DNA of 64,000 nucleotides from Bacteroidales bacterium (GTDB taxonomy: Bacteria > Bacteroidota > Bacteroidia > Bacteroidales > JAAYJT01), in the NCBI GenBank assembly GCA_014860575.1, contig JACZJK010000056.1, positions 1 through 64,000 on the forward strand, written 5' to 3'. The translations under genes and the position numbers were made by a program. The notes beneath the pieces are model-generated. The model saw only the letters and a program-made list of their open reading frames with translations. It was not told the origin of the DNA and did no database searches. Numbering within the stretch: the stretch's first letter is position 1; each line of letters begins with the position of its first letter. This document shows positions 1 through 64,000 of this stretch, in pieces.

Positions 1-2
1 AT

Positions 3-2042
3 TATGTTCATCCCGATTCTGTTGAAATCAAGGCCTTGTTGGCAGGCAATGATATTTTGATCCTTCCGGTAGACACCCCCCACGCTATCCGCAATATCAA
101 AAATGCAATAGACAAAGGAATTGTTTCAGAAACTTTGTTGGAAGAAAGGTGCCGGAAAGTACTGGCGTATAAATTTCGGTCAGGGCTTTATCGCAGGCCG
201 CAAATTACTGTAAGCAACCTCAATGTTGATTTGAACAGTGAGGAGGCCAAACTGCTTAACCGCCGTCTTATTGAAGCCACCCTGACAATCACAAAAAACA
301 GTGATAGCCTGCTGCCATTCATGCGGCCGGATACAATGAGGATCGCAACACTTGAGATCGGATCAAAGGGAAATGCATTCTCGGATCGCGTGGGCAATTA
401 TGCCAAAGCTACAACTTTTACAATGGATAAGGCGGCTTCTGAGGAGCAAATGAAAAGGTTGTTAAGCAATCTTGAGAATTACGATATGGTATTGGTTTGC
501 GTTCGAAGCACAGGTCAGGACCCTAAAGAATATGGCATCAGCAAACAAACCCGGAACTTTGTACAATCGCTGGGCAATAAAACCCGTGTGGTGTTGGTGC
601 TTGCCGGAAATCCCTACAGTCTTTCATTGTTTGAGCCTCTTGATAAAATCAGTGCAATCATGGTCGCTTATCACGATACTGATTTGAGTGTCGATCTGGC
701 AGCCCAGGCTTTATTTGGCGCTTTCCGGGTCACTGGCGAATTACCCGTAAGCACTACTGCCTCTTTGAAATCCGGTGATGGCTTCAGCACTGAATCATTG
801 CAGCGGCTCAAATACAGTGTTCCTGAAGAATGCGGGATCGAATCGGCATGGCTCAGAAATGTAGATTTGATTGCAATGAATGGGATCGCACAAAAAGCAT
901 ATCCTGGTTGCCGTGTAATGGCCGTGCTTGATGGCAGGGTGATTTTCGACAAAAGCTACGGCCATCATACCTACGACCGCAAACAGGAAGTGAAGTCAGA
1001 TGATATTTACGATGTGGCTTCACTTACAAAGATTGCTGCCACAACCTTATCGGTCATGTATTTACAACAACATGGATTGATTGATATTGACCAGCGGGTG
1101 TCTCATTACCTTCCTGAGCTTCAGCAAACTGATAAGCGTAACATCATTATCCGAGACCTGATGGCCCATCAGGCCAACATACAGTCATGGATACCTTTTT
1201 ACAAAAAATATTTAACAAACAATGTTCTTGATCCCGCGGTTTTTAGCACTAAAAAGGATAATGATTTCAGCATCGAAGTGGCCAAGGATTTGTATATGAA
1301 CAACAACTACCTTCCATATATTTTTGACACTATTGCGACTTCTCCTTTGCTTAAGAAACAAGGATATTTATACAGTGACCTCGGATTTTACTGGCTCAAA
1401 GAAATTGTGGAACGCGTTTCAGGAATGCCTTTTGACGTTTTCAACAATACATATTTTTATGAACCACTTGGAATGCACAACACGGTTTTCAATGCGCATA
1501 AACATTTCGGTTTGAACCGCATAGTTCCGACTGAAGATGATAAGGAATTCAGGAAACAGCTACTGCATGGCTTTGTTCATGATCCGGGCGCCGCAATGAT
1601 GGGTGGAGTTGCCGGTCATGCCGGCTTGTTTTCAACCGCAAATGATCTTGCTATTGTAATGCAAATGTTGATGAATGGGGGTTCGTACGGAGGCAAGCAA
1701 TATTTTGCACCACATGTGCTGGATGAATTTACCCGTACACAAAGTCCGCTGAATGATAACCGTCGAGGCCTGGGTTTCGATAAGCCCCAACTGAAGCGAG
1801 AAAAAGATGGCCCCACAAGTTTGTCGGTTTCTAATTCCAGCTTTGGTCACTCAGGTTTTACGGGTGTTTATGCCTGGGCTGACCCGGAAGTCAACCTGGT
1901 GTACATTTTCCTGTCCAACAGGGTTCATCCTTCGGCAACTCCGAATAATCTTGGTAAACTCAACATCCGCACTGCAATTCATCAGGTGTTTTATGATGCC
2001 ATCGAAAAAAGGAATGCGGCAGGGATTTACCATTTGGAATGA
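3..2042 (+). CDS. GH3 glycosidase-serine hydrolase fusion, 5' truncated
   Basis: The reading frame is open to the left edge, so the N-terminal GH3 barrel lies outside. The visible start resembles the end of a GH3 N-terminal domain (LLAGNDILILP, then a helical segment ending in a YRRP-like stretch). A GH3 C-terminal-like domain follows. From about residue 290 it is a class C beta-lactamase/serine hydrolase domain: the SLTK motif (Ser-x-x-Lys nucleophile) near residue 326, YSDLG in the Tyr-x-Asn position, and HSGFTG near residue 603 in the Lys/His-Thr-Gly position. GH3-beta-lactamase fusions of about 1000 residues are known in Bacteroidota and are presumed to act on cell-wall sugars or amides. 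The exact substrate cannot be told. It is host DNA, convergent with the next gene across 26 bp. Confidence 0.85.
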   Translation, partial: YVHPDSVEIKALLAGNDILILPVDTPHAIRNIKNAIDKGIVSETLLEERCRKVLAYKFRSGLYRRPQITVSNLNVDLNSEEAKLLNRRLIEATLTITKNSDSLLPFMRPDTMRIATLEIGSKGNAFSDRVGNYAKATTFTMDKAASEEQMKRLLSNLENYDMVLVCVRSTGQDPKEYGISKQTRNFVQSLGNKTRVVLVLAGNPYSLSLFEPLDKISAIMVAYHDTDLSVDLAAQALFGAFRVTGELPVSTTASLKSGDGFSTESLQRLKYSVPEECGIESAWLRNVDLIAMNGIAQKAYPGCRVMAVLDGRVIFDKSYGHHTYDRKQEVKSDDIYDVASLTKIAATTLSVMYLQQHGLIDIDQRVSHYLPELQQTDKRNIIIRDLMAHQANIQSWIPFYKKYLTNNVLDPAVFSTKKDNDFSIEVAKDLYMNNNYLPYIFDTIATSPLLKKQGYLYSDLGFYWLKEIVERVSGMPFDVFNNTYFYEPLGMHNTVFNAHKHFGLNRIVPTEDDKEFRKQLLHGFVHDPGAAMMGGVAGHAGLFSTANDLAIVMQMLMNGGSYGGKQYFAPHVLDEFTRTQSPLNDNRRGLGFDKPQLKREKDGPTSLSVSNSSFGHSGFTGVYAWADPEVNLVYIFLSNRVHPSATPNNLGKLNIRTAIHQVFYDAIEKRNAAGIYHLE

Positions 2043-2068
2043 TGATTTGAATTGAATGATGCAAGCGC

Positions 2069-5000
2069 CTAGTAAACCACAATCCGCTTACTTTCAATCC
2101 GCGTTCCACCGTCATACAGGCTCATAATATAAATGCCGGCAGGGTAATCTTTTAGTGATACCAGCAACTGGTTTTGCAATTTGCCCAGTTTTATCGAACT
2201 CAGATTCCGCCCTTCTGCACTGGTAATGATAATTTGTTGGTCATCGTTTTGCGATGGGTTCAGGATGCTAAGATCATAATCCACCAAAATATAATCCAGC
2301 GCAGGATTTGGAAAGACATTCATAATTGAAATCCTGGGGGGATATTCAACAATATCAGGAGGCTTAGAGGGTGGAGCTTCAGATTGCTTTGGGTAAATAA
2401 GATGTGGTTCGTAAGTAAGAGCGTCTGCGGAAATTAAGATGTTTCGGGCGTAAGTTGCGGCCGGTTCTAAGCCGGTATTTCTGATCCCGAACAACCATTG
2501 AATGGTGACGCTGTCGGGGACTAGCAGGTTTTTTCTTTGCAGCGAGAGAAAATACATTTTTTCTATCATGGATTTTACATTGCCATGAGCTGCAGCTTCG
2601 CTGGTGTTAAAAGCAAACCTGGCCGGCATGGCATTGAGAGTTCCGCTGGCATCAAAAATATTTCCCTGCTCCATAAGCATCATGGCTGCTATATACCAGT
2701 ATTCCGGTAAAGCTTGTTCAAGTAATAGAGTTAGAAGCTCATCGTCAGTTCCGGGATCATATGAATCATTCATTAAATGCAGCATCAGTTGCATTAGCGT
2801 TTGTTGAAGGCCCGCTTTTGTATTCAGGATTTCAGCCTCTAATGCTTCCCTTGCAGATAATGATTGCTTTCCAAGAATAACAATTTCAGCAAAATCATCC
2901 TTCAATTTACCGAACCGGGAAATCAGCGCTGCATTTAGCTGTGGCGATTTGGAGGCATGGGAATTTGCTTTTATGATTTCACGGATCATAAAATCTGGCA
3001 AGACATGACGCAGACCGATGGCGCTTATTAAAACGGTATCAGACAGCCAGGGCGAAAAGTTGAGCAATAGTCGGCGCAATTCGATTGCATCACCAGGATG
3101 GCTCAGATTTATTTTTTGTAAAAGTAATTCCGTATCCCCACCATCAATTAGCCGCTGGTATTTATCAAGCTTTTCTTGAAGTAGGACCAACCTGGTTTCG
3201 TAATTAATTCTTAGCTCATGGTAATCCGGTTCGAACCACTTATTCATTGTTGAAGTACAAGACGCTGGTTTGAAATAGGGCTTGTTATTTGGCAGCAGGA
3301 ACACAGCATTTGGAGTGAGTTGGGTTGGTTTTACAAGCGCCTCTGTACTAGTGGTATTAGGATAAAAATACACCATTGGTTTTCCATGAACGTAAAAATG
3401 TGACTCCCATAAATCAGAGTTCAGGAAAGTATTTCCACCCAGTGCATTTGTGCTGTTTCCAATCCCTCCCTGGTAATGTGCAATACCTGAGGGACCCGTC
3501 GAAGTACTGTCGTGGATCACCAAAATAGCATGTCGGTTCAGGCCAAAATCATTGCAACTAATGCAGAGCCCAGAGTAATTGTCACGGCCGCGGTTTTGGT
3601 TCATGGCATGAATCGCAATGTACAAGGAATCAAATTGGTTGTTGTAAAGCACATTGCTGTGTGAACCGGTATTGTTAAATGCAATACCAGTTGCGGAGCC
3701 ACTGCCAAAAGATGTTCCTGAGTAATTGCCAGTAAATTGATTTTCGGTTATCTGAAACCCATATACAGGGCCATCCACATATAAACCGCTTTTTCTCGGT
3801 TTCGAAGAACTGAGATTTTGGATCTTAAAATCCGATCCCACTATCGAAAAGTTATAATTTGCGCTGGAAAAGATGCCGAGGGTGTTGTTGACAAAAAGTG
3901 CGTTTTCAACAGCAAATGTTTTTTCTGAGCCGGTTCCAAGGGCTTTAATGCCATATCGAAGGTTTTCAAACCTGCTGGCTTGAGTTTGCTTTGATATGGT
4001 TGAACGATCAGCACCGTATTCTCCAACCCTGAAACTTGAATTGAGGCTTAAAATTCCGGTTGTTGAAGCATTCAGCGTTGGCGGCTGGGAAAAGATGTTT
4101 CCATTGATTTCCAAGCCCCTTACGCCAATTAATTTAATGAAATCCATCTGGCTGAAAAGCATACTGGTGCAATTGAAACCGCAGTTCTCAATCCTGCTGG
4201 CATTGTTAAGGATCAAACCGTTTTCATGATTGAGGTTCTCATATGGTGCCAGAAAGATTCCTGTTTGGTTGTTATTGAAAAAGGCCATGTTTGCAACTAC
4301 AATTCCACCTCCAAAAGCCGGGTCAATATCTGTAGCATCCGTTTCAAAAGTTTCGCTGAATGTCTTTCCGGCCAATACGCCAATGATTGCGTTTTCGATC
4401 AATGCACGGTCAGAAATATAGAGCAGACCTTGCGCACCGGGTTCCAACTGGCTTTTTTTTGCATCGCCCCACACTTCAATACCACTCCAGGCTTGGTTCG
4501 CACAAAGATTTGTAAGCTTGCTGTCGGCAATCGATAGGCTGGCGCCTCTTTCCACAATAAGTTTTTTGCCCGCTGCAAAGCGAAGTTCACTTCCACCACT
4601 CAGATTGAAAACTGCGGCCGAATCAATGCGCAGGTCTTCAGTATAATTGTAAGTTACATTGTTCCACTCAACATTTCCCTGGATGAGAAAAGTTGGCGGC
4701 GCTGCAATTACAGTATGCTCAAAATTTGCTGGTGTGAACTCCATGCAGTTTCCTGTGCTGAACCCAAAACTAAATTGAAGGTTCTGCATAGAGTCAATAA
4801 TAAAAAATGCACCAGGATGAAGGCAGATTTCAGCAAAGCCCTGGATAGCCAACATTCCCCCGTTGCGTATTTCAATGGTTGCGCAGCTTTCAATTTCGAG
4901 CCTGCCGCCGGGTTTAATGGTTGTGTTGCCGCCGTCAATGATGTAATGGCCACCTTGCTCAATGAGCAAAGTGCCAGAATTTTCAATATTTGTCATGGCA

Positions 5001-7084
5001 TTTTGACGCTGCTCAAAAACTCCTCCCGAAGCAACGCGCAGGAAGCTTCCGTTGGTTATGCTTAGTAATCCGCCTTCGGATAGAAAATGGCTTCCGGATT
5101 CCAGCAGCAAAGTACTATTATTATCCAGTTTCACTGTTGATTCATCGTGTTGAACCATGAGTGAACCACCGGCACAGCGCAATTGTGTTGGCGCAGAAAA
5201 CATTCCGCTGACAGGATGACGATAAATGCTGCCCGCTGTACCGCTCTGATCGAGCAGGAGTGTGGCACCTGGTTTCACATAAAGCATTTCGTGAAGCACA
5301 ATCTGCCCCGTCCAGCGAACTTCAGTGTGCAGGTCATAGTTGTCCCACGAAATGTCTACCAGGTAATCATCTTCATCAATTGGGGTCATAGCGATCTTCA
5401 GGCCTGAAATATAGACCTCAGGCAAATTTCTGAACGTTTCAACCGTCTCAGTAAGCCTGGTGTTATTTTCCACATACGGGCTGTGGTAGTATGTTGCCGT
5501 ATTAAACGGCGCTGGATTTGTGTTCAGGCTCATTTCATTAAACCCCTGAAAAGCATTGATGTCGCTCATCAGGTAGGGCAGGTGTTTGACAGTATCATTC
5601 GGGGAATGGAAATAAGTTTTTGCCATCGCATTTTTAGCATGGATGCCTGGCTTCAAAGTGTCATCGCCGGGGATATCAAGAAAATACGCACTAAGATCAT
5701 TATTACCTGACAATGGATTGGGCGATTGATCGGCAAAATAGTCGAACGCTCCTGTACCAACACAACTGCCGGGGATCGTGCCTTTATACACCTGATCATA
5801 AAATCCGTTGGCACAAATCATTTTCAGGTTATCAGTATCATGGCCCGGGTAAACAATTCCAGTTGAACCGTCAATTGTATCTTTTCCAACCTGATAGTAG
5901 GCATAAATACCTTTCTTTGCCTGGGGCCGGCATTCAGGGTTGGTGTTGGAATATTGCAGGAAATTCAGCGTGCTGTCAAGCATTTTATGGTTTTCAAGCC
6001 AGATGTACTGGTTGGATGCCGGCGCCTGAATAAAAGGAAGTTTAATGCGAACCACATCTCCGCTTGTTATAAAATCGCGGAGCATAAAAGACTGGTTTCC
6101 ATTTTCCCTGCTAATGTCTGAAATAACTCCCAATGCTGTAATGGGCCAGCTGGTAGTGTTCTCATCACTCATCCATCCAACCCTGAAGCGATCAAACCCA
6201 TTGCAGTTCACCAGGCCGGAGCTTGCGGCACCCATCAGTCCATAACCATATTGAATAGCCGGAAAGCACATTTTGCCTCCCCAGCTATGCCCGCCCGAAG
6301 TGTGAAAACTATTTGGGCCAAAGATCAGATGAGAAAATTCATGAATGATGATCGAGGTTGGATTCAGAGAAATATCAATATTTCCGACACATTGAACAGA
6401 GGATTGAAGCGCAGAATATGTTTCTCCATCGCTGGTTTTTAACCTGATCCAATCGCCTGCGCCTGCTGAACCGTTTCCGGGCCAGTAATCACCATATCCG
6501 GACCGGGCATTTCTGATTATGAAATGCACAAGGTCAAATTTGGTTGGGTCAGAACTTGCGTAATCCTGAATGCTGTTGTAACCGTTTAGTGTATTCAGTC
6601 CTCCATTTAGGTTGATCATTTGCATCACGCTGTCAAGAAGCGGGATGGATTTGAATTCTCCACCCAGGCTGACGCTGCTGTGCTTAATGTTCACAATCAT
6701 GAAATCGCCTGTTAGAATCAGCTTGTTGAAAGATGATTCGGCAAAGAGTTTTGTGAACATTCCGTGAATGTTTTCAGGATCGTATTCAACATCAATAAAA
6801 TCAGTAAGATAAGTTGGCCAGGAAGCCGTATCAACATTGATGCCTTCGGTTTGCGACTGAGGCCAGATTTCATTGCTTGCCACAGAATCGGCAACAGAGG
6901 CATCATAAATAATATTCACATAAATGAAAAGCGAGCGGTACGAACCATGCGGCGACAACATAAAACCATTCCAACTCCTGGGCAGTGAAGCGCTGTTTTT
7001 ATCAACCTCACATAAAGCAGTGTTGCTGCACAAAAGCAGTGATATCAGGAAAATAAAAAGTCGCGGCAGGAGTTTGAAACACAT
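2069..7084 (-). CDS. T9SS-exported metalloprotease with beta-helix region
   Basis: A 1671-residue secreted protein. Residues 1-25 form a Sec signal peptide. A zinc metalloprotease motif HEFSH lies near residue 247, followed by Gly/His-rich sequence (FHTSGGHSWGG) as in M6-like peptidases. Residues about 600-1250 are rich in short repeats with Asn/Gly turns (GSLMVQHDESTVKL, NSGTLLIEQGGHYII), suggesting a right-handed beta-helix. The last 85 residues are a T9SS sorting domain (VFPNPALDYILVDYDL start, AGIYIMSLYDG, ending KRIVVY). It should therefore cross the outer membrane through T9SS and be attached to the surface or released. A role in protein or glycan degradation is inference. It is the main evidence that the host is Bacteroidota. 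Confidence 0.85.
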   Translation of the reverse strand: MCFKLLPRLFIFLISLLLCSNTALCEVDKNSASLPRSWNGFMLSPHGSYRSLFIYVNIIYDASVADSVASNEIWPQSQTEGINVDTASWPTYLTDFIDVEYDPENIHGMFTKLFAESSFNKLILTGDFMIVNIKHSSVSLGGEFKSIPLLDSVMQMINLNGGLNTLNGYNSIQDYASSDPTKFDLVHFIIRNARSGYGDYWPGNGSAGAGDWIRLKTSDGETYSALQSSVQCVGNIDISLNPTSIIIHEFSHLIFGPNSFHTSGGHSWGGKMCFPAIQYGYGLMGAASSGLVNCNGFDRFRVGWMSDENTTSWPITALGVISDISRENGNQSFMLRDFITSGDVVRIKLPFIQAPASNQYIWLENHKMLDSTLNFLQYSNTNPECRPQAKKGIYAYYQVGKDTIDGSTGIVYPGHDTDNLKMICANGFYDQVYKGTIPGSCVGTGAFDYFADQSPNPLSGNNDLSAYFLDIPGDDTLKPGIHAKNAMAKTYFHSPNDTVKHLPYLMSDINAFQGFNEMSLNTNPAPFNTATYYHSPYVENNTRLTETVETFRNLPEVYISGLKIAMTPIDEDDYLVDISWDNYDLHTEVRWTGQIVLHEMLYVKPGATLLLDQSGTAGSIYRHPVSGMFSAPTQLRCAGGSLMVQHDESTVKLDNNSTLLLESGSHFLSEGGLLSITNGSFLRVASGGVFEQRQNAMTNIENSGTLLIEQGGHYIIDGGNTTIKPGGRLEIESCATIEIRNGGMLAIQGFAEICLHPGAFFIIDSMQNLQFSFGFSTGNCMEFTPANFEHTVIAAPPTFLIQGNVEWNNVTYNYTEDLRIDSAAVFNLSGGSELRFAAGKKLIVERGASLSIADSKLTNLCANQAWSGIEVWGDAKKSQLEPGAQGLLYISDRALIENAIIGVLAGKTFSETFETDATDIDPAFGGGIVVANMAFFNNNQTGIFLAPYENLNHENGLILNNASRIENCGFNCTSMLFSQMDFIKLIGVRGLEINGNIFSQPPTLNASTTGILSLNSSFRVGEYGADRSTISKQTQASRFENLRYGIKALGTGSEKTFAVENALFVNNTLGIFSSANYNFSIVGSDFKIQNLSSSKPRKSGLYVDGPVYGFQITENQFTGNYSGTSFGSGSATGIAFNNTGSHSNVLYNNQFDSLYIAIHAMNQNRGRDNYSGLCISCNDFGLNRHAILVIHDSTSTGPSGIAHYQGGIGNSTNALGGNTFLNSDLWESHFYVHGKPMVYFYPNTTSTEALVKPTQLTPNAVFLLPNNKPYFKPASCTSTMNKWFEPDYHELRINYETRLVLLQEKLDKYQRLIDGGDTELLLQKINLSHPGDAIELRRLLLNFSPWLSDTVLISAIGLRHVLPDFMIREIIKANSHASKSPQLNAALISRFGKLKDDFAEIVILGKQSLSAREALEAEILNTKAGLQQTLMQLMLHLMNDSYDPGTDDELLTLLLEQALPEYWYIAAMMLMEQGNIFDASGTLNAMPARFAFNTSEAAAHGNVKSMIEKMYFLSLQRKNLLVPDSVTIQWLFGIRNTGLEPAATYARNILISADALTYEPHLIYPKQSEAPPSKPPDIVEYPPRISIMNVFPNPALDYILVDYDLSILNPSQNDDQQIIITSAEGRNLSSIKLGKLQNQLLVSLKDYPAGIYIMSLYDGGTRIESKRIVVY

Positions 7085-7197
7085 CGGTGAAAAAAGGATA
7101 TTGATTGAGAGTGTAAAGCTAATGGTTATTATCCGAATTTGAACACGGCAATTAGTTGATCAGATCAAATTCGATAATAAGAAGCCTCGCCTCGGGG

Positions 7198-7229
7198 CTT
7201 GTCCATCTCTCAGAAAATTTATACATTTG
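7198..7229 (+). promoter_or_regulatory. Bacteroidota promoter of tRNA-Leu
   Basis: A perfect -7 box TACATTTG (consensus TAnnTTTG) lies at 7222-7229, with TTG at 7199-7201 as the -33 element and a 20-nt spacer. The tRNA begins 17 nt downstream of the -7 box. Confidence 0.7.
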
Positions 7230-7246
7230 CACCCGCTTTCAAATTT

Positions 7247-7328
7247 GCGGATGTGGCGTAATTGGTAGCCGCGCCAGACTTAGGATCTGGTGCCGAAAGG
7301 CGTAGGGGTTCGAGTCCCCTCTTCCGCA
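7247..7328 (+). tRNA. tRNA-Leu (anticodon UAG)
   Basis: A class II tRNA of 82 nt. Acceptor GCGGATG/CTTCCGC, D arm GCG...CGC, anticodon stem CCAGA/TCTGG around loop CTTAGGA (anticodon TAG), long variable arm TGCCGAAAGGCGT, T arm AGGGG-TTCGAGT-CCCCT, discriminator A. No CCA is encoded. The sixth acceptor pair is T-T (position 6 against 67), whereas a normal partner would be A. The integrase gene starts 76 nt downstream, so this is the likely attachment site. Confidence 0.95.
7295..7328 (+). other. candidate attL core (3' end of tRNA-Leu)
   Basis: Tyrosine integrases commonly recombine within the 3' half of a tRNA gene, and the phage supplies a replacement 3' end. The tRNA here is intact, directly precedes an integrase, and carries an acceptor-stem mismatch that fits a phage-supplied 3' end. 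No second copy is present in the window, so the core length cannot be measured. Confidence 0.5.
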
Positions 7329-7369
7329 CGAAAACGCTATAAATAGTTCTAAAAGAAATAGTTGCGCAT

Positions 7370-7396
7370 ACGGTTTGTAATTACAGACAAAACCGT
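7370..7396. repeat. inverted repeat upstream of integrase
   Basis: ACGGTTT at 7370-7376 and AAACCGT at 7390-7396 form a 7-bp inverted repeat between the tRNA and the integrase start. It could be an integrase arm site or an operator. Function is inference only. Confidence 0.35.
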
Positions 7397-7404
7397 TTTC
7401 CTGA

Positions 7405-8637
7405 ATGCCTGTTAAATCAAGCAATCCACAACAAATGAGCAGACAAAAACTGATAATCATGCCGCAACTGCATGATTATAAAGGCGATCTTACAAAGCAG
7501 TGGTTTGTTTTTTACTCCCTACGAAACCCGTCTACTGGCAAGATGCAGCGCTTCCGGGAATACAAAGGTTTTTCAGGATTTAAGACTAAAGAAGCCAAAC
7601 ACCGATGGGCTAAAAAGCTCATTGAAGAGTTACGTTTGAAATTGAAAAACGGCTGGAACCCTTTTACAGGTGATCAGAAAGTAATTTATACTGACAACCT
7701 GGAATATCAGCATATAGCTAAAGAGTATGGCCGGCAGCGATCGAGCATCCGGGATATCAGATTCTATGCATCAAGGTTCCTGGATCAAAAGAAAAAGGAA
7801 GTAAGGCCCTCAACCTACACAACATATAAAAGCAAGTTCAGGTACCTTGAAAACTTTATAAAGAATAAAGACTTGTCTGGATCTCACCCTGCGGCATTTT
7901 CAAAAAAACATGCCGATGCTTTCATTGATTATCTTCAAACAGATAGGGGTATCGGAAACAAAAGCATTAATGAATATACTACATTGATGCGATCGCTATG
8001 GAACTTCATGATAGATGAGCAGGCAATTAAAGAGAATGTTTTTAGTCGTGTGAAGCGCTTACCAGGTAAATCCAATAAGCCGCGTATCTACAACGAAACG
8101 CTGATAAAAAAGCTTGTGACGATCATGGAAAGTATGGATCCGCAAATGCTGATAGTTATAAAAATGATTTTTAACTGTCTAATCCGACCCGGGGAGCTTC
8201 GCAAGCTCAAGATAAAAAACATAGATTTTTCACGCGGACGGATCACGGTACCGGCTGAAATTGCGAAAACAAACAAGCAACGCATTGTTGACATACCGGA
8301 TTACTTCCTGCAGGAGCTTATTGATAAAAAGTATGAGAGAGCTTCAGGAAATCATTTTATCATAGGCGTTAATGGCGAACCGGCAGCCCGGATGGTTGGC
8401 CGCAACTACATGTATAACCGGTTTAAAAATATAAGAAAAGAGGCCGGGTTAAGCCAGGAGTATTGGTTGTATGCATTCAAGCATACTGGTATGGTTGAGT
8501 TAAAATTGGCCGGAACCGACTGGCTTGAGATCATGAACCAGGCAGGGCACCAGAGTTTGGATCAAACAATAGAATATACACAGGAATTGATGGGCACAAG
8601 TTCTGTGAAGATTAAGAAAGAGGGCCCTAGGATCTAA
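7405..8637 (+). CDS. int: tyrosine recombinase, phage integrase
   Basis: 410 residues. A SAM-like core-binding domain lies at about 140-220 (TYTTYKSKFRYLENF) and the catalytic domain at about 225-400. Visible catalytic residues are Arg261 (LIRPGELR), His382 (AGHQSL) and the nucleophile Tyr391 (TIEYTQ). The usual His-x-x-Arg box is replaced by YAFKHTG (Lys359-His360), a variant I recall from many Bacteroidota integrases. It should integrate and excise the element at the adjacent tRNA-Leu. The ATG at 7405 gives the longest form; ATGs at 7435 and 7459 are alternatives. It is the main + strand gene of the prophage, and its stop overlaps the stop of the convergent tail gene by 4 bp. Confidence 0.93.
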   Translation: MPVKSSNPQQMSRQKLIIMPQLHDYKGDLTKQWFVFYSLRNPSTGKMQRFREYKGFSGFKTKEAKHRWAKKLIEELRLKLKNGWNPFTGDQKVIYTDNLEYQHIAKEYGRQRSSIRDIRFYASRFLDQKKKEVRPSTYTTYKSKFRYLENFIKNKDLSGSHPAAFSKKHADAFIDYLQTDRGIGNKSINEYTTLMRSLWNFMIDEQAIKENVFSRVKRLPGKSNKPRIYNETLIKKLVTIMESMDPQMLIVIKMIFNCLIRPGELRKLKIKNIDFSRGRITVPAEIAKTNKQRIVDIPDYFLQELIDKKYERASGNHFIIGVNGEPAARMVGRNYMYNRFKNIRKEAGLSQEYWLYAFKHTGMVELKLAGTDWLEIMNQAGHQSLDQTIEYTQELMGTSSVKIKKEGPRI

Positions 8638-10859
8638 CGCCTGTAAGCAATAATCTCAGCAACTGTGATGTGATCATTCCGGATACTGAACCGGATCTCT
8701 TTGAACAAGTAATCCACTCCGAGAATCTTATGCCATTTGAACCAATCGAGGTTGGAGATTTCGAGGGGAGTAAGGTGTTTTTCAATAGTGTATTCGCCTG
8801 GTGAGCTCAGGCGCCACTGGATAAAGTTTTTCCAACGTTTTTCGTATAGGCCGTATTGCCCATCGGGCCGCAAACCAAGGTTGGCATCGCTGATCTTATC
8901 GTTATTGTAATCATTCACATCGTTGCTGGCCATGGGATAATTGGCGGCGTTACTGTCCGTTTGTAAGCCGCGGTAGTGAACGAGCGCGAAACCGGGTTCA
9001 GAACGATAGGCTTCGGGCAGAATTTCAAAATTGCCGGCATGGTGGTAGGCGGGAATATGCCAGCCACGGGAATTGCCGCCGATGGTTGGATCAGTGTTTG
9101 GATATTCGGGATGATAAACAAAAGCGGCCGGGGCTGCTAATGGCAACTCAAGCTTTAATGCTTTGTCTTCTTCTTCCGGATCGAAGCTGCTTACTTCTTT
9201 AGAATAGTCAATGCTATGGAATATCCAGTTATAGACGCCGAAATCGGGATCATAATTCCAGATGAACCAGGCACGCCAGCGCCTTACAAAGAATGCATCG
9301 TTTACCTCATTGCCTGTGGATGGCAGATTGTTCCATAAACTTACTTCTCCCTTTATAGTGATACCATCGAGAGATTTCTGGAAGCTACCAATGTAATTAC
9401 ACTTTGGCGGCGTGGTTCGCATGATATAACCCTCAAAATCTTCGGCGCTAAGCCTGGGAACGCTCACAATATTATTACTGAACTCAATACTGCCGGTATC
9501 GTTGATGATATCGTCAATGTGCGCGAAAGTGATGGTTCGCAAAAGGTTGTTGACTTTGAACACAATGCCTAGGGTGGAGCAGATGTTTCGAAGGAAATCC
9601 CTGATTTCTGCATCGGGCAGGAAGGTTTTCAGCAACGGCGCATTGCCTGCAGGGAAATAATTGTTGATAATATCGGGGGTGATGCATGCGATGGTTTTGA
9701 GATCGGCCTGGTTGAAAACGTTGTTTATAATATGATACCCGGTGTGGTTGAAAATTTCTTTGATGATGAAAGCCAGGTAAGGCGAGGGTGAAAAAAGGTT
9801 GAGTAAACTATAATAAATGCCGTTTACCGGGCCGTGAACGACCCAGGGAAACACTCCATCGCGATAGTAATTTACCACGGGTGCGAAGCGCGAAAGTTGA
9901 TCTTTTGTATCGTTGATATCAATCTTGAAAAGGCTGTCGGGCAGGTTGCCCATGGCCTCGGGGTTGTGATAGGGATAGACTGAAAAATTAACATCGGGCC
10001 AGGTTTGCTGGGGTATTTCAGCGAATGGTGTGGTACCATCATCAATAAAGATATTACATCCAGGATCGAAGTGAAATTGAAGCCAGTACACCGGCCAAAA
10101 AAACACTGGTTCAACATTAAATATAAACCTTATTACATCCCCTTCAAGAAGTCCCAAAGGTCCATTAAAGACAAAGTTGTTACTTGTAATATCTGTGAAG
10201 TACAACGTTGCCATTCCGTTTTTCTCGACAATAAATTTTGGATTTTTACCAGCATCCACCTGATCATCGCCAACGGTACGCTTTTTAAACGCCCAGTTTA
10301 AAACAACATTCAAGTAATAGATTCCATCTGCAGGGCATGTCCATTCACCTGAAGTCACATCGAAGGCCGAAAAACTATCTATGGTAAGTACATCTGGAAT
10401 TATAACAAAATCGCGTGGGTTAACATTATTGTCTGAATATTCAAATAACTGGCTGTAGGATGCAAAGGTGATTTTCGGATCCCAGGGAACTGTTTCATCA
10501 ATATCCAGGTCGCGGAGCCTGGTATTGCCAAATGCTGCGCTCAGGCTGCCAACATCAACGGGCATGCTTACTTCTACCTCATTATTGTTGAGTTCGGTAA
10601 TGTTTGCTGTGCCGGCAAATTTCAGGATCCCAAAGCGCAGCAAGAAAGGATGCTGCCACGTTGGCTTTCCTTTTCTTGCCGGGCGGTGGGCGAATGAGAG
10701 CTCGCGCTTCAGTTCCTCAGTCAATGGTACACTAAAGTTAAAGATGAAGGATCCGGGGATTTTTCCTTCATCTGTAACAAATAGCGGATTGCGAAGAACC
10801 ACCGGGATATCGGCGGACTTTGTGTTGACGAGAGTGGAACCGAGGCGGAGGCTTAACAT
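8634..10859 (-). CDS. large phage structural protein, probably baseplate or tail
   Basis: A protein of about 741 residues without a recognised domain. It begins MLSLRLGSTLV and is rich in aromatic and beta-prone segments. It lies at the distal end of the tail-fibre cluster. I chose the ATG at 10859 because the in-frame ATG at 10877 lies inside a TTCAA-type spacer repeat. Its position after fibres and holin-like genes suggests a tail-tip, baseplate or adhesin component. That role rests on position only. Confidence 0.6.
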   Translation of the reverse strand: MLSLRLGSTLVNTKSADIPVVLRNPLFVTDEGKIPGSFIFNFSVPLTEELKRELSFAHRPARKGKPTWQHPFLLRFGILKFAGTANITELNNNEVEVSMPVDVGSLSAAFGNTRLRDLDIDETVPWDPKITFASYSQLFEYSDNNVNPRDFVIIPDVLTIDSFSAFDVTSGEWTCPADGIYYLNVVLNWAFKKRTVGDDQVDAGKNPKFIVEKNGMATLYFTDITSNNFVFNGPLGLLEGDVIRFIFNVEPVFFWPVYWLQFHFDPGCNIFIDDGTTPFAEIPQQTWPDVNFSVYPYHNPEAMGNLPDSLFKIDINDTKDQLSRFAPVVNYYRDGVFPWVVHGPVNGIYYSLLNLFSPSPYLAFIIKEIFNHTGYHIINNVFNQADLKTIACITPDIINNYFPAGNAPLLKTFLPDAEIRDFLRNICSTLGIVFKVNNLLRTITFAHIDDIINDTGSIEFSNNIVSVPRLSAEDFEGYIMRTTPPKCNYIGSFQKSLDGITIKGEVSLWNNLPSTGNEVNDAFFVRRWRAWFIWNYDPDFGVYNWIFHSIDYSKEVSSFDPEEEDKALKLELPLAAPAAFVYHPEYPNTDPTIGGNSRGWHIPAYHHAGNFEILPEAYRSEPGFALVHYRGLQTDSNAANYPMASNDVNDYNNDKISDANLGLRPDGQYGLYEKRWKNFIQWRLSSPGEYTIEKHLTPLEISNLDWFKWHKILGVDYLFKEIRFSIRNDHITVAEIIAYRR

Positions 10860-10860
10860 G

Positions 10861-10893
10861 GTAAATTCAAAATTCAAGATTCAAAATTCAAAG
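10861..10893. repeat. family A spacer repeat (TTCAA/GATTCAAAA)
   Basis: Imperfect tandem units of ATTCAAAATTCAAG directly upstream of a gene start. The same unit recurs at many other prophage gene boundaries and is absent from the host part of the window. Confidence 0.7.
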
Positions 10894-10911
10894 AAAACAG
10901 CCAGTTTAGGG

Positions 10912-12207
10912 TTAAAAGCTTACTTGCTTTCCAATATCTTGTGCCGACTTAGCACCAATTCCGGAAACACGTTCCAAGTCCTTAACGTCAGTGAAAGGTC
11001 TGGCGTCAAATATACGCTTTGCCAATACTTTGCCCACCCCCGTTATACCCTGCAACTCTTCCAGTGATGCAGTGTTAATATTGATCATATTGCTTACCGG
11101 TGCTTCCATCACAGTTGGTTCTTTAGCCGGGAATACACCGTTTGGAAATGGAAATACAGTAGGTGCTTCGCTTAATATCCAAACTTCCCATACCGGTTTA
11201 AGCACTAGTCCGGAAGGATTAAAATCTTGAACGTCTCCCATAATGTATTGCGCTTGGTTGATCTTTGAAGGATCAACATCGTCAGCCCGCCAAATAACTT
11301 TAAAAGGGTAATTAGTAGTTGATGCACCGTTAACAATACTTTCCTTATGTACATATTTACCGTTTACATCAAGTCCGGTGATTGATTGATTGACCGGGTG
11401 ATTCATCTGTATCATCAAATCTGCTAAATTTGTTGCCCATGTAGGGCGTGGTGTTTGCCAACTTATAATAGTTGCTGCAATAGGAACAACTGTTGGTATC
11501 GGTTCAACAGGAGTTTTCAGGCTTTCTACAAAAAAGACTCCACCCACCATCTCAGGAATGGTAAAAGTTCCCGTCGCTGTAAATTTCAGTGTTAGATAGC
11601 CAATGTAGCGTTTTCCCGTTTGTTGCTCAGGGAGTACGGAATGTGTTCCCCAATACCAATCTGGACCTCTCCATAGTTTCCAATCTCCTTCTCTTGACCA
11701 ATACGTGGCAGGGGTGATCTTCAGCGTGATTAGATTGTCCTGGTGCGTTCTTTCTACATAAAATATATTAAGGGCAGTAGCACCGTAACTAATCTGGTAA
11801 TTTTCGACGGCACTGCTTACGAACTCAATGCCCTGCGGCAAAGTGATTGTATGAGTTCCCGGGGTGCCCCACAGATCAACAATAAATTCATTACCTGTTG
11901 CAAGGTTAGAAGAACTGTATTTGAACTTGTTTGAAATAATAAATGCACCTTCCGGGTTCACCTTCATCATGTCAATCCTTGCCTGAGTAGTGGCTTCATA
12001 CGGTTCTTTTACTTCAAAGGTTTTACCGTTGTTAATGCCTGGAACCCGGACAAACAAAGTTCCCTTTGCTCCTTTAACCCACGACGTAAAATCAAATACA
12101 GAAACTTCATGCTTCTGATTGTTTTTCTTTACCGTGATTTCAATTGTTTGTGCAAAGCTCATCATCCCAATGAGCATAATGCTAAGAAATGTCATTAACT
12201 TTTTCAT
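10912..12207 (-). CDS. secreted protein with C-terminal helix-hairpin-helix
   Basis: 431 residues. Residues 1-19 are a signal peptide ending SFAQ. The middle is beta-rich with no family I recognise. The last 60 residues match the ComEA-type helix-hairpin-helix pair: ININTASLEELQGITGVG, then LERVSGIGAKSAQDI. That module binds DNA without sequence specificity, or serves as a protein-protein module. An exported DNA-binding protein at the end of a phage tail operon is unusual; DNA capture outside the cell or a virion role are possibilities. Its start overlaps the end of the upstream membrane-protein gene by 26 nt. Confidence 0.75.
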   Translation of the reverse strand: MKKLMTFLSIMLIGMMSFAQTIEITVKKNNQKHEVSVFDFTSWVKGAKGTLFVRVPGINNGKTFEVKEPYEATTQARIDMMKVNPEGAFIISNKFKYSSSNLATGNEFIVDLWGTPGTHTITLPQGIEFVSSAVENYQISYGATALNIFYVERTHQDNLITLKITPATYWSREGDWKLWRGPDWYWGTHSVLPEQQTGKRYIGYLTLKFTATGTFTIPEMVGGVFFVESLKTPVEPIPTVVPIAATIISWQTPRPTWATNLADLMIQMNHPVNQSITGLDVNGKYVHKESIVNGASTTNYPFKVIWRADDVDPSKINQAQYIMGDVQDFNPSGLVLKPVWEVWILSEAPTVFPFPNGVFPAKEPTVMEAPVSNMININTASLEELQGITGVGKVLAKRIFDARPFTDVKDLERVSGIGAKSAQDIGKQVSF

Positions 12208-12541
12208 TGTTTTTGGGTTTAAGTTGATTGAAAAATTGGTACACTATGTTTAGGTATCCGGCATCAAATGCACCGTTTGATGCTAGTCCGATAAATATTC
12301 CCCATGACATTGAGTAGAAAAGATTAAGCTCAGAAAAGAATCCAAGGTTAAACTTCCATCCCAAAAAGGATAGTAACATTGCAACTACTTGACTGACTAT
12401 CTGAGCTGTTACAATTTCTCGTTTGAATACAGTGAATAACACTTTGTGCTTCCACTTAAGTTGCTGCTTTAGTGCCTCCACAATGAGAGGAACCAACGCA
12501 GCAAGGGCTAAGGGATGAATAAAATATTCCATGTTACTCAT
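12182..12541 (-). CDS. small membrane protein, holin-like
   Basis: 119 residues with about three hydrophobic segments (FIHPLALAALVPLIVEAL; IVSQVVAMLLSFLGW; FYSMSWGIFIGLAS) and a charged C-terminal tail (QLKPKNNEK). Size and topology fit a phage holin, but there is no clear family motif. It lies between a hypothetical gene and the secreted helix-hairpin-helix gene, overlapping both, far from the endolysin at 35 kb. Confidence 0.5.
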   Translation of the reverse strand: MSNMEYFIHPLALAALVPLIVEALKQQLKWKHKVLFTVFKREIVTAQIVSQVVAMLLSFLGWKFNLGFFSELNLFYSMSWGIFIGLASNGAFDAGYLNIVYQFFNQLKPKNNEKVNDIS

Positions 12542-13097
12542 CTTTTATCATCCACGCTATTGCCGTGAATGACATTTCTGAAATATCAGGGTTCACATCT
12601 TCAAGTGAAATGGTATGCAGTTTCAGTTCTTCCGGGAATTCAAAATCTAAATTGAGGAAGTCAATGTACTTTTCCCGGTTGTCTGCCATTTCTTTAATTG
12701 CATCAGCATATTCCTTTTCAAGTTTTGCCTTTGCCTTCAAGTATTTATCTGAGGTAATATCCACATCAAAAACTTCGAGTGATTGACCTGTTTGTGGATT
12801 TGTTATTGTCTTAGTTTTTGGATTTCCTTTCTCATCTTTAGAAAGGTCCTCAAACATTTGCTGATTTTTTTTCTCATATTCCTTGTATGCAGCTGATTTC
12901 GGGAAACGTTTTTCAAAAGATAAATCCCTTGGTGGTTTTCCCTCAGCAGCATTTCCAGGGTGCGCCAGTGCTGCAAGCTTTGTTAAGTTACGATCCCGTG
13001 CATAAAGCAGTTTCACGCCTTTGAGGTTTAATACCTGGTTAAGCATGTTGTAGCGTTCAACAATGTCACCATTTTTTAATTTGATTTCTGTGTTCAT
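12534..13097 (-). CDS. hypothetical phage protein, charged
   Basis: 187 residues, not recognised. It is highly charged, with a Lys/Glu-rich helical middle (KAKLEKEYADAIKEMADNRE). The C-terminal segment, EDVNPDISEMSFTAIAWMI, resembles a short interaction module. It is co-directional between the tail fibre and the holin-like gene and overlaps the latter by 8 nt, so they are probably co-translated. Confidence 0.6.
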   Translation of the reverse strand: MNTEIKLKNGDIVERYNMLNQVLNLKGVKLLYARDRNLTKLAALAHPGNAAEGKPPRDLSFEKRFPKSAAYKEYEKKNQQMFEDLSKDEKGNPKTKTITNPQTGQSLEVFDVDITSDKYLKAKAKLEKEYADAIKEMADNREKYIDFLNLDFEFPEELKLHTISLEDVNPDISEMSFTAIAWMIKDE

Positions 13098-13118
13098 AAA
13101 AATTTGTTTTGATGAATA

Positions 13119-16100
13119 TTAAGAAGGATTTTCGGTATCAAAATATGCTGGTATTTCTACTATATTCCCATTTATTCTTGTTCTGATTTTCCGGTTTGGG
13201 GTAACTGTGCCTGTGAGAAGGCTCTCAAACAAAAACGTGCTGTTTCCTGCTCCCGTTACTATTGCACCGTTGTGCATTACCGCAAAGTTTTCCTGTCCGG
13301 TGTTTTTCAGTGCAAACAATTTACCCGAAGTCATATCATTCCATGTTCCCATCATAAAAGCGATGTTAGTTGCTCCTGATACTTGCCTTGCATTGAAATC
13401 CAGCACAGTCATGCTGCCACTATCCTCAATAGTTGCTTTTATCAAAGAACCAGCCTTTACCCCTGAACCACTAAGAACATCCCTTATTCCCAGTATAGTT
13501 CCGGTAACATTGTAACTGCTATTGTAAACTCTCTGCAAATACATGGTTTCAACTGAGTTATTTGCTGTCAAAGTTCCACTACGAATAATATCCGCAGCCC
13601 TACCAGCCAATGAAGTTGCTTTTATAGCATGAACAGAACCAGAAACATCCAAACCTAATGCTGTGTATTTGAAATTAGATGACGCTCCAAATACTCCATT
13701 ATTATTATACTGAATCTCTGTATCACTGCCTGCTGGTTGAGTTGCAGTGATTGTGTGAAGCACAAATTTACCGCTGGCATCTATGCCTACATTCCTTACT
13801 CCGCTACCTGCTAATGGATTGCATATAATGGAGCCTGCTGTATAAAGTGATATTCCAGCGTCAGGTGTGAAAATATTAGCATTCGGTACTCCCAGGATTA
13901 AAGAGGTTTCGATAGCAGCCCTACCACCATTACCAACTACTAAATCAGCCAGCGGACTTGTTATACCCAATCCAAACCTACCATCATTACGAAACGTAAA
14001 CATCTGCGTTCCTGTACTACTGAAAAGCCTCAATACAGAAGCGGCAGAAGTAGCAGTACTTCCGTAAAACAAATAATCTCCGTATCCCGTGCTTCCTCTT
14101 GAACTTAGCGATAATACAGATTCAGAAATACGAGCATTAGGAAATGTATTAAATAATGAAAAAGTGCCTAAATATATGACTGATGAAGCTCCGTATCCAA
14201 CGGCACCACGTATTGAAAGCCTGATTGCTGATGCGCTTCTTGCTCCTGCCGTATAAGCGACCGAATCCATAGGTGCAAACGAAAACATAGAAGTCAATGA
14301 CAATCCTGCGCCTGAATAATCTTTTGTTGTGTACCAGTTACCATCGTGTGTACTTTTGATTTCAAACTTGAATGAGGTTATCATGTTGTTATTCGTGTAA
14401 CCACCCAAATAACCCCAACCTTCCTGAGTACCTATCAGTACTGTTGCTCCTGCCCAATCAATTCTATTAAACAAAGCTGTAGCAGTGTTACTGTGTGCAA
14501 TTTCTATAACTGCCCATGTGGAAGGATTGCCCTCACTCATAGCAGATATATCAATCGTAAGGTTCCCTGTGGAGTTATTCCCATCAAACAAAGCCGAAGC
14601 ACTTCCGGGTATATTCTGCATTGAAATAGAAATGCCAGTATCAACCAATGCTCTTCTATCAATATTGTACAATAAATCCTCTCTGCCCATTACGAAAGTA
14701 GGAGCAATTAGATACTGGTTATTTGCGAATCTTATGTTACTTGTTATTGCAGGCGTACTTGCCCAAGCTAACTGGCTTCCGAAATTGTAGTTAACTCCAT
14801 TATGACAAAACGTGTCCTTAACTACATATCCTAAACTATTACTATTATCAGCAACAGCTACTCTTGTGAATGAAGTATTCACTGCCAAACCCTGAAACCT
14901 GACACTGCCTGTGGTATGAAGTTGCGATGTAGGAGAAATGCCGATGCCAACGTTTCCTGTAAAACTAACGACACCCGTATTAAGAAAACTGTAGTTAACT
15001 ATGCCACTCCTAACCTCAACATTTCCGGTAGCTGCGTTTATTTGGAAGAATTCTTTCCATGTGGATGAAATAGGGTCAAATATGGATTGCATACCTTCAT
15101 GTGCACCATCACTTCTTTTTCTAAGGGAATTTATTAAAATTGCACCGTTTCCGGCAACAGAACTTGAATTTTGTAACCTAATATTTGCTATTGTTTCCTG
15201 CGTACCAGGTGTTGCAGAATAATCTCGCTCCAAATATAAAATAGCCGATGCATCATTCCTTGATACTCTAATGTTTCCATTTGATACGTGTAACCTCTCA
15301 GTAGCAACAGCAATATTAACTCCCAAATTTCCATCAATTCGCGCATTTGCTCCAACGTGCAAAGCTTCTGTAGGATCAACATTGAATATGGCCCCTGTCA
15401 TTGGTAAAGCGATGCCTAGGTAGCCATTTGGGGCAAGTAGCATAGCATCTGTTACGACTTGTTCCCGCGATGTTCTGAATGTAATAGAACCGGCGGCAAG
15501 AGTACCCGTTCCTGCTTTGACTTTGAATTGAATATTACCTACTGTTCTCCATCCATTATTATAATAGGCTCTTGAAGCAATTGCTCCGATAACATCATCT
15601 ACATCACAATTTACAGGTACGTCAAAAGTTCCTCTTGATTTATTATAAACAACACCGGCAGCAATAGCATCGTCTTTATGTCTATCAAACCAAACCTGAT
15701 CATCTGAGACAACTTGGAAAGGTTTCTGTGGAGCAGTCGTACCGAATCCAATTCTGCCATTAACGCTGTCCTGGTAAAGTAAACTATTTCCAAGTGTATT
15801 AACACCTGTAGCAACAGGAATATAACCATTAGCTAGTGTTCCTGAAATAAATCCAGAAACACTTGGAATGTTATCGTCAACATATTTTTTATTTACAAGA
15901 CTGTGGTCGCTTGTAGGCACATATAAAGTTGAGTCATACTTTCTAATCTGTTGATCATCTGCTCTGAGTGTTATGCTATTTTCACAAATCAGTTCTATTA
16001 TCCCATCATCGCCTAAATAAAAAAGCGTTGTAGGCAATAGTCTATTCCTGATATAGCCGTAACCATACATTTCTAAATTTGTAGCAACCCAGCCTCCGCT

Positions 16101-16652
16101 GCCATTAGAAGTATTGAAAGTATTAAGAGAGCCTTCTGACTGAATATCTAACCTCTTTGTAGCACCATTCACCCTTGCAAATACTCCGCTTGAAGTAGTC
16201 CATATATCGCCATTGGCAAAAGCAGTAGGAGTTGCGCCATGAGGTAGATTAATAGAAGCATACCCGGTTGCAGGTGTAGCAAATAGTGTTTTCTGCTGCG
16301 AAAAGAAATAACCGTCAGCTGAAAAGTCTATATTATTACCACTCCCTGTGAAATCAATTTGAATCCTAACAGGATGAATATCAATAATATTTACAGTGCC
16401 TTTTACTACTACTCTTCCTGAAGTTAGCTTAAATTTTCCAAGGTCAACATCGCCAGTTGCACCGGTGTAGGGAACAAGGCCAGCAGAACTAATATTTCCT
16501 GAGTGGTAAATTAAACTTTCGACACCCGCTGGGGTCTTGTGATATAATTCACCAGATTTTACTCCAAAGCCAATTGCGCCAGCTTCTACTGCTACCAAAT
16601 CAGAGGTATCAGCAAACTCAACTAAGTAAGCAAACCGCTTTCCCTTCCCCAT
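13119..16652 (-). CDS. phage tail fibre / receptor-binding protein
   Basis: 1177 residues. The N-terminal part has the phage-fibre segment LVPYTGATGDVDLGKFKLTS. The body repeats the motif seen in fibres and spikes: a glycine-rich turn followed by a beta strand (GRIGFGTTAPQKPFQV, NVGIGISPTSQLHTTGSV, GRFGLGITSPLADLVV). These motifs usually precede a peptidase S74 chaperone, but no S74 Ser-Lys dyad region is visible at the C-terminus (GNIVEIPAYFDTENPS). It probably forms trimeric fibres that recognise the host surface. Confidence 0.8.
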   Translation of the reverse strand: MGKGKRFAYLVEFADTSDLVAVEAGAIGFGVKSGELYHKTPAGVESLIYHSGNISSAGLVPYTGATGDVDLGKFKLTSGRVVVKGTVNIIDIHPVRIQIDFTGSGNNIDFSADGYFFSQQKTLFATPATGYASINLPHGATPTAFANGDIWTTSSGVFARVNGATKRLDIQSEGSLNTFNTSNGSGGWVATNLEMYGYGYIRNRLLPTTLFYLGDDGIIELICENSITLRADDQQIRKYDSTLYVPTSDHSLVNKKYVDDNIPSVSGFISGTLANGYIPVATGVNTLGNSLLYQDSVNGRIGFGTTAPQKPFQVVSDDQVWFDRHKDDAIAAGVVYNKSRGTFDVPVNCDVDDVIGAIASRAYYNNGWRTVGNIQFKVKAGTGTLAAGSITFRTSREQVVTDAMLLAPNGYLGIALPMTGAIFNVDPTEALHVGANARIDGNLGVNIAVATERLHVSNGNIRVSRNDASAILYLERDYSATPGTQETIANIRLQNSSSVAGNGAILINSLRKRSDGAHEGMQSIFDPISSTWKEFFQINAATGNVEVRSGIVNYSFLNTGVVSFTGNVGIGISPTSQLHTTGSVRFQGLAVNTSFTRVAVADNSNSLGYVVKDTFCHNGVNYNFGSQLAWASTPAITSNIRFANNQYLIAPTFVMGREDLLYNIDRRALVDTGISISMQNIPGSASALFDGNNSTGNLTIDISAMSEGNPSTWAVIEIAHSNTATALFNRIDWAGATVLIGTQEGWGYLGGYTNNNMITSFKFEIKSTHDGNWYTTKDYSGAGLSLTSMFSFAPMDSVAYTAGARSASAIRLSIRGAVGYGASSVIYLGTFSLFNTFPNARISESVLSLSSRGSTGYGDYLFYGSTATSAASVLRLFSSTGTQMFTFRNDGRFGLGITSPLADLVVGNGGRAAIETSLILGVPNANIFTPDAGISLYTAGSIICNPLAGSGVRNVGIDASGKFVLHTITATQPAGSDTEIQYNNNGVFGASSNFKYTALGLDVSGSVHAIKATSLAGRAADIIRSGTLTANNSVETMYLQRVYNSSYNVTGTILGIRDVLSGSGVKAGSLIKATIEDSGSMTVLDFNARQVSGATNIAFMMGTWNDMTSGKLFALKNTGQENFAVMHNGAIVTGAGNSTFLFESLLTGTVTPNRKIRTRINGNIVEIPAYFDTENPS

Positions 16653-16656
16653 TGTA

Positions 16657-18717
16657 TTAGTCTCCTACAACCGATCCTTTGAATCCTGTAATTACCAAGT
16701 AAGAGCCTGCAGGCCAGTTTTCACTTGAATCACAAACAACAGATTTAGAGGAAGCGTTAACTTGATAGTCAACTTCGTATTTCCGGTAAGTTCCGCTTTC
16801 AGCTCTCCAAATCATTACATCCACAATTTCATCAAAACCGTGGGTAGCTGCTGTAACCGTAACTGTATTTGCTGCTGAAGACAGGCGAACCGGGTATGTG
16901 GCAAGTGTGCGGGCTGGAAGCTCCGTGAAAGAAATGGCCTCTAAGCCAATTGCTCCTGTTGATGTTGCCCTTAGAAACTTTCCGACATCTCCCTCTGTAA
17001 TTGTTGCAGGCATTGCATAAGATGAGTATGAATTTCCCGTTCCATGAGATTTGAGAAAATGGTTTGCAGTTCCTATTGCTAAAACAACTAATGGATTTGT
17101 GCCATTGCCAAGTAACAAGGCTCCATTTGTTACGGTTCCTAATCCTGTACCACCCCTGGGTACTTCAAGATTTTCTTGTGTGGTAACTTTACCGTCGATT
17201 CCTACAACAACCACAGTGCTTGTGGGCAGATTGGCCATTTTACTCCATGCAATAGCGGCTGTAGCTGAAATATTAGCGTTGGTTATTTCCGCAAAAACAA
17301 GCGCACTTGATGTTTGCATTAACACCCTACCATCTGCACCACATTGTAATTGAGCCGGAACACCTGATGAATTTGTAGCACGGGCAAGAATTGACCTTGC
17401 TGTAATTGTAGCCAAACTGATTACATTCCCGGTTGAAATAGCAATTCCTGTTCCGGCTGTGTAAAATCCTGTTCCACCAATTTGAACCCATGCGGTACTG
17501 TTAAAAGTCCATTTGGTATCCTCATATGTTTGGCCTTCCCCTACCCAAACAGTATGACCTTCCTGTGGTAAATCAGCACCAGTTCCGTCTTGCTGAATTG
17601 TCCATGTCCAGTTACCAGTAGTACCGCTTGCTTGGTATATTTTGTTAATTTGTGTCGCACTACTTGAATCAAAAACAACTACCCTCATTCCAGAAATTGT
17701 TGTAACGTTATCAATTGTGTTTGTCGTAGTTGTTAATTGTGCAGCAGGATTATCAAATGCTACCTTACAAGCAGGACGATTGTGTATACCAAGTGTAACA
17801 AGGTCATACAGATTATTTACCTGCCCCTGAGTTTTCCCAAAGGCTTGCAATATGTTATCTGTTGCAAGAATAGTTGTTGATGCTCCTGATGTAAATCCAG
17901 TTAAAACTGTACCTAAAACAGTTGCAGAAAAGTTGGAAATATGACTTGATGTTAGCGAAGTCCAAGCAATATCAAAATTTTCGGACATTAATACCTGACC
18001 AGTTGACCCTTTAGCCCTTCTTTGGTATTTGGCTCCCAATGTATTATACACAAGCAAATCACCACCAGAATCATCACCTGATTTACCTATGAGTGTATTC
18101 AAGTCAGCAGAAAACGTTTTATTCGTCAACGTTTGCACCGCGTTTAGATACACAATATCGTTTGGAATGCTCCCAATATCAGACCAAGTAATATTAGCCC
18201 AAGTAGCAGTACCTGATGCACTATATTTCAACCAATTGCCTGCTGAGCCACCCGTAGGGATATGTTTGTGTCCAGCTGTAGTCAAATGGCTAATTTGAGC
18301 AGCCCCGCCAATAAGTTGTCTGGTACTGTTATCCAAGCTTATTGATCCGGTTGCTGTCAATACTCCCATTGTGGGTTGGATGTCACTCCACACCTGGGCA
18401 GTGGTTCTGAACTCCAACCCGTTTGGAGTTGAATTTACCCGCATGTAATTACCGGCTGCTCCTGAGTAGTTAGCAGGTGTATCATTCAATTCAATGAAGT
18501 TATTTTTCACATCTGATGAAACCGCCAGGGTGTGGTTTGCGCTTTCACCACGGTACATTAACCGACCACCGGATTCCGCATGATATACAATTTTGCGCTT
18601 AATGGTTCCAAGGTAAGTGGCTGCGTTTGCAGCTGTAGCAACACCATACATAAGCTGATTAAGAATGTCGTTGTGCTGGATATCCAGCCCCTGACCAAAA
18701 GTTCTTCTTTCTGCCAT
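16657..18717 (-). CDS. phage tail fibre protein
   Basis: 686 residues beginning MAERRTFGQGLDIQHND. Contains fibre-like sequence with the recurring TLTNKTFS and GSTGQVLMSENF segments, a central domain (KIYQASGTTGNWTWTIQQDG, EGHTVWVGEGQTYED), and a C-terminal beta-rich domain. It ends 5 nt before the larger fibre gene, suggesting they are expressed and assembled together. Confidence 0.75.
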   Translation of the reverse strand: MAERRTFGQGLDIQHNDILNQLMYGVATAANAATYLGTIKRKIVYHAESGGRLMYRGESANHTLAVSSDVKNNFIELNDTPANYSGAAGNYMRVNSTPNGLEFRTTAQVWSDIQPTMGVLTATGSISLDNSTRQLIGGAAQISHLTTAGHKHIPTGGSAGNWLKYSASGTATWANITWSDIGSIPNDIVYLNAVQTLTNKTFSADLNTLIGKSGDDSGGDLLVYNTLGAKYQRRAKGSTGQVLMSENFDIAWTSLTSSHISNFSATVLGTVLTGFTSGASTTILATDNILQAFGKTQGQVNNLYDLVTLGIHNRPACKVAFDNPAAQLTTTTNTIDNVTTISGMRVVVFDSSSATQINKIYQASGTTGNWTWTIQQDGTGADLPQEGHTVWVGEGQTYEDTKWTFNSTAWVQIGGTGFYTAGTGIAISTGNVISLATITARSILARATNSSGVPAQLQCGADGRVLMQTSSALVFAEITNANISATAAIAWSKMANLPTSTVVVVGIDGKVTTQENLEVPRGGTGLGTVTNGALLLGNGTNPLVVLAIGTANHFLKSHGTGNSYSSYAMPATITEGDVGKFLRATSTGAIGLEAISFTELPARTLATYPVRLSSAANTVTVTAATHGFDEIVDVMIWRAESGTYRKYEVDYQVNASSKSVVCDSSENWPAGSYLVITGFKGSVVGD

Positions 18718-18736
18718 GATTTCTGTTTATTTGAGG

Positions 18737-19270
18737 TTATTTAATTACTGCAATATGGGAATCAAGTATAAATGTGGATTCCCAATAAATTCTGCCAACA
18801 CTATTAATATCGTAATGCACAAATATCATTTTCCTTTTTGTTTCCTCACCATCAGGATAAACATGATAGAAATCCACCTGTATATCTGCGCCAAGATTAT
18901 GTTGATGTGTTTCAATGTAACCAGCCATTCCTTCAACCAACACTATTGCTACACCCTGTAATGGTAAGTCATCAAATATGATCTTTCCAGTTCCCGGTTC
19001 TGCTCTGACGTACTTCCCCCAATGTTCTTGAGGCGCTGGGGCGTGATCCGCTTCGCTGGTTATTGAGTGCAGCCGTGAGTGAACTTCGCCAATGCTGTTT
19101 ATTCCTCCACCAATTAGCACGACAAGCTTCTCACCATTTTCATCAATCCTCAAACCCCAAAGCTTTCCATCTGCCTGGTTCCATATCGCAGTTTCACTGT
19201 CAGGGAAATGGTTTACATTGGGCTTTACTCCTGGCTTTCTAGTTCGTTTGATTTTAAATACCTCTGACAT
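18737..19270 (-). CDS. phage tail-fibre associated protein
   Basis: 177 residues. It contains the HSITSEADHAP motif common near the junction of fibre proteins in Bacteroidota phages, and a beta-rich C-terminal part. It lies between the C-type-lectin-like baseplate gene and the fibre genes. It is probably a fibre or fibre-attachment subunit; the precise role is unknown. Confidence 0.6.
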   Translation of the reverse strand: MSEVFKIKRTRKPGVKPNVNHFPDSETAIWNQADGKLWGLRIDENGEKLVVLIGGGINSIGEVHSRLHSITSEADHAPAPQEHWGKYVRAEPGTGKIIFDDLPLQGVAIVLVEGMAGYIETHQHNLGADIQVDFYHVYPDGEETKRKMIFVHYDINSVGRIYWESTFILDSHIAVIK

Positions 19271-19277
19271 AGTATTG

Positions 19278-20870
19278 TTAGTTTAATGCCTTTACCCTTA
19301 CTGGCCGGTAGTAGTAAGCTGATTCTTTATCTGAAAGCAGTTCGTTGTTTGGATCCATGGAGCGTGCCCATGCGCTGGCGCCATCGTCTTCGCTGGTCCA
19401 GTGGTAGTGGTCTTCAAGTTCTGCCGTTTCGTTATGGCTGAGAAAAATGTTCATTCGAATGGTCAGCAGCTCGTCCCGGGTTGGGAGACGCCAGTCCGTA
19501 AACACACCACTTTGATAAGCGGCTGCAGCAGCAGTGGCCTGGTTCCAACTTAAAGGTTGGGTGGGAGTAAGGGCAAGGATAAGTATGGTGGTTTCATTTA
19601 CTCTGGCAACAATGCCGCCTTCATAAGGGTCACCCACCTGCAATGGTGTAGCTGGCGCAACCACTTCTGGAACGAGTGACTGCAGATGATAGTAATCAAA
19701 GTCAACGTGGTACAATCCGCTTTTATCCCGGGACCGGAGAATGGTTTGATTGTTGAAAACAATGGGAATTAATTTACCGTCCAAGATCTCATACACTTCT
19801 TCCGAACCAAAGAATTCAGGCAAGTATGCAAGCAGGTCTTTAGATACGTAGCCGGTATTGCACTTGATTGATTCTTCCTGTGTGGTGCGGATGTTCTTTT
19901 TGTTTGCCGTTGAAGCGCCTGGCCAGAAGGGAGTGTTCACAACTTCATACTCATAAGCTACTTCGCTGGATGCCTGGCCAGTGGTAACAATTGTATCAAA
20001 CGCCCCTGCCGAGTTGCGGAAAAGAAACTGGCGGCGGTAAGGAGAGTAACTTTCATCAATGATATATGTATGTTGAAAGTCAAGTAAGGCAGTAGTTTCG
20101 CCATCGTAAGGTGTGACGGTATATGAGGCAACGGTTTTACCAGGAAAGAATGCTGGAATCAATCCCGGGAGCCCCAGGTCGTTATAACCGGCATCAATCT
20201 CAATTTGCTGGCCTTTTTTAGCTGTAAGGGTTTCAGATAAAAAGAAGTCTTCTCCAACTGAGCCATCGGTAAATACAAAGTCGAGTTTGATTTTGACAGT
20301 TGAAGCCGGATCTTCGGTAAGCAAAATGAAAAGCTTGAGTATATCAGACTTTGATACAAGGCGTACATATTTCTGATTTCTGACAACAGAAATCAGATGC
20401 ATAAAGCTCAGTAAGGTATCGCCTGCTTTTAGCTTTGCATCGAAGCTTGAGTATTTCCTGTAGAACAGATTGTGTGCCCACTTTGGGATTAAGCCTTTCA
20501 CGGCATAATAAGGTTCTGGCACCAAAAGCGTATGCCTCGGAATTGGTGGATTGCCATAATACTCATTACACCACAGCGTGTATCTGCGAGCGGCTGCTTC
20601 ATGCTTTTTGATAGCGCTGGTGCCCGGAAAGGTAAACCCGGGTTTAATAATGGCATTAAAGTATTCGCTGATTTCAAAATCACAGTTGCCATCTGAACCG
20701 GGCGTCTGGCTGTCGGTTCCGATCAACTCAATAGTGTCATCCCACTTAAAATGAATTACACTCAGATCAATCCGGATATTGGGTTGAGCAGCCTGGTCGG
20801 TATGCACCTTAACGAAGGTGGGGGTACCGGAGAGGCGGAATTCGTGTATGTTGGTTGCGAGGGTAAGCAT
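19278..20870 (-). CDS. baseplate/tail protein with DUF1566-like C-type-lectin-like domain
   Basis: About 530 residues. The ATG at 20870 (MLTLATNI) is preferred, because the ATG at 20891 lies at the predicted transcription start and inside a spacer repeat. The C-terminal 120 residues carry the signature of DUF1566/Lcl-type domains: WNQATAAAAAY, DWRLPTRDELLTI, YHWTSEDDGASAWARSMD, YYRPVRVKA. This is a C-type-lectin-like fold, used in phage and bacterial adhesins. The rest is not recognised. It follows the tape measure gene, where baseplate or distal-tail genes normally lie. Confidence 0.7.
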   Translation of the reverse strand: MLTLATNIHEFRLSGTPTFVKVHTDQAAQPNIRIDLSVIHFKWDDTIELIGTDSQTPGSDGNCDFEISEYFNAIIKPGFTFPGTSAIKKHEAAARRYTLWCNEYYGNPPIPRHTLLVPEPYYAVKGLIPKWAHNLFYRKYSSFDAKLKAGDTLLSFMHLISVVRNQKYVRLVSKSDILKLFILLTEDPASTVKIKLDFVFTDGSVGEDFFLSETLTAKKGQQIEIDAGYNDLGLPGLIPAFFPGKTVASYTVTPYDGETTALLDFQHTYIIDESYSPYRRQFLFRNSAGAFDTIVTTGQASSEVAYEYEVVNTPFWPGASTANKKNIRTTQEESIKCNTGYVSKDLLAYLPEFFGSEEVYEILDGKLIPIVFNNQTILRSRDKSGLYHVDFDYYHLQSLVPEVVAPATPLQVGDPYEGGIVARVNETTILILALTPTQPLSWNQATAAAAAYQSGVFTDWRLPTRDELLTIRMNIFLSHNETAELEDHYHWTSEDDGASAWARSMDPNNELLSDKESAYYYRPVRVKALN

Positions 20871-20877
20871 GGGGTCA

Positions 20878-20907
20878 AATTCAAAATTCAAGATTCATCA
20901 TTCAAAG
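20878..20907. repeat. family A spacer repeat
   Basis: AATTCAAAATTCAAGATTC units between the late promoter and the start of the lectin-like tail gene. Confidence 0.65.
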
Positions 20908-20945
20908 ATCGTTTGGAGGGGGGTTAGAGAAAAGGACAGTTTTTT
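20902..20945 (-). promoter_or_regulatory. candidate phage late promoter, copy 1
   Basis: On the minus strand AAAAACTGTCCTTT is followed by 21 nt and then ATCTTTGA. The same arrangement and spacing recur at six other prophage gene starts. It would start transcription about 25 nt upstream of the lectin-like tail gene. Confidence 0.6.
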
Positions 20946-20953
20946 AATTCCGG

Positions 20954-23900
20954 TTATAACGCATTGTCGTTTTCGGTTTGAGATACTTTGTCTTCGAATT
21001 TGCGGAACTTCTGGTAAACCAGGTATGATTCTATGCCCTGATCGAGTTTATCGTTGAGGCGGTTTAGGGCGGCGAGTAGGGCGGGGTCGGTTGCTGGTTG
21101 TGGGTTGTTGGTTGCTGGTTGCTGGTTGGTGGTTGCGGCCGGTGGATCCGATAAGCGCCCTTGTGAGTATTGTGGAACCCTGGCAGCGTGAATGGCCTGC
21201 ATTACTTCCGGGAAGTTTACACGGATATTGCGCAGTGTGGGGTTATCAATGATAAGCTCATCGCCTTTCTCACCTACCAAAGCGTTTCTGTAAATTCCTG
21301 TTTTGGCAGGGCCCATAAAAGGAACATCCTTGTAGAGTTTGTTGTCATCCTTACCGATAACATTGTAGCGGCCTTTGACAAACTGAGGCATTTTCTGAGA
21401 AGCAATTACCGCAGTTTGTAAAGCTCCTGAAATACCGGCAGCAACTACCATAGGTAAATTAGCCCAGCCTCCTGGAGCTGCTGACCATGCCCGGCTTACA
21501 GCAAGCGCTGTATTGATTATACTTTGTATTATATCAGCACGATGTTGGCGTTTCCATGCCTGTTCTTTAATCTTCGCCTCTTGTACCCGGTAGCGTTCCT
21601 GTATTTTTTCCCGCTGTTCAGCGGTAAGGTTTTCATTGTTGAGTTCAGCATCCCGGCGTTGATTTAGGGCATACATTTGCCGGTCATACTGAGAATTGAT
21701 ATAGTTTGTGAACATCTGGAAACCGGCATTGAGAGAATCATCAACAATTTGCTTACGCGCACTTTCCCAATCCTTTTCCAGCTTTTCCTTTTTCGCGTTT
21801 TTCTTAGCCTCTTCATCAAGCTCAAACTGAATACGGTTACTGGTTCTATCCAAATCCTCCTGGTGATCCTGTTCCTTCCGCGACTTAATTTCATCAAAGG
21901 TGCCTTTCCAATCTTCAAGGAATTTTTTATTAAAAGCATCGCTTTCCTGCAGAAGGCTTTCTTCTGAATCAGTGAGATTATCCAGGAATCCAATAACATC
22001 ACCACCATTGGCAATGATACCATCAATTACCAGTTTTTGAGCCTCAAGGGTTTTAATTACGACATCAGCTTGCCTGGCAGCAGCATAATTCCCCTCAGCC
22101 ACGAAAGCAGCCTGGGCTTTACGCGCGTCGTTGATGGCTTTGGTAATATTTTCGTATGCTGTAGAAACATCTCCGTTTGGATCCGGATCCGGTGTATCAT
22201 CTTCACCACCACCAGCAGGAGGGGGAAATGCTCCCGGGGTTTTGGCAACCTGGTTCATCAATTCATTATATACTTCGAGTATTTCATTAATCTCTTTCTT
22301 TAATCCATTAATGGCTCTTTCACGTGCTGCTCCGCGTACACCTTCAACGATGTTGTTCTGCTTGTTATATTCGGCAGCAGTCATTCCTTCAATAGCCTTC
22401 AGTTCATCTTTTTTAATATCAGCTTCAGCAAATAGCTTTTTCGCTTTTTCCTGTTGAACCTCCATCTCAATTTTATTTCTGAGAGCGGTAGCAACATTAT
22501 TGTATGCAGTTTCAATTTCCTGAAGTGTTGATTTTTCTGAAAGCAGGCTAGGCAAATAATCTTTGTATTGATCATTTATTTGCTTGATTAGTCTATTACG
22601 TGTTTCAGCAGTAATATTCGTATTTTTTAATACTGTAAAAAGCTTATCGAGTTGCGCCACTTCTTCTGCAGCGCCTTCAGTAGCTTGCTGCCTTATTTCA
22701 TTATAAGCCTTTTGCTTAATTGTAAGGCTCTCTGTTTCGCGGCCGAGCTGCCTGATGTAAACCAGTAGGCCGATAATAGCGCTAGCTGCCAGCGCCCATG
22801 GGTTAACTTTAACAACTAAATTAAAAGCTTGCATTGCTTTCGTTCCCAGCCAAAGTACAGCAGTAAATGTTTTTTTTGCTATGATAGCTCCATTGGTGGC
22901 AATAGTATAAGCTATGATGGCGCTGAGAGTTGCAATGATCAGACTGCGATTTTCCTCCCAGAATTTAATTCCGCCCATGATGGCCTTTATCAGGTAGCTG
23001 AACGCATTGGTGCTGAAAGTAAGCGCCGGTGCAAGTTTTTCACCCAATTCCATCCTGAGTAAAGCAGCACGGTTTCGCGCCTGCTCAAGCCTGGTTTTAT
23101 TATTATCGCTGTTAATGATGGCCTGCTCAACAGCTATATTGGTATCTGATACGGCAGCTGTGTAGCGTTTAATTTCTTCACGGCTATCAATCAGGGCAAG
23201 GGCCATGTTGATGCTTTCCAGACCAAAGAGTTTAGTGAGATCAGCAACTGAATATTGTTTTGCAGCTAGGTTATCCAACGCCTGTTCCATTCCAACAATG
23301 GCGGGGTTCACATCATCGGCCCCTGATTGAAGGCGGATAAACATGGTCCTGAGCTGTGTGCCAGCAATTTCAGGCTGTGAGAATTTAGGAGCTATCCCTT
23401 CAATAACTCCAACCAGTTCTTCAATTTCAATTTTAGCATTATAAGCTGATGTACCCGATTTTTCGATCACGGCATTGAGGTAGGGGATATCACCGGCGCC
23501 TACCTTAGATCCGGCTCCCAAGGTATTGATGATCCTTCTGGCTTCGCTGGCTGAAACATTGAACTGGTTCATTGTAGTAGTAAGCGCGGTAGCGGCTGGT
23601 ACCAGGGTAATATTTGCTGCCTTACTTAGAATCATGGCTTCCTCGGTAACAGCAGCCAACGCTTCGCGGTTGGCAAGCAGTTCCGGCCGCTTTGAACCGA
23701 TCAGTGTATAAGCGTTTACAATATCAATGGCTGCATTTGTGAACCTTACGCCATCTTCGGTTGCTCCTGTGGAAGCGGCTTTTGCCCGTTCACTCAGCCA
23801 GTCAAGCTGCTCGCCCGCCAAACCAGTCAGCGCACTGAGGTTTGATACTGCTGCCTGGTATTCGTTAAACTCTTCAACCAATTTTTTAAAACCCATTACG

Positions 23901-24394
23901 CTCCCCAGGATTGAAGCGGAAAATGCCGCGATCATTCCAAAGTAACGGTTGAAGCCACCGGCAATGCGTTGCATAAGAGTTTGCTGCTGGTTAAAGCCCC
24001 GCATCTGTGCTGTAGTCTTTTGTATTTCGGTTTGAACCCGCTGCAATTGTGCTGTTTTGTCGGCAAATACTTTTTTGCCTTCGGCAGTATTGCGGTTCAT
24101 TGTGCGCAACTCAGAGTTAAGTGTACGCTGCGCCCTGGTAAGTTCTTTGAGGCTGGCACCGCTAAGATCCTTCATAACTGCATTGAGGTCGAAAGTGCTT
24201 TTGCGAGTGTCTTTGATTTTCTTATCAAGTGCGTCAAACTCACGTTTTTTTGCTTCATAACCCGGATCTTTTGCCAGGCGCAGCTCTTTGAGCTCTTTTT
24301 TCATCTCACGGGCTCTTGCAGTGAGCTCCTTTAGTTGGTTGTCAGCCTGCTGCCCATCGAGTTCAACCCTTGCGGTTGCGGTTTCGTTTGCCAT
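20954..24394 (-). CDS. phage tail tape measure protein
   Basis: About 1146 residues from the ATG at 24394; an upstream ATG (24481) would run through the promoter and a terminator. Residues 1-150 are a charged coiled coil (KELTARAREMKKELKEL). Then comes a TP901-type tape-measure core (AVSNLSALTGLAGEQLDWL, GSKVGAGDIPYLNAVIEKSG, QLRTMFIRLQSG). Hydrophobic segments follow near 490-560, then another coiled coil near 870-950. It sets the length of a non-contractile tail. At the usual 0.15 nm per residue it predicts about 170 nm. A spacer-type repeat is embedded in frame near the C-terminus. Confidence 0.92.
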   Translation of the reverse strand: MANETATARVELDGQQADNQLKELTARAREMKKELKELRLAKDPGYEAKKREFDALDKKIKDTRKSTFDLNAVMKDLSGASLKELTRAQRTLNSELRTMNRNTAEGKKVFADKTAQLQRVQTEIQKTTAQMRGFNQQQTLMQRIAGGFNRYFGMIAAFSASILGSVMGFKKLVEEFNEYQAAVSNLSALTGLAGEQLDWLSERAKAASTGATEDGVRFTNAAIDIVNAYTLIGSKRPELLANREALAAVTEEAMILSKAANITLVPAATALTTTMNQFNVSASEARRIINTLGAGSKVGAGDIPYLNAVIEKSGTSAYNAKIEIEELVGVIEGIAPKFSQPEIAGTQLRTMFIRLQSGADDVNPAIVGMEQALDNLAAKQYSVADLTKLFGLESINMALALIDSREEIKRYTAAVSDTNIAVEQAIINSDNNKTRLEQARNRAALLRMELGEKLAPALTFSTNAFSYLIKAIMGGIKFWEENRSLIIATLSAIIAYTIATNGAIIAKKTFTAVLWLGTKAMQAFNLVVKVNPWALAASAIIGLLVYIRQLGRETESLTIKQKAYNEIRQQATEGAAEEVAQLDKLFTVLKNTNITAETRNRLIKQINDQYKDYLPSLLSEKSTLQEIETAYNNVATALRNKIEMEVQQEKAKKLFAEADIKKDELKAIEGMTAAEYNKQNNIVEGVRGAARERAINGLKKEINEILEVYNELMNQVAKTPGAFPPPAGGGEDDTPDPDPNGDVSTAYENITKAINDARKAQAAFVAEGNYAAARQADVVIKTLEAQKLVIDGIIANGGDVIGFLDNLTDSEESLLQESDAFNKKFLEDWKGTFDEIKSRKEQDHQEDLDRTSNRIQFELDEEAKKNAKKEKLEKDWESARKQIVDDSLNAGFQMFTNYINSQYDRQMYALNQRRDAELNNENLTAEQREKIQERYRVQEAKIKEQAWKRQHRADIIQSIINTALAVSRAWSAAPGGWANLPMVVAAGISGALQTAVIASQKMPQFVKGRYNVIGKDDNKLYKDVPFMGPAKTGIYRNALVGEKGDELIIDNPTLRNIRVNFPEVMQAIHAARVPQYSQGRLSDPPAATTNQQPATNNPQPATDPALLAALNRLNDKLDQGIESYLVYQKFRKFEDKVSQTENDNAL
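21089..21138. repeat. family B repeat inside the tape measure gene
   Basis: Units of GGTTGCTGGTTGTGG that on the minus strand encode a Thr-Asn-Gln-Pro-Ala tract (TTNQQPATNNPQPATDP). The same repeat lies between genes elsewhere in the prophage. Confidence 0.65.
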
Positions 24395-24411
24395 GGTTGT
24401 GTGATTTTCAG

Positions 24412-24454
24412 GCAAAGTAAAGGCAGGGAATGGGCTGCAAAAAGGACAGTTTTG
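24412..24454 (-). promoter_or_regulatory. candidate phage late promoter, copy 2
   Basis: AAAACTGTCCTTT, 21 nt, TACTTTGC on the minus strand, ending 18 nt before the tape measure ATG. This is the closest match to the shared consensus and lies just after the terminator of the preceding gene. Confidence 0.65.
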
Positions 24455-24460
24455 AAGATC

Positions 24461-24500
24461 AAAAATAAAAAAGCCCTGCACGTTGTGGACCCGCAGGGCT
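24461..24500 (-). terminator. Rho-independent terminator
   Basis: AGCCCTGC (24472-24479) pairs with GCAGGGCT (24493-24500). On the minus strand the stem is followed by a T-rich run (24461-24471). It lies 20 nt past the stop of the 94-residue gene and separates it from the tape measure promoter. Confidence 0.8.
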
Positions 24501-24520
24501 AGGTTTGGAAAGTGTGGATA

Positions 24521-24805
24521 CTATGTCCGGATGAGCCAGCAGAATTGGCGTTCTTCGGTGTCGTAGTTTGAGATATAACCTTTTTCGCGAAGCATGGTAA
24601 CCAACTTGGCCGGTGTTATTGCATCGGGGCAGTGGCTGTTAATCATTTCAAAGATTTCGGCGGTGGTCATATCTTTCTGGTTCTCCTGGCGCGAAGCTGC
24701 AGGCGGGAAATTCTCAACAAAGGTTGCGAATACTTCGTTTATAGCTTCTTGCAGGTCATTGTTTGAGGGCGTTAGGGGCCCGGATTCTTCTTCAAAGAGT
24801 GGCAT
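24521..24805 (-). CDS. small winged-helix-like protein, autonomously transcribed
   Basis: 94 residues, not assigned to a family. The C-terminal 50 residues (TTAEIFEMINSHCPDAIT, KLVTMLREKGYIS) look like a small winged helix. It has an unusually strong Shine-Dalgarno AAGGAGG 8 nt before the ATG, rare in Bacteroidota. It also has its own promoter, a structured leader and its own terminator. That independent unit inside a structural operon is what defines a phage moron. A DNA-binding or regulatory role is inference from the fold alone. Confidence 0.7.
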   Translation of the reverse strand: MPLFEEESGPLTPSNNDLQEAINEVFATFVENFPPAASRQENQKDMTTAEIFEMINSHCPDAITPAKLVTMLREKGYISNYDTEERQFCWLIRT

Positions 24806-24822
24806 AATTTAATCCTCCTTAT

Positions 24823-24909
24823 GCAGGGAAACCCTGTATCCGCCACAAGGCCGCGCAGCCTTTCCACCACCCCGAAGGGTGGCTTCTCACAGATACAGGG
24901 TTTCCCTGC
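24823..24909 (-). repeat. 87-bp element with 18-bp perfect inverted repeats, structured leader
   Basis: Arms 24823-24840 and 24892-24909 are perfect 18-bp reverse complements. Read on the minus strand, the enclosed 51 nt hold two more hairpins: CCACCC-TTCG-GGGTGG (24867-24882, a UUCG tetraloop) and AAGGC...GCCTT. The transcript would be a three-way junction closing 5 nt before the Shine-Dalgarno of the 94-residue gene. It is either a cis-regulatory RNA or a small terminal-repeat element. Confidence 0.65.
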
Positions 24910-24996
24910 AATATTTTGGTTAGTAAAAGAGGATTCTGAGAACATGATCGCGCTTTTGTGGTACAGCTGTAGTCATGGTGACCACTACTGATGGCG

Positions 24997-25030
24997 CAAA
25001 TATATATTAAAAAGGATGGAATTCGACAAA
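24997..25030 (-). promoter_or_regulatory. Bacteroidota-type promoter for the structured leader
   Basis: On the minus strand TTTG (25027-25030), 22 nt, then TATATTTG (24997-25004), a match to TAnnTTTG. Transcription from here gives a leader of about 185 nt ending at the 94-residue gene. Confidence 0.55.
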
Positions 25031-25040
25031 ATGGTTTGCA

Positions 25041-25205
25041 TTATTTCTCTTTTATTTTGTCGTTAAGCTTTTTCAGCTCTTTTACAATGTCTTCAAGGTT
25101 CGCTACAATAGCGTAAATCTTGTAATACCATAATACAATAGGGCGGATAAGGAAGAATACTATGACTGAAAGAAATATCCACAGAAAAATTGAGCTGTGT
25201 TCCAT
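25041..25205 (-). CDS. small single-pass membrane protein
   Basis: 54 residues starting MEHSSIFLWIF. One transmembrane segment (FLWIFLSVIVFFLIRPIVLW) is followed by a charged helical tail (EDIVKELKKLNDKIKEK). The sequence is unrecognised. It follows a secreted small protein by 12 nt on the same strand, so the two are probably an operon. Spacing and composition look coding. Confidence 0.5.
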   Translation of the reverse strand: MEHSSIFLWIFLSVIVFFLIRPIVLWYYKIYAIVANLEDIVKELKKLNDKIKEK

Positions 25206-25217
25206 AATAGATGATTT

Positions 25218-25643
25218 TTAGAAGTTATAGACTAGACCAAGCCCGTGCTCAGTTGGGTAGATAGCAATATTTTGTCTATTCATCAGCTTAAGAGCTTTGG
25301 TTTGTTTGCTGGATCCTAAATGATAAAGAAAGATTGAAGCGCCTGAGGTAAGAGCAAATACAGAGTTAAGACTAGTAATAGACTTTTCAGTATCAATCAT
25401 TTTCTTAGGTAAAATAATTCCTTTGTAAATATAGGCGTAAGCTACACAGTTGCCAGCTATTACAACAAAGGCAATAGTTTTCAACACTTCAGCCTGGTTA
25501 ACGAGTTTATTTATTTCAACCTGGTTAGATGCTGATACTTGAATAAAGGATTGAGATTCTTGAGACGTTGGAACACCATCCAGTTCCTGTGCATTTATAC
25601 TAAAGCCCAATAAAATTAAAACCAGTGTAAATAGATTTTTCAT
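25218..25643 (-). CDS. small exported membrane protein, unknown
   Basis: 141 residues from the ATG at 25643, which begins a clear signal peptide (MKNLFTLVLILLGFSINAQ). Two hydrophobic segments follow (TIAFVVIAGNCVAYAYIY and VFALTSGASIFLYHLG). The family is not recognised. It sits at the edge of the cargo island next to the 54-residue membrane protein. Confidence 0.65.
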   Translation of the reverse strand: MKNLFTLVLILLGFSINAQELDGVPTSQESQSFIQVSASNQVEINKLVNQAEVLKTIAFVVIAGNCVAYAYIYKGIILPKKMIDTEKSITSLNSVFALTSGASIFLYHLGSSKQTKALKLMNRQNIAIYPTEHGLGLVYNF

Positions 25644-25753
25644 AGAAAGACAGTTTTGGTTAATGATGCTGCTAAAATACAAAAAGGTAAAATTGGGCAA
25701 GCCGTCAAAAAGGATGATTTATTTATTATCTTGCGTTGCCTAACTGAAACCAG

Positions 25754-25924
25754 ATGAAAGAGAGCAAACAATGCCCAAAATGCGGACCGACTGGAACCCG
25801 GGAGATCACCATCACGTTTTATAATGCATCAGATTATCGGTTGAAGTTCTGGCACTGGGTCCAATTGCTGCTCTTCAGAAAAGTTAAAGTGAGAGTTTGT
25901 GAGGGGTGTGGGAGAGGGGTGTAG
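25754..25924 (+). CDS. small zinc-ribbon protein
   Basis: 56 residues with CPKC at positions 7-10 and CEGC at 49-52, two Cys pairs that can bind one zinc. The middle is aromatic and hydrophobic (FWHWVQLLLF). It is on the + strand, opposite to its neighbours, which suggests an independent insertion. Function unknown. Confidence 0.5.
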   Translation: MKESKQCPKCGPTGTREITITFYNASDYRLKFWHWVQLLLFRKVKVRVCEGCGRGV

Positions 25925-25964
25925 TATTGCAACTGTTTTTTTTGTTTGACTAAGGCTGAATTTA

Positions 25965-27767
25965 TTATTCAACAATATATTCGCCAAATATTTCTTTCAT
26001 TTTTTTTCTCCAATTTTCAGGTATGTCTAACCATCCTCCTCCCCATTTCTCGGTTTCTTGGAATGCTTTAAAAGGCTTCTCATAGGTAGCACTATAACCA
26101 ATTTCATTTTCTACATTTTCAATCATTAAAACTATTCTACCATTAGAACCAACAGCATCTTCAATCGGTTTATTATATTTTGTGGCACCTTCTGTTCCAT
26201 TATCTCTATCATGCACGACAATCGGCCTAATCCCCATTGCAGTTAAGTATTTAACAAGGCCAATAATTGCAGCCTTACCTCTTGCTTTAATTACCTCAAA
26301 TCTTGAGATGATATTTAAAAAATTTTCTCTTTTTAATCTTTTTAAAGATTCCTTAATAAGTATATCCTCGGTGTCACCTTCTATTATAACAACATTTTCA
26401 GTAAAAAAAACTCTTGAGACATAGTCATCTAGTTTTAATAGCATTTTGACATATTGTTTATCATCGGAAACCAATTGCTGGAAAGTATCAGAAACAATAA
26501 ATGGTAATATTTTAATTTCATTACCATCAATTGATAAACGATTTAAAATTTGTCTTGGCTTTTTTGATAAATCAATTATATAAGGGGAATGCGTTGTTGC
26601 TATTATTTGAGAAGAAAAGCCACTTAATTCATAAATAGCATTTCTCATTTGATTTGCAGCACTTGGATGTAAGTAAATTTCAGGCTCTTCAAAGCAAATT
26701 ACTAATGACCTAGCATGTTCATCTTCTTTCTGAGATAACCACTTTTGTCTAAAACGTAACATTCCAAAAGCAGCAGCCCTAACCATACCTGAGCCTTGGT
26801 TTTCTACTGTTGTCCTAATATTACTAGACATTTCAACACTAAATGAAGGCTTAAGAACTTTATCTGGGTCGCTCAAGTCTGCTGTTGCATGAAGTTTAGA
26901 ATCAGGAAAAACACTTGCTAAAACAGTGTTTAAATCACCAATCATTTTGCCGAATTCTGAATCCTTATCTTCTGGATTTAATTCTTTAGCAAGTTTATTT
27001 AAATGAATTTGTGCATTTTGATAGTTCAACGATTTTACCCTAACATCTTCAAATAGCTCATTTAAAGTTTTGCCGAGTACACCTGAACTAGAACCTTGAA
27101 TTTCATTTATTGATGTATCAACAGGTATCACTAAAAAACGAGGAAGCATTTTCAGAACATTGCCAGGTATTCCTCCTGGATTTTTAAACCATGTATCAGT
27201 AGCCTGAATATCCCAAATATCATCAAGCTCCTCAAGCTTATCAAAAGCGCCCTGATTCTTTCCTATTACTTTGTTTAATTCGGGGAATAACTCTGACACT
27301 ATTGAAGAATCAATACCTCTATCAATATAATCTTGTCCGGTTTTGCATGAAGAAAATTCTTTTGAAATTTCTCTAACTTTAGATTTGAATTCAATCTTAA
27401 CATCTTTTCCAAGCTCGTAGGTCTTTCTATAGGTAACAGAAAGTCCTGTTTCACCTTCTTGAAAATATTCAAAGATTCGACCTTTAAATCCTCTCCAACT
27501 TTTAGATTCGATTGGCAGGTTTCTAAACTCTCCTTCAAGGATAATAATTGTAGACTCAATTTTTGTTTCACCTGTCTCGCTGTCAATAATTGAGTAATAT
27601 TCTTGACTTGTAAGCTGTTTCCTTGCAGAAAGCAGGTACTCTATTGCTTTTAACACTGTGCTTTTCCCAGAATTGTTACAACCTATCAGAAAAGTAGCCT
27701 GGCCAAATAAAATCTCAGCTTGTTTAATTCTTTTAAATCCAGCAATCTTAAGTGAATGTAATCTCAT
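25965..27767 (-). CDS. OLD-family ATPase-TOPRIM nuclease
   Basis: 600 residues. N-terminal ABC/SMC-like ATPase: Walker A GCNNSGKS at 29-36, Walker B region VICFEEPEIYLHPS near 360, and IIATTHSPYI after it. A C-terminal TOPRIM domain has the acidic VVIIEGDTED near 460 and DRDNGTEG near 520. This is the OLD/GajA architecture: an ATP-regulated endonuclease that acts in phage defence or in interference with other phages. No UvrD-like (GajB) gene is adjacent, so it is not Gabija. Instead it follows a SIR2-like gene by 122 nt on the same strand. Confidence 0.88.
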   Translation of the reverse strand: MRLHSLKIAGFKRIKQAEILFGQATFLIGCNNSGKSTVLKAIEYLLSARKQLTSQEYYSIIDSETGETKIESTIIILEGEFRNLPIESKSWRGFKGRIFEYFQEGETGLSVTYRKTYELGKDVKIEFKSKVREISKEFSSCKTGQDYIDRGIDSSIVSELFPELNKVIGKNQGAFDKLEELDDIWDIQATDTWFKNPGGIPGNVLKMLPRFLVIPVDTSINEIQGSSSGVLGKTLNELFEDVRVKSLNYQNAQIHLNKLAKELNPEDKDSEFGKMIGDLNTVLASVFPDSKLHATADLSDPDKVLKPSFSVEMSSNIRTTVENQGSGMVRAAAFGMLRFRQKWLSQKEDEHARSLVICFEEPEIYLHPSAANQMRNAIYELSGFSSQIIATTHSPYIIDLSKKPRQILNRLSIDGNEIKILPFIVSDTFQQLVSDDKQYVKMLLKLDDYVSRVFFTENVVIIEGDTEDILIKESLKRLKRENFLNIISRFEVIKARGKAAIIGLVKYLTAMGIRPIVVHDRDNGTEGATKYNKPIEDAVGSNGRIVLMIENVENEIGYSATYEKPFKAFQETEKWGGGWLDIPENWRKKMKEIFGEYIVE

Positions 27768-27889
27768 AATCTATAGAGTTTTCCTGTTTTAGAATGATTG
27801 ATTTATTATTCTGTTAATCGAAGCAACGATAAGATTCAGAACGAAATTATTGTTTTGGAAAATAGAGAGGCCAGAGGGATGTGGTTGGG

Positions 27890-28948
27890 TTATAGTTCAT
27901 ATGGTATAAAGAACTGAGAAGTATCGTCGATCAATTCAATATTGCTTCTCAATTTAGAATTCATATGGCCAAAAAGCATTGAATGAAGCCTTGATTTAAG
28001 TCCGGAAAGAACGGTAGCATCTTTTGATTGAAGAAATATTCTTCTTAGTTGTGGCATCTGGAAAAGTATAAACTCATCTATTTTTCTGTTAAAAAACGGA
28101 AAGGAATAACCTATAACAACTAATGTTTCAGTGTTTTCCAGTGACTTGAATACACCAGAGGATGGTGAGTGATTTAAATCACTAATATTATTTTCCCAAG
28201 CAAAGGAGATCATGGTTTGAAATTTGTATTGGATGGCATTATTCAAAAGAGAATAAATTAGAATAGCGTCCCTGATGCCATATTTTTTATCTACTTTGTA
28301 TAATGAATAATCCGGTAGTGGGAAAACCTGTTCATTATTAATATTATAGATTTGGCTGCTGCCGTTAATCTTCAGCACTGAAAAAGTACTTTCGGAAAAG
28401 GGATCAAACTTCGTACAGATATTTGCTTTATTTTTTATTTCATAATAAGATTGTGTAGGATCAATATACCTGCTAAAGCACAATTCGAATTGTGAATCAT
28501 AATTCCATGTGAGGATTTTTACTTTTCCAGGGATAATAGGTGCTAATGGCATGATAGAATCAGATTTCTCAAGCACTGAGGCAAAAAAATGATCATACCT
28601 GTCATCAGGGGTTAGCAGTGTTTGAACCCAATAAAAGTAGCAAGACAAAAACACCTTAAGTTGTTGAAGTTTCTGAGTTTGATCAGTAAAAAAAAGCATT
28701 TTTGCATAAGTATCTATTGTTTGGTGTTTAGATGCGTCAGTTAATAACAGCATCCCACCATAATAAAGACCAGCATGATGATCTTTAGGGTCAATAACAA
28801 TATTATCATATTTTAGAGATAATTTACTCATGGGATCATTTTGGTAGCTTTCTAGGACCTTTATAAATGTCCACATCGAATCTAAAAGTCCAGATGTAAC
28901 GGGAATAGACTTAGCACTAGCCCCTGCTCCAAGTAAGTACGTAACCAT
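27890..28948 (-). CDS. SIR2-like domain protein, probable NAD-acting defence effector
   Basis: 352 residues. It opens with the Rossmann glycine motif YLLGAGASAKS (residues 4-14), has ILTWNYDSQFE near 149 in the Thr-Asn-x-Asp position, LKINGSSQ in the position of KLHGS, and VVIGYSFPFFNRKIDEF near 290. These are the hallmarks of bacterial SIR2-like defence proteins, which deplete NAD during phage infection in several known systems. The His of the KLHGS motif is replaced by Asn, so catalysis may be altered. Co-directional with the OLD nuclease. Confidence 0.82.
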   Translation of the reverse strand: MVTYLLGAGASAKSIPVTSGLLDSMWTFIKVLESYQNDPMSKLSLKYDNIVIDPKDHHAGLYYGGMLLLTDASKHQTIDTYAKMLFFTDQTQKLQQLKVFLSCYFYWVQTLLTPDDRYDHFFASVLEKSDSIMPLAPIIPGKVKILTWNYDSQFELCFSRYIDPTQSYYEIKNKANICTKFDPFSESTFSVLKINGSSQIYNINNEQVFPLPDYSLYKVDKKYGIRDAILIYSLLNNAIQYKFQTMISFAWENNISDLNHSPSSGVFKSLENTETLVVIGYSFPFFNRKIDEFILFQMPQLRRIFLQSKDATVLSGLKSRLHSMLFGHMNSKLRSNIELIDDTSQFFIPYEL

Positions 28949-29112
28949 AGGTGTTTATTTTAGGAATCAGTATACTTTAACTTCTTTCTAGTTCCCCGTT
29001 CAATTTCAGAATTATGTAATCAAAGTTGTGTTATCAATAAAGGCACGAACACTATAGATATTAAGAAAATGAGTAGTACCTCATAATGATAATCATAATT
29101 ACGGTTGTAAAA

Positions 29113-30195
29113 CTATTTGCCTGATTTCCTTCTATTGTCTTCTTTACATAACATTTGACAATTTCCGGCAATTGTTTTTCCGCCTTCGTGCCAGGGTGTA
29201 ATATGATCGCCTTCCATGCCATCGAGTTCAAAATGTTCTGTGCAGATAGGGCAGATTCCTTTTTGTCTTTCGTATGCTTCTCTTTTCTGATTTGGACTAA
29301 AGGCACGAATATTCAAAAACCTCTCTTTACGATTTAAGACATAATAATAAATACCTTTTTTATTTCCAATGTCTTCATCTTCCATCAGTTTAGCAATTTC
29401 TTCTTCCAGTTTTTTCGAGTCAAATATTGCGTCTTTGAATTCATTATAAAGGAATCCCCAATCTACACCTTTCATTTCTTTACGAGACTTTATAAAGATT
29501 GCTTTTATCCAGTTAATGACGCTTTGGTAATAAAGCCAGATTTCGTTGGCGTTTGGATCATGCTGATGATTTGACATATAAGCCTCAATGTTCCCTTTGG
29601 ATATCCAGTGAAGAGCAGTTTCCAAGTATTCTTGTCGGATGGGTGAGCCGCTCAAATAACTGCTGCCTATTTGGTAAGCCGCACAACCATTTTTGCTGAA
29701 ATATCTTTTCGCATCAGTAACCCAAGAACCAGAATAAACTGCATTACGTAATTCCTGATCGGTAAGTTTTTCGCCTGCAATGTTAATTGTTCGAAACCAT
29801 TGTAATCTTTCACTGTCTGTGCCACTACAATGATAAACCATCAATTTATAGTTAAGTATTTGTTCCTTTTCATCATTTTGAAGATTATGAAAATATCTGA
29901 ACATATACGAGAAATCGCCGTTAACAAACTGGCAGATTGAGATCGTACGTTGCTGACCGTCAATTATTTCGAAATTCCCATCTTCACGGACAGCCCAATA
30001 CATGACATTTAGAGGAAAATCTTTTGTAATTGTGTCAATCACTGCCTCACGTTGTTTGTCTTTGTAAATAAATTCACGTTGATATGGAGGGCGAATATCC
30101 AATTTGCCACCATAGCCGATAACTCCGTTTTCTTCATTGTCCTGGTAGCTATTTGCTAGATCACGGACTGTTATTTCTTTTAGATCAATTTTCAT
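29113..30195 (-). CDS. DUF262-HNH nuclease
   Basis: 360 residues. The DUF262 (ParB/Srx-fold) domain is N-terminal, with FEIIDGQQRTIS near residue 78. The C-terminal HNH domain at about 318-355 reads CPICTEHFELDGMEGDHITPW with the later GNCQMLC pair. Related DUF262-HNH proteins (GmrSD, BrxU class) cut modified DNA using nucleotide energy. Here it overlaps an EcoRI-type methyltransferase gene by 4 nt, so it may act as the nuclease partner of that enzyme. That pairing is inference from overlap. Confidence 0.85.
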   Translation of the reverse strand: MKIDLKEITVRDLANSYQDNEENGVIGYGGKLDIRPPYQREFIYKDKQREAVIDTITKDFPLNVMYWAVREDGNFEIIDGQQRTISICQFVNGDFSYMFRYFHNLQNDEKEQILNYKLMVYHCSGTDSERLQWFRTINIAGEKLTDQELRNAVYSGSWVTDAKRYFSKNGCAAYQIGSSYLSGSPIRQEYLETALHWISKGNIEAYMSNHQHDPNANEIWLYYQSVINWIKAIFIKSRKEMKGVDWGFLYNEFKDAIFDSKKLEEEIAKLMEDEDIGNKKGIYYYVLNRKERFLNIRAFSPNQKREAYERQKGICPICTEHFELDGMEGDHITPWHEGGKTIAGNCQMLCKEDNRRKSGK

Positions 30196-31244
30196 TTTTT
30201 CTTTCGCTTTATTATGATGCGAGAATACGGAACTGTTACAACGCCATCTACCATCATATACAAATCACCATCAACAGCACCTCGTTTCTGAACTTCTTTT
30301 CTGTATTTTTTATGTTCGGGTTTATATGGTTTTATTCCAATTTCGAGACCTAAGTTTGCAATACCTACACCAATTATCTCAAATTGGTCAGGATTATGTT
30401 TGTCCATAAAAGTTATAGGAACTCCCATCATACCATCATAATCAGCTGGAATATCCTTGGTTACGTCTACATTGATTGCATCAAAATTTTCGAATTTTGG
30501 ATATTCTTCTGGTGTGTATTTTCTATATAGTACTAAATCTTCATGTCTTTTGCTAATTTCAAGATTGGTAAACCAATGAACTCCTGAAACTCTAATCATA
30601 CCTTCTTTTCGGTCAGTTGCAGTTGCGTAGTCTTTATAATGTACATTGATAAAATGTCCTGCCCCACCTTTAAATCCGTAACCTAACCAAATTTTGTTGT
30701 CTCTGATTAAAGGAAAAATCTCTTTGTATTTTATTGCATTTTGATGTCCTACTATCACAAACTTTTTGTCGTATTCTATAAGTTGGGCAACGTATTCTCG
30801 GAAAAGCGAAAAAGGTGGATTTGTTACAACAATGTCTGCATGCTTAAGAAGTTCAATACATTCCTTGCTTCTGAAATCTCCGTCCCCTTTTAATATTTTA
30901 ATTCCAATTTCGGCAGGGTCTGGAACCATATTGCCGTTTTTATCTCCGTTATACTCCAAATAGATTGCTTGCTCAGAGTCGTTTTGGCTGAACAGGTCCA
31001 TATTTTGGCTTTTATAGCATGTAGCGATGAGTTTTTTTAGTCCAAGTTTCTCAAAGTTGTATGAGAAGTAATGAAAGAAGCTACTCACTCGAGGATCATC
31101 GCAATTACAATAAACGATTTTGTCTTTAAAATGATCCTTGTAATGTTTTAGTTCTCTTTCGATGTCAGTAAGTTGAGTATAAAACTCGTCTTTTTTGTTG
31201 ATTTTTGCTTCTTGTAGGTTTCTATTTTTTGTTTTGTTTGCCAT
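30192..31244 (-). CDS. EcoRI-type adenine-specific DNA methyltransferase
   Basis: 350 residues. The N-terminal part matches the EcoRI methylase family (KKDEFYTQLTDIERELKHY, VYCNCDDPRVSSFFHYF). The catalytic motif NPPF lies near residue 143 (ADIVVTNPPFSLFREY). The family methylates adenine at the N6 position. The expected EcoRI-like PD-(D/E)xK nuclease is absent; the next, translationally coupled gene is a DUF262-HNH nuclease. This is a modification-restriction pair or a self-protected type IV-like system carried by the prophage. Confidence 0.88.
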   Translation of the reverse strand: MANKTKNRNLQEAKINKKDEFYTQLTDIERELKHYKDHFKDKIVYCNCDDPRVSSFFHYFSYNFEKLGLKKLIATCYKSQNMDLFSQNDSEQAIYLEYNGDKNGNMVPDPAEIGIKILKGDGDFRSKECIELLKHADIVVTNPPFSLFREYVAQLIEYDKKFVIVGHQNAIKYKEIFPLIRDNKIWLGYGFKGGAGHFINVHYKDYATATDRKEGMIRVSGVHWFTNLEISKRHEDLVLYRKYTPEEYPKFENFDAINVDVTKDIPADYDGMMGVPITFMDKHNPDQFEIIGVGIANLGLEIGIKPYKPEHKKYRKEVQKRGAVDGDLYMMVDGVVTVPYSRIIIKRKKK

Positions 31245-31289
31245 CTGCTACTTTTTTATTTCAACTACAATGGTTGCCGATTATTGAGT

Positions 31290-31462
31290 TTATAAACATC
31301 CGCCCAAGGTAGGATTAAAACTTCCCACAATGGATTTAATAACATTATAATACCGGTTGCTGAAAAAGGGTGGGTCAATGTAAATAAGGTCAATATACTC
31401 GTTCGGGAAGGTTTAAGGATCTCCAGGTTGTCACCCAGGATGAGTTTGTTAACGGCTTGCAT
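31290..31462 (-). pseudogene. decayed N-terminal fragment of a site-specific DNA methyltransferase
   Basis: The start MQAVNKLILGDNLEIL is the opening of N6/N4 DNA methyltransferases. After ILK the frame must shift by one base to read FPNEYIDLIYIDPPFFSNRY, which contains the catalytic DPPF motif. A single base lost from the A run near the ILK codons would explain this. Homology then ends within about 20 residues and a stop follows at 31290. The rest of the gene is missing. It lies 45 nt upstream of the intact EcoRI-type methyltransferase, so one modification system seems to have replaced another. Confidence 0.7.
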
Positions 31463-31538
31463 GGAGGTAGGTTTGGTAAACAATGCCGCTAAAATACTAC
31501 TTTAAAAGTAGCTGCAAAACATAAAAAAATGAATTGTA

Positions 31539-32099
31539 TTAATGATTTTGGCCGCAACAGAATTTATATTTCTTTGTACTACCACAGGGGCAAGGGTTAT
31601 TGCGGCCAACTTTAGAAGATCTTGCAGGCGTACTGCTTGTAATTTCATTCACAAAATCAACATGCCCAATTGATGGCACTCGAAAAGAGAAAGAAGTTTT
31701 TCCTTGAAAATTTGTGATTGAGAAATCCCCTTGAGTAATGATATCCATACCAATAAGAACATCAAACCCATTTAACTTACCTTCAGTAGCTTTGATTATT
31801 GGGAATCCTACTTCATTTGGGAGTCTTAAACAGATATGGTAAGTGTTGACATTTGATTCACCATCAGCATGAAAAACCCTTTGTTGGCCGGTCGGTTTTA
31901 ACCCTAATGCATCTACAACTCTTGATGTTATAACCGTACCAGTGGCCCCAGTATCCCATAAGGCATTAAAGTTAACTAATTGTGGTGGCAGTTGACCGGA
32001 ATTGGGATCAAAAGCAATGCCGATATGACATTGTGTAAAAAGAGCCGCTAACAACCCCTTATTTGAAGTCAAATTAAATGCTTTACACTCTATCATCAA
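31539..32099 (-). CDS. retropepsin-like aspartic protease with SEC-C tail
   Basis: 186 residues. [14 protein letters not shown] near residue 46 is a retropepsin active-site motif (Asp-Thr-Gly-Ala), and [18 protein letters not shown] is the second conserved strand. The C-terminus is a SEC-C zinc motif ([16 protein letters not shown]). Single-lobe proteases of this kind act as dimers. The gene overlaps its small upstream partner by 4 nt (ATGA), implying coupled translation. Cleaving the partner or a phage protein is a plausible role; no function is established that I know of. Confidence 0.85.
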
Positions 32100-32332
32100 T
32101 TAAACACTACCCTTGAGTGGTAGGACTGTGTATATGATTCATCACCAGGCTCGCAATATTGGATTAGAAAAGTACCCGGTTCGTGCTCTTTTGATGTTAC
32201 TATAAATGCATCAAGCTCAGAATCAAAGGAGTTAATAACAGTTTGGTTCTTAATAACAATAAATTTGTTATTGTATATTTTCACAAGATCATCTTGATTA
32301 TCAAGATAATATTGAAATTCTTTTTCTAACAT
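32096..32332 (-). CDS. small DUF5678-like partner of the aspartic protease
   Basis: 78 residues: [17 protein letters not shown], then [15 protein letters not shown] and [15 protein letters not shown]. This pattern resembles DUF5678-type proteins, which I recall being encoded next to retropepsin-SEC-C genes. It is first in a two-gene operon with its own promoter 38 nt upstream. It could be a substrate, an inhibitor or an adaptor of the protease. Confidence 0.75.
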
Positions 32333-32369
32333 GGGGTTAGAGGGTTCTAGGTTTTGGTGAAATAGCTTA

Positions 32370-32403
32370 CAAAGATATGAACAGTTTAGTTAATAACGTC
32401 AAA
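32370..32403 (-). promoter_or_regulatory. Bacteroidota-type promoter of the protease pair
   Basis: Minus strand TTTG (32400-32403), 22 nt, TATCTTTG (32370-32377), a full match to TAnnTTTG. Start would be about 30 nt before the small partner gene. The stretch from here to 32532 holds no gene that I can see. Confidence 0.6.
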
Positions 32404-32532
32404 GTCGGTAATTATTATATTATGATACGCCATCATAGTAAATCTCAACCGCTAGCAGAATCCTGATAAAAATAACCTTCACGGTGAAGCAATGTAGTTT
32501 AGTTTTCAACTTTATTCTTGTGAACAAAAACA

Positions 32533-32946
32533 TCAAACCCGCTCCCCGGTCCAGCGCAGGGCGTTATCATCTATGTTTTCGATAATGGTGATGGCTGCAA
32601 TGCGTCCATATTTTTTAGCCAGGATCTCGCGCAGCTTTATGATTTCGGCGTACATCGTTGCACTATACCATTTTTTGGGGCGGCGGCGGTGGTCGCTGCG
32701 GTCCTTAACCATATCAATGGTTACGCCTTTTCCTACCCCCATATCCACAAACTTGCCATAATAATTGAATGTGAACTCAACACGTTCGGGCAGCCCGCCT
32801 GCATTGCTGATAAGGGTGGATTTTAGGCTGTCCTCAAGCTGCCACGATAAACCAATCTTGAGCTTATCAATCTTATCTAGCCAGTTATCCATCACGATAT
32901 CTGCCCAGGCTTCAACGGTTAATCTCAAGTCGGTGTTTTCGGCCAT
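32533..32946 (-). CDS. phage tail completion protein, HK97 gp10-like
   Basis: 137 residues. The core FTFNYYGKFVDMGVGKGV and the basic segment RRRPKKWYSATMY match the shape of gp10-like head-tail joining or tail-terminator proteins, which are around this size. It lies downstream of another tail completion gene. Family assignment is by eye. Confidence 0.6.
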   Translation of the reverse strand: MAENTDLRLTVEAWADIVMDNWLDKIDKLKIGLSWQLEDSLKSTLISNAGGLPERVEFTFNYYGKFVDMGVGKGVTIDMVKDRSDHRRRPKKWYSATMYAEIIKLREILAKKYGRIAAITIIENIDDNALRWTGERV

Positions 32947-32950
32947 TTGT

Positions 32951-33049
32951 TTGTTGTTATGCAGTTATACAGTGATGCTGTAGGTTACTGGTTGCTGGTT
33001 ACTGGCTGTTTCTTGGAACTTGGGTCTTGGAGTTTGGGACTTGGGTCTT
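32951..33049. repeat. composite spacer (families D, B and TTGGGTCTT units)
   Basis: GCAGTTATACAGTGATGCTG (family D), then TTACTGGTTGCTGGTTACTGG (family B without its ends), then CTTGGGTCTTGGAGTTTGGG units. Three spacer families lie head to tail between two tail genes. Confidence 0.65.
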
Positions 33050-33054
33050 ATTCC

Positions 33055-33567
33055 TTACTCTTCATTCCAGTCCTCTGGGTTAAACTCCAGCCCCGGGTTT
33101 TCCAGGATGGTGAAGCTTACGGCAAGCCCAATCAGGTTATCACCTACCGGGCCCACGTTTCGGTAAGATATGCTGTTAATTTCAAGGTTCCTTAGGCCGT
33201 ACGAGCTTTCCCAATCAATGTCGGTTCTGTGATCGCGCAGCATGCGGCTTTTAACTTTTCGGGCAATGGTGCGGAGCTTGCGCTTAGTGGCTTCACGAGC
33301 GTCATGGTTCAGGAATTCAACCCTGTCGAAAATATAAAACACGTAATATTCCCGGTCCATAATATTATCGCTGAGCTGATCAAGCAGGCGCCCTTCCAGA
33401 CTGTCTTCCACAACAATGGCAGGGAATTGCCCGTGGGTCATTTTGGCCAGCACTTCCTCAAGGCTGGCGATACCGCTCATGCGGTAAAAGCAGGGTTTGT
33501 TTTCGCTGTGGCCTATATCCTTAAGTTTGGTGGCCACGGTTCGCATGTAGGTAATGAAATCAAACAT
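33055..33567 (-). CDS. phage tail completion / neck protein
   Basis: About 170 residues. The ATG at 33567 (MFDFITYMRTVATKLKDIG) is preferred, since upstream sequence is inside the neighbouring gene. It has the organisation of minor tail or neck proteins (helical N-terminus, YYVFYIFDRVEF strand, SYRNVGPVGDNLIGLAVSFTI end). Unassigned to a named family. It overlaps the end of the upstream gene by 8 nt. Confidence 0.6.
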   Translation of the reverse strand: MFDFITYMRTVATKLKDIGHSENKPCFYRMSGIASLEEVLAKMTHGQFPAIVVEDSLEGRLLDQLSDNIMDREYYVFYIFDRVEFLNHDAREATKRKLRTIARKVKSRMLRDHRTDIDWESSYGLRNLEINSISYRNVGPVGDNLIGLAVSFTILENPGLEFNPEDWNEE

Positions 33568-34453
33568 GGTTTCTGTTTTTAAGTTCTTTGTTTCGAGTTG
33601 CCAGGGCTTCGAGCTGGTAAAAAATATCCCATGCACGGGTTTGGCGAATTAGCTCCATGCGGGAGGCGTCGTCGTTGCTTAAGGCGTTCACAAGCCTGGT
33701 AAACTCATGAATTGGCGGCATGCCTTCATCTTCGCTCCCATCTCCTGAAAAGGCGTTGGGGAAAAGATTGGATCCTTTGAAAATAAACCAGCGGCAGCCT
33801 TCGTAGAACAGGCGGACAGCCAGCTTATATTCTGGTTTTATTTGTTTTACGATCATTTTCCTGGCGTCAAGAAGATGATCGTTGAACGGCACCCTGATAT
33901 CGCCCGTAAATTTTGGCGATGTTGGGTCGTTTTCCAGATCCCGTTCGCGGTACAGTACTGCAACTATTTCGTCAAATGATTCATCATCCTGCTTTTTGCT
34001 GTATTTATCGTACAGTGATTCAAGCTTAATAAATTCGGCGAAGCTGATATTGAATAAGGCATGATCAGGACCGTGCAGTTCTTTGCTCCCTGCTTTTATT
34101 ACCGGCAGCTTATTTTGAAAAAGCTTGCTTTCAATAATTACTTCTCCTTTGTGTTCAGTAAAAATAAACTGCAGTGGCGAAGCGGCAAAGCCGATATCTT
34201 CAACGCTGATAAGTGCAATCTTTACTTCGTGCTGTTTCAGGTAATAATGCGGAATCTCATCAACCATTACCGGATGCCTTCTGCTGGGAAACTTCAGGCC
34301 GGTAAACAGCATCAACAGTTGTATCAGAAGGTTTTCTGGTTTAAAGCTTGTGGGAACCAATGCACACACCTTTAGCAATTGCTCAGCGCTAAGCTCGTTC
34401 CAGTTTTCAGGAAGTTCACAGATGTGTTGACCGTTGATGGAAAGGTTTTTCAT
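33560..34453 (-). CDS. hypothetical phage tail-region protein
   Basis: 297 residues, not recognised. The N-terminus (MKNLSINGQHICELPENWNELSAEQLLKVCAL) is typical of unnamed proteins in Bacteroidota siphoprophages. The rest is mostly helical with a charged acidic stretch (GDGSEDEGMPP). The location between lysis and tail-completion genes suggests tail assembly. Confidence 0.55.
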   Translation of the reverse strand: MKNLSINGQHICELPENWNELSAEQLLKVCALVPTSFKPENLLIQLLMLFTGLKFPSRRHPVMVDEIPHYYLKQHEVKIALISVEDIGFAASPLQFIFTEHKGEVIIESKLFQNKLPVIKAGSKELHGPDHALFNISFAEFIKLESLYDKYSKKQDDESFDEIVAVLYRERDLENDPTSPKFTGDIRVPFNDHLLDARKMIVKQIKPEYKLAVRLFYEGCRWFIFKGSNLFPNAFSGDGSEDEGMPPIHEFTRLVNALSNDDASRMELIRQTRAWDIFYQLEALATRNKELKNRNHV

Positions 34454-34484
34454 AGTTCAAGGTTCCGGGTTCAAAGTTCAATGT

Positions 34485-35060
34485 TTAGTGCTTGAGAGAT
34501 ATTTTCCACTGCATGTGGATTTGGCCGGTTTTATTCATAGCATCATAGCCCAGGCCATATAAATGATCTCGCTTCGTTTTTGCGAACACTGCCGCACCAG
34601 CGCCAAAGTAATCCTGGTTTCCGGTAACAAAGCCTCCAACGTAGAGCTGGAAGCGGGGATCGGCAGGCGGGTGGATGATTACGGTTTCATGAATGATAAC
34701 AGGCATCCGGTTCTTATATTCAAGCTTTGAGCCCCATAGTTGGTTCTGATGCACTGTGTCAATGATCCTGATTAGGGCGGTGCTGTCGTCCATGAGAATG
34801 CGATCGTAAATGTTCTTCGACATATAGGCAAGGAATATTGCCAGTGAATCAACCACTGCCGGTATTTCAACTTCGCGTATTTGGATAACTTCAACCGGGT
34901 AGGGTTTGGGAATTTCCTTGATAATGGTGGTGTCGTTGTAAACAGTTTTAGTTATACGCAGGGTATCAGGAAGCGGATCCACAGCAGGTGGCCTGCTGCA
35001 CTCACGCTGCAGGAAAAGCAGGGCCAGGATTACGAGGATAACTGTGAGGGTTGTTTTCAT
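34485..35060 (-). CDS. membrane-anchored protein, possible spanin or DUF6808-like
   Basis: 191 residues. One N-terminal hydrophobic anchor (LTVILVILALLFLQREC) is followed by a Pro-rich periplasmic part (PKPYPVEVIQIREVEIPAV) and a C-terminal beta part (FQLYVGGFVTGNQDYFGAG). It directly follows the endolysin gene, where phages often place a spanin. No clear lipobox is present. Confidence 0.5.
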   Translation of the reverse strand: MKTTLTVILVILALLFLQRECSRPPAVDPLPDTLRITKTVYNDTTIIKEIPKPYPVEVIQIREVEIPAVVDSLAIFLAYMSKNIYDRILMDDSTALIRIIDTVHQNQLWGSKLEYKNRMPVIIHETVIIHPPADPRFQLYVGGFVTGNQDYFGAGAAVFAKTKRDHLYGLGYDAMNKTGQIHMQWKISLKH

Positions 35061-35081
35061 TTGCTGGTTACTGGTTGCTGG

Positions 35082-35579
35082 TTAGTACTCCCATCGTGCT
35101 GTCCATCCGCGTAAATCGTAATGCAGGAAGCCGATGCGTAAAATCCTGCCATTTTCAATATCTGGGCGTTTGATTGCGAATCCTCCAAAATGGCCGGTGG
35201 TTCGTGGATGATATTTCTTGTATAAATGATCCATAATCTTCACTGCAAGCTGCGGTGAGCAGTTTGTTGGCTGCACATCGGCAGCGGCAATGGTATGCTG
35301 GCTGTCGCCCGATCGCTTTCTCAGACGCTCCCATGCTTTGCAGCGAAAGCCGCTGGTAATGCGCAGGCCGATTTCATTGCCGTTGTTTTCTGCGCGGAAC
35401 TGCTGATTGATACTGTTACGTAGCGATTGTAGGAAATTAGCAAGCTTAATGAACTCCGCTTCCCGGAACTCAGAAATATGTTTCCAATTAAGCGCTACTG
35501 CTTCAGCCGGAAGCGTGGCTTCGATGAACTCGTATAAGGAGAAGTTATCAGTGATTTTGCGGTTGGGTATTGTTCGCAT
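35082..35579 (-). CDS. peptidase M15-like endolysin
   Basis: 165 residues. ITSGFRCKAWERLRKRSGDSQH with HTIAAADVQ supplies the His-x-x-x-x-x-Asp zinc ligands, and FLHYDLRGW supplies the last His. This is the M15 (D-Ala-D-Ala carboxypeptidase-like) fold, used by phages to cut peptidoglycan cross-links at lysis. It is next to small membrane proteins that may be its holin and spanin. Confidence 0.85.
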   Translation of the reverse strand: MRTIPNRKITDNFSLYEFIEATLPAEAVALNWKHISEFREAEFIKLANFLQSLRNSINQQFRAENNGNEIGLRITSGFRCKAWERLRKRSGDSQHTIAAADVQPTNCSPQLAVKIMDHLYKKYHPRTTGHFGGFAIKRPDIENGRILRIGFLHYDLRGWTARWEY

Positions 35580-35587
35580 ATTGGTTG

Positions 35588-35800
35588 TTATTGTGTTGAT
35601 TCTGGTGTTTCAGATTGTCCGAAATAAAAACTCACAGCCATACTCCCCCAGCCAAGCACAACGCCAACACCCATGCTGAGAACTTGCACATTATTGCCGG
35701 GCAGTTCAATGAAATACAGCGGCAACAATGCCACCAGGCCAAGGGCTATCAGGATAACCCCAAGCCAGAACAATCGTTTACGGCGTGCTTGTTGGTTCAT
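35588..35800 (-). CDS. two-helix membrane protein, possible holin
   Basis: 70 residues from the ATG at 35800 (MNQQARRKRLFWLGV). There is a basic N-terminus and two transmembrane helices (WLGVILIALGLVALLPLYFI; VLSMGVGVVLGWGSMAVSF). It lies immediately upstream of the endolysin. An upstream ATG would overlap the preceding gene. Holin function is inferred. Confidence 0.55.
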   Translation of the reverse strand: MNQQARRKRLFWLGVILIALGLVALLPLYFIELPGNNVQVLSMGVGVVLGWGSMAVSFYFGQSETPESTQ

Positions 35801-35810
35801 TGTTGTCAGG

Positions 35811-36206
35811 TTATTCTTTGCTTCGGTCAATGGGCTTGCGCCGCTGGTTGTTTTCGCGGTCCTTATGGATTTCAAGGTGTGTTTCCATTGTTGATGCAAT
35901 CTTGTTTACAGCGTCCTTAATATCATCAAGCTTTTTATCGGTGATCATTGCCGATCTATGGGCGTTGATTACGTGTTCATCGTGCTCCTTTCTCAATTGG
36001 GTGTGCGCAGTACTGGTGTTTTTTTGCTTGAGGTCCATGATATCCTGCCGTGTTTGAAGGGCATCACTTTCAATTTTTGTGATGCGGGCGCCAAAGCGAT
36101 GCCATGAAGCTGCTATGGCAGTGGTATTAACAACCAAAAAGGCAATGAGCGTGATGAATTGCGTTGTTGTCATTTGGAATATGGTTTCTACTGTAATTGG
36201 ATCCAT
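35811..36206 (-). CDS. membrane protein with coiled coil, lysis cassette
   Basis: 131 residues. One transmembrane helix (FITLIAFLVVNTTAIAASW) is followed by a long charged coiled coil (ARITKIESDALQTRQDIMDL) and a basic tail. This resembles phage XhlA/haemolysin-like or holin-accessory proteins. The family is uncertain. Confidence 0.5.
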   Translation of the reverse strand: MDPITVETIFQMTTTQFITLIAFLVVNTTAIAASWHRFGARITKIESDALQTRQDIMDLKQKNTSTAHTQLRKEHDEHVINAHRSAMITDKKLDDIKDAVNKIASTMETHLEIHKDRENNQRRKPIDRSKE

Positions 36207-36242
36207 TCTGATGAGTTTTTATAAGTTATTTACTATTTTGAG

Positions 36243-37166
36243 TTATCCTCCGAACACAAAATTCTTTGCTTCTTCGGTATTTTCGTGGTAGGCATATCCA
36301 GTTTTGGTAGCAACATATTGCTCACTTTCTTTGTAAAGCGGGTATTTGTCCGGGTCTTTATCAAGCAGCTTTTTAGCTTCAACCAGGTAATGATTGCCAT
36401 AATGCTCAGCGCCTTCTTTCTTCATTTCGCGGGCGGCTACCAGGTTGGCAATAGCGCGCTGAAGTATTGGAAGCAGTTTTTTATTATCGTCGGTCAGGCT
36501 GTTTTCGCGCTGCTGGGTGCGAAGTGCATCGGCCAATGCAACGCTGATCACCGGTTCAATATTTATTAACTCAACATCATCCATGGCCGGGCGCAGTTTG
36601 ATAAACTTCAGCCTCGATGCTTCGATGTTTACATAGCGATCGAACACTTCGGCGGTGTTGATCAGGTTGCGGGTAGCAAGCACAAAAGCATCGCTATCCT
36701 TGTAAGATGTGATGATGGCATGATGCTTTTCAAGGTAGCGGAGCAGTGTTTCCATATTATCCCATCCCTGGGATTCGTAGCTTTCAACTGCTTTTTTTAC
36801 CCGCTCGGCGCTGGCCGGTGTTGTGTTTGAATTTTGCTGAACCACAAAACCCATTTCAGTGAGCTGAAGATCATAATGTGGTGATGCCAGCAACAATGTG
36901 AATTTTGCCAAAGCGTTTTGTGCAAGCTTCAGCACCTGGCGGAATATTGCTTTCTTTTCATCATTATCTGCCCATGCAGGATAAGGAAGTGGAGTTGATG
37001 TGGAGTTGTGGTGGGTATCGAGTTCTGTAAGCAGCGCTTCACCAATGTAGCGATTCAGAAATTTCTCAGATGCATCGTTGGCGTAAGGCAGGAATGATTT
37101 CTCCATCACCGAAACGTTTACCCTTACATATTGCTGCAGATCCTGTATTGATTTTATGATTGACAT
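36243..37166 (-). CDS. phage protein next to portal, DUF6712-like
   Basis: 307 residues, mostly helical. It begins IKSIQDLQQYVRVNVSVMEKSFLPYAN and includes PAMDDVELINIEPVISVALA. I associate this pattern with DUF6712-type proteins placed after the portal gene in Bacteroidota phages, probably an adaptor or connector. It ends in an Asn-Phe-Val-Phe-Gly-Gly tail. Confidence 0.55.
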   Translation of the reverse strand: MSIIKSIQDLQQYVRVNVSVMEKSFLPYANDASEKFLNRYIGEALLTELDTHHNSTSTPLPYPAWADNDEKKAIFRQVLKLAQNALAKFTLLLASPHYDLQLTEMGFVVQQNSNTTPASAERVKKAVESYESQGWDNMETLLRYLEKHHAIITSYKDSDAFVLATRNLINTAEVFDRYVNIEASRLKFIKLRPAMDDVELINIEPVISVALADALRTQQRENSLTDDNKKLLPILQRAIANLVAAREMKKEGAEHYGNHYLVEAKKLLDKDPDKYPLYKESEQYVATKTGYAYHENTEEAKNFVFGG

Positions 37167-37168
37167 GG

Positions 37169-37265
37169 CGATTGACGATTTTGGATTTACGATTTACGAT
37201 TAAAATGCTAGGTTTAGAGAATTTAGGGTTACTGGCTGTTTTTTGAATTTTGAACTTTGAATTTA
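37169..37265. repeat. spacer repeats before the connector gene
   Basis: GATTTACGATTTACGATT units followed by TTTTGAATTTTGAACTTTG units (family A read on the other strand) fill the gap between the portal and connector genes. Confidence 0.6.
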
Positions 37266-38648
37266 AGAAATAACTTTCTCACTTCCCGTTCCCTTATCCA
37301 GTGTTGTAAGCACCATGTTTGGGATCGTAAAATGAATATCATCCGGCCATTTATTGAAGCGCTTAATAATATACAAGGGGCGCAGGATGCGATCGCGAAA
37401 AGGTTTCATCAGCGCTTGTTTGATAATGAAAAGCTCACGGGCCTCGGTTCCTGAAATCGTTTTGTTTTTCCCGGGAGCACTGCCAATGATACCCTGGTGA
37501 ACGCCGTGGCCATAGGCTATGATGTTGCTGGCTTCTTCGCTGTCGTCAATAAATTCACCGCCTTTGAAATTGTTCTCAATGGGCGTGATCTTCATCCGGC
37601 GCATTTCCTTGCCATCAGGACTTTGCTTAACAAATGAAATCACTGATTTTCCGGTGTTCTTTGTGCTGCTCAAAAACTTATCGAGGTCAGCATATTCTTT
37701 CCTGATTCGTGTTTTTTTCGCATCATCTTCGGTAATACCTTCGGTTCTGAAAATTTCAGCAAAATAATCGTGGGATAGTTCAATATGATATTTGATGGTC
37801 ATTTGGTTATCCATCAATGCATTTTTGAATTCTGGGATCTTGCGGGCATAATCCAGCCAACCGCTTTCAATGATACTCAGCCAGTAAGCTTTCTGGTAAT
37901 ACCTGCGGCCGGGAGTTGGAAAAGAAACCGGAACGATAAAGCGGAAATGCTTAGGGGTCGGAATCTTTTTAGTTGTGCCTGGATCTGGAATAATCCCCAT
38001 CCGTATTTCAAGATCCCGCACGGTATTGTATGGGTTCAGCACTGGTGTAACCTCAATCTCATCGTTACTGGGGTTTTTCTGCCATTTGCCACTGTAAAAA
38101 TGGTGTTCGATCAGTCCGGTTTCGGGGTTCATTTTTTCCCAGCGGCTAAATGCCATTTCTTTCGAGTGCAGCTCCACAATCTTTTTCTCCGGGCTTAAAC
38201 CTATTTCGGGGCAGATATTAAAAAACCATTGCAGGTCTGTCATCTGCTCCAGGAGGTAAAGCTGCATGTCGTTGTTTTCAAAAAATTCGTTGATCTCTTT
38301 GTTGTCAAAGTTTTCAACGAATACCTTTTTGCCTTTTTCGATTTCATATTTACCGTAGGCAATGCCATCGCCATAGCCCAAAGTAATATTAAACAGCAGC
38401 GCGCTTGTTGATTGCGGCGAAGCTTTACAGGCTTCCATGATCCTTTGAGGCAGGGAATTGTCTTCGCCCCAGGGTACCACACCAAGGTATTTTATTTCCT
38501 TGCCTGATTTGTCTTTTTTGCTGAATGGAAGCGGATCGCGGTCGGGTTCGGCAATCATGTTGCGGGTGCTTACGGTGATGGCCGTTTTTGTACCCGCCAG
38601 GTAAGCGCTGCCGGCATTGTCGAGGATAATGATTTTACTGCGTCCCAT
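37263..38648 (-). CDS. phage portal protein
   Basis: 461 residues. It has portal-type features: GVVPWGEDNSLPQRIMEAC, SALLFNITLGYGDG, YYQKAYWLSIIESGWLDYA, and a C-terminal NIIAYGHGVHQGIIG with SGTEARELFIIKQALMKPF. These resemble portals of Bacteroidota siphoprophages. The dodecameric portal forms the DNA entry channel. The upstream 83-residue gene ends at the base just before this ATG. Confidence 0.8.
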   Translation of the reverse strand: MGRSKIIILDNAGSAYLAGTKTAITVSTRNMIAEPDRDPLPFSKKDKSGKEIKYLGVVPWGEDNSLPQRIMEACKASPQSTSALLFNITLGYGDGIAYGKYEIEKGKKVFVENFDNKEINEFFENNDMQLYLLEQMTDLQWFFNICPEIGLSPEKKIVELHSKEMAFSRWEKMNPETGLIEHHFYSGKWQKNPSNDEIEVTPVLNPYNTVRDLEIRMGIIPDPGTTKKIPTPKHFRFIVPVSFPTPGRRYYQKAYWLSIIESGWLDYARKIPEFKNALMDNQMTIKYHIELSHDYFAEIFRTEGITEDDAKKTRIRKEYADLDKFLSSTKNTGKSVISFVKQSPDGKEMRRMKITPIENNFKGGEFIDDSEEASNIIAYGHGVHQGIIGSAPGKNKTISGTEARELFIIKQALMKPFRDRILRPLYIIKRFNKWPDDIHFTIPNMVLTTLDKGTGSEKVIS

Positions 38649-38891
38649 TTATATAAAAGTTTTAGTACCGTTGAATTCAGTGATCAGTGGCAGGATCAGC
38701 TTACGGATTTCACCCGATGCCAGGATCTTCACATTAAAATACTCAAGGTGGTTGCTTGATGTAAGCACCGCCTGATCTATGTATATCTCCTCGCCGGTTG
38801 ATTTTTTAACATACTTCAGGCTAAAGGGCAGCGGGTTTCCGCTTGCATCTTTGCGATCCATAAGCATAGGTAATTTGCCGAAGTGTATCAT
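38649..38891 (-). CDS. small conserved protein upstream of portal
   Basis: 80 residues from the ATG at 38891 (MIHFGKLPMLMDRKDASG); the ATG at 38900 is possible but would leave almost no leader after the late promoter. Beta-rich, with DRKDASGNPLPFSLKYV. Function unknown. It abuts the portal gene, so the two are surely co-transcribed. Confidence 0.6.
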   Translation of the reverse strand: MIHFGKLPMLMDRKDASGNPLPFSLKYVKKSTGEEIYIDQAVLTSSNHLEYFNVKILASGEIRKLILPLITEFNGTKTFI

Positions 38892-38910
38892 GGCCTCCAT
38901 TATTGATAAA

Positions 38911-38953
38911 GCAAAGAAAATATAAGGGGGTGGGTAGGGAAAGGACAGTTTTT
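38911..38953 (-). promoter_or_regulatory. candidate phage late promoter, copy 3
   Basis: AAAAACTGTCCTTT, 21 nt including a C-rich run, then TTCTTTGC on the minus strand. It drives the small gene, portal and the genes beyond. Confidence 0.6.
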
Positions 38954-38957
38954 TCTA

Positions 38958-39036
38958 AGGCCCAAGTTCCAAATTCCAAGCCCCAAATTCAAAGTTACAG
39001 CCGGGTTTGGGGCATAGGGCGTGGGGCGAAGGGCGG
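38958..39036. repeat. spacer repeats (families A and C)
   Basis: CCCAAGTTCCAAATTCC units followed by GGGGCATAGGGCGTGGGGCG. The family C part matches one near 60.18 kb. No gene is visible between 38901 and 39098. Confidence 0.6.
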
Positions 39037-39098
39037 AACAGCCAGGGGAAAGTAAAATAAGAGTTTAGTTGTTTTCCTTTGAGGGGTAATAAGTAAAA

Positions 39099-39125
39099 TA
39101 AAAAAGCCGGCACTGAGGCCGGCTT
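39099..39125 (-). terminator. Rho-independent terminator
   Basis: AAGCCGGC (39104-39111) pairs with GCCGGCTT (39118-39125) around a 6-nt loop, with a T run following on the minus strand. It closes the transcript of the secreted 176-residue gene. Confidence 0.8.
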
Positions 39126-39156
39126 GAAGCGATATACTTAACTTCGGGAACGGTAC

Positions 39157-39687
39157 TTAAACATATTGAGAACGATCGGATCGGAATAATACATGATTCC
39201 AGAATGTCGCCTCAGATAGTTTGTCGGTTCGCTTATATTTTGTGTAGTTGTATAAATTTTCAGGCTGCAGGTCTGATAGTTGATCCGTGACATATAGGAT
39301 TGCAATGCTATTCTGCTGCATTTCACTGGTAAGTATGGGTTGGTTAGCAAGTTCAGCGGTAACAAAAAGCTCGTAGAGTTCCCCGGGCGGTTGCCACGTC
39401 CTCCGTTCAAAATCAACCAGCATAGGTTTAGCTTTTGTACTCTGATCAGGACTAAAGCACTCCACATTTCCGAAATCATACATGATCATCACCTGATGAT
39501 CATTATAAGCGTAGATAGTGGATGCCTGGTCGAAACCGGTGGTGATAGTTAAGGCCTGCTCAAAATCATCGCAGATGATTATTGAGTGGCCGGTAGGAGT
39601 GTGATCGCGGGGCGGATTAAGCCCCAAAGCGCTGAAACTGATGCTAAGCACCATGAGCGCCAGAAAGAACTTCTTCATCTTCTTCAT
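39157..39687 (-). CDS. secreted protein, unknown
   Basis: 176 residues. A signal peptide (KKFFLALMVLSISFSALG) is followed by a mature part with no family I recognise. It has its own late-type promoter 36 nt upstream and its own terminator 32 nt downstream, so it is a self-contained expression unit. A periplasmic product made during late infection or in the lysogen could alter the host envelope or exclude other phages. Confidence 0.65.
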   Translation of the reverse strand: MKKMKKFFLALMVLSISFSALGLNPPRDHTPTGHSIIICDDFEQALTITTGFDQASTIYAYNDHQVMIMYDFGNVECFSPDQSTKAKPMLVDFERRTWQPPGELYELFVTAELANQPILTSEMQQNSIAILYVTDQLSDLQPENLYNYTKYKRTDKLSEATFWNHVLFRSDRSQYV

Positions 39688-39722
39688 TTTTTGTTAATAC
39701 TTGGTTTAATTACAATGAGGAA

Positions 39723-39765
39723 GCGAAGATAAAAAGGGGGGTAGGAGAGGGAAAGGACAGTTTTT
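39723..39765 (-). promoter_or_regulatory. candidate phage late promoter, copy 4
   Basis: AAAAACTGTCCTTT, 21 nt, ATCTTCGC on the minus strand, one base off the usual box. Lies 36 nt upstream of the secreted-protein gene. Confidence 0.55.
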
Positions 39766-39775
39766 AATTGACGAT

Positions 39776-40138
39776 TTAAGATTCCAAATTTTCCAGATCT
39801 AGATCCCAAACCAGGCAATTTTTCTTCTCCCATCCGGTTCCTGCCAGGCGGGAGTAAAGCTTTATTCGGCCGGCCTGGTTATGTTTTTTGTAATACTCCG
39901 GAAGGGTTTCACCGGCATCTGCCAGTACTCCGGCAATGGCTTCCTGCTCGGTTGCGGCAAGTTTACCGGCAGCAATGGCAGCATCCATATCCAGGTTTCC
40001 GTTTCCGGTGTAGGCAAATTGGTGCTTACAATTGCCATTTCCATATTGTTGTGTTCTATCTATCATAAATCTTTGTTGACATTCATTACTCATGCATGCA
40101 TGATATACACATCCCCAATCTGATATTTTGCATACCAT
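39776..40138 (-). CDS. Cys-containing hypothetical protein
   Basis: 120 residues, not recognised. The N-terminal third holds five cysteines (positions 3, 10, 15, 20, 37). The middle is an Ala-rich helix (MDAAIAAGKLAATEQEAIAGV). The C-terminus (ENLES) runs into family A spacer sequence. The ATG at 40093 is an alternative start. It follows the 80-residue gene by 4 nt. Confidence 0.5.
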   Translation of the reverse strand: MVCKISDWGCVYHACMSNECQQRFMIDRTQQYGNGNCKHQFAYTGNGNLDMDAAIAAGKLAATEQEAIAGVLADAGETLPEYYKKHNQAGRIKLYSRLAGTGWEKKNCLVWDLDLENLES

Positions 40139-40142
40139 GATT

Positions 40143-40385
40143 TTAAGTTTTCAAAGTACTCCGGTACCAATCTGCCATCCTGCGCATAAGTCCGGCCAGT
40201 CGGTCAGCGCCCTGGGTGTGGGCCTGGCTGTCGTGAGTTACAACTTCCAGATCAATAAACCGGTCGTTTGGGCCTTCTTTAACTTCAGCAATAAGCATAG
40301 GATCCTGGGTGTGAACCACGTACTTTTTTTCAAAGTCGCGATCGAAGGCAAGCAGGAATTTTGGAGTGTGGGTTTTTGTTGTCAT
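40143..40385 (-). CDS. small hypothetical protein
   Basis: 80 residues: FLLAFDRDFEKKYVVHTQDP, VVTHDSQAHTQGADRLAGLM. Not recognised. It is the first gene after a promoter region that shares a 16-bp element with the ArdC operon. Confidence 0.55.
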   Translation of the reverse strand: MTTKTHTPKFLLAFDRDFEKKYVVHTQDPMLIAEVKEGPNDRFIDLEVVTHDSQAHTQGADRLAGLMRRMADWYRSTLKT

Positions 40386-40401
40386 GCGGCAAATATCAAA
40401 T

Positions 40402-40441
40402 CAAAGATAAGAATTATCCGTATATTAAACGTTTGTAGTCG
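40402..40441 (-). promoter_or_regulatory. promoter region with shared 16-bp element, copy 1
   Basis: The minus strand holds TATCTTTG (-7 type) at 40402-40409. Upstream, TAAACGTTTGTAGTCG (read on +) at 40426-40441 is identical to a site at 42546-42561. It likely binds a common regulator. From here to 40629 no gene is visible, only GC-rich sequence around 40565-40620. Confidence 0.55.
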
Positions 40442-40629
40442 AATGTAAACACTTATACACGGATCTGGATTAGAACGCCCGGCGATAGCCGTAAAAAACC
40501 GCCAATAAGGCGTAAAATAATGAATCCGGCACTTTAATTTAAAAGATACTGAGCCGGATACCGCTCTCGCCGCCGCAGGCGGCGCGCCCGGGAGCTTTCG
40601 TTCCCAGGTTGCGCCTGCCGGGCTTGTTC

Positions 40630-40821
40630 TTATAATCCCGGATCTGCGTCCGAATAGTTTGGATAATCGGCTTCTATTGCCGTGGCGTTTTCTGCATTGT
40701 AAGCGCAATAATCGCAAGCGTCGGGGGTGTCAATCAAATAACCTTCTTCCCATAACTCCTGATCATCTTCTGACAATGTAAACCAGTCACCACAATGGCT
40801 GCATCTAAATTCTTGGCTCAT
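40630..40821 (-). CDS. small zinc-ribbon protein
   Basis: 63 residues with CSHC (7-10) and CDYC (36-39), an acidic middle (SEDDQELWEEG) and an acidic C-terminus. Probably one zinc site. Located downstream of the SymE-like gene by 19 nt, same strand. Confidence 0.6.
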   Translation of the reverse strand: MSQEFRCSHCGDWFTLSEDDQELWEEGYLIDTPDACDYCAYNAENATAIEADYPNYSDADPGL

Positions 40822-40840
40822 AGTATTAAAATTTTAGGGT

Positions 40841-41065
40841 TTACGCTCTCATTGGTTTATGTTCTGCTTCTGCTTCCGGTTTTATGGTCATAACTCCATC
40901 TTTTATGGTTATCGTTGCCATATCTCCGGGTTTGAATCCTGCAAAGCTTAACCAGTTGCCCATTAACTTAATCAGGGGCTTAACCTTTGCCGGGCGTCCG
41001 GTTGTGGATGGGATTATAAAAGGCTGTATTTTTACAATTCGCATCTGTATAACTTTCCCGCTCAT
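40841..41065 (-). CDS. SymE-like / AbrB-fold small protein
   Basis: 74 residues. LIKLMGNWLSFAGFKPGDMA with TITIKDGVMTIKP matches the SymE pattern (Gly-x-Trp-Leu, Ala-Gly-Phe-x-x-Gly), a SpoVT/AbrB-fold family that includes the RNA-acting SymE toxin. Here it overlaps the ArdC stop by 4 nt, so it is co-translated with an antirestriction protein rather than standing beside a type I antitoxin. Confidence 0.7.
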   Translation of the reverse strand: MSGKVIQMRIVKIQPFIIPSTTGRPAKVKPLIKLMGNWLSFAGFKPGDMATITIKDGVMTIKPEAEAEHKPMRA

Positions 41066-42000
41066 GCTGCCCTCCTTTCTTCCGCTTCTTCCCTATTTCC
41101 CTCTAGGATATAATCTGCTGCCTTTTGGGCTTGGGCTGCTGCCTGTGTAAAGAATTTCATATCATTATCCAAACCTTTGAGCCATGCCCGGATATATGCG
41201 GCGTCGTTGGTTACTTCTGTGGTAATACCTAGTTTTGCACAGCAATAAGCAGCGGTTAATTCTGCAACAAGTTCCTCAAATGCATATTCTTTTTTGGCTT
41301 GGCTCATCTCCCTGTTTAGCCTGTCTTTATGGCCTGTCCAGTGTCCTAGTTCGTGAAACAAGGTTTTGTAAAAATCCTCTGTTGTATCAAACTGCCATCT
41401 TTTTGGAATTTTGATGTTGTCAAGAGTTGGAGAATAATAAGCGGCGTTTGTGTTGGTTTCATCAATGGCTGCTCCGGTTCTGCTTATAATTTCATCAACT
41501 GCCTTAATTCTATCGGCTGCTGTTACATTTACATTCTTTGGCGTTGTCCAGTCAGGGGGTAAACCTTCAATATCAGCTACATTAAAAACATTGTATCCTT
41601 TAAGGAATGGGATTTTATTAAATCCGTCCGGTATCTGTTGCCCTGCGGTTGCCATAGCTTCCACCTGCTTAGTTACGTTCTTCCCATTTTGATCTAGCCA
41701 AATGTGAGAAGTAAAAACAATCACATCAGCAAAGCTGCCTTTTTTCACTTTTGCGCCAATGTCTTGCACTTGTAAAAAAGTCATCCAACGGTTAAGATAA
41801 TACCCCTTTCTTAAAAATATCAGGCTAATTTGCAGCAAGAAATTATTCAGGGCGCTGTAGTAGTGTTTTGAATGTGGGTTATAGCCGAAAGGCTCACATT
41901 TAACATTAAACCAGGTCTGTTTGAAGTCATTCAATTGCGCCTGGAGTAGTTTAATGATCTTCTCATTGATTTGCTCATATAGTGCGTTTCCTGCTTTCAT
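41062..42000 (-). CDS. ArdC-type antirestriction protein
   Basis: 312 residues from the ATG at 42000 (MKAGNALYEQINEKI); the upstream ATG at 42039 would start inside a hairpin. The N-terminal ArdC single-stranded-DNA-binding domain includes WFNVKCEPFGYNPHSKHYYS and YLNRWMTFLQVQDIGAKV. The C-terminal MPTase has LFHELGHWTGHKDRL with EELVAELTAAYCC supplying the third ligand. ArdC proteins protect incoming DNA from restriction. It leads a three-gene operon with the SymE-like and zinc-ribbon genes. Confidence 0.88.
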   Translation of the reverse strand: MKAGNALYEQINEKIIKLLQAQLNDFKQTWFNVKCEPFGYNPHSKHYYSALNNFLLQISLIFLRKGYYLNRWMTFLQVQDIGAKVKKGSFADVIVFTSHIWLDQNGKNVTKQVEAMATAGQQIPDGFNKIPFLKGYNVFNVADIEGLPPDWTTPKNVNVTAADRIKAVDEIISRTGAAIDETNTNAAYYSPTLDNIKIPKRWQFDTTEDFYKTLFHELGHWTGHKDRLNREMSQAKKEYAFEELVAELTAAYCCAKLGITTEVTNDAAYIRAWLKGLDNDMKFFTQAAAQAQKAADYILEGNREEAEERRAA

Positions 42001-42013
42001 TGTTCTAGAGTTT

Positions 42014-42044
42014 AGCCGGTGACTGGCTGAACCAGTCACCGGCT
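42014..42044. repeat. 13-bp perfect hairpin upstream of ArdC gene
   Basis: AGCCGGTGACTGG and CCAGTCACCGGCT flank a 5-nt loop. There is no T run on the minus side, so it may be an attenuator, a transcript stabiliser or a protein site rather than a classical terminator. Confidence 0.6.
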
Positions 42045-42061
42045 GTTAAACAATCAGTTAA

Positions 42062-42451
42062 TTAAGCAAAAATCAGGTTTTCCACCTCTTTAATTTGCGC
42101 CTCAATGCTTTGGCGGCAATACTCAATTTGACGCCTCACGGCTGCGGGGTCTGCGCTGCTGAAGCTGCGGCCGCTGCCGTTTTCAATCCTCACGCGGGCA
42201 TCGTTCGTAATATTGGCCTCAAAGTTTTTGAGGTCTGCAAGCTGCCCGCTTAACTGGTCGTGCTTTTCCACTAAATTAAAACGGTCGCAAATCTGCCCTT
42301 TCAGTTCCTGAACGGTGGGCTTTGGTGTTTCCGGTTGCTTGGCTTCTGCTTCCGGTTCTGATTTTACCACTTGCATAGTGGTTTTCACTTCTGCGCCAGT
42401 GCTGGCGGCTTCGGCTGTGGCTTCTTTAGCCTTCTTAGCTGTACTTGTCAT
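42062..42451 (-). CDS. hypothetical protein with coiled coil
   Basis: 129 residues. Residues 1-45 are low complexity, Ala/Glu/Pro/Lys-rich (KAKEATAEAASTGAEV, EPEAEAKQPETPKP). The rest is helical (CDRFNLVEKHDQLSGQLADL; RQIEYCRQSIEAQIKEVENL). Not recognised. It is first after the promoter region shared with copy 1. Confidence 0.6.
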   Translation of the reverse strand: MTSTAKKAKEATAEAASTGAEVKTTMQVVKSEPEAEAKQPETPKPTVQELKGQICDRFNLVEKHDQLSGQLADLKNFEANITNDARVRIENGSGRSFSSADPAAVRRQIEYCRQSIEAQIKEVENLIFA

Positions 42452-42509
42452 AATACTTGCCTGTTTTTATATCCTGCTGGCTCTGCAGGGGGTTAAATTA
42501 AACATGCTA

Positions 42510-42561
42510 CAAAAGTAAGTTGCAACGTGCTGATTACTCGTATAATAAACGTTTGTAGTCG
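42510..42561 (-). promoter_or_regulatory. promoter region with shared 16-bp element, copy 2
   Basis: Minus-strand TACTTTTG at 42510-42517 fits TAnnTTTG. The element TAAACGTTTGTAGTCG (read on +) is at 42546-42561. Around it AAACGAGTAT, AAACGACTAC and AAACGTTTAT form three direct repeats of 10 bp on the minus strand, as expected of a repressor operator. Confidence 0.55.
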
Positions 42562-43047
42562 TTTATACTCGTTTAAAAACGGCTGCCTTTTTACCCAAAT
42601 TATGAGGAACGAATAATTTACAACCATCTGAATCTTAAATTTCCACTGTTTTGAATTTTAGATATTTCAGCTATTGTGCCTTATTCCCTCATTTCGACGC
42701 TCTGCGTCTATTTTTATCTCTTAGATACCCGCGCCGCCCTGACATGCGTTCGCAGTTGCAAGGGTTTTGAATTTGCGTTATATGCTGCCAAGTAGCTGCA
42801 AATGAGATCAACGCTTGCCTGCGGGGGGCACTAACAAGCCATCACGCGTGAGGGCGGTTATAGGCGGGGGGCGTGATACCGATTAGTCATGAATTCATGC
42901 AATCAAACGATCATAGTACATGAAATGCATGATATTGGTAATGTGTATTTGCATTCAAATAAAAGCCGGATTGTTATCGGGCTTTTATGGCTGTTAAAAT
43001 GGGAGAAAGCCTGTTTTTTTCCTGAAAACTGGCTTTGTGTGAAGGGA
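42562..43047. other. non-coding region after terminase
   Basis: I see no gene in this 486-bp stretch. It holds a 12-bp palindrome CATGAATTCATG (42888-42899), a 7-bp inverted repeat ATCACGC/GCGTGAT (42841-42847, 42871-42877) and a G-rich segment. It could hold an ncRNA or a packaging site, but nothing decisive is visible. Confidence 0.4.
42959..42988 (-). terminator. bidirectional-type terminator after terminase large subunit
   Basis: ATAAAAGCC (42959-42967) pairs with GGCTTTTAT (42980-42988). On the minus strand the stem is followed by TTTG. It lies 60 nt past the terminase stop. Confidence 0.6.
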
Positions 43048-44637
43048 TTATTGACTGGGAATGTGTGAGGATGGCATTTGTGAACCGGCCTCTGTGTAGT
43101 GGAAGTTTAAGCCAATATACAATGTGTCCCAAGCGTCGGTAATGTGTGTCTTGAATTCGTCGGGGTTTTCGGTTGTGTCGGGTAGCTTTTCAGGATCCTT
43201 GTTCTTTTCGAATCCATTCCTTCCAACTTTGATACCGGTTTGCTCCATCGCCAGAAGCAGGTATTCATTATTGTCCTGGTTAAAGGTGGGGAAAAGATAT
43301 TCCGGGTCACCTTTGAGGGCAAGGTCTATGTAGTTGTGTTTAAAGTGGTGCTTCATAGGTTGGCCAATATACACTGGTGTTACGTTCCATCCGCGGTTAG
43401 TAAGCACTTTGATGATAACGTCGGCAAAGCTATCAGCATCGAGTGGAGTATTGGCTATTGCTGTTGAGTCATAGTAAAACACAACATCGCGGTGCGGCAT
43501 TGGCTCGTAGTAATCACACCAAAGGTTTACAACGTCAGGAAGTTTCCTGGGTGTTTTTACATAGAATGAATGTAGGGCCCGGGCTTCACGGTTCTCAATA
43601 CGCTGGCCGCAAACCAGGCTATTGATGGCTGCATTGTAGTCGAAGGCAATGCTAAGCGGAAGTTCTTTGGCAATATCACCATCCTTTGCGCAATTTTCTC
43701 TTTTGGCTTTGTCAATGTCATATCCCAGCTTTTCAAGGTATGAATTATCATAACTTGGATAATAATGCAGTTGATCACTGAGGGCAGAGTAAAAGCCATT
43801 GGCAATTTTTCGAAGCTTCTTATTCAGGATCGCAGAAAGGAAAATAAGTGGTGGAAGATCGCGGTGCATCTTTTTAATGAATTCCTCTCCAAGTATCTCA
43901 AGGTTATCGAATGCGTCGTACTCTGCATAGAATACTGCCTGAGCTCTGAATTGGTTCAGTTCCCGAAGTTTGCGCTCCCGAAGTTTCTTGTTTCCTGTTT
44001 GTTTGTAATCAATATACAAGGCTTTGATCCCGCTGATAAGCTCAGGATCCATATCTTTTTCTTTCTCTAGTATCCACATACCGGATTTGCTTGTGGGCAT
44101 ATCAGTGGTGAATAACAGTCCATGATGCCAGGGACAATGGCCGAAATAGTTTATGTTGCCCCGGTTCGCAGGCAACACTTCGTTTTTGATTTTATCATAG
44201 TTAAGAAACCTAGCCTCAAAGCCCATTACATAATCCAGGTTCATAGAATTGGCGCTCATGGGGCGGTCGAAGCTTAGCAGGTGTTGAATGGATCCATTGA
44301 ACCATGCAATTACATAATCGTAATTAAACGGGTCAATGTAAGGTTTCTTAAAGTTAAGCGATTTGGGAGGCCGGTGTCCGACCACATAATGGATGTTGCG
44401 ATGATAACCAAGTCGTTCGAGCGCCGTGAACACTGCAGGAAGTGTATTGCGTAAAAGTTTCCCGTAAGTAGGTGAAAGTAACGCTCCAGCGCTGCGGGGC
44501 ATAGCAAATACGTTTCGGATCAGCCTGGGTGCATCAATACCTTCAGATTTCCCAAAACCACGACTGGCAATTATATACTCATCTTTGGCACTGATGGCCA
44601 TTGCTTCAAGCTGTTTTGGGTTGAAGTATTTTTTCAT
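43048..44637 (-). CDS. terL: terminase large subunit
   Basis: 529 residues. ATPase Walker A-like ASRGFGKSEG (27-31 core) follows the adenine-binding start FNPKQLEAMAISAKDEY. The nuclease domain has acidic residues in LSIAFDYNAA, VVFYYDSTA and HITDAWDTLY. It cuts and pumps DNA into proheads through the portal. The gene follows the small subunit after a family B spacer. Unusually, the major head genes lie upstream of it and the portal about 4.4 kb downstream, beyond an accessory block. Confidence 0.92.
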   Translation of the reverse strand: MKKYFNPKQLEAMAISAKDEYIIASRGFGKSEGIDAPRLIRNVFAMPRSAGALLSPTYGKLLRNTLPAVFTALERLGYHRNIHYVVGHRPPKSLNFKKPYIDPFNYDYVIAWFNGSIQHLLSFDRPMSANSMNLDYVMGFEARFLNYDKIKNEVLPANRGNINYFGHCPWHHGLLFTTDMPTSKSGMWILEKEKDMDPELISGIKALYIDYKQTGNKKLRERKLRELNQFRAQAVFYAEYDAFDNLEILGEEFIKKMHRDLPPLIFLSAILNKKLRKIANGFYSALSDQLHYYPSYDNSYLEKLGYDIDKAKRENCAKDGDIAKELPLSIAFDYNAAINSLVCGQRIENREARALHSFYVKTPRKLPDVVNLWCDYYEPMPHRDVVFYYDSTAIANTPLDADSFADVIIKVLTNRGWNVTPVYIGQPMKHHFKHNYIDLALKGDPEYLFPTFNQDNNEYLLLAMEQTGIKVGRNGFEKNKDPEKLPDTTENPDEFKTHITDAWDTLYIGLNFHYTEAGSQMPSSHIPSQ

Positions 44638-44638
44638 T

Positions 44639-44661
44639 TTGCTGGTTGCTGGTTACTGGTT
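44639..44661. repeat. family B spacer between terminase subunits
   Basis: GCTGGTTGCTGGTTACTGGT, the same unit as at the primase break and in the tape measure gene. Confidence 0.7.
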
Positions 44662-45238
44662 AATCTTCAAGTATTTCAGCATCAGTAATTGTATTGGGGT
44701 CGTACTTTTGCAGATATTTCTGGCGCATTTTACGGCGGCGTTCTTCAATGTTAGGATCTGGTTTGAAACCCAGTACTGAAATATCGGAACTGGGTTCGAA
44801 GTTAGGAGGAACAAGTTGATCCCAGGATAACTGGTCCAACTCGGGTTTATCTAATCCATGGCATTTTATAAGTTGACTGGCAGCCATTGTCATAGCTTTA
44901 GGATCCTTGATTTGCTTGGCAAGGTTAAAGGCTTCAGTTGCCATGGTATTGACAGTATATCTCACCCACTCTTTACTTGCATTGGTAACATTGCCAAGTA
45001 ATAGCTTGATATGATTAATATCCTTATAGGCCTGTGCGCGGTTTACATCGCACTCATTCATCAGGAACCTTACAACCTGCTTATCGCTGAGCGATGGGCT
45101 GTTTACCCAGAAAGTGAAAGCTTTCATGTAGCGCTCTTTTACTTTTTCAAGTACAGGAGTCAGTTTCCTTTCTTTTGAACCTGGTTCTGAGAATAGGGCC
45201 AGTTGTATTTTGTCAAGGTTCGTTAGCTTTTTAGTCAT
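44660..45238 (-). CDS. terminase small subunit-like protein
   Basis: 192 residues. An N-terminal helix-turn-helix-like segment (SLSDKQVVRFLMNECDVNRAQAYKDI) is followed by a helical region and a basic C-terminus (ERRRKMRQKYLQKYDP). Size, HTH and position directly before the large subunit suit the small terminase subunit that recognises the packaging site. It overlaps the 95-residue gene by 8 nt. Confidence 0.7.
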   Translation of the reverse strand: MTKKLTNLDKIQLALFSEPGSKERKLTPVLEKVKERYMKAFTFWVNSPSLSDKQVVRFLMNECDVNRAQAYKDINHIKLLLGNVTNASKEWVRYTVNTMATEAFNLAKQIKDPKAMTMAASQLIKCHGLDKPELDQLSWDQLVPPNFEPSSDISVLGFKPDPNIEERRRKMRQKYLQKYDPNTITDAEILED

Positions 45239-45518
45239 CCAACAGTTCCTCCTGTTCCTGTTCTTTTATGTAATCTTCAGTAAGGCTTTGCGCTTGAGGG
45301 CTGCCAAGTTTGGCGAGTGGTACTACTTTTTGTCTCAGCTCGAGCTTTGATTTTGTTTTACCACGAAAATAAGCCTGATGTAATAGAGATTTAGTATTGT
45401 GAAAATCATCCGCAATAAGTGAATAATCAGTAGTCAATAGGCAAGCTATTTCGCGTAGCGAAAGAAAAAGAGCTGCGTATTCTTCAACTTTTTGAAGTTG
45501 ATCAGTTGTGAGGTTCAT
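45231..45518 (-). CDS. small HTH-like protein of packaging operon
   Basis: 95 residues: SLREIACLLTTDYSLIADDF looks like a helix-turn-helix, followed by HQAYFRGKTKSKLELRQKV and an acidic tail EQEQEELLDD. It may be a second DNA-recognition subunit of the terminase or a regulator. It overlaps both neighbours (4 and 8 nt). Confidence 0.6.
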   Translation of the reverse strand: MNLTTDQLQKVEEYAALFLSLREIACLLTTDYSLIADDFHNTKSLLHQAYFRGKTKSKLELRQKVVPLAKLGSPQAQSLTEDYIKEQEQEELLDD

Positions 45519-46000
45519 GGTTGGAATGGGATTGCTGAATCAAATAGCTTATTCATTTGCTTAAGGTAATAAACCAGGGTGCTAAAATTCGTGTCCAGAA
45601 CCATGGCTTCAATACGGCGGTTCCTGCTCATGTTGGCTGAAGCATTTATTACTACAGAAGTGTTGTGGTTGTAAAGTAGAATAATTTTAGAATGGTTGAG
45701 TGTTAGCTTAACTTCGGCACCGGTATTTTGCAAGAAAAAAAGCAATGGAGTTTTTGTTTTACGCAGGCTACTGTCAAGCAAGCACCTGAGAGAAAGCAGG
45801 CGGCCATCTTCAATCATTTGTTGAAATGAGCAGATAGCCGCCTCGCTGATGGAGAAAGAAGAAATGAAAGCATCTACAGGACCGGTGTACTCAAGTAAGT
45901 AATCAAGCAACTCATAAAGCGACCAGGTACCATCCAATATGCGATGAATGGTGGTGTTGGGCTGGATGGGGCCGATTTCGGTGGCAATGAGTTCTTTCAT
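45515..46000 (-). CDS. PLD-like protein with single HxK motif
   Basis: 161 residues. NHSKIILLYNHNTSVVINAS followed by NMSRNRRIEAMVLDT gives the phospholipase D pattern His-x-Lys with the downstream Ser/Asn region. One motif only, so a dimer would form the active site, as in Nuc-type nucleases. It overlaps the packaging gene downstream by 4 nt, which places a nuclease- or phosphodiesterase-like fold in the DNA-packaging operon. Confidence 0.7.
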   Translation of the reverse strand: MKELIATEIGPIQPNTTIHRILDGTWSLYELLDYLLEYTGPVDAFISSFSISEAAICSFQQMIEDGRLLSLRCLLDSSLRKTKTPLLFFLQNTGAEVKLTLNHSKIILLYNHNTSVVINASANMSRNRRIEAMVLDTNFSTLVYYLKQMNKLFDSAIPFQP

Positions 46001-46003
46001 TTT

Positions 46004-46032
46004 GTTGTGATGCTGTTATGCAGTGATGCAGT
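46004..46032. repeat. family D spacer repeat
   Basis: TGTGATGCTGTTATGCAGTG units; the same family is found near 32.96, 54.37 and 61.7 kb. Confidence 0.6.
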
Positions 46033-46033
46033 A

Positions 46034-46231
46034 TCATTTAATGTCTAATGCTATCCAGAATTTATAGAAGATAAGCTTTAGCTCAAACATAAAAAATCTT
46101 TTGTAGGGGTAGGATTCCGCAAACATAATATCTGTGTCAAACTTTATCCCAAATGCCCAATACGCTGGGAATTTGAAAGTGCATGAGCAAAGAGTTAATT
46201 TGCTTTTTTTGAAATTAAAACTTTTAACCAT
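46034..46231 (-). CDS. possible small aromatic-rich protein
   Basis: 65 residues, hydrophobic and aromatic (AYWAFGIKFDTDIMFAESYP, FFMFELKLIFYKFWIALDI). The amino acid pattern looks like a real small beta or membrane-surface protein, but the upstream stretch is repeat-rich and no family is known to me. The gap it fills would otherwise be empty. Confidence 0.4.
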   Translation of the reverse strand: MVKSFNFKKSKLTLCSCTFKFPAYWAFGIKFDTDIMFAESYPYKRFFMFELKLIFYKFWIALDIK

Positions 46232-46292
46232 AGTGATTATCGTTTTGGCTATTCGATTAGGGCTTCGGATTTAAAATTTGGGATTTGGGTCT

Positions 46293-47084
46293 TTACCTGG
46301 GAAGTTTGCCTTCCATCTCCACCAATTCTTTCTCCCAGCTTTGGAGGCTGGCCAGGCGGGTTTCAAGTTTTTTGCCTTTGAGTTTACCGGAGTCAATTTC
46401 TTTCTGAGCACGGGAAATATTGATCTTAACTGTGCTGATACGGCGATTTAGCTTCAGGGCTTCTTTAGCTGGATCGAGTGTTACTGCGGTTTTATCGGAT
46501 TCATCAGCAGTTTTGCCATTAACAAAATCATTGATATCCTTCCAGTTTTGTTCCTTCTGCCTGTTTATAGCAGCAATTTCTTGCGCAATGGGTTTGCGAT
46601 CCTCGTTGGTTTTGCAGGCAGCCATGCGTTGCCGCGCACCTGCCAACTCGGTAATAAGGCGCTTGTTTTCGAAGTAGGCATTTTTGATGTTTTCGGGAAG
46701 ATCGTCAACGTTTTTTAGATTCGGGATATCTACGAATTTTCTTTTACCCGGGTCCGTGGATTCATCGCTTCCGATTGCTGGGGGGGCTTGTTTTTTTGAT
46801 TGTTCAAGCTTCTTTACTGTTATTGCTGGTTTGTTGGTTGTTGCTTGCTCCTGGTTACTTGTTTCTGTTTGCTTTTTACTAGGTTCAGGTTCTGAATTCT
46901 GCTGTTTACGCAGGGCGCGTTGTAATTGCTTTTCAAGAATATTGAAAGCAAGTGTTCCCGGAGCGGCATCGCCGGACTTGTTAAAAAAGTCGTCGTACTC
47001 TTTTGAGGTTTTTACTGTGTTGTAAAGTGCAAGGCCGTCTTTAAATTTACGGTTGGGGTCGAAAAGGAATTGTTTGATGTTCAT
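46293..47084 (-). CDS. coiled-coil phage protein
   Basis: 263 residues. It has an N-terminal helical part, a low-complexity linker at about 60-110 that includes TSNQEQATTNKPAIT encoded by a family B repeat, and two long coiled coils (ELAGARQRMAACKTNEDRKP; ISRAQKEIDSGKLKGKKLET). It carries its own late promoter 25 nt upstream and precedes the packaging operon. Function unknown; a head or packaging accessory is plausible. Confidence 0.6.
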   Translation of the reverse strand: MNIKQFLFDPNRKFKDGLALYNTVKTSKEYDDFFNKSGDAAPGTLAFNILEKQLQRALRKQQNSEPEPSKKQTETSNQEQATTNKPAITVKKLEQSKKQAPPAIGSDESTDPGKRKFVDIPNLKNVDDLPENIKNAYFENKRLITELAGARQRMAACKTNEDRKPIAQEIAAINRQKEQNWKDINDFVNGKTADESDKTAVTLDPAKEALKLNRRISTVKINISRAQKEIDSGKLKGKKLETRLASLQSWEKELVEMEGKLPR

Positions 47085-47108
47085 TTTGCAGCGTTTTGAT
47101 TTGTAGCT

Positions 47109-47146
47109 GCAAAATAAGGAGCCGCAAGATGAGTGGGAAAGGACAG
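47109..47146 (-). promoter_or_regulatory. candidate phage late promoter, copy 5
   Basis: CTGTCCTTT, 21 nt, TATTTTGC on the minus strand; start expected about 20 nt before the coiled-coil gene. It would drive that gene and the packaging operon. Confidence 0.6.
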
Positions 47147-47152
47147 AATGTT

Positions 47153-47191
47153 AAGCCCCAAGCCCAAAATTCCAAATTCCAAATTCAAAGG
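47153..47191. repeat. family A spacer repeat
   Basis: AATTCCAAATTCCAAATTC units between the third glycosyltransferase and the late promoter. Confidence 0.6.
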
Positions 47192-47202
47192 AATAGCCGG
47201 GT

Positions 47203-47865
47203 TTAGAAGTTTAGTGATGCTTGTAGTTGGCTGTGCCTCGCTTTAAACTGCTCCACATATTCACGGCGAGCGTTGCCGTTGTGAATAATAGTAAGGTTTT
47301 GGCCATGCATCATGCAGTTTGCAAGGCATTGGTTTACGTGATGAATCTGGTTTTGCCTGTAATATATTAAAAAGCGATCCCAATATTCTGTATCACCTCC
47401 AAAACGGGTACTGTCATAGGGACCAATCCTGTCAAACACTTCGGCACGGTAAAGGCACATTGAAGCCCGACGACCTGTAAATTCTCCAAGCAATTTGCCT
47501 GTATAAAAATCCTTACGGTTGTAGTTGCAATACGTCATCATCAGAAGGTTATCGCTGATCAGCGGCGCTACAAGTTCAGCGAAGTGATTTTCAAAGCTGA
47601 TATCGTCAGCGCAATGATAATACCAGGCATCAAAATCGTGATAGGAGTTGAGTACGACGTTAAGCGCAAGATAACAACCGGTATTTTCTAAGTTCTTAAT
47701 TACTGTAACTCCACAGGATTTAGCCACCTCAAAAGTGTTATCGGTGCTTTTATCATCAATAACCACAATTTCAACATTCTTGTAGGTTTGCTTTTGTATA
47801 GAGCGAATGGTGGCAGCAATATACAATGCGGCATTATACGCCGGTATGATGCAAAGAATCTTCAT
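47203..47865 (-). CDS. family 2 glycosyltransferase
   Basis: 220 residues, GT-A fold. Starts with CIIPAYNAALYIAATIRSIQ, has the nucleotide-sugar motif VVIDDKSTDNTFEVA and HCADDISFENH as the DxD-like element. Likely adds a sugar to surface polysaccharide or to virion proteins. It overlaps the upstream transferase gene by 32 nt, and the three transferases form one operon. Confidence 0.88.
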   Translation of the reverse strand: MKILCIIPAYNAALYIAATIRSIQKQTYKNVEIVVIDDKSTDNTFEVAKSCGVTVIKNLENTGCYLALNVVLNSYHDFDAWYYHCADDISFENHFAELVAPLISDNLLMMTYCNYNRKDFYTGKLLGEFTGRRASMCLYRAEVFDRIGPYDSTRFGGDTEYWDRFLIYYRQNQIHHVNQCLANCMMHGQNLTIIHNGNARREYVEQFKARHSQLQASLNF

Positions 47866-48574
47866 GGCTGTATATTTTCCAGTTTTTAATAGTGTTTACT
47901 TGTTGGGTTTGAAAACTGTCGTCGGCATGGCAAAAATTCCAGATGGTGTAATGGCGGTCGTACTTTTGGCTCTCGCAGATCCATTTGGCCGGATGCTGAA
48001 TGCAAAATATCGGGATCTTCTTTTTCTGGCAAAACAATGCCAACCAAACATCAGCCATATTACTGGCTTTAAAAATATTTAAAGGCGGTCGGCAGGTATC
48101 GCTATGAAAGGCTGTAACACCGGTTCCGGGAAAGTGAATAAAAGCCTCATGGGTATATTTAACGCAGCCAAAAACTTCGGCAAAATCAGTGTAAATACTT
48201 TGAATCGGCCGGCCGGAATGAAAGATGCGGCCATGACAAGTTACAACAGCTCGGCGTTTGAAGCGTTCAATGTTGCGGATCATGGTTTCGGCATAATCCG
48301 GGGGGTAAACAAGATCGTCGTCAACTGTAAATATGTATCCTTTTAAAGTTGAAACCTTATAAAACTTGCCGGCATCGCCCAGGTCTCCTGCTTCATCCTG
48401 CGATTTGTAATACTGTATTTTGGGGTGATAAAGAAACTCGGGTACGCTTTGGAATTCATTCAGGTAAACGTTGATTGCATCGGCTTGAGGGAGAATAGAA
48501 AGAATTACTTCCTGCAGTGATTCGGTTCGGGATGGGATGGCTGCCAGGTTAAAAGTTACTGTTTCGTAGTGCAT
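47834..48574 (-). CDS. glycosyltransferase, GT-A type
   Basis: 246 residues. FNLAAIPSRTESLQEVILSI, VYLNEFQSVPEFL and FTVDDDLVYPPDYAE (a DDD metal-binding motif near 100) mark a GT-A transferase. FHSDTCRPPLNIF and KASNMADVWLALFC follow. It resembles transferases of phage or capsule clusters. Acceptor unknown. Confidence 0.75.
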   Translation of the reverse strand: MHYETVTFNLAAIPSRTESLQEVILSILPQADAINVYLNEFQSVPEFLYHPKIQYYKSQDEAGDLGDAGKFYKVSTLKGYIFTVDDDLVYPPDYAETMIRNIERFKRRAVVTCHGRIFHSGRPIQSIYTDFAEVFGCVKYTHEAFIHFPGTGVTAFHSDTCRPPLNIFKASNMADVWLALFCQKKKIPIFCIQHPAKWICESQKYDRHYTIWNFCHADDSFQTQQVNTIKNWKIYSHEDSLHHTGV

Positions 48575-49161
48575 GATGGAGTGTGTTGTTTGAATGTTTC
48601 AAGGAATGGATAGTTGCGGTTAGCATTAATGATGTCGGAATGATATTCTCGCTGAACAGCGATCATAGGGTTTATAAGAAAGCAATTGAACCTGGGTTGT
48701 ATTTCGCGTGCAATGTATGTGTCAATGTTGTTCCAGGCTTTGTGTATTTGTTCAGGACTATATTTTAATAGTTCATTGGCTATGGTTTTCCCGTTGTAGG
48801 CAATGGCATGGGTAGTCCATCCCCAGTTAAGCCTGAACAGGTGATCGCTGTATTTTTCAATAGGCTTGTGAAGCATTGCGCCCAGGTACAGGCAATGCCA
48901 ATTTGATGGCAGTTGGTTGATTGCGTTTTCAAAATGATCCCATCCAAAAATGATTTGAGCATCATCTTCAAAAATTATATTGATACCATCGCTGAATAGC
49001 TTCATTACCTCAAGGTGTGAAGCAATGCACCCGGTCATAGGATTATCACACTCCAAACCAGTGAAGCGTGCAACGCTAAATGGAATGGGTTCCTGAAGAA
49101 ACTGCTTCCATCTGTCGGGCCTTTTTTCAAGGTTTATACACCAGGATAGTATTTTGTTCAT
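48556..49161 (-). CDS. family 25-like glycosyltransferase
   Basis: 201 residues. SWCINLEKRPDRWKQF, GCIASHLEVMKLF and NIIFEDDAQIIFG match GT25 (LPS-type galactosyltransferase) proteins, with EDDA as the metal site. It follows a strong terminator, so the three-transferase unit needs read-through or its own promoter; I see no clear promoter. Confidence 0.82.
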   Translation of the reverse strand: MNKILSWCINLEKRPDRWKQFLQEPIPFSVARFTGLECDNPMTGCIASHLEVMKLFSDGINIIFEDDAQIIFGWDHFENAINQLPSNWHCLYLGAMLHKPIEKYSDHLFRLNWGWTTHAIAYNGKTIANELLKYSPEQIHKAWNNIDTYIAREIQPRFNCFLINPMIAVQREYHSDIINANRNYPFLETFKQHTPSCTTKQ

Positions 49162-49172
49162 TGATGATGTTT

Positions 49173-49210
49173 AAAAAAAATCCCGCAGCCTGTTTCCAGG
49201 CTACGGGATT
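49173..49210 (-). terminator. Rho-independent terminator between head and glycosyltransferase genes
   Basis: AATCCCG-CAGCCTG pairs with CAGGCT-A-CGGGATT around TTTC, with an 8-base T run on the minus strand. It separates head morphogenesis genes from the glycosyltransferase unit. Confidence 0.8.
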
Positions 49211-49243
49211 ACCTAATTAACCAAACCTAGTCATTTCTATGGA

Positions 49244-49483
49244 TCATTTCTTGCCTTTCTTTGCTTTTGCTGGTGGTTTTGCATCCAGCATCTGGGGCTC
49301 AGGGTGTTTTTCGCCGGGGTACATTTCTTTCAAATGCTCCACTTTTGGTTGCAGGTAGGGCAGCCCCTCGCGAAAAAGTTTTTCAGCAAGGGTATCGTCA
49401 ATCTTTTCCAGTTCTATGGTGCCATAAACCGGAAGGTTGATTTTACCCGGGGATGCCAAACCGATAAGCTCAAACTTTTTCAT
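49244..49483 (-). CDS. small head-region protein
   Basis: 79 residues: LASPGKINLPVYGTIELEKI with a Lys/Pro-rich C-terminus (AKPPAKAKKGKK). The short beta start and charged tail resemble the small proteins after the capsid gene in Bacteroidota phages. Function unknown; 4 nt downstream of the structural gene. Confidence 0.55.
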   Translation of the reverse strand: MKKFELIGLASPGKINLPVYGTIELEKIDDTLAEKLFREGLPYLQPKVEHLKEMYPGEKHPEPQMLDAKPPAKAKKGKK

Positions 49484-49487
49484 GTTT

Positions 49488-50165
49488 TTAGCTTACAGGT
49501 GGAACAGTACTGCCACTTAAAGGAATTGCACCATTGTAAACAAGGGCTGCATGGGTGTGGTCGGCTTCAAACTCAATGGTGATACCACGGCGATCGGTAG
49601 CTTGCTTGCCAAACATAACCTTCGGGGTAAAGAATAAAGGGTTGTCTTCCGATCCAAACTGAATGCGGTTGCCAGTGTTTGGATCCACCCCGATAATTAT
49701 ACCGCGGTTATTGTTAAGCTTGCGAGCCAGCGCAAGCGCTTCTACCTTGGTTCCCGGATAAAAGAATTCCCCTTTTTGCAGGAAACTCTTTCCATCAATT
49801 TCTCCCTGAGGATCTGACTGACCTCCGAAAGTCCGGGGAGTTACATAAATTGAGTAAAAAGATTTCCCTTCAGCACATGCATAAGTTCCGGCAAGTGTCA
49901 CCAATTGCGCATCAGATGATGGGCTTGATGCAAGCGCAGGCCAGGTAGTTATTTCCGAGGCTATTCCAAGATAAGCCTTGGTGGTAAAACCGCCCATGTT
50001 ATCGCCACCGGTCCAGTCCATGCTGGCAAAGGTGAACCCGGTTGCCATAATTACAGATCCGGCATCAGGTGCGCCGTTGAATACGGTCCATGCAGCCAGG
50101 CAGGTAAATACCATAGCAAGCAAGCTGATCATGGCCATTATGTTTCGTTTCGATATTGCTGTCAT
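49488..50165 (-). CDS. structural protein, paralogue of the 53-kb gene, with N-terminal membrane segment
   Basis: 225 residues. The last 150 residues follow the same plan as the 171-residue protein at 52.8-53.3 kb (RGITIEFEADHTH against NGITFEFTGQSI; both end in a Pro/Ser tail; both have NMGG near the start of the domain). It adds an N-terminal hydrophobic stretch (MAMISLLAMVFTCLAAWTVF) absent from the paralogue. Position after the capsid gene suggests a head decoration or tail-tube protein. Confidence 0.6.
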   Translation of the reverse strand: MTAISKRNIMAMISLLAMVFTCLAAWTVFNGAPDAGSVIMATGFTFASMDWTGGDNMGGFTTKAYLGIASEITTWPALASSPSSDAQLVTLAGTYACAEGKSFYSIYVTPRTFGGQSDPQGEIDGKSFLQKGEFFYPGTKVEALALARKLNNNRGIIIGVDPNTGNRIQFGSEDNPLFFTPKVMFGKQATDRRGITIEFEADHTHAALVYNGAIPLSGSTVPPVS

Positions 50166-50232
50166 TGTTCAGTGTATTTTAAGGTTATACAATTTATTTT
50201 CAAACCAGCCCGGCAGGTAGCCGGAGCAGCGA

Positions 50233-51264
50233 TTAAGAATAATCGCCGCTCAACGGTGTACCGGTATTGGTTTGTTCATTAACCATAAACTCCTTGGGAT
50301 GAATAGAGGTTACCCTCGCTCCGGCTTCCCACTGTGTCCAGAACTGAGCAATGTTAGGATCCTCGTAAGGTGCGCGGATTTGAACAAATGATTCGTCTCC
50401 CTTGGTGTTCACACCGAAATCGAGATTGCGGGGAACAGTAAGGATCAGTTGGCTTCCGGATCCCAAAATTGGGCTGGTAAGCAACTGCAGCGAAGGAGCC
50501 TGTGTAATTCCACGCAAATGCGCAAGGAATACTTCATACTCAAGGGCATTTTTGTACTTGAGCTTGTTGCCAAGTCCATCCATGGCATTGAAAAGTGCAT
50601 TACCAGGAAGGTAAAGAACTCCATTTTTGCGCAGGTATGGATTTGCGCCGCGGATGAAAGCAACGATCCTGTCGAACGGAGTCGTGTCGGTTTCATCACT
50701 CGGTGTTGCAATAGCGCCTGTGGTTTTCAGGTTGCCTTTCGCTGCGGAAACTTCGCCGGCAACAATTTCCTTTGCAATAAGGGTATAAAACCCATCGAGC
50801 ATGCCCTGGGGCGATTTGTCGTCTTCGTCGCGTTCAGCAAAGAACATGGCATCGAGAATATCTTCTGCGATGGTGCGGATCTTGCTTTCGATAATCAGGA
50901 ACTCAAGAGGGTGCTTCTTGGTTTGGTTGTCAACCTTTTCTGAGCTGTTGCCTGTGACCCGCTTGGTGCGGTAGTTCATGATATGATCCTTAAGCGCTGC
51001 ATAGCAGGCTTTGACCACGAGTTCGCGTTCAACGGCTTTGCCAATGGTGCCGGAAACGGCATTTTCATCACCGATTACATAAGGCTTGGCCAGTCCGCTT
51101 TTACGCTGAAACTGTACTACCTTATCTTTCTGATCAACTTCAAGAAGATTGATCTGGAGTTTGTCGAGCTCTTCAACCAAAATGGCGAAGGGCAGTTTGC
51201 GCAACAGCGCGTCATAGCTTTCGGCGGCGCGTTGCAGTACACTTACGTTGATAATTGCTGTCAT
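50233..51264 (-). CDS. phage major capsid protein
   Basis: 343 residues. Follows a protease and a scaffold-like gene and has a capsid-like sequence: a helical N-terminus (SVLQRAAESYDALLRKLPF), then beta-rich GVLYLPGNALFNAMDGLGN, GSQLILTVPRNLDF, and TQWEAGARVTSIHPKEFMV near the C-terminus. The size is ordinary for an HK97-fold capsid. The assignment rests on order and general pattern. Confidence 0.7.
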   Translation of the reverse strand: MTAIINVSVLQRAAESYDALLRKLPFAILVEELDKLQINLLEVDQKDKVVQFQRKSGLAKPYVIGDENAVSGTIGKAVERELVVKACYAALKDHIMNYRTKRVTGNSSEKVDNQTKKHPLEFLIIESKIRTIAEDILDAMFFAERDEDDKSPQGMLDGFYTLIAKEIVAGEVSAAKGNLKTTGAIATPSDETDTTPFDRIVAFIRGANPYLRKNGVLYLPGNALFNAMDGLGNKLKYKNALEYEVFLAHLRGITQAPSLQLLTSPILGSGSQLILTVPRNLDFGVNTKGDESFVQIRAPYEDPNIAQFWTQWEAGARVTSIHPKEFMVNEQTNTGTPLSGDYS

Positions 51265-51314
51265 TTTTTTAAGGGATTTTTTATTTACGAATTACGATCT
51301 ACGTTTACAATATT

Positions 51315-51794
51315 TTACAGCCCGAGTTCACGCAGCTTGGCAACGCAAGCATCGGTATTGTCAGCATTTTCCTGGAAGAACCTTACGATAGCAAGCGGGT
51401 CGCTTTCAGTTGCGTCGTTTTCTGTTATAGCCTTCGACGGAGGATCCACCGCAGAACCTTTGAGCGTGGCAACAGTTTGTTCAAGCTCGGTAATGCGTTC
51501 GTTTGCCTGTGAAAGCTCAGTGGTGCGGGTTTCAACATCTTTTTCAAGGTTTGCAATGGAGGTATTGGCTTCAGTAAGCTGCTGTGTTAAGTTCTCGATC
51601 CGCTGAAGCTGATCGGGATTGACTTGCTCAGTGAGCTGCTGAACCTGAAGGGAGAGATCACCATCGCGGGTGACTGCGGCAGCCAGGGAAGCGTTGGCTT
51701 CGTCCAGCTCTTTTTTTGCAGCGGCGAACTGATCTTGGAAAAGATCACGTTCAGCAACTGCAGCGTTGTACTTTTCGCGGGATACTGGGAACAT
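51315..51794 (-). CDS. scaffold-like coiled-coil protein
   Basis: 159 residues from the ATG at 51794 (MFPVSREKYNAAVAERD). Almost entirely coiled coil (QIENLTQQLTEANTSI-like heptads, ERITELEQTVATLKGS) with a short C-terminal helix (CVAKLRELGL). Between the protease and the capsid gene, this is where scaffolding proteins lie. Confidence 0.7.
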   Translation of the reverse strand: MFPVSREKYNAAVAERDLFQDQFAAAKKELDEANASLAAAVTRDGDLSLQVQQLTEQVNPDQLQRIENLTQQLTEANTSIANLEKDVETRTTELSQANERITELEQTVATLKGSAVDPPSKAITENDATESDPLAIVRFFQENADNTDACVAKLRELGL

Positions 51795-51856
51795 AGTTTT
51801 TAATTTTTGGTTTACAATTAATTGATTCAATATTCAATATTCAAGATTCAGAATTG

Positions 51857-52753
51857 CTATGGTGCGAATTCGTCGAAGATGTTTTGCAGGAATTGATCCC
51901 AGGGCATGATATCGTCAACAAGTCCGATCTCAAGGGCTTCTTCAGCGAAAAAGAATTTTCCGGTGTTCCAATCGTTTGATTTGAGTTTGCCCTTGCGGGA
52001 TTGCTTTACCTGGGCCAGGAAGAAATCATTGAACTGGTTGGCAAGCAACTGGGCGCGTTGAATGGCTTCTTCAATTTTGCCATCTTGCATCAGTCTGTAT
52101 ACTTCGTTCTTTTCTTTTGATTTTTCGGCATACACATCCACTTCCTTGATGCCTTCCATTTTCAGGGCCTCGGTATAATCACGAAGGGTCAGGTAGGTTC
52201 CGATGCTGCCGGCCATTCCCATTTTACTACCAATGGCAATGTGCTGTGCTGCTGAAGCTATCCAGTATGCGGCTGAAGCGCCATAATCGTCAATAAAAGC
52301 AAAAACAGGTTTTTCGAGGTTCGATAAGACTTCGCCCATGAACCTGGCAGCATAACCAGATCCGCCACCGCTGTCAATTTTGATCGCATGCGCGAAGATG
52401 TTCGGGTGCATATCTGCCTTCTGGATCCATTCTGCTTTTGCAGCCATACCAGTAGGCCCACACATCATAGGATATTTGGTTATGGGACCGGCTACATTTA
52501 AAATAAATACAGATGGTTCAATAATTTGATCGGCGTTGTAATAAATATCAAAAGCATCGGCGGTGAAGGGTTTTTTGTTGTTCAGGATGGCAAGACTTGC
52601 CTGTCCCTTCATTTCTTCTGATTTGCTTTGTTGCGATGCAACAGGATTAAACAATTCGCCCCGCAGCATGCGTACTACGAGGTGAAAGTGATCGTCGGCA
52701 TATTGTTTATCAATAAACCAGGGCGATGCAATTATTTCGTGAAGGAGGTTCAT
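51857..52753 (-). CDS. S49/ClpP-fold prohead protease
   Basis: 298 residues. FILNVAGPITKYP and AHAIKIDSGGGSGYAARFMG give the oxyanion region, and YGASAAYWIASAA near 166 holds the catalytic Ser. The SppA-like Lys is probably in the YTEALKMEG region. The fold belongs to SppA/ClpP crotonase-like proteases that process the prohead. Located directly upstream of the scaffold and capsid genes. Confidence 0.85.
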   Translation of the reverse strand: MNLLHEIIASPWFIDKQYADDHFHLVVRMLRGELFNPVASQQSKSEEMKGQASLAILNNKKPFTADAFDIYYNADQIIEPSVFILNVAGPITKYPMMCGPTGMAAKAEWIQKADMHPNIFAHAIKIDSGGGSGYAARFMGEVLSNLEKPVFAFIDDYGASAAYWIASAAQHIAIGSKMGMAGSIGTYLTLRDYTEALKMEGIKEVDVYAEKSKEKNEVYRLMQDGKIEEAIQRAQLLANQFNDFFLAQVKQSRKGKLKSNDWNTGKFFFAEEALEIGLVDDIMPWDQFLQNIFDEFAP

Positions 52754-52776
52754 ACAGCCGTATTTGAGTTACGGCT

Positions 52777-52814
52777 GCAATATTATAATGAGGTTGTGTA
52801 AGCCCAAAGGACTG
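52777..52814 (-). promoter_or_regulatory. candidate phage late promoter, copy 6 (weak)
   Basis: CAGTCCTTT, 21 nt, AATATTGC on the minus strand. Spacing is identical to the other copies but both boxes are degenerate. It lies before the protease gene. Confidence 0.4.
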
Positions 52815-52827
52815 TATTTACAGGGCT

Positions 52828-53343
52828 TTAATCAACCGGGTTGAAAATCGGCGCCTGAATAAATACCTGGCTGGCTAGAAATGGAGATGGCAATATACTC
52901 TGGCCTGTAAATTCAAAGGTAATTCCGTTTCGGGTTGCTGCATTTGCGCCCGTATCAAGGGAAAAGGTAAATTGAAGCGGTTGTTCTTTGGTTCCCAACA
53001 GGCGCAGCTGTTTATTGTTATCATGAACAATGACAACAAACATCCTTTCTTTCATTTTTGAGAAGAGCGAAACCACCGATGGTATTATTTTGGGGTAAAA
53101 ACCACTTATTTTTGAATTAAAGTGAGTTCCGGCAGCAGTTTGTTCCGGATTTTCGCTTAATCGTAATGTTTTGGACGAAGCGTATCCTTTAAGAAAAGTT
53201 TTCCCGGTTAAGAGAACGGGAGCTGTTTGGATCACAAAATTGACAGGGGATTTAATTTCTACAATTTCATCCTCCGGGATAAACATGAAGCTCTTGTTTC
53301 CGCCCATGTTATCAATGTTGTCGAAAATCGGGAAATGGTTCAT
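52828..53343 (-). CDS. phage structural protein, tail-tube or decoration type
   Basis: 171 residues: DNIDNMGGNKSFMFIPEDEI, PEQTAAGTHFNSKISGF, RMFVVIVHDNNKQLRLLGTK, and GITFEFTGQSILPSP. It shares its plan with the 225-residue gene downstream of the capsid. Located before the protease and overlapping its upstream gene by 4 nt (ATGA). Probably a virion component; the role is inferred. Confidence 0.55.
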   Translation of the reverse strand: MNHFPIFDNIDNMGGNKSFMFIPEDEIVEIKSPVNFVIQTAPVLLTGKTFLKGYASSKTLRLSENPEQTAAGTHFNSKISGFYPKIIPSVVSLFSKMKERMFVVIVHDNNKQLRLLGTKEQPLQFTFSLDTGANAATRNGITFEFTGQSILPSPFLASQVFIQAPIFNPVD

Positions 53344-53885
53344 GCGGTTAGAAATATTAGAGGACAGGTTAAGGACACAATACGGCTAAATAAATTGGTT
53401 GTAAGCCCCATTTTCTGGCGGCGTCGGTAGTACGATTTCTGAAGTAAATCGTAAGTAAGATTGTCGAAATTGATGTTATAATCGGCGCAAAACTGAAGGA
53501 TGATCTTTTTTATTTGCCCACGCCTTACATTCTTACCATCAATCACAAGATCGTATCTAACCTTGTCGTCCACGTACTGAAAAAACAGTTCTTTAAAAAA
53601 GCACTCAAGGCTACGCTGGAAGTTTACCTGGTTTTCTTCATTTACATAAACTGTTCCGTTGCGGGTGTTCAGCTTATCGTAATAAGGAAGCTCGAAAGTA
53701 ATATATTCATTGCTTTCCGGAAAGGTCGGTGTTGCATCCCTGGGAATGTACTCGATGAATGGCTTCAGCAGCACTCCGATGATATTACGTGAGTCGGCGG
53801 AAAGCTTGTCGTTAAGCCTTCCGCGTAGGTAGTCCTGCAGGTAAGGTTTGAGTTTTACGGTTACTGTAGGCCTGGTGTTGTCCAT
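53340..53885 (-). CDS. phage hypothetical protein, head-gene region
   Basis: 181 residues from the ATG at 53885 (MDNTRPTVTVKLKPYLQDYL); the ATG at 53912 lies in the promoter -7 box. Its middle resembles a DNA-binding helical protein (RRGQIKKIILQFCADYNINF, LTYDLLQKSYYRRRQKMG). It is the first late gene; a regulator or head-assembly factor are options. Confidence 0.55.
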   Translation of the reverse strand: MDNTRPTVTVKLKPYLQDYLRGRLNDKLSADSRNIIGVLLKPFIEYIPRDATPTFPESNEYITFELPYYDKLNTRNGTVYVNEENQVNFQRSLECFFKELFFQYVDDKVRYDLVIDGKNVRRGQIKKIILQFCADYNINFDNLTYDLLQKSYYRRRQKMGLTTNLFSRIVSLTCPLIFLTA

Positions 53886-53908
53886 TTTGTGTTTGCTTAT
53901 TTGGTTTG

Positions 53909-53946
53909 ACAAAGTTTAATTGTTTTTGGATGGATGGAAAGGTCAG
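53909..53946 (-). promoter_or_regulatory. candidate phage late promoter, copy 7
   Basis: CTGACCTTT, 21 nt, AACTTTGT on the minus strand. It fixes the start of the downstream gene at 53885 and would drive the head operon. Confidence 0.5.
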
Positions 53947-53949
53947 GAG

Positions 53950-54051
53950 TTTCAAGATTTAAAATTCAAAGTTCAAGATTCAAGATTCATAGAGCAATGT
54001 GGTTTAGAGGGTTACTTGTTACTTGTTGCTTGTTGCTTGTTGCTGGTTCCT
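53950..54051. repeat. composite spacer, families A and B
   Basis: TTCAAGATTCAAGATTC units followed by TTACTTGTTGCTTGTTGCTT units. The latter runs into the C-terminus of the Cys-rich gene, encoding TSNKQQATSNK. Confidence 0.65.
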
Positions 54052-54347
54052 GGGTGCTTTTCATGGTGTTGATACTTTTCGCAACCACAGTAGATACAGA
54101 TTGTCATGGATTTAAACCTTAAATTAGGTGCAAACGTGGAACACACATTATTTCGCTCGTAACACTTGGCGCAAATGCCATTTTTGAAATTTGATTTTGT
54201 AATGGCTTTGTTATTGCCATCTACCTGGAAATAATAATGCTTCTCGCAGCATTTTCCTTTGCATCTTGAGCAATTGTAAACGGTTTTGTTAATCGCGCTT
54301 TTGGCGGTAGAAATTTCGCATCCGCAGGATCCTGTTTGTGTTTTCAT
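54012..54347 (-). CDS. Cys-rich zinc-binding protein
   Basis: 111 residues with several Cys pairs: CGC (8-10), CSRCKGKCC (26-34), CAKC (59-62) and CIYCGC (84-89), probably two to three zinc sites. The C-terminus TSNKQQATSNK is encoded by a family B repeat. Function unknown. Confidence 0.6.
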   Translation of the reverse strand: MKTQTGSCGCEISTAKSAINKTVYNCSRCKGKCCEKHYYFQVDGNNKAITKSNFKNGICAKCYERNNVCSTFAPNLRFKSMTICIYCGCEKYQHHEKHPGTSNKQQATSNK

Positions 54348-54589
54348 TTTACGATTTCAAATTGTTGTGATGCTGTGTTGCAGTATTGCTGTGATGCTGT
54401 GGAAAGTTCCCCGAGTTCTGACATTACCCGGGTAAGGATGAGAAGGGATTCTTGCCAGTATGGCCACATCCATTTCATCTGCCCAACTTTACCATCAGGT
54501 ACCTGTAGTGATTTTTCTAGGTAATCTTTGTTGAACATCCTTTGTTTGGGAGTCATTTTCTTGTAGTGCTCAGTTGTGGCGTTTTCCAT
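54344..54589 (-). CDS. small hypothetical protein
   Basis: 81 residues: PKQRMFNKDYLEKSLQVPDG, WMWPYWQESLLILTRVMSEL. The C-terminus (STASQQYCNTASQQFEIVK) is encoded by family D repeat sequence. It overlaps its neighbours by 4 and 20 nt. Confidence 0.55.
   Translation of the reverse strand: MENATTEHYKKMTPKQRMFNKDYLEKSLQVPDGKVGQMKWMWPYWQESLLILTRVMSELGELSTASQQYCNTASQQFEIVK
54362..54402. repeat. family D repeat inside gene end
   Basis: TTGTGATGCTGTGTTGCAGT units, in frame at the C-terminal end of the 81-residue gene. Confidence 0.55.
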
Positions 54590-54809
54590 TGCAAAATCGG
54601 TTTAATGTATCAGTAAAACTGTTCATGCTTCTCCGACCTCTACGCCGTTCATCATATGAAAAGACTTCCAGGCGCTCTTTTAAAGATATTAAGGCCGTGA
54701 TGTTTTTATTGGCTTCTTCCTTGTTATCAGAGATCCTTTCAGTAAAATCATACATAGCCTCGTCTAATGCTGCGGCCAGGATTCTTGCTTCGTCTTTTGT
54801 GATGTTCAT
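54570..54809 (-). CDS. small hypothetical protein
   Basis: 79 residues, helical and basic at the C-terminus (RRRGRRSMNSFTDTLNRF). Not recognised. It is the first of three overlapping small genes. Confidence 0.5.
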   Translation of the reverse strand: MNITKDEARILAAALDEAMYDFTERISDNKEEANKNITALISLKERLEVFSYDERRRGRRSMNSFTDTLNRFCNGKRHN

Positions 54810-54867
54810 GGATTTGGTTTTAGGGTTTATTTATAAAGCATTTTGAAAATCAAGTGAACTGATTCAT

Positions 54868-54958
54868 GCGTTAGGGATTGCAGCGGATATCCTTTTTGCC
54901 GGCTGTTATGTTTTGGCAAAAAGATATGAGCGGAAAGCCCGACCCCTTGGGGTAACGC
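54868..54958. repeat. folded intergenic element with nested inverted repeats
   Basis: Outer arms GCGTTA/TAACGC enclose an inner hairpin in which CCTTTTTGCC can pair with GGCAAAAAG. The second half carries a G/C-rich stretch around CCCGACCCCTTGGGGTAACG. I recall similar elements as common intergenic sequences in Bacteroidota genomes. No gene is visible here. Confidence 0.45.
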
Positions 54959-54968
54959 CCAAATATTT

Positions 54969-55376
54969 TTATAATTCATCGGTATGGCATTTTACATATA
55001 CATTCCGGTCCTCATCGGTATAGAACTCAAGGCCACAATTCCAGCATTCGAATTGCTTAACAGATTCATCGCAGCTTATTAACTCGTCATACCAGTTTCC
55101 TTGTGGATCATACGTCACAAGTAATTTATGCTGGCGCCTGCAACGTGGGCATTCAATATAGGCTACCAGGGCATCTGCTGGATGTTCATCATCCGGCCAG
55201 CAGTGTTTCGGCGCTCCTGATGCTGTGCTTGCGCCCCAGTAATGGCATTTCATCCAATCAATCTCACCGGCTGGTTCATCACCTTGCAGTATCCGGGCCA
55301 TGCGCTTATACCAGGCAATATGTTTAGGATTACCGAATTCTGGTTTCTCGCCGTTTATGAGGTTTCTTTTGTCCAT
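54969..55376 (-). CDS. zinc-ribbon hypothetical protein
   Basis: 135 residues with CPRC (77-80) and CWNC (111-114) Cys pairs and acidic tail (YTDEDRNVYVKCHTDEL). A DNA- or RNA-binding zinc ribbon is likely. Not recognised further. Confidence 0.6.
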   Translation of the reverse strand: MDKRNLINGEKPEFGNPKHIAWYKRMARILQGDEPAGEIDWMKCHYWGASTASGAPKHCWPDDEHPADALVAYIECPRCRRQHKLLVTYDPQGNWYDELISCDESVKQFECWNCGLEFYTDEDRNVYVKCHTDEL

Positions 55377-55456
55377 ACGTGTATAAAATTAATAATGCTG
55401 CTAACCCCCGCTAACCTCAATAGAAAACTGAGGTTAGCTCTTAGTTAGCATCATCT

Positions 55457-55849
55457 TTAAAACGGTAATCTCTCTCTATCAAAGTGATCTTTAATGCTTT
55501 CAAATTTTTCATTGAATGATTTATTAAGCATTTCGATGGCACGCTCAGTATGGTAATGCTTTTGGCGGTGGGTGGCGCCGTCTTCGCCTACATAACTGAG
55601 CATCATAGTGGCTGATTTTAATACTGTCATAGCATCAATGGTTGAAAGAACCTGGTTGAGCTTTGCATCTTCTTTGAGTTGACGGATTTTGATATCTTGC
55701 TCATGGATTACATTTCGTAAATCCCTGTTTTCATTGAACAGCGACTGCCGCTCAATATCCAGAGAATTTCTGTAAAGTCTCAAACTTTGGTTTTCTTGCT
55801 CGAGCTCAGCATTGCGCTGGATCATGGTTTCGATTTCTTCTTTTTTCAT
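55457..55849 (-). CDS. coiled-coil hypothetical protein
   Basis: 130 residues: a long coiled coil at 1-70 (QRNAELEQENQSLRLYRNSL) followed by YVGEDGATHRQKHYHTERAI. Not recognised. Confidence 0.55.
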   Translation of the reverse strand: MKKEEIETMIQRNAELEQENQSLRLYRNSLDIERQSLFNENRDLRNVIHEQDIKIRQLKEDAKLNQVLSTIDAMTVLKSATMMLSYVGEDGATHRQKHYHTERAIEMLNKSFNEKFESIKDHFDRERLPF

Positions 55850-55860
55850 TGGTTTTGAAA

Positions 55861-55911
55861 TTAAGGGTTTAGAAAGTTTAGAGGGTTTAGGGGTTTAGAT
55901 TGTTTAGGGGG
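55861..55911. repeat. family F spacer (GTTTAGAGGGTTTAG)
   Basis: GGGTTTAGAAAGTTTAGAGG units between two small genes. Similar tracts are at 56425-56460 and 56775-56820. Confidence 0.6.
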
Positions 55912-56123
55912 CTTTGGATGCGGCAAATGATGTTGAAGTGTGCATTTAAAAGAGTATCTCGCAATCTTGATACTACTAAATCGTATGATTCTTTATCGTT
56001 ATTCTCAAAAGCAGCTGATGCCATATGGCTCTTATTACTCCACATCACCAGAGTTTTGTTGTTTTTGCTTCTTATTTTCACATTATATCCTATTTCTTTC
56101 AACCTAATCTGTAATTGTTCCAT
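55887..56123 (-). CDS. small hypothetical protein
   Basis: 78 residues: LKEIGYNVKIRSKNNKTLVM, ESYDLVVSRLRDTLLNAHFN. It may be a small DNA-binding protein. Not recognised. The C-terminus (SPLNNLNP) runs into the family F spacer. Confidence 0.5.
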   Translation of the reverse strand: MEQLQIRLKEIGYNVKIRSKNNKTLVMWSNKSHMASAAFENNDKESYDLVVSRLRDTLLNAHFNIICRIQSPLNNLNP

Positions 56124-56184
56124 ATTGCTCTTATTGAAGGTTAAGTATAATTCCGGGTGCAGCTCTACATTCTAATATGGACCG

Positions 56185-56424
56185 TTACCCCAGCACCCAG
56201 CACCTGCCGGTATCAATGAATGGTTTAATTTCTTCGGTTGTAAGGGTTGGGCGCACTTTGTATTCTTCATAGGTTTCATTGTTTGATTGCTTTAGTATAA
56301 ACTTCATTCCGGCTTTGGGCCTGCCCTGAAAATGAAAATCGGAAAGGGTGGCGAGGCGAAAGCCTGGGGGGAGTTGATTCAAAGTTTCAGGTTCAATGTT
56401 CAGGGTTTCTGGTTCTGAAAGCAT
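56185..56424 (-). CDS. small hypothetical protein next to the replication origin
   Basis: 79 residues. The N-terminus EPETLNIEPETLNQLPPGF is encoded by spacer-like repeats (AGGTTCAATGTTCAG). The rest, TLSDFHFQGRPKAGMKF and YKVRPTLTTEEIKPFIDTGR, is folded sequence of unknown family. Confidence 0.5.
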   Translation of the reverse strand: MLSEPETLNIEPETLNQLPPGFRLATLSDFHFQGRPKAGMKFILKQSNNETYEEYKVRPTLTTEEIKPFIDTGRCWVLG

Positions 56425-56506
56425 GGTTTAGATGGTTTATGAGGTTTAGAAAGTTTAGTGATTTTTATTAATTTTTTCTCACTGTGCCTATATTTTGCTG
56501 TTACAA

Positions 56507-56721
56507 CTGCCTACACTCGCCTACAAAGTTTAATTAACTGATTTCCACTTTAATATACTGACTACATTATTGTTTTTTTTGTAGTTTTTGTAGTTTGTTG
56601 TAGGCAGTGTAGGCGAGTGTAGGCAAGTGTAGGCGGCGGCATAATTCTGTTTTTATGGGTTATCGTTTTCATTGTCAGTTTTTTATTTCTTGTAGGCGAG
56701 TGTAGGCATGTGTAGGCGGGG
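56507..56721. other. iteron cluster, candidate phage replication origin
   Basis: Nine copies of (G)TGTAGGC in three groups. Two are inverted at 56509-56525, four direct at 56599-56636, and three direct at 56691-56719, spaced by 10 bp. The inverted group and the direct copies form a 17-bp perfect inverted repeat (GCCTACACTCGCCTACA at 56509-56525 against 56608-56624 and 56691-56707). The stretch between is AT-rich. Location directly downstream of the primase-helicase gene fits a plasmid- or phage-type iteron origin. No gene is visible from 56425 to 56880. Confidence 0.6.
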
Positions 56722-56822
56722 GTTTTAAATTTAAGTTTTAAGATTCAAAATTTAAGATTCAAGAAATTTAGTTAACGTGTTGGGTTTAGTGGGTTTAGGT
56801 GTTTAGAGGGTTTGGGGTTAAG
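56722..56822. repeat. spacer repeats, families A and F
   Basis: AAGATTCAAAATTTAAGATTC units then GGGTTTAGTGGGTTTAGGTG units between the iterons and the primase-helicase stop. Confidence 0.6.
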
Positions 56823-56880
56823 AAAATTGGCTGTTTTTTGCTTTTTTTTAGTTTTAGATTTTAGATTTTGTTTTTTGGGT

Positions 56881-59373
56881 TTAAAATGCCTGGTTTTGCG
56901 TTGTTACTTCTTCGTCTTCTGCTTCACCAAGGATTACGTTTACATCATAGTTGTTTGATAGCATTTCATAATCGAAGAGCATAGCAGTCGTTATCTGGCG
57001 CTGTACTTTGCCATCGGTATCTGGCGCGCTTTCCATACCTGATTTCATAATAAAAGCAGTGCTGCGAACTTTACCATAGTATTCTTTTGAGTTGGCCAGG
57101 TAATATTCAAGTGTTTTGATGGGCAGCACCATATCGCGGGTTTGGGCTCCGTGCTTGCGGTACTTCTGAAAAATGCGGGTGTGGTTCAAATAGATGATGT
57201 TGCGCGGCGATTCGGCAAAACCAATCTTGCCCCGGTCGGTTGTAAGGTCTTCGTTGCGAAACAATACCTTGAAGTCAACTTTATCAACCAGTTCGTTTTC
57301 TTTTACAAGGAAGGTAAATATATCCCAGAAGTTGGCAACATCGTTGGTGCGCTTGGTTTCTTTGTTCTGGCGCATGATCAGTTCAACGCTTTGCTGCAGC
57401 AGCTCTTTGTAGTTGATGTGAGTTTTTATCCTATCCTTCAGGGTTCGGAAAGCGGCAATAACTATTACCCAGTTGCGGAAAATACGGTCTTCGATTACTT
57501 CGGTTCCCAGCAGCGCGTTTATTTCAGAGCAAACTTCATCATACTGGTGCCAGTAATTTTCGATAAAATGTTTGCGGTTGCTGAGCACTTCGTGCGTGAG
57601 GTGGGTCACACCGGCATGCAGGGTATCTTTAAGCTCATTAAAGCGCTGTTTTTCGTCGTCGTTGTACTCGGTTTGTGTGAAGGTGATAAACAGCATACGA
57701 CTGAACAAAGCTATGTCTGCCGTGGGCATTTCTTGTCCTGACAACATTAGCCCAACATCAACACTGGTAGTTTCCTTTTTCTTATCCTTTTCCATGTTCA
57801 TGCGGGTGCGGCCGGTACCATCCCAGATGCCTTTGAGGAACTCAATTTTTTCGAACTCCATGTTATTTTTATACTCATCAATATGGCAAAGGGCGTTGCA
57901 ATGCTGTGCAATGTGATCGGCCAGGGCAGCCTTGCTGGTGTTGTTGATGTTTGGCCCACGGTTTTGCTTACCGAAGAAATGCAACATGCTGATGGCCATT
58001 TCGGTTTTACCGGCGCCCTTGGGTCCGAAAAGATTAAGCATAGGGAAGAAACCAAAGCGGCCAACAATGATGTCGCGGAAGCAAGTAGCGAGGTAAAAAC
58101 AGTAAGCAATGCGGGCATTGGGGCCGAACACTTTTTCGAGGCTGAACACAATATCAAACATTTCGGCTGCACCGGGATGGTGGATAAAGCGGCGCTCGCT
58201 TACAAAGAGGTTGTGCTCGCCGACATAAATTTTTGAGAACGCGGGGATGTAGTAATTCGACTCGTTATGATCAACAATTCCGAACTCGTTAACGCCATGG
58301 TAGGCTCCGTTATAGATGCCGTTGCCCCATGCCCAGAAACCTTCTTTTTGCCAGCCAAGTTGTTTGATCTCGATACAGGTGGCTGTTTTTTCGTAGATGT
58401 AACGCTTGAGCTTGTTGAGTTCAACATCGCCGGCTTCCCACAAAAAATTACCAATGCTTTCAACCCGGAGCTTGAAGCTCTGCAGGCTTACCAGGTCGCG
58501 CTGGGCTAGTTCAATCACCCGCTTGTATCCAAACTCATTGATGATCTCAAAGAGTCGCTTGGCCTCGTTTACGCTCTCAACATGGAAGAGTGGGCGCATC
58601 ACAAAGTTGCTGCCCCGGATGATGCCTTTTGAGGTTCGGAAAAAATAGCGGTACTGATCTTCATAAAAACCGTATTCCTCGAAGGTATTTGCATCAACAT
58701 GCTGGGGAACGATAAAGCGATCTTCTTTTTCGGATTTTGGGGCATCGAGTATGCTGAGCTGCTTGAGTTCGTCGGTCCAGGCTTTTTTGGGTTTGATGAG
58801 CTTGCATACCTGCTCAACATACAACTCGTGGCTGCTTTCGGGCAGGCAGTGTATGAGTTCGCTGATGTGACCTATGAGTTCGTGCTTTACATCGGGGCGT
58901 TTGGCTTTTTCGGCTTTTTGTTGTGCGAACCAAAGGATGTAATCCTGGTGGTTTTCTTTTTCGTATGCGGCAAAATCGTGGGCGGCGAAGAAGCTATCAG
59001 GGTCTTCTTTGCTATCGTCGGGCAGGGTGATCAAATTCACGAACAAACCAAGGCGGATCAATATTTCTGCATTGCGAACCACGGCTTTCTTGCCGGCATC
59101 GTCGCTGTCGCCAATGATTGTTACGCGGGTGCATTGTTTTTTGAGCCATTCGGCCTGATCCTGGCTGAGGGCTGTTCCCAGCGGTGCAATGGTGTTGGTG
59201 ATGCCGATTTCATGCATGCGTATCACATCGGGGTTTCCCTCCACCAGATAAGCGGATCCTGATTTTCGGATCCCGGCAAAGGCTTGCGTGAGGCCGAAGA
59301 AGGTTTGCCCCTTGGTGTAGAGGGATGTTTCGCGGGAGTTGATGTATTTGGGAATCGTTGCTGTGTCGGCCAT
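56881..59373 (-). CDS. primase-helicase, C-terminal part (TOPRIM plus ATPase)
   Basis: 830 residues. The start (KYINSRETSLYTKG) is the middle of a DnaG catalytic core. The TOPRIM acidic residues are in YLVEGNPDVIRMHE (Glu45) and GDSDDAGKKA near 90. After a linker comes a helicase-like ATPase with Walker A GPKGAGKTE near 453. No N-terminal zinc finger is present; that part is the separate gene just upstream. Together they would make one primase-helicase of about 1070 residues. The ATG at 59373 (MADTATIPKYIN) probably restarts translation. Confidence 0.8.
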   Translation of the reverse strand: MADTATIPKYINSRETSLYTKGQTFFGLTQAFAGIRKSGSAYLVEGNPDVIRMHEIGITNTIAPLGTALSQDQAEWLKKQCTRVTIIGDSDDAGKKAVVRNAEILIRLGLFVNLITLPDDSKEDPDSFFAAHDFAAYEKENHQDYILWFAQQKAEKAKRPDVKHELIGHISELIHCLPESSHELYVEQVCKLIKPKKAWTDELKQLSILDAPKSEKEDRFIVPQHVDANTFEEYGFYEDQYRYFFRTSKGIIRGSNFVMRPLFHVESVNEAKRLFEIINEFGYKRVIELAQRDLVSLQSFKLRVESIGNFLWEAGDVELNKLKRYIYEKTATCIEIKQLGWQKEGFWAWGNGIYNGAYHGVNEFGIVDHNESNYYIPAFSKIYVGEHNLFVSERRFIHHPGAAEMFDIVFSLEKVFGPNARIAYCFYLATCFRDIIVGRFGFFPMLNLFGPKGAGKTEMAISMLHFFGKQNRGPNINNTSKAALADHIAQHCNALCHIDEYKNNMEFEKIEFLKGIWDGTGRTRMNMEKDKKKETTSVDVGLMLSGQEMPTADIALFSRMLFITFTQTEYNDDEKQRFNELKDTLHAGVTHLTHEVLSNRKHFIENYWHQYDEVCSEINALLGTEVIEDRIFRNWVIVIAAFRTLKDRIKTHINYKELLQQSVELIMRQNKETKRTNDVANFWDIFTFLVKENELVDKVDFKVLFRNEDLTTDRGKIGFAESPRNIIYLNHTRIFQKYRKHGAQTRDMVLPIKTLEYYLANSKEYYGKVRSTAFIMKSGMESAPDTDGKVQRQITTAMLFDYEMLSNNYDVNVILGEAEDEEVTTQNQAF

Positions 59374-59389
59374 AGTGGTTAGATGTTAC

Positions 59390-59424
59390 AGGTTGCTGGT
59401 TACTGGTTGCTGGTTTCTGGTTGA
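59390..59424. repeat. family B repeat at the primase break
   Basis: GGTTGCTGGTTACTGGTTGC units lie exactly between the two primase halves. The upstream half ends inside the repeat (PETSNQ, stop), and the downstream ATG is 17 nt beyond its edge. Confidence 0.75.
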
Positions 59425-60128
59425 TCACCGATAGGATCGCTTGGAGCGATAATATCGGGTGGGATTGGGGTTTTGGATACATCACTTAAATCACGTCCGC
59501 TGAAGGCAATCACTTTGCCGTTGAGGTTGGTGATGGGGAACATAAGGCGGTTACGGAAGGTATCAAAGGTTTTGCCTTTGCTTTCGCTGATAAGACCGGC
59601 TTCTTTAAGTTCAGCGTCGGTAAAACCAAGGGCTTTGGCGTGGTTTTGCAAGCCGTGCCATTGGTTTGGTGCATAACCCATGCTCCAGGTTTTTATGGTT
59701 TCGGGGTTCCAGCGGCGCAGGGCGTAAGTAAAGGCGGGCTTGTTTTCAGGATCCTTTAACTGGTTCACAAAATATTGCTGGGCGTGGTGCATAAGTTCCA
59801 GCAGGCGGGTGCGGCGCTCACGCGCCGTTGGGTCAGCTTCTTTTTCTTCTTTAAAGTCAAGAGCAAGGCCATGATCCTGTGCTATGAGTTTGCAAGCTTC
59901 GATGAAATCGAGTTGCTTCAGCTCCATGATAAAGTTTATGGCATCGCCGCCTTTGCCGCAGCCGAAGCACTTAAATGTGTTGGTTTTGCCAAATACAATG
60001 AAAGAGGGCGTTTTTTCATTGTGCAGCGGGCAGCAGGCTGTATGGTTAGCACCTTGCTTTTTGAGGGCAACGTGTTTCTCTATCACTTCGGCGATGGGGA
60101 GGTCGTGGATTGGTTCGGAGATTTTCAC
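59400..60128 (-). CDS. DnaG-type primase, N-terminal part (zinc finger)
   Basis: 242 residues. CHC2 zinc-binding: CPLH with Cys33/His36 and Cys54/Cys57 (FKCFGCGKGGDAI). The DnaG N-terminal core follows (FRNRLMFPITNLNGKVIAFS, GRDLSDVSKTP). It then ends in DQPETSNQ from a family B repeat, just where the DnaG core should continue. The continuation is the separate gene downstream, 26 nt away and in a different frame. Either both halves assemble or the primase is broken. Confidence 0.85.
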   Translation of the reverse strand: MKISEPIHDLPIAEVIEKHVALKKQGANHTACCPLHNEKTPSFIVFGKTNTFKCFGCGKGGDAINFIMELKQLDFIEACKLIAQDHGLALDFKEEKEADPTARERRTRLLELMHHAQQYFVNQLKDPENKPAFTYALRRWNPETIKTWSMGYAPNQWHGLQNHAKALGFTDAELKEAGLISESKGKTFDTFRNRLMFPITNLNGKVIAFSGRDLSDVSKTPIPPDIIAPSDPIGDQPETSNQ

Positions 60129-60129
60129 A

Positions 60130-60203
60130 GATTCAAGATTTTAAATTCAAGATTCAAGATTCAAAAAGCAGTCGGTTCAGGGCATGGGGCATGGGGCGAA
60201 GGG
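60130..60203. repeat. spacer repeats, families A and C
   Basis: ATTCAAGATTCAAGATTC units then GGGCATGGGGCATGGGGCG. The C unit encodes the tail of the DUF5131 protein (PHAPCPEPTAF). Confidence 0.65.
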
Positions 60204-61096
60204 AATTCAGTATGGGTTTGGCCGTCGAGGGTGTTGCCGGAGGCTTTTTTTCCGGTTTTCCACATTGGATAAACTGGGTATTCAGCATCTTGAAAGTCGG
60301 CACCACGAACCAGGTGCTTCCCTGTAAGATCAATACATTTATCGAAATCTCTGCGCCATTCATTACCGGCCAGCCATGTTTGGGCTTTGTTTACCCAATG
60401 CTGTAGTGAATGAAAGGGTTGAAAATTGGGTTTGAACTCTCCCCAGGATTTAAAGAAAAACGGGGTGTTGGATTGCTGGCATTGATTGCGAAGTGAGCGG
60501 ACCCAATCCGGGTGCATGGGGCGGGATGCTGGACCGGTTTCGCCACCGGCAATGATCCAATTTAATTTCGGATTGAGGAAAGAGGTAAGATCAATGGATC
60601 CTAATAAGGGTTCGGCGCTGATGAAGCGGATATGAGCAGGAATCTTAAGGAGATAGGGGATACGGAATTCGGCTTGTTCCTGATCTTCCGCACTTACGCC
60701 AAACCATACATTACCTGGTAGGATGGTGATATTGTTGCGGCGTAGGAATTCAACGGCACGTTGCGGGCGTTTGGTGAGAATTTGAAAGGTGTGCTGAGGG
60801 CATTTCTTAATTGCATAGAGGACTTCACGGATAAATACATCAGTTACATTTTCGTGAAACAGATCGCTCATTGAGCACACAAATACCATGGATGGCTTGC
60901 GCCAGCGTTCAGGCCGGAATAGTTCATCTATATGCATTACTACTTCGTTCCCTTTTTTGTATTTCTCGGCTGTGAGTGGTATTTTTTGCAAGCGTTTAGT
61001 GATGCGCATTGCATAGCAGTTTTCGCAGCCCCGTGAAGCGAGATCACAGCCGGTTACGGGGTTCCAGGTGCGGTTGGTCCATTCGATTTTGCTCAT
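60161..61096 (-). CDS. DUF5131 phage Gp37/Gp68-like protein
   Basis: 311 residues. SKIEWTNRTWNPVTGCDLAS, GCENCYAMRI and VFVCSMSDLFHE mark the phage Gp37/Gp68 family, whose members resemble radical SAM proteins with a Cys-x-x-Cys cluster and whose function is not settled. FISAEPLLGSIDL, IIAGGETGPASRPMHPDWV follow. It overlaps the ASCH-like gene by 4 nt. The C-terminus (PHAPCPEPTAF) is encoded by spacer repeat C. Confidence 0.85.
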   Translation of the reverse strand: MSKIEWTNRTWNPVTGCDLASRGCENCYAMRITKRLQKIPLTAEKYKKGNEVVMHIDELFRPERWRKPSMVFVCSMSDLFHENVTDVFIREVLYAIKKCPQHTFQILTKRPQRAVEFLRRNNITILPGNVWFGVSAEDQEQAEFRIPYLLKIPAHIRFISAEPLLGSIDLTSFLNPKLNWIIAGGETGPASRPMHPDWVRSLRNQCQQSNTPFFFKSWGEFKPNFQPFHSLQHWVNKAQTWLAGNEWRRDFDKCIDLTGKHLVRGADFQDAEYPVYPMWKTGKKASGNTLDGQTHTEFPSPHAPCPEPTAF

Positions 61097-61677
61097 GATT
61101 CAAAATTTGAGATTTCAGATTCAAGATTGGGTTTGCTGGTTGTGGAAATGATTTTGAAGGTTATGACCCAGAGCCAGGGGTTTGCATCCCAGGAACCGGG
61201 GCCGTTGATTTTAGTCCAAAGTTTTTCAAACCAATCTACGGGGGAACTGTAATCGCCTAAAGGCTTTGGCATGCCTTCCTGCAAGATGTCCTGATATGTG
61301 ATATCCTGCAACCTTTCAACCCGGATTTCTTCTATTTGCAGCCAGATGCGGGCGGCGGCTTTGGGCATGAAGCGGGAGGATTTCCATTTGGCATCTTCAC
61401 CCATTTCTTTTTCTTCAAAAGTCCAATCACTGTCGGCTTTATAACGCCATCGGGTAGAGGATAAAGCAAACGTTTCTTTTACCCAGAGCAGGTCGCCGGG
61501 ATGGCCGTAGGGGCATTTGATGGGTATAGGTACACAGTCTTCTTCTATCAGCCACGGGAAGTTACCATCATCGTGTGAGTTTGGTTGCGGCTTTATAATT
61601 CGCCGGGTTTGGGTTTTGCGGCCATCGAGGATGGCCTGTAGCATTGGGGTTGAGAAAAGGATAGGGGATTCTTTCAT
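61093..61677 (-). CDS. ASCH/PUA-like phage protein
   Basis: 194 residues. ILFSTPMLQAILDGRKTQTR, YGHPGDLLWVKETFAL and SRFMPKAAARIWLQIEEIRV with VERLQDITYQDILQEG are the conserved phage ASCH-like pattern. The fold is PUA-like and binds nucleic acid or a modified nucleotide. The C-terminus (ESEISNFES) is encoded by a family A spacer. It is coupled to DUF5131. Confidence 0.8.
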   Translation of the reverse strand: MKESPILFSTPMLQAILDGRKTQTRRIIKPQPNSHDDGNFPWLIEEDCVPIPIKCPYGHPGDLLWVKETFALSSTRWRYKADSDWTFEEKEMGEDAKWKSSRFMPKAAARIWLQIEEIRVERLQDITYQDILQEGMPKPLGDYSSPVDWFEKLWTKINGPGSWDANPWLWVITFKIISTTSKPNLESEISNFES

Positions 61678-61689
61678 AAGTTTATTGTG

Positions 61690-62025
61690 TTAAGCGGTTA
61701 TACAGTGTTGCTGTGATGCAGTGGTGGGTTCTTTGTAGCCCTGATAGTAGATTGGGATGTTGAGTTCTGTGGCGATGGCGTGCTCGATGCGGGCGCCTTT
61801 GCTGAATTCCCAGTTTGGGAGCATGTAGATGGCCTGGCACTGAAACAAAAGGCGGATGTCTTCAAGCATGTATTCTTCCCATGTGCCGACGTTGTTATGG
61901 CCGTGGGTAAGTGGATTTACGGTTTTGTGGCCTTTTGATTTCAATAAGTTTTCGGCGTGGCCGAAGTGTTTGAGCGCTTCGCTTTTTGGCAGGTTTGAGA
62001 TTTGGCCGGAGATGTAGATTTTCAT
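61690..62025 (-). CDS. DUF4406, nucleoside deoxyribosyltransferase-like
   Basis: 111 residues. MKIYISGQISNLPKSEALKH, TWEEYMLEDIRLLFQCQAIY and LPNWEFSKGARIEHAIATEL match DUF4406, related to nucleoside 2-deoxyribosyltransferases. A role in nucleotide or base-modification metabolism is plausible. The C-terminus (TTASQQHCITA) is encoded by a family D repeat. Confidence 0.85.
   Translation of the reverse strand: MKIYISGQISNLPKSEALKHFGHAENLLKSKGHKTVNPLTHGHNNVGTWEEYMLEDIRLLFQCQAIYMLPNWEFSKGARIEHAIATELNIPIYYQGYKEPTTASQQHCITA
61694..61723. repeat. family D repeat at the DUF4406 gene end
   Basis: GGTTATACAGTGTTGCTGTG units, coding at the C-terminus of DUF4406. Confidence 0.6.
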
Positions 62026-62032
62026 AGTTGCG

Positions 62033-62076
62033 TGGTGCTGGTTACTGGTTTCTTTGCGTCTTCGCGTCTTTGCGGT
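62033..62076. repeat. spacer repeats (family B and TTTGCGTCTTCGCG)
   Basis: GGTTACTGGTTTCTTTGCG followed by TCTTCGCGTCTTTGCGG between DUF4406 and the methyltransferase. Confidence 0.55.
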
Positions 62077-62087
62077 TATTTTAATTG

Positions 62088-63740
62088 TTAAGCGGTTTTA
62101 CTCAGTATATTATTTAAGGATCCGGCTACTTCACGGATCAGTATCTCGGCCATGGTGACGTGCACTGCATTGCCGATCATTTTGATGATCTGCTTTTTGT
62201 TGAGCTTCAGGCCGGGGCGTTTGAAATAACCTGCAGGGAAACCCATGATGGCAGCTAGTTCATCTTCACTAAGGAACCTCATTTTCACATCGAAATCAAT
62301 CATGCCGTTGGTGTTGGCTGTGATCAAAGCCTTTTTGTTGGTTCCGGTTAGAATGGTGTTCAGCGGTTGCTCAAGGCTTTGGTTCTGGCTCCCGGGATTG
62401 CCGCTGCTGTTAAAATATGCGGTAATGAACTGGAACTTCTCCTTTGTTGTGAGAGCGCCCAGCGGTTGATCAATGGATTTGTTGTTGTTTCCGTTGCTGT
62501 TGTTTTGTTGGCTGATGAACTGTGCCCTGGTGCTGATCAGTACATTGCGGTTTACAGTAGTGATGGTTGGAAAAGGAACTTCCACCGGTTCGCAATGATG
62601 CTGTACATTGCCGTTCTGACGTTTGCCATTAAAATATTTTGCAATGAACTGGGCCCGGCATGTGATCAATCTTTTGGACCCGCCTGCAACCACAGTGTTG
62701 GTGGGTTTGTCAATAGATGAACAAACATTGTCGCGGTTATAGTTTCCATCCATCAGCAATTGCTTTTCAACCGTAATTAGTTGCTTGGTTTGCCTTGTGA
62801 GCTGTGTGCGAAGCGGTTCATCAAGCGTATCATGGTAATCCATGTGGCAATAATCCTGAATGAACTGCATCTTCTCAACAGTAATGAGCGCGTGGGATTC
62901 GTGGGTTCTTACCGTGTGCAATGGCTCATTAATGCTCTGGCAGTTGTGGCCAGTGCCGTAGTATTTCATAATGAAATGGACTTCCGGAGCGAACTTCTTA
63001 ATGCCTCCGGCAATGCGGCGAAGGGTGTTCACTGAAAGTGGATGGCGCTTGCCTTTGGCTACGTTTGGATTTTTAGCGCGGCCAAAAATGGAGTTTCCTT
63101 CGTTTTCGAGGTTAATATAATCGCGGCACGGAACCCACTGCGGCAAGCCGAAGATGTTCATAGGACTTTGGTGGTGGCTTTGCTCGGGCCAGTTGATTTT
63201 GATCCCGGGTTTTGTGAAGATCCCAAAGTAGCGGATCCGGCGTGTGGGAGCTCCAAAATCGGCGGCGTTCAGGAAACGGTATTGGTAGTTGCTCCAACCC
63301 ATTTCCCTGATGGTATTCACCCATTTAATGTATTCTGAACCTTCTGATTCCTTTACCCTTTTGCCATTCTTCAGCTCTCCCCAGCGAACGAATTCGCTGA
63401 CGTTCTCAATCATCAGCGAGTCCGGGTTAACTGCGCGCAGGTAGCGGTACAGCTCCCAGCCCAGGGTGAAGCTACCAACGTTCTTTTCTTTACCGCCTTT
63501 GGCTTTGCTGTGCTCAGTACACTCTAAAGATGCCCAGAGAATATCAACAGGTTCAAGTACGTTTACGTCCTGGGTGCGGATGTCGGCCTGGTAATGTTTT
63601 GTTTCCGGATGAGCCGCAGCGTGTGTTGCGATCGCAACCGGATCATGGTTGAGTGCCCAGGCAACGTAAAGATCAGGCACATTCAGCGCTCCTGTAGTTG
63701 TGCCGCCACCTCCGGCGAACATATCTGCAAATTTCAGCAT
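62088..63740 (-). CDS. DNA cytosine-5 methyltransferase with internal repeat region
   Basis: 550 residues. Motif I FADMFAGGGGTTTG, catalytic Cys74 in ASLECTEHSKAKGG, Glu-Asn-Val in MIENVSEFVRWG, Arg motif FGAPTRRIRYFG, and motif X MIGNAVHVTMAEIL near 525. Between about 250 and 480 it has six imperfect repeats of about 36 residues, each with a pattern like FI..Y.., then I/L.EPL.T, then LIT (INEPLHTVRTHESHALIT; LDEPLRTQLTRQTKQLIT; IDKPTNTVVAGGSKRLIT). They sit where the target-recognition domain should be. It may protect phage DNA or regulate it. Confidence 0.88.
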   Translation of the reverse strand: MLKFADMFAGGGGTTTGALNVPDLYVAWALNHDPVAIATHAAAHPETKHYQADIRTQDVNVLEPVDILWASLECTEHSKAKGGKEKNVGSFTLGWELYRYLRAVNPDSLMIENVSEFVRWGELKNGKRVKESEGSEYIKWVNTIREMGWSNYQYRFLNAADFGAPTRRIRYFGIFTKPGIKINWPEQSHHQSPMNIFGLPQWVPCRDYINLENEGNSIFGRAKNPNVAKGKRHPLSVNTLRRIAGGIKKFAPEVHFIMKYYGTGHNCQSINEPLHTVRTHESHALITVEKMQFIQDYCHMDYHDTLDEPLRTQLTRQTKQLITVEKQLLMDGNYNRDNVCSSIDKPTNTVVAGGSKRLITCRAQFIAKYFNGKRQNGNVQHHCEPVEVPFPTITTVNRNVLISTRAQFISQQNNSNGNNNKSIDQPLGALTTKEKFQFITAYFNSSGNPGSQNQSLEQPLNTILTGTNKKALITANTNGMIDFDVKMRFLSEDELAAIMGFPAGYFKRPGLKLNKKQIIKMIGNAVHVTMAEILIREVAGSLNNILSKTA

Positions 63741-63934
63741 CAGGTTAAATCGTTAAGTGGTAGCGTTGACCCTGAGACTTGTTCTGAAGTAAGGAGGCGC
63801 GATAGTTCTTGTGCGCGTTCCCGGAAGTGCCGGCTTGCAGCGCCGAGGATTTTGGATTCTATTTGCCGGTTGAATGCGCGGCGGCTTGATGCGTTGTCTG
63901 AGTTCAATTGGAGTGTTTGCTTTTTGGTTTTCAT
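63740..63934 (-). CDS. small hypothetical protein
   Basis: 64 residues, basic: SSRRAFNRQIESKILGAASR, HFRERAQELSRLLTSEQ. Its TGA overlaps the methyltransferase ATG by one base (TGATG), so translation is coupled. Function unknown. The remaining 66 bp to the right edge hold nothing I can call. Confidence 0.55.
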   Translation of the reverse strand: MKTKKQTLQLNSDNASSRRAFNRQIESKILGAASRHFRERAQELSRLLTSEQVSGSTLPLNDLT

Positions 63935-64000
63935 AACCTTTGATGATGAAGGGTAATAATAATGTTTCGGCGTGCTTGATCAAAGGAAGGAAAGCCTTAT

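Follow-up and report, generated by a model that had tools for sequence, protein, structure and literature searches.

What does a long T-shaped hairpin do immediately upstream of the Shine-Dalgarno sequence (SD) of P0001, a small gene of a Bacteroidota prophage? The window, here the whole 64-kb stretch of DNA that was analysed, lies within a 170-kb contig of a 4.4-Mb draft genome, and the finding is on its minus strand. The stretch is a tailed prophage, which also contains endolysin and spanin genes. The gene and its landmarks are:

20954-24394, tape-measure gene
37263-38648, portal-like gene
24521-24805, minus strand, P0001, gene for 94 amino acids
24814-24820, minus strand, SD AAGGAGG, 8 nt before the AUG of P0001, predicted to be masked
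24466-24500, minus strand, intrinsic terminator, 9-bp stem followed by U6
24997-25030, minus strand, candidate Bacteroidota-type promoter TTTG-N22-TATATTTG, a motif match only

Related phage loci were retrieved with the portal protein as the probe; the tape-measure protein was unsuccessful as a probe. In the two nearest related prophages (L015 and L031, portal 57–62% identical), the tape-measure gene comes right after the homologue of gene 32533-32946, and 24.5–32.5 kb of the window, P0001 included, is therefore extra here. As read from gene order, this segment with P0001 is acquired cargo. Most of it, at 25040-32332, is a low-GC (33–37%) cargo and defence island, flanked by a tail gene and the tape-measure gene, with an OLD-family ATPase-TOPRIM nuclease, a 352-aa protein of no assigned kind and a GmrSD_N-HNH type II restriction enzyme accompanied by an EcoRI-type methylase. 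Neither of the two closest related loci has the island; two more distant loci have other inserts nearby. G + C content is 43–48% in P0001 and its leader (48% in P0001 itself), 45–46% in the phage backbone and 33–37% in the neighbouring cargo. Since this value is backbone-like, P0001 and its leader may be of different origin from the defence island. A probable further gene of 54 codons (MEHSSIFLWIFLSVIVFFLIRPIVLWYYKIYAIVANLEDIVKELKKLNDKIKEK), unlisted and encoding one membrane helix, is located at 25040-25203, immediately upstream of the leader. Elsewhere in the prophage, many GCCTACA/TGTAGGC repeats in both orientations occupy non-coding DNA at 56500-56720, downstream of the primase gene (56881-59373, minus strand), and look like an iteron-type origin; an Rfam Flavo-1 RNA (RF01705, 53.8 bits) is present on the plus strand at 54863-54948, opposite to the phage genes.

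P0001 was described preliminarily as a 94-residue gene with its own promoter and a strong terminator. Its codon score (0.29) equals the median of the phage genes and is above all 4000 off-frame controls, hence P0001 is a real coding gene with the codon use of the phage backbone. The terminator is indeed strong (stem 24500-24472, −19.2 kcal/mol, then U6). The promoter motif is present and plausible, with transcription probably starting near 24989-24992, but matches to TTTG-N22-TATATTTG in the window number 5 against 4.4 expected by chance. The name of moron, also proposed for P0001, agrees with its absence at this site in the closest related prophages and with the terminator, but not with the chance-level promoter match or with GC and codon use that are not foreign.

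Bacteroidota ribosomes mostly ignore SDs (PMC9976891). SDs of at least 6 nt precede none of the 272 host genes sampled and 3 of the 70 window genes (mock host windows gave 2). The host avoids SDs, a known habit of this group (PMC9976891), and the phage has a few; the perfect SD of P0001, reported as rare in this phylum, is rare in the host but is not unique in the phage. An SD longer than that of P0001, AAAGGAGG, belongs to a 74-aa gene at 40841-41065, just downstream of an anti-restriction gene. No SD precedes rpsU of the host itself, so that SD control of the rpsU type is not displayed by this host.

The leader of P0001 is dominated by the following structure:

24822-24910, minus strand, T-shaped three-way-junction hairpin, 89 nt
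24910-24889 with 24843-24822, closing helix P1
24883-24866, helix P2, with UUCG loop
24862-24847, second helix, P3
24896-24908, minus strand, 13-bp dyad CAGGGAAACCCTG in the 5′ arm, possible operator, putative in function
24824-24836, minus strand, second copy of the dyad in the 3′ arm, possible operator, putative in function

The three-way junction with its UUCG-capped and second hairpins, recognised beforehand, is real: the minimum free energy (MFE) of 24910-24822 is −60.5 kcal/mol (z −7.75), equalled by none of 200 shuffles. Two dimensions are corrected. P1 has 19 perfect Watson-Crick pairs, instead of 18, and 3 more including G.U (22 pairs in all), and the hairpin ends 1–2 nt, instead of 5 nt, before AAGGAGG (24820-24814). 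The G + C content of the hairpin is 60%, against 43–48% around it. The 19-bp arms form the longest perfect inverted repeat of the window; in the related prophage loci (196 kb), perfect arms reach 15 bp at most. In 400 kb of this genome there are seven arms of at least 19 bp (six of 19 bp, one of at least 20 bp), mostly dispersed repeats, so the arm length alone is unexceptional for this genome. Among 738 SD-like sites with a start codon (about 0.7 Mb of sequence), a perfect stem of more than 12 bp stands directly before the site only here. The fold of the sense RNA is more stable than that of the antisense by 9 kcal/mol, and all four non-Watson-Crick pairs are G.U in the sense strand; a role as RNA gains slight support from this, MFE folding being in itself biased in that direction. 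Two other readings of the DNA were rejected. An invertible segment between the arms is not indicated, since the intervening 51 bp are free of promoter-like sequence and inversion would change nothing obvious. A 57-codon ORF through the hairpin (24945-24772) lacks the codon use of a coding sequence.

The inverted, perfect 19-bp arms, the GC-rich composition and the presence of other dispersed hairpin repeats in the genome would suit a mobile palindromic element in the leader (MITE-like, or the terminal-repeat insertion proposed earlier), or else a recent chance inverted duplication of no function. The host repeats belong to two families, with arms CACAAATTGCTGATTTTTA and GCCACGAATGCACGAAT, which are unrelated to the prophage hairpin (L049:4302-4374, L065:18281-18353, L046:17447-17592, L061:16822-16891; L049:587-643 and 1849-1905, L057:1273-1321). 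No second copy of the hairpin was detected in its own genome by BLAST or model. Only chance short matches were obtained in 60 relatives, and only chance matches by distant blastn in phages and plasmids. The exact 18-mer of the arm is absent from IMG/VR, and no GTDB or IMG/VR contig carries both dyads 44–74 nt apart (exact patterns). A covariance search across relatives had been advised for the fold, then counted as 87 nt; a single-sequence covariance model found nothing in 247 related genomes. Diverged copies would escape both exact patterns and a one-sequence model. Rfam yielded no family at gathering or permissive thresholds; the best match, a microRNA model (24 bits, threshold 57), was rejected as a hairpin artefact. 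The flanks (...CCTTA|TGCA and TGCA|ATATT...) show no direct repeat and no target duplication, and no transposase partner was seen. Copies at unrelated sites with target duplications, by which the preliminary description would have recognised a mobile element rather than a riboregulator, were thus looked for and not seen, nor were the arms met as a mobile repeat in the other genomes searched. A mobile repeat is disfavoured, no second copy having turned up in the sequences searched and no target duplication in the flanks, and insertion or chance duplication is considered decidedly unlikely.

The arms may instead act as DNA. Each is a 5-3-5 dyad, the two lie 72 bp apart centre to centre, and CAGGGAAACCCTG / CAGGGTTTCCCTG is confined in this genome to these two arms. 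They could be a pair of operators for a protein, the RNA hairpin being a by-product; the protein is perhaps P0001 itself, if this is a winged helix. Searches of IMG/VR, GTDB (by pattern), phages, plasmids and genomes of the phylum (395) and the order (393) found no relatives of P0001. The two best weak matches were discarded as frames opposing or overlapping unrelated long genes. Pfam places DUF3874 (PF12990) on residues 29-71 below the cut-off (17.1 against 28.3 bits, E 0.0073). By hhalign, residues 43-78 (MTTAEIFEMI..ITPAKLVTMLREKGYI) align with three DUF3874 regions over 36 columns (P 1.8e-4, probability 48%); in two related genomes DUF3874 is located downstream of a VapE-like domain. P0001 and one DUF3874 protein did not align in a direct BLAST comparison. 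A single-sequence structure model is all-helical (mean pLDDT 60.6) and too poor for a winged-helix check; Foldseek matches of this model were dismissed as meaningless. P0001 is probably, as judged from the sequence matches, a small winged-helix-like protein akin to the C-terminal domain of VapE-type replication proteins, and the resemblance of residues 43-78 speaks for operators. Operators would not explain why there are two inner hairpins with a UUCG loop, why the repeat continues past the dyad, why the sense strand folds better or why the SD is only 1 nt away; a purely DNA-level site is accordingly rated unlikely.

Folding of the longer leader points to a role at the level of translation. 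The elements concerned are:

24926-24935, minus strand, anti-SD AAUCCUCUUU, forming helix P0
24920-24976, minus strand, upstream ORF of 18 codons, MTTAVPQKRDHVLRILFY and a stop, its last codons being the anti-SD
24964-24990, minus strand, 5′ leader hairpin over the AUG of the upstream ORF, from the RNA fold
24794-24799, minus strand, second, weaker anti-SD CUCUUU in codons 3-4 of P0001, from a constrained fold

The anti-SD (24935-24926) is predicted to pair over 10 bp with AAGGAGGAUU (24820-24811), with pair probabilities of 0.5–0.99, so that the hairpin is nested inside helix P0, a feature absent from the preliminary description. The whole 125-nt structure including P0 reaches −68.9 kcal/mol (z −8.96), and no shuffle equals it. 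Mean unpaired probability of the SD is 0.05 in the predicted default fold. Masking to this degree is matched in 0.75% of 400 shuffles, in which the 82-nt upstream part alone was shuffled; the energy of the anti-SD/SD duplex (−11.9) is reached by 1.4% of 1000 shuffles and by 1.4% of random window segments. Masking beyond chance is, in these models, suggestive and not decisive, the pairing having been spotted post hoc. When the upstream anti-SD is blocked in a constrained fold, P0 opens and the SD re-pairs with 24794-24799 (mean unpaired probability 0.20); because of this re-pairing with codons 3-4, a clean switch is not predicted. The earlier proposal of a riboregulator thus gains from the position, the very stable fold and the newly found anti-SD, and draws nothing from Rfam and homologue searches, which were empty.

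Long perfect stems are substrates of RNase III, and hairpins stabilise or process messages ahead of several phage genes. An element for mRNA stability or processing, its 22-pair stem cut by RNase III or shielding a processed P0001 message at the 5′ end, would suit the length and perfection of the stem and its position immediately 5′ of the SD. A pure stabiliser requires neither an anti-SD nor inner hairpins, and this function is regarded as rather unlikely.

The upstream ORF, putative from sequence, has its stop 9 nt before the hairpin, and 4% of length-matched off-frame controls attain its codon score. Under strict translation attenuation, as in erm and tetQ, a ribosome would stall or terminate on the 18-codon leader peptide and open P0, and the terminating ribosome might be handed across the hairpin. 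Coincidence of the anti-SD with the last codons of the ORF, the site of the stop and the codon score fit this scheme, and tetQ of Bacteroides is under a translational attenuator (PMC5418344). Translation of the leader ORF is putative, however, with no inducer and no conservation; the start codon is itself enclosed in a hairpin, and the liberated SD is predicted to re-pair downstream. Attenuation in this narrow form seems rather unlikely.

A broader reading, for which confidence is about evenly balanced, is that the leader acts in cis and keeps translation of P0001 low until it is remodelled. The T-shaped hairpin would serve as a rigid bridge joining the distant anti-SD and SD. By default, P0 would mask the SD and translation of P0001 would be low. 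An event at the anti-SD, whether a ribosome on the upstream ORF, a protein, an RNA or an RNase III cut of the long stem, would open or replace P0, and the 94-aa protein would then be made. Cis control is favoured because neither the hairpin nor the 125-nt fold is attained by any shuffle, because the SD is predicted to be masked, as it rarely is in shuffled leaders, and because the hairpin abuts an SD that lies 8 nt before the start codon of a gene whose codon use is that of a coding sequence. It is favoured further by the stronger fold of the sense strand, by the upstream ORF, which ends exactly on the anti-SD, 9 nt short of the hairpin, by the single copy of the hairpin, which is hence no dispersed repeat, and by its being the sole hairpin of such size beside an SD in about 0.7 Mb. 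Against it, no homologue was found and hence no conservation or covariation; the anti-SD is improbable only at about the 1% level and was recognised post hoc; leaders of this size are likely to contain some short ORF; once the upstream anti-SD is blocked, the SD is predicted to pair with codons 3-4 instead; the promoter match is at chance level; and masking may be of little effect, Bacteroidota ribosomes being largely indifferent to SDs (PMC9976891). A bolder version is very improbable: a phage attenuator of a type undescribed in Bacteroidota, combining the T-shaped bridge with a leader-peptide anti-SD, in which the SD would be exposed only when leader ribosomes pause, and SD-reading (for example, bS21-poor) ribosomes would then make the small winged-helix protein.

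If it works as proposed, the leader would be a rare SD-masking RNA switch in an SD-indifferent phylum and would give a handle on when SDs matter in Bacteroidota. As one unreplicated instance at an orphan gene with no relatives found, it carries limited weight. SD-masking leaders are already known as a kind, and the present structure would be a variant, probably a one-off.

Among known systems, phage morons share with P0001 the absence from this junction in related prophages, the own terminator and a candidate promoter, but GC and codon use of P0001 are backbone-like and it borders a larger defence island of low GC. The long stem, the two inner hairpins and the perfect inverted arms recur in T-shaped terminal or recombination palindromes and in MITEs, whereas here the copy is single and internal, with no target duplication and no transposase partner seen. 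Residues 43-78 align with DUF3874 (PF12990) regions of two related genomes; P0001 differs in being a stand-alone protein of 94 aa, below the family cut-off. The rpsU gene of Flavobacterium johnsoniae, translated by bS21-lacking ribosomes (PMC9976891), likewise has a strong SD in an SD-avoiding phylum. SDs of rpsU pair over 9–13 bp with 16S rRNA (PMC9976891); that of P0001, with 7 nt, is below the extended-SD threshold of at least 9 bp, rpsU of this host is without SD, and another phage gene (40841-41065) has a longer one. The ermC and tetQ attenuators, the latter a translational attenuator of the Bacteroides element CTnDOT (PMC5418344), have in common with this leader a short upstream ORF and a fold that sequesters the SD, and events on the leader ORF could open the helix here too. 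Here, in contrast, there is no resistance gene and no known inducer, leader-ORF translation is only putative, and a large T-shaped hairpin separates the anti-SD from the SD; the likeness is one of architecture, and no relationship in sequence is known.
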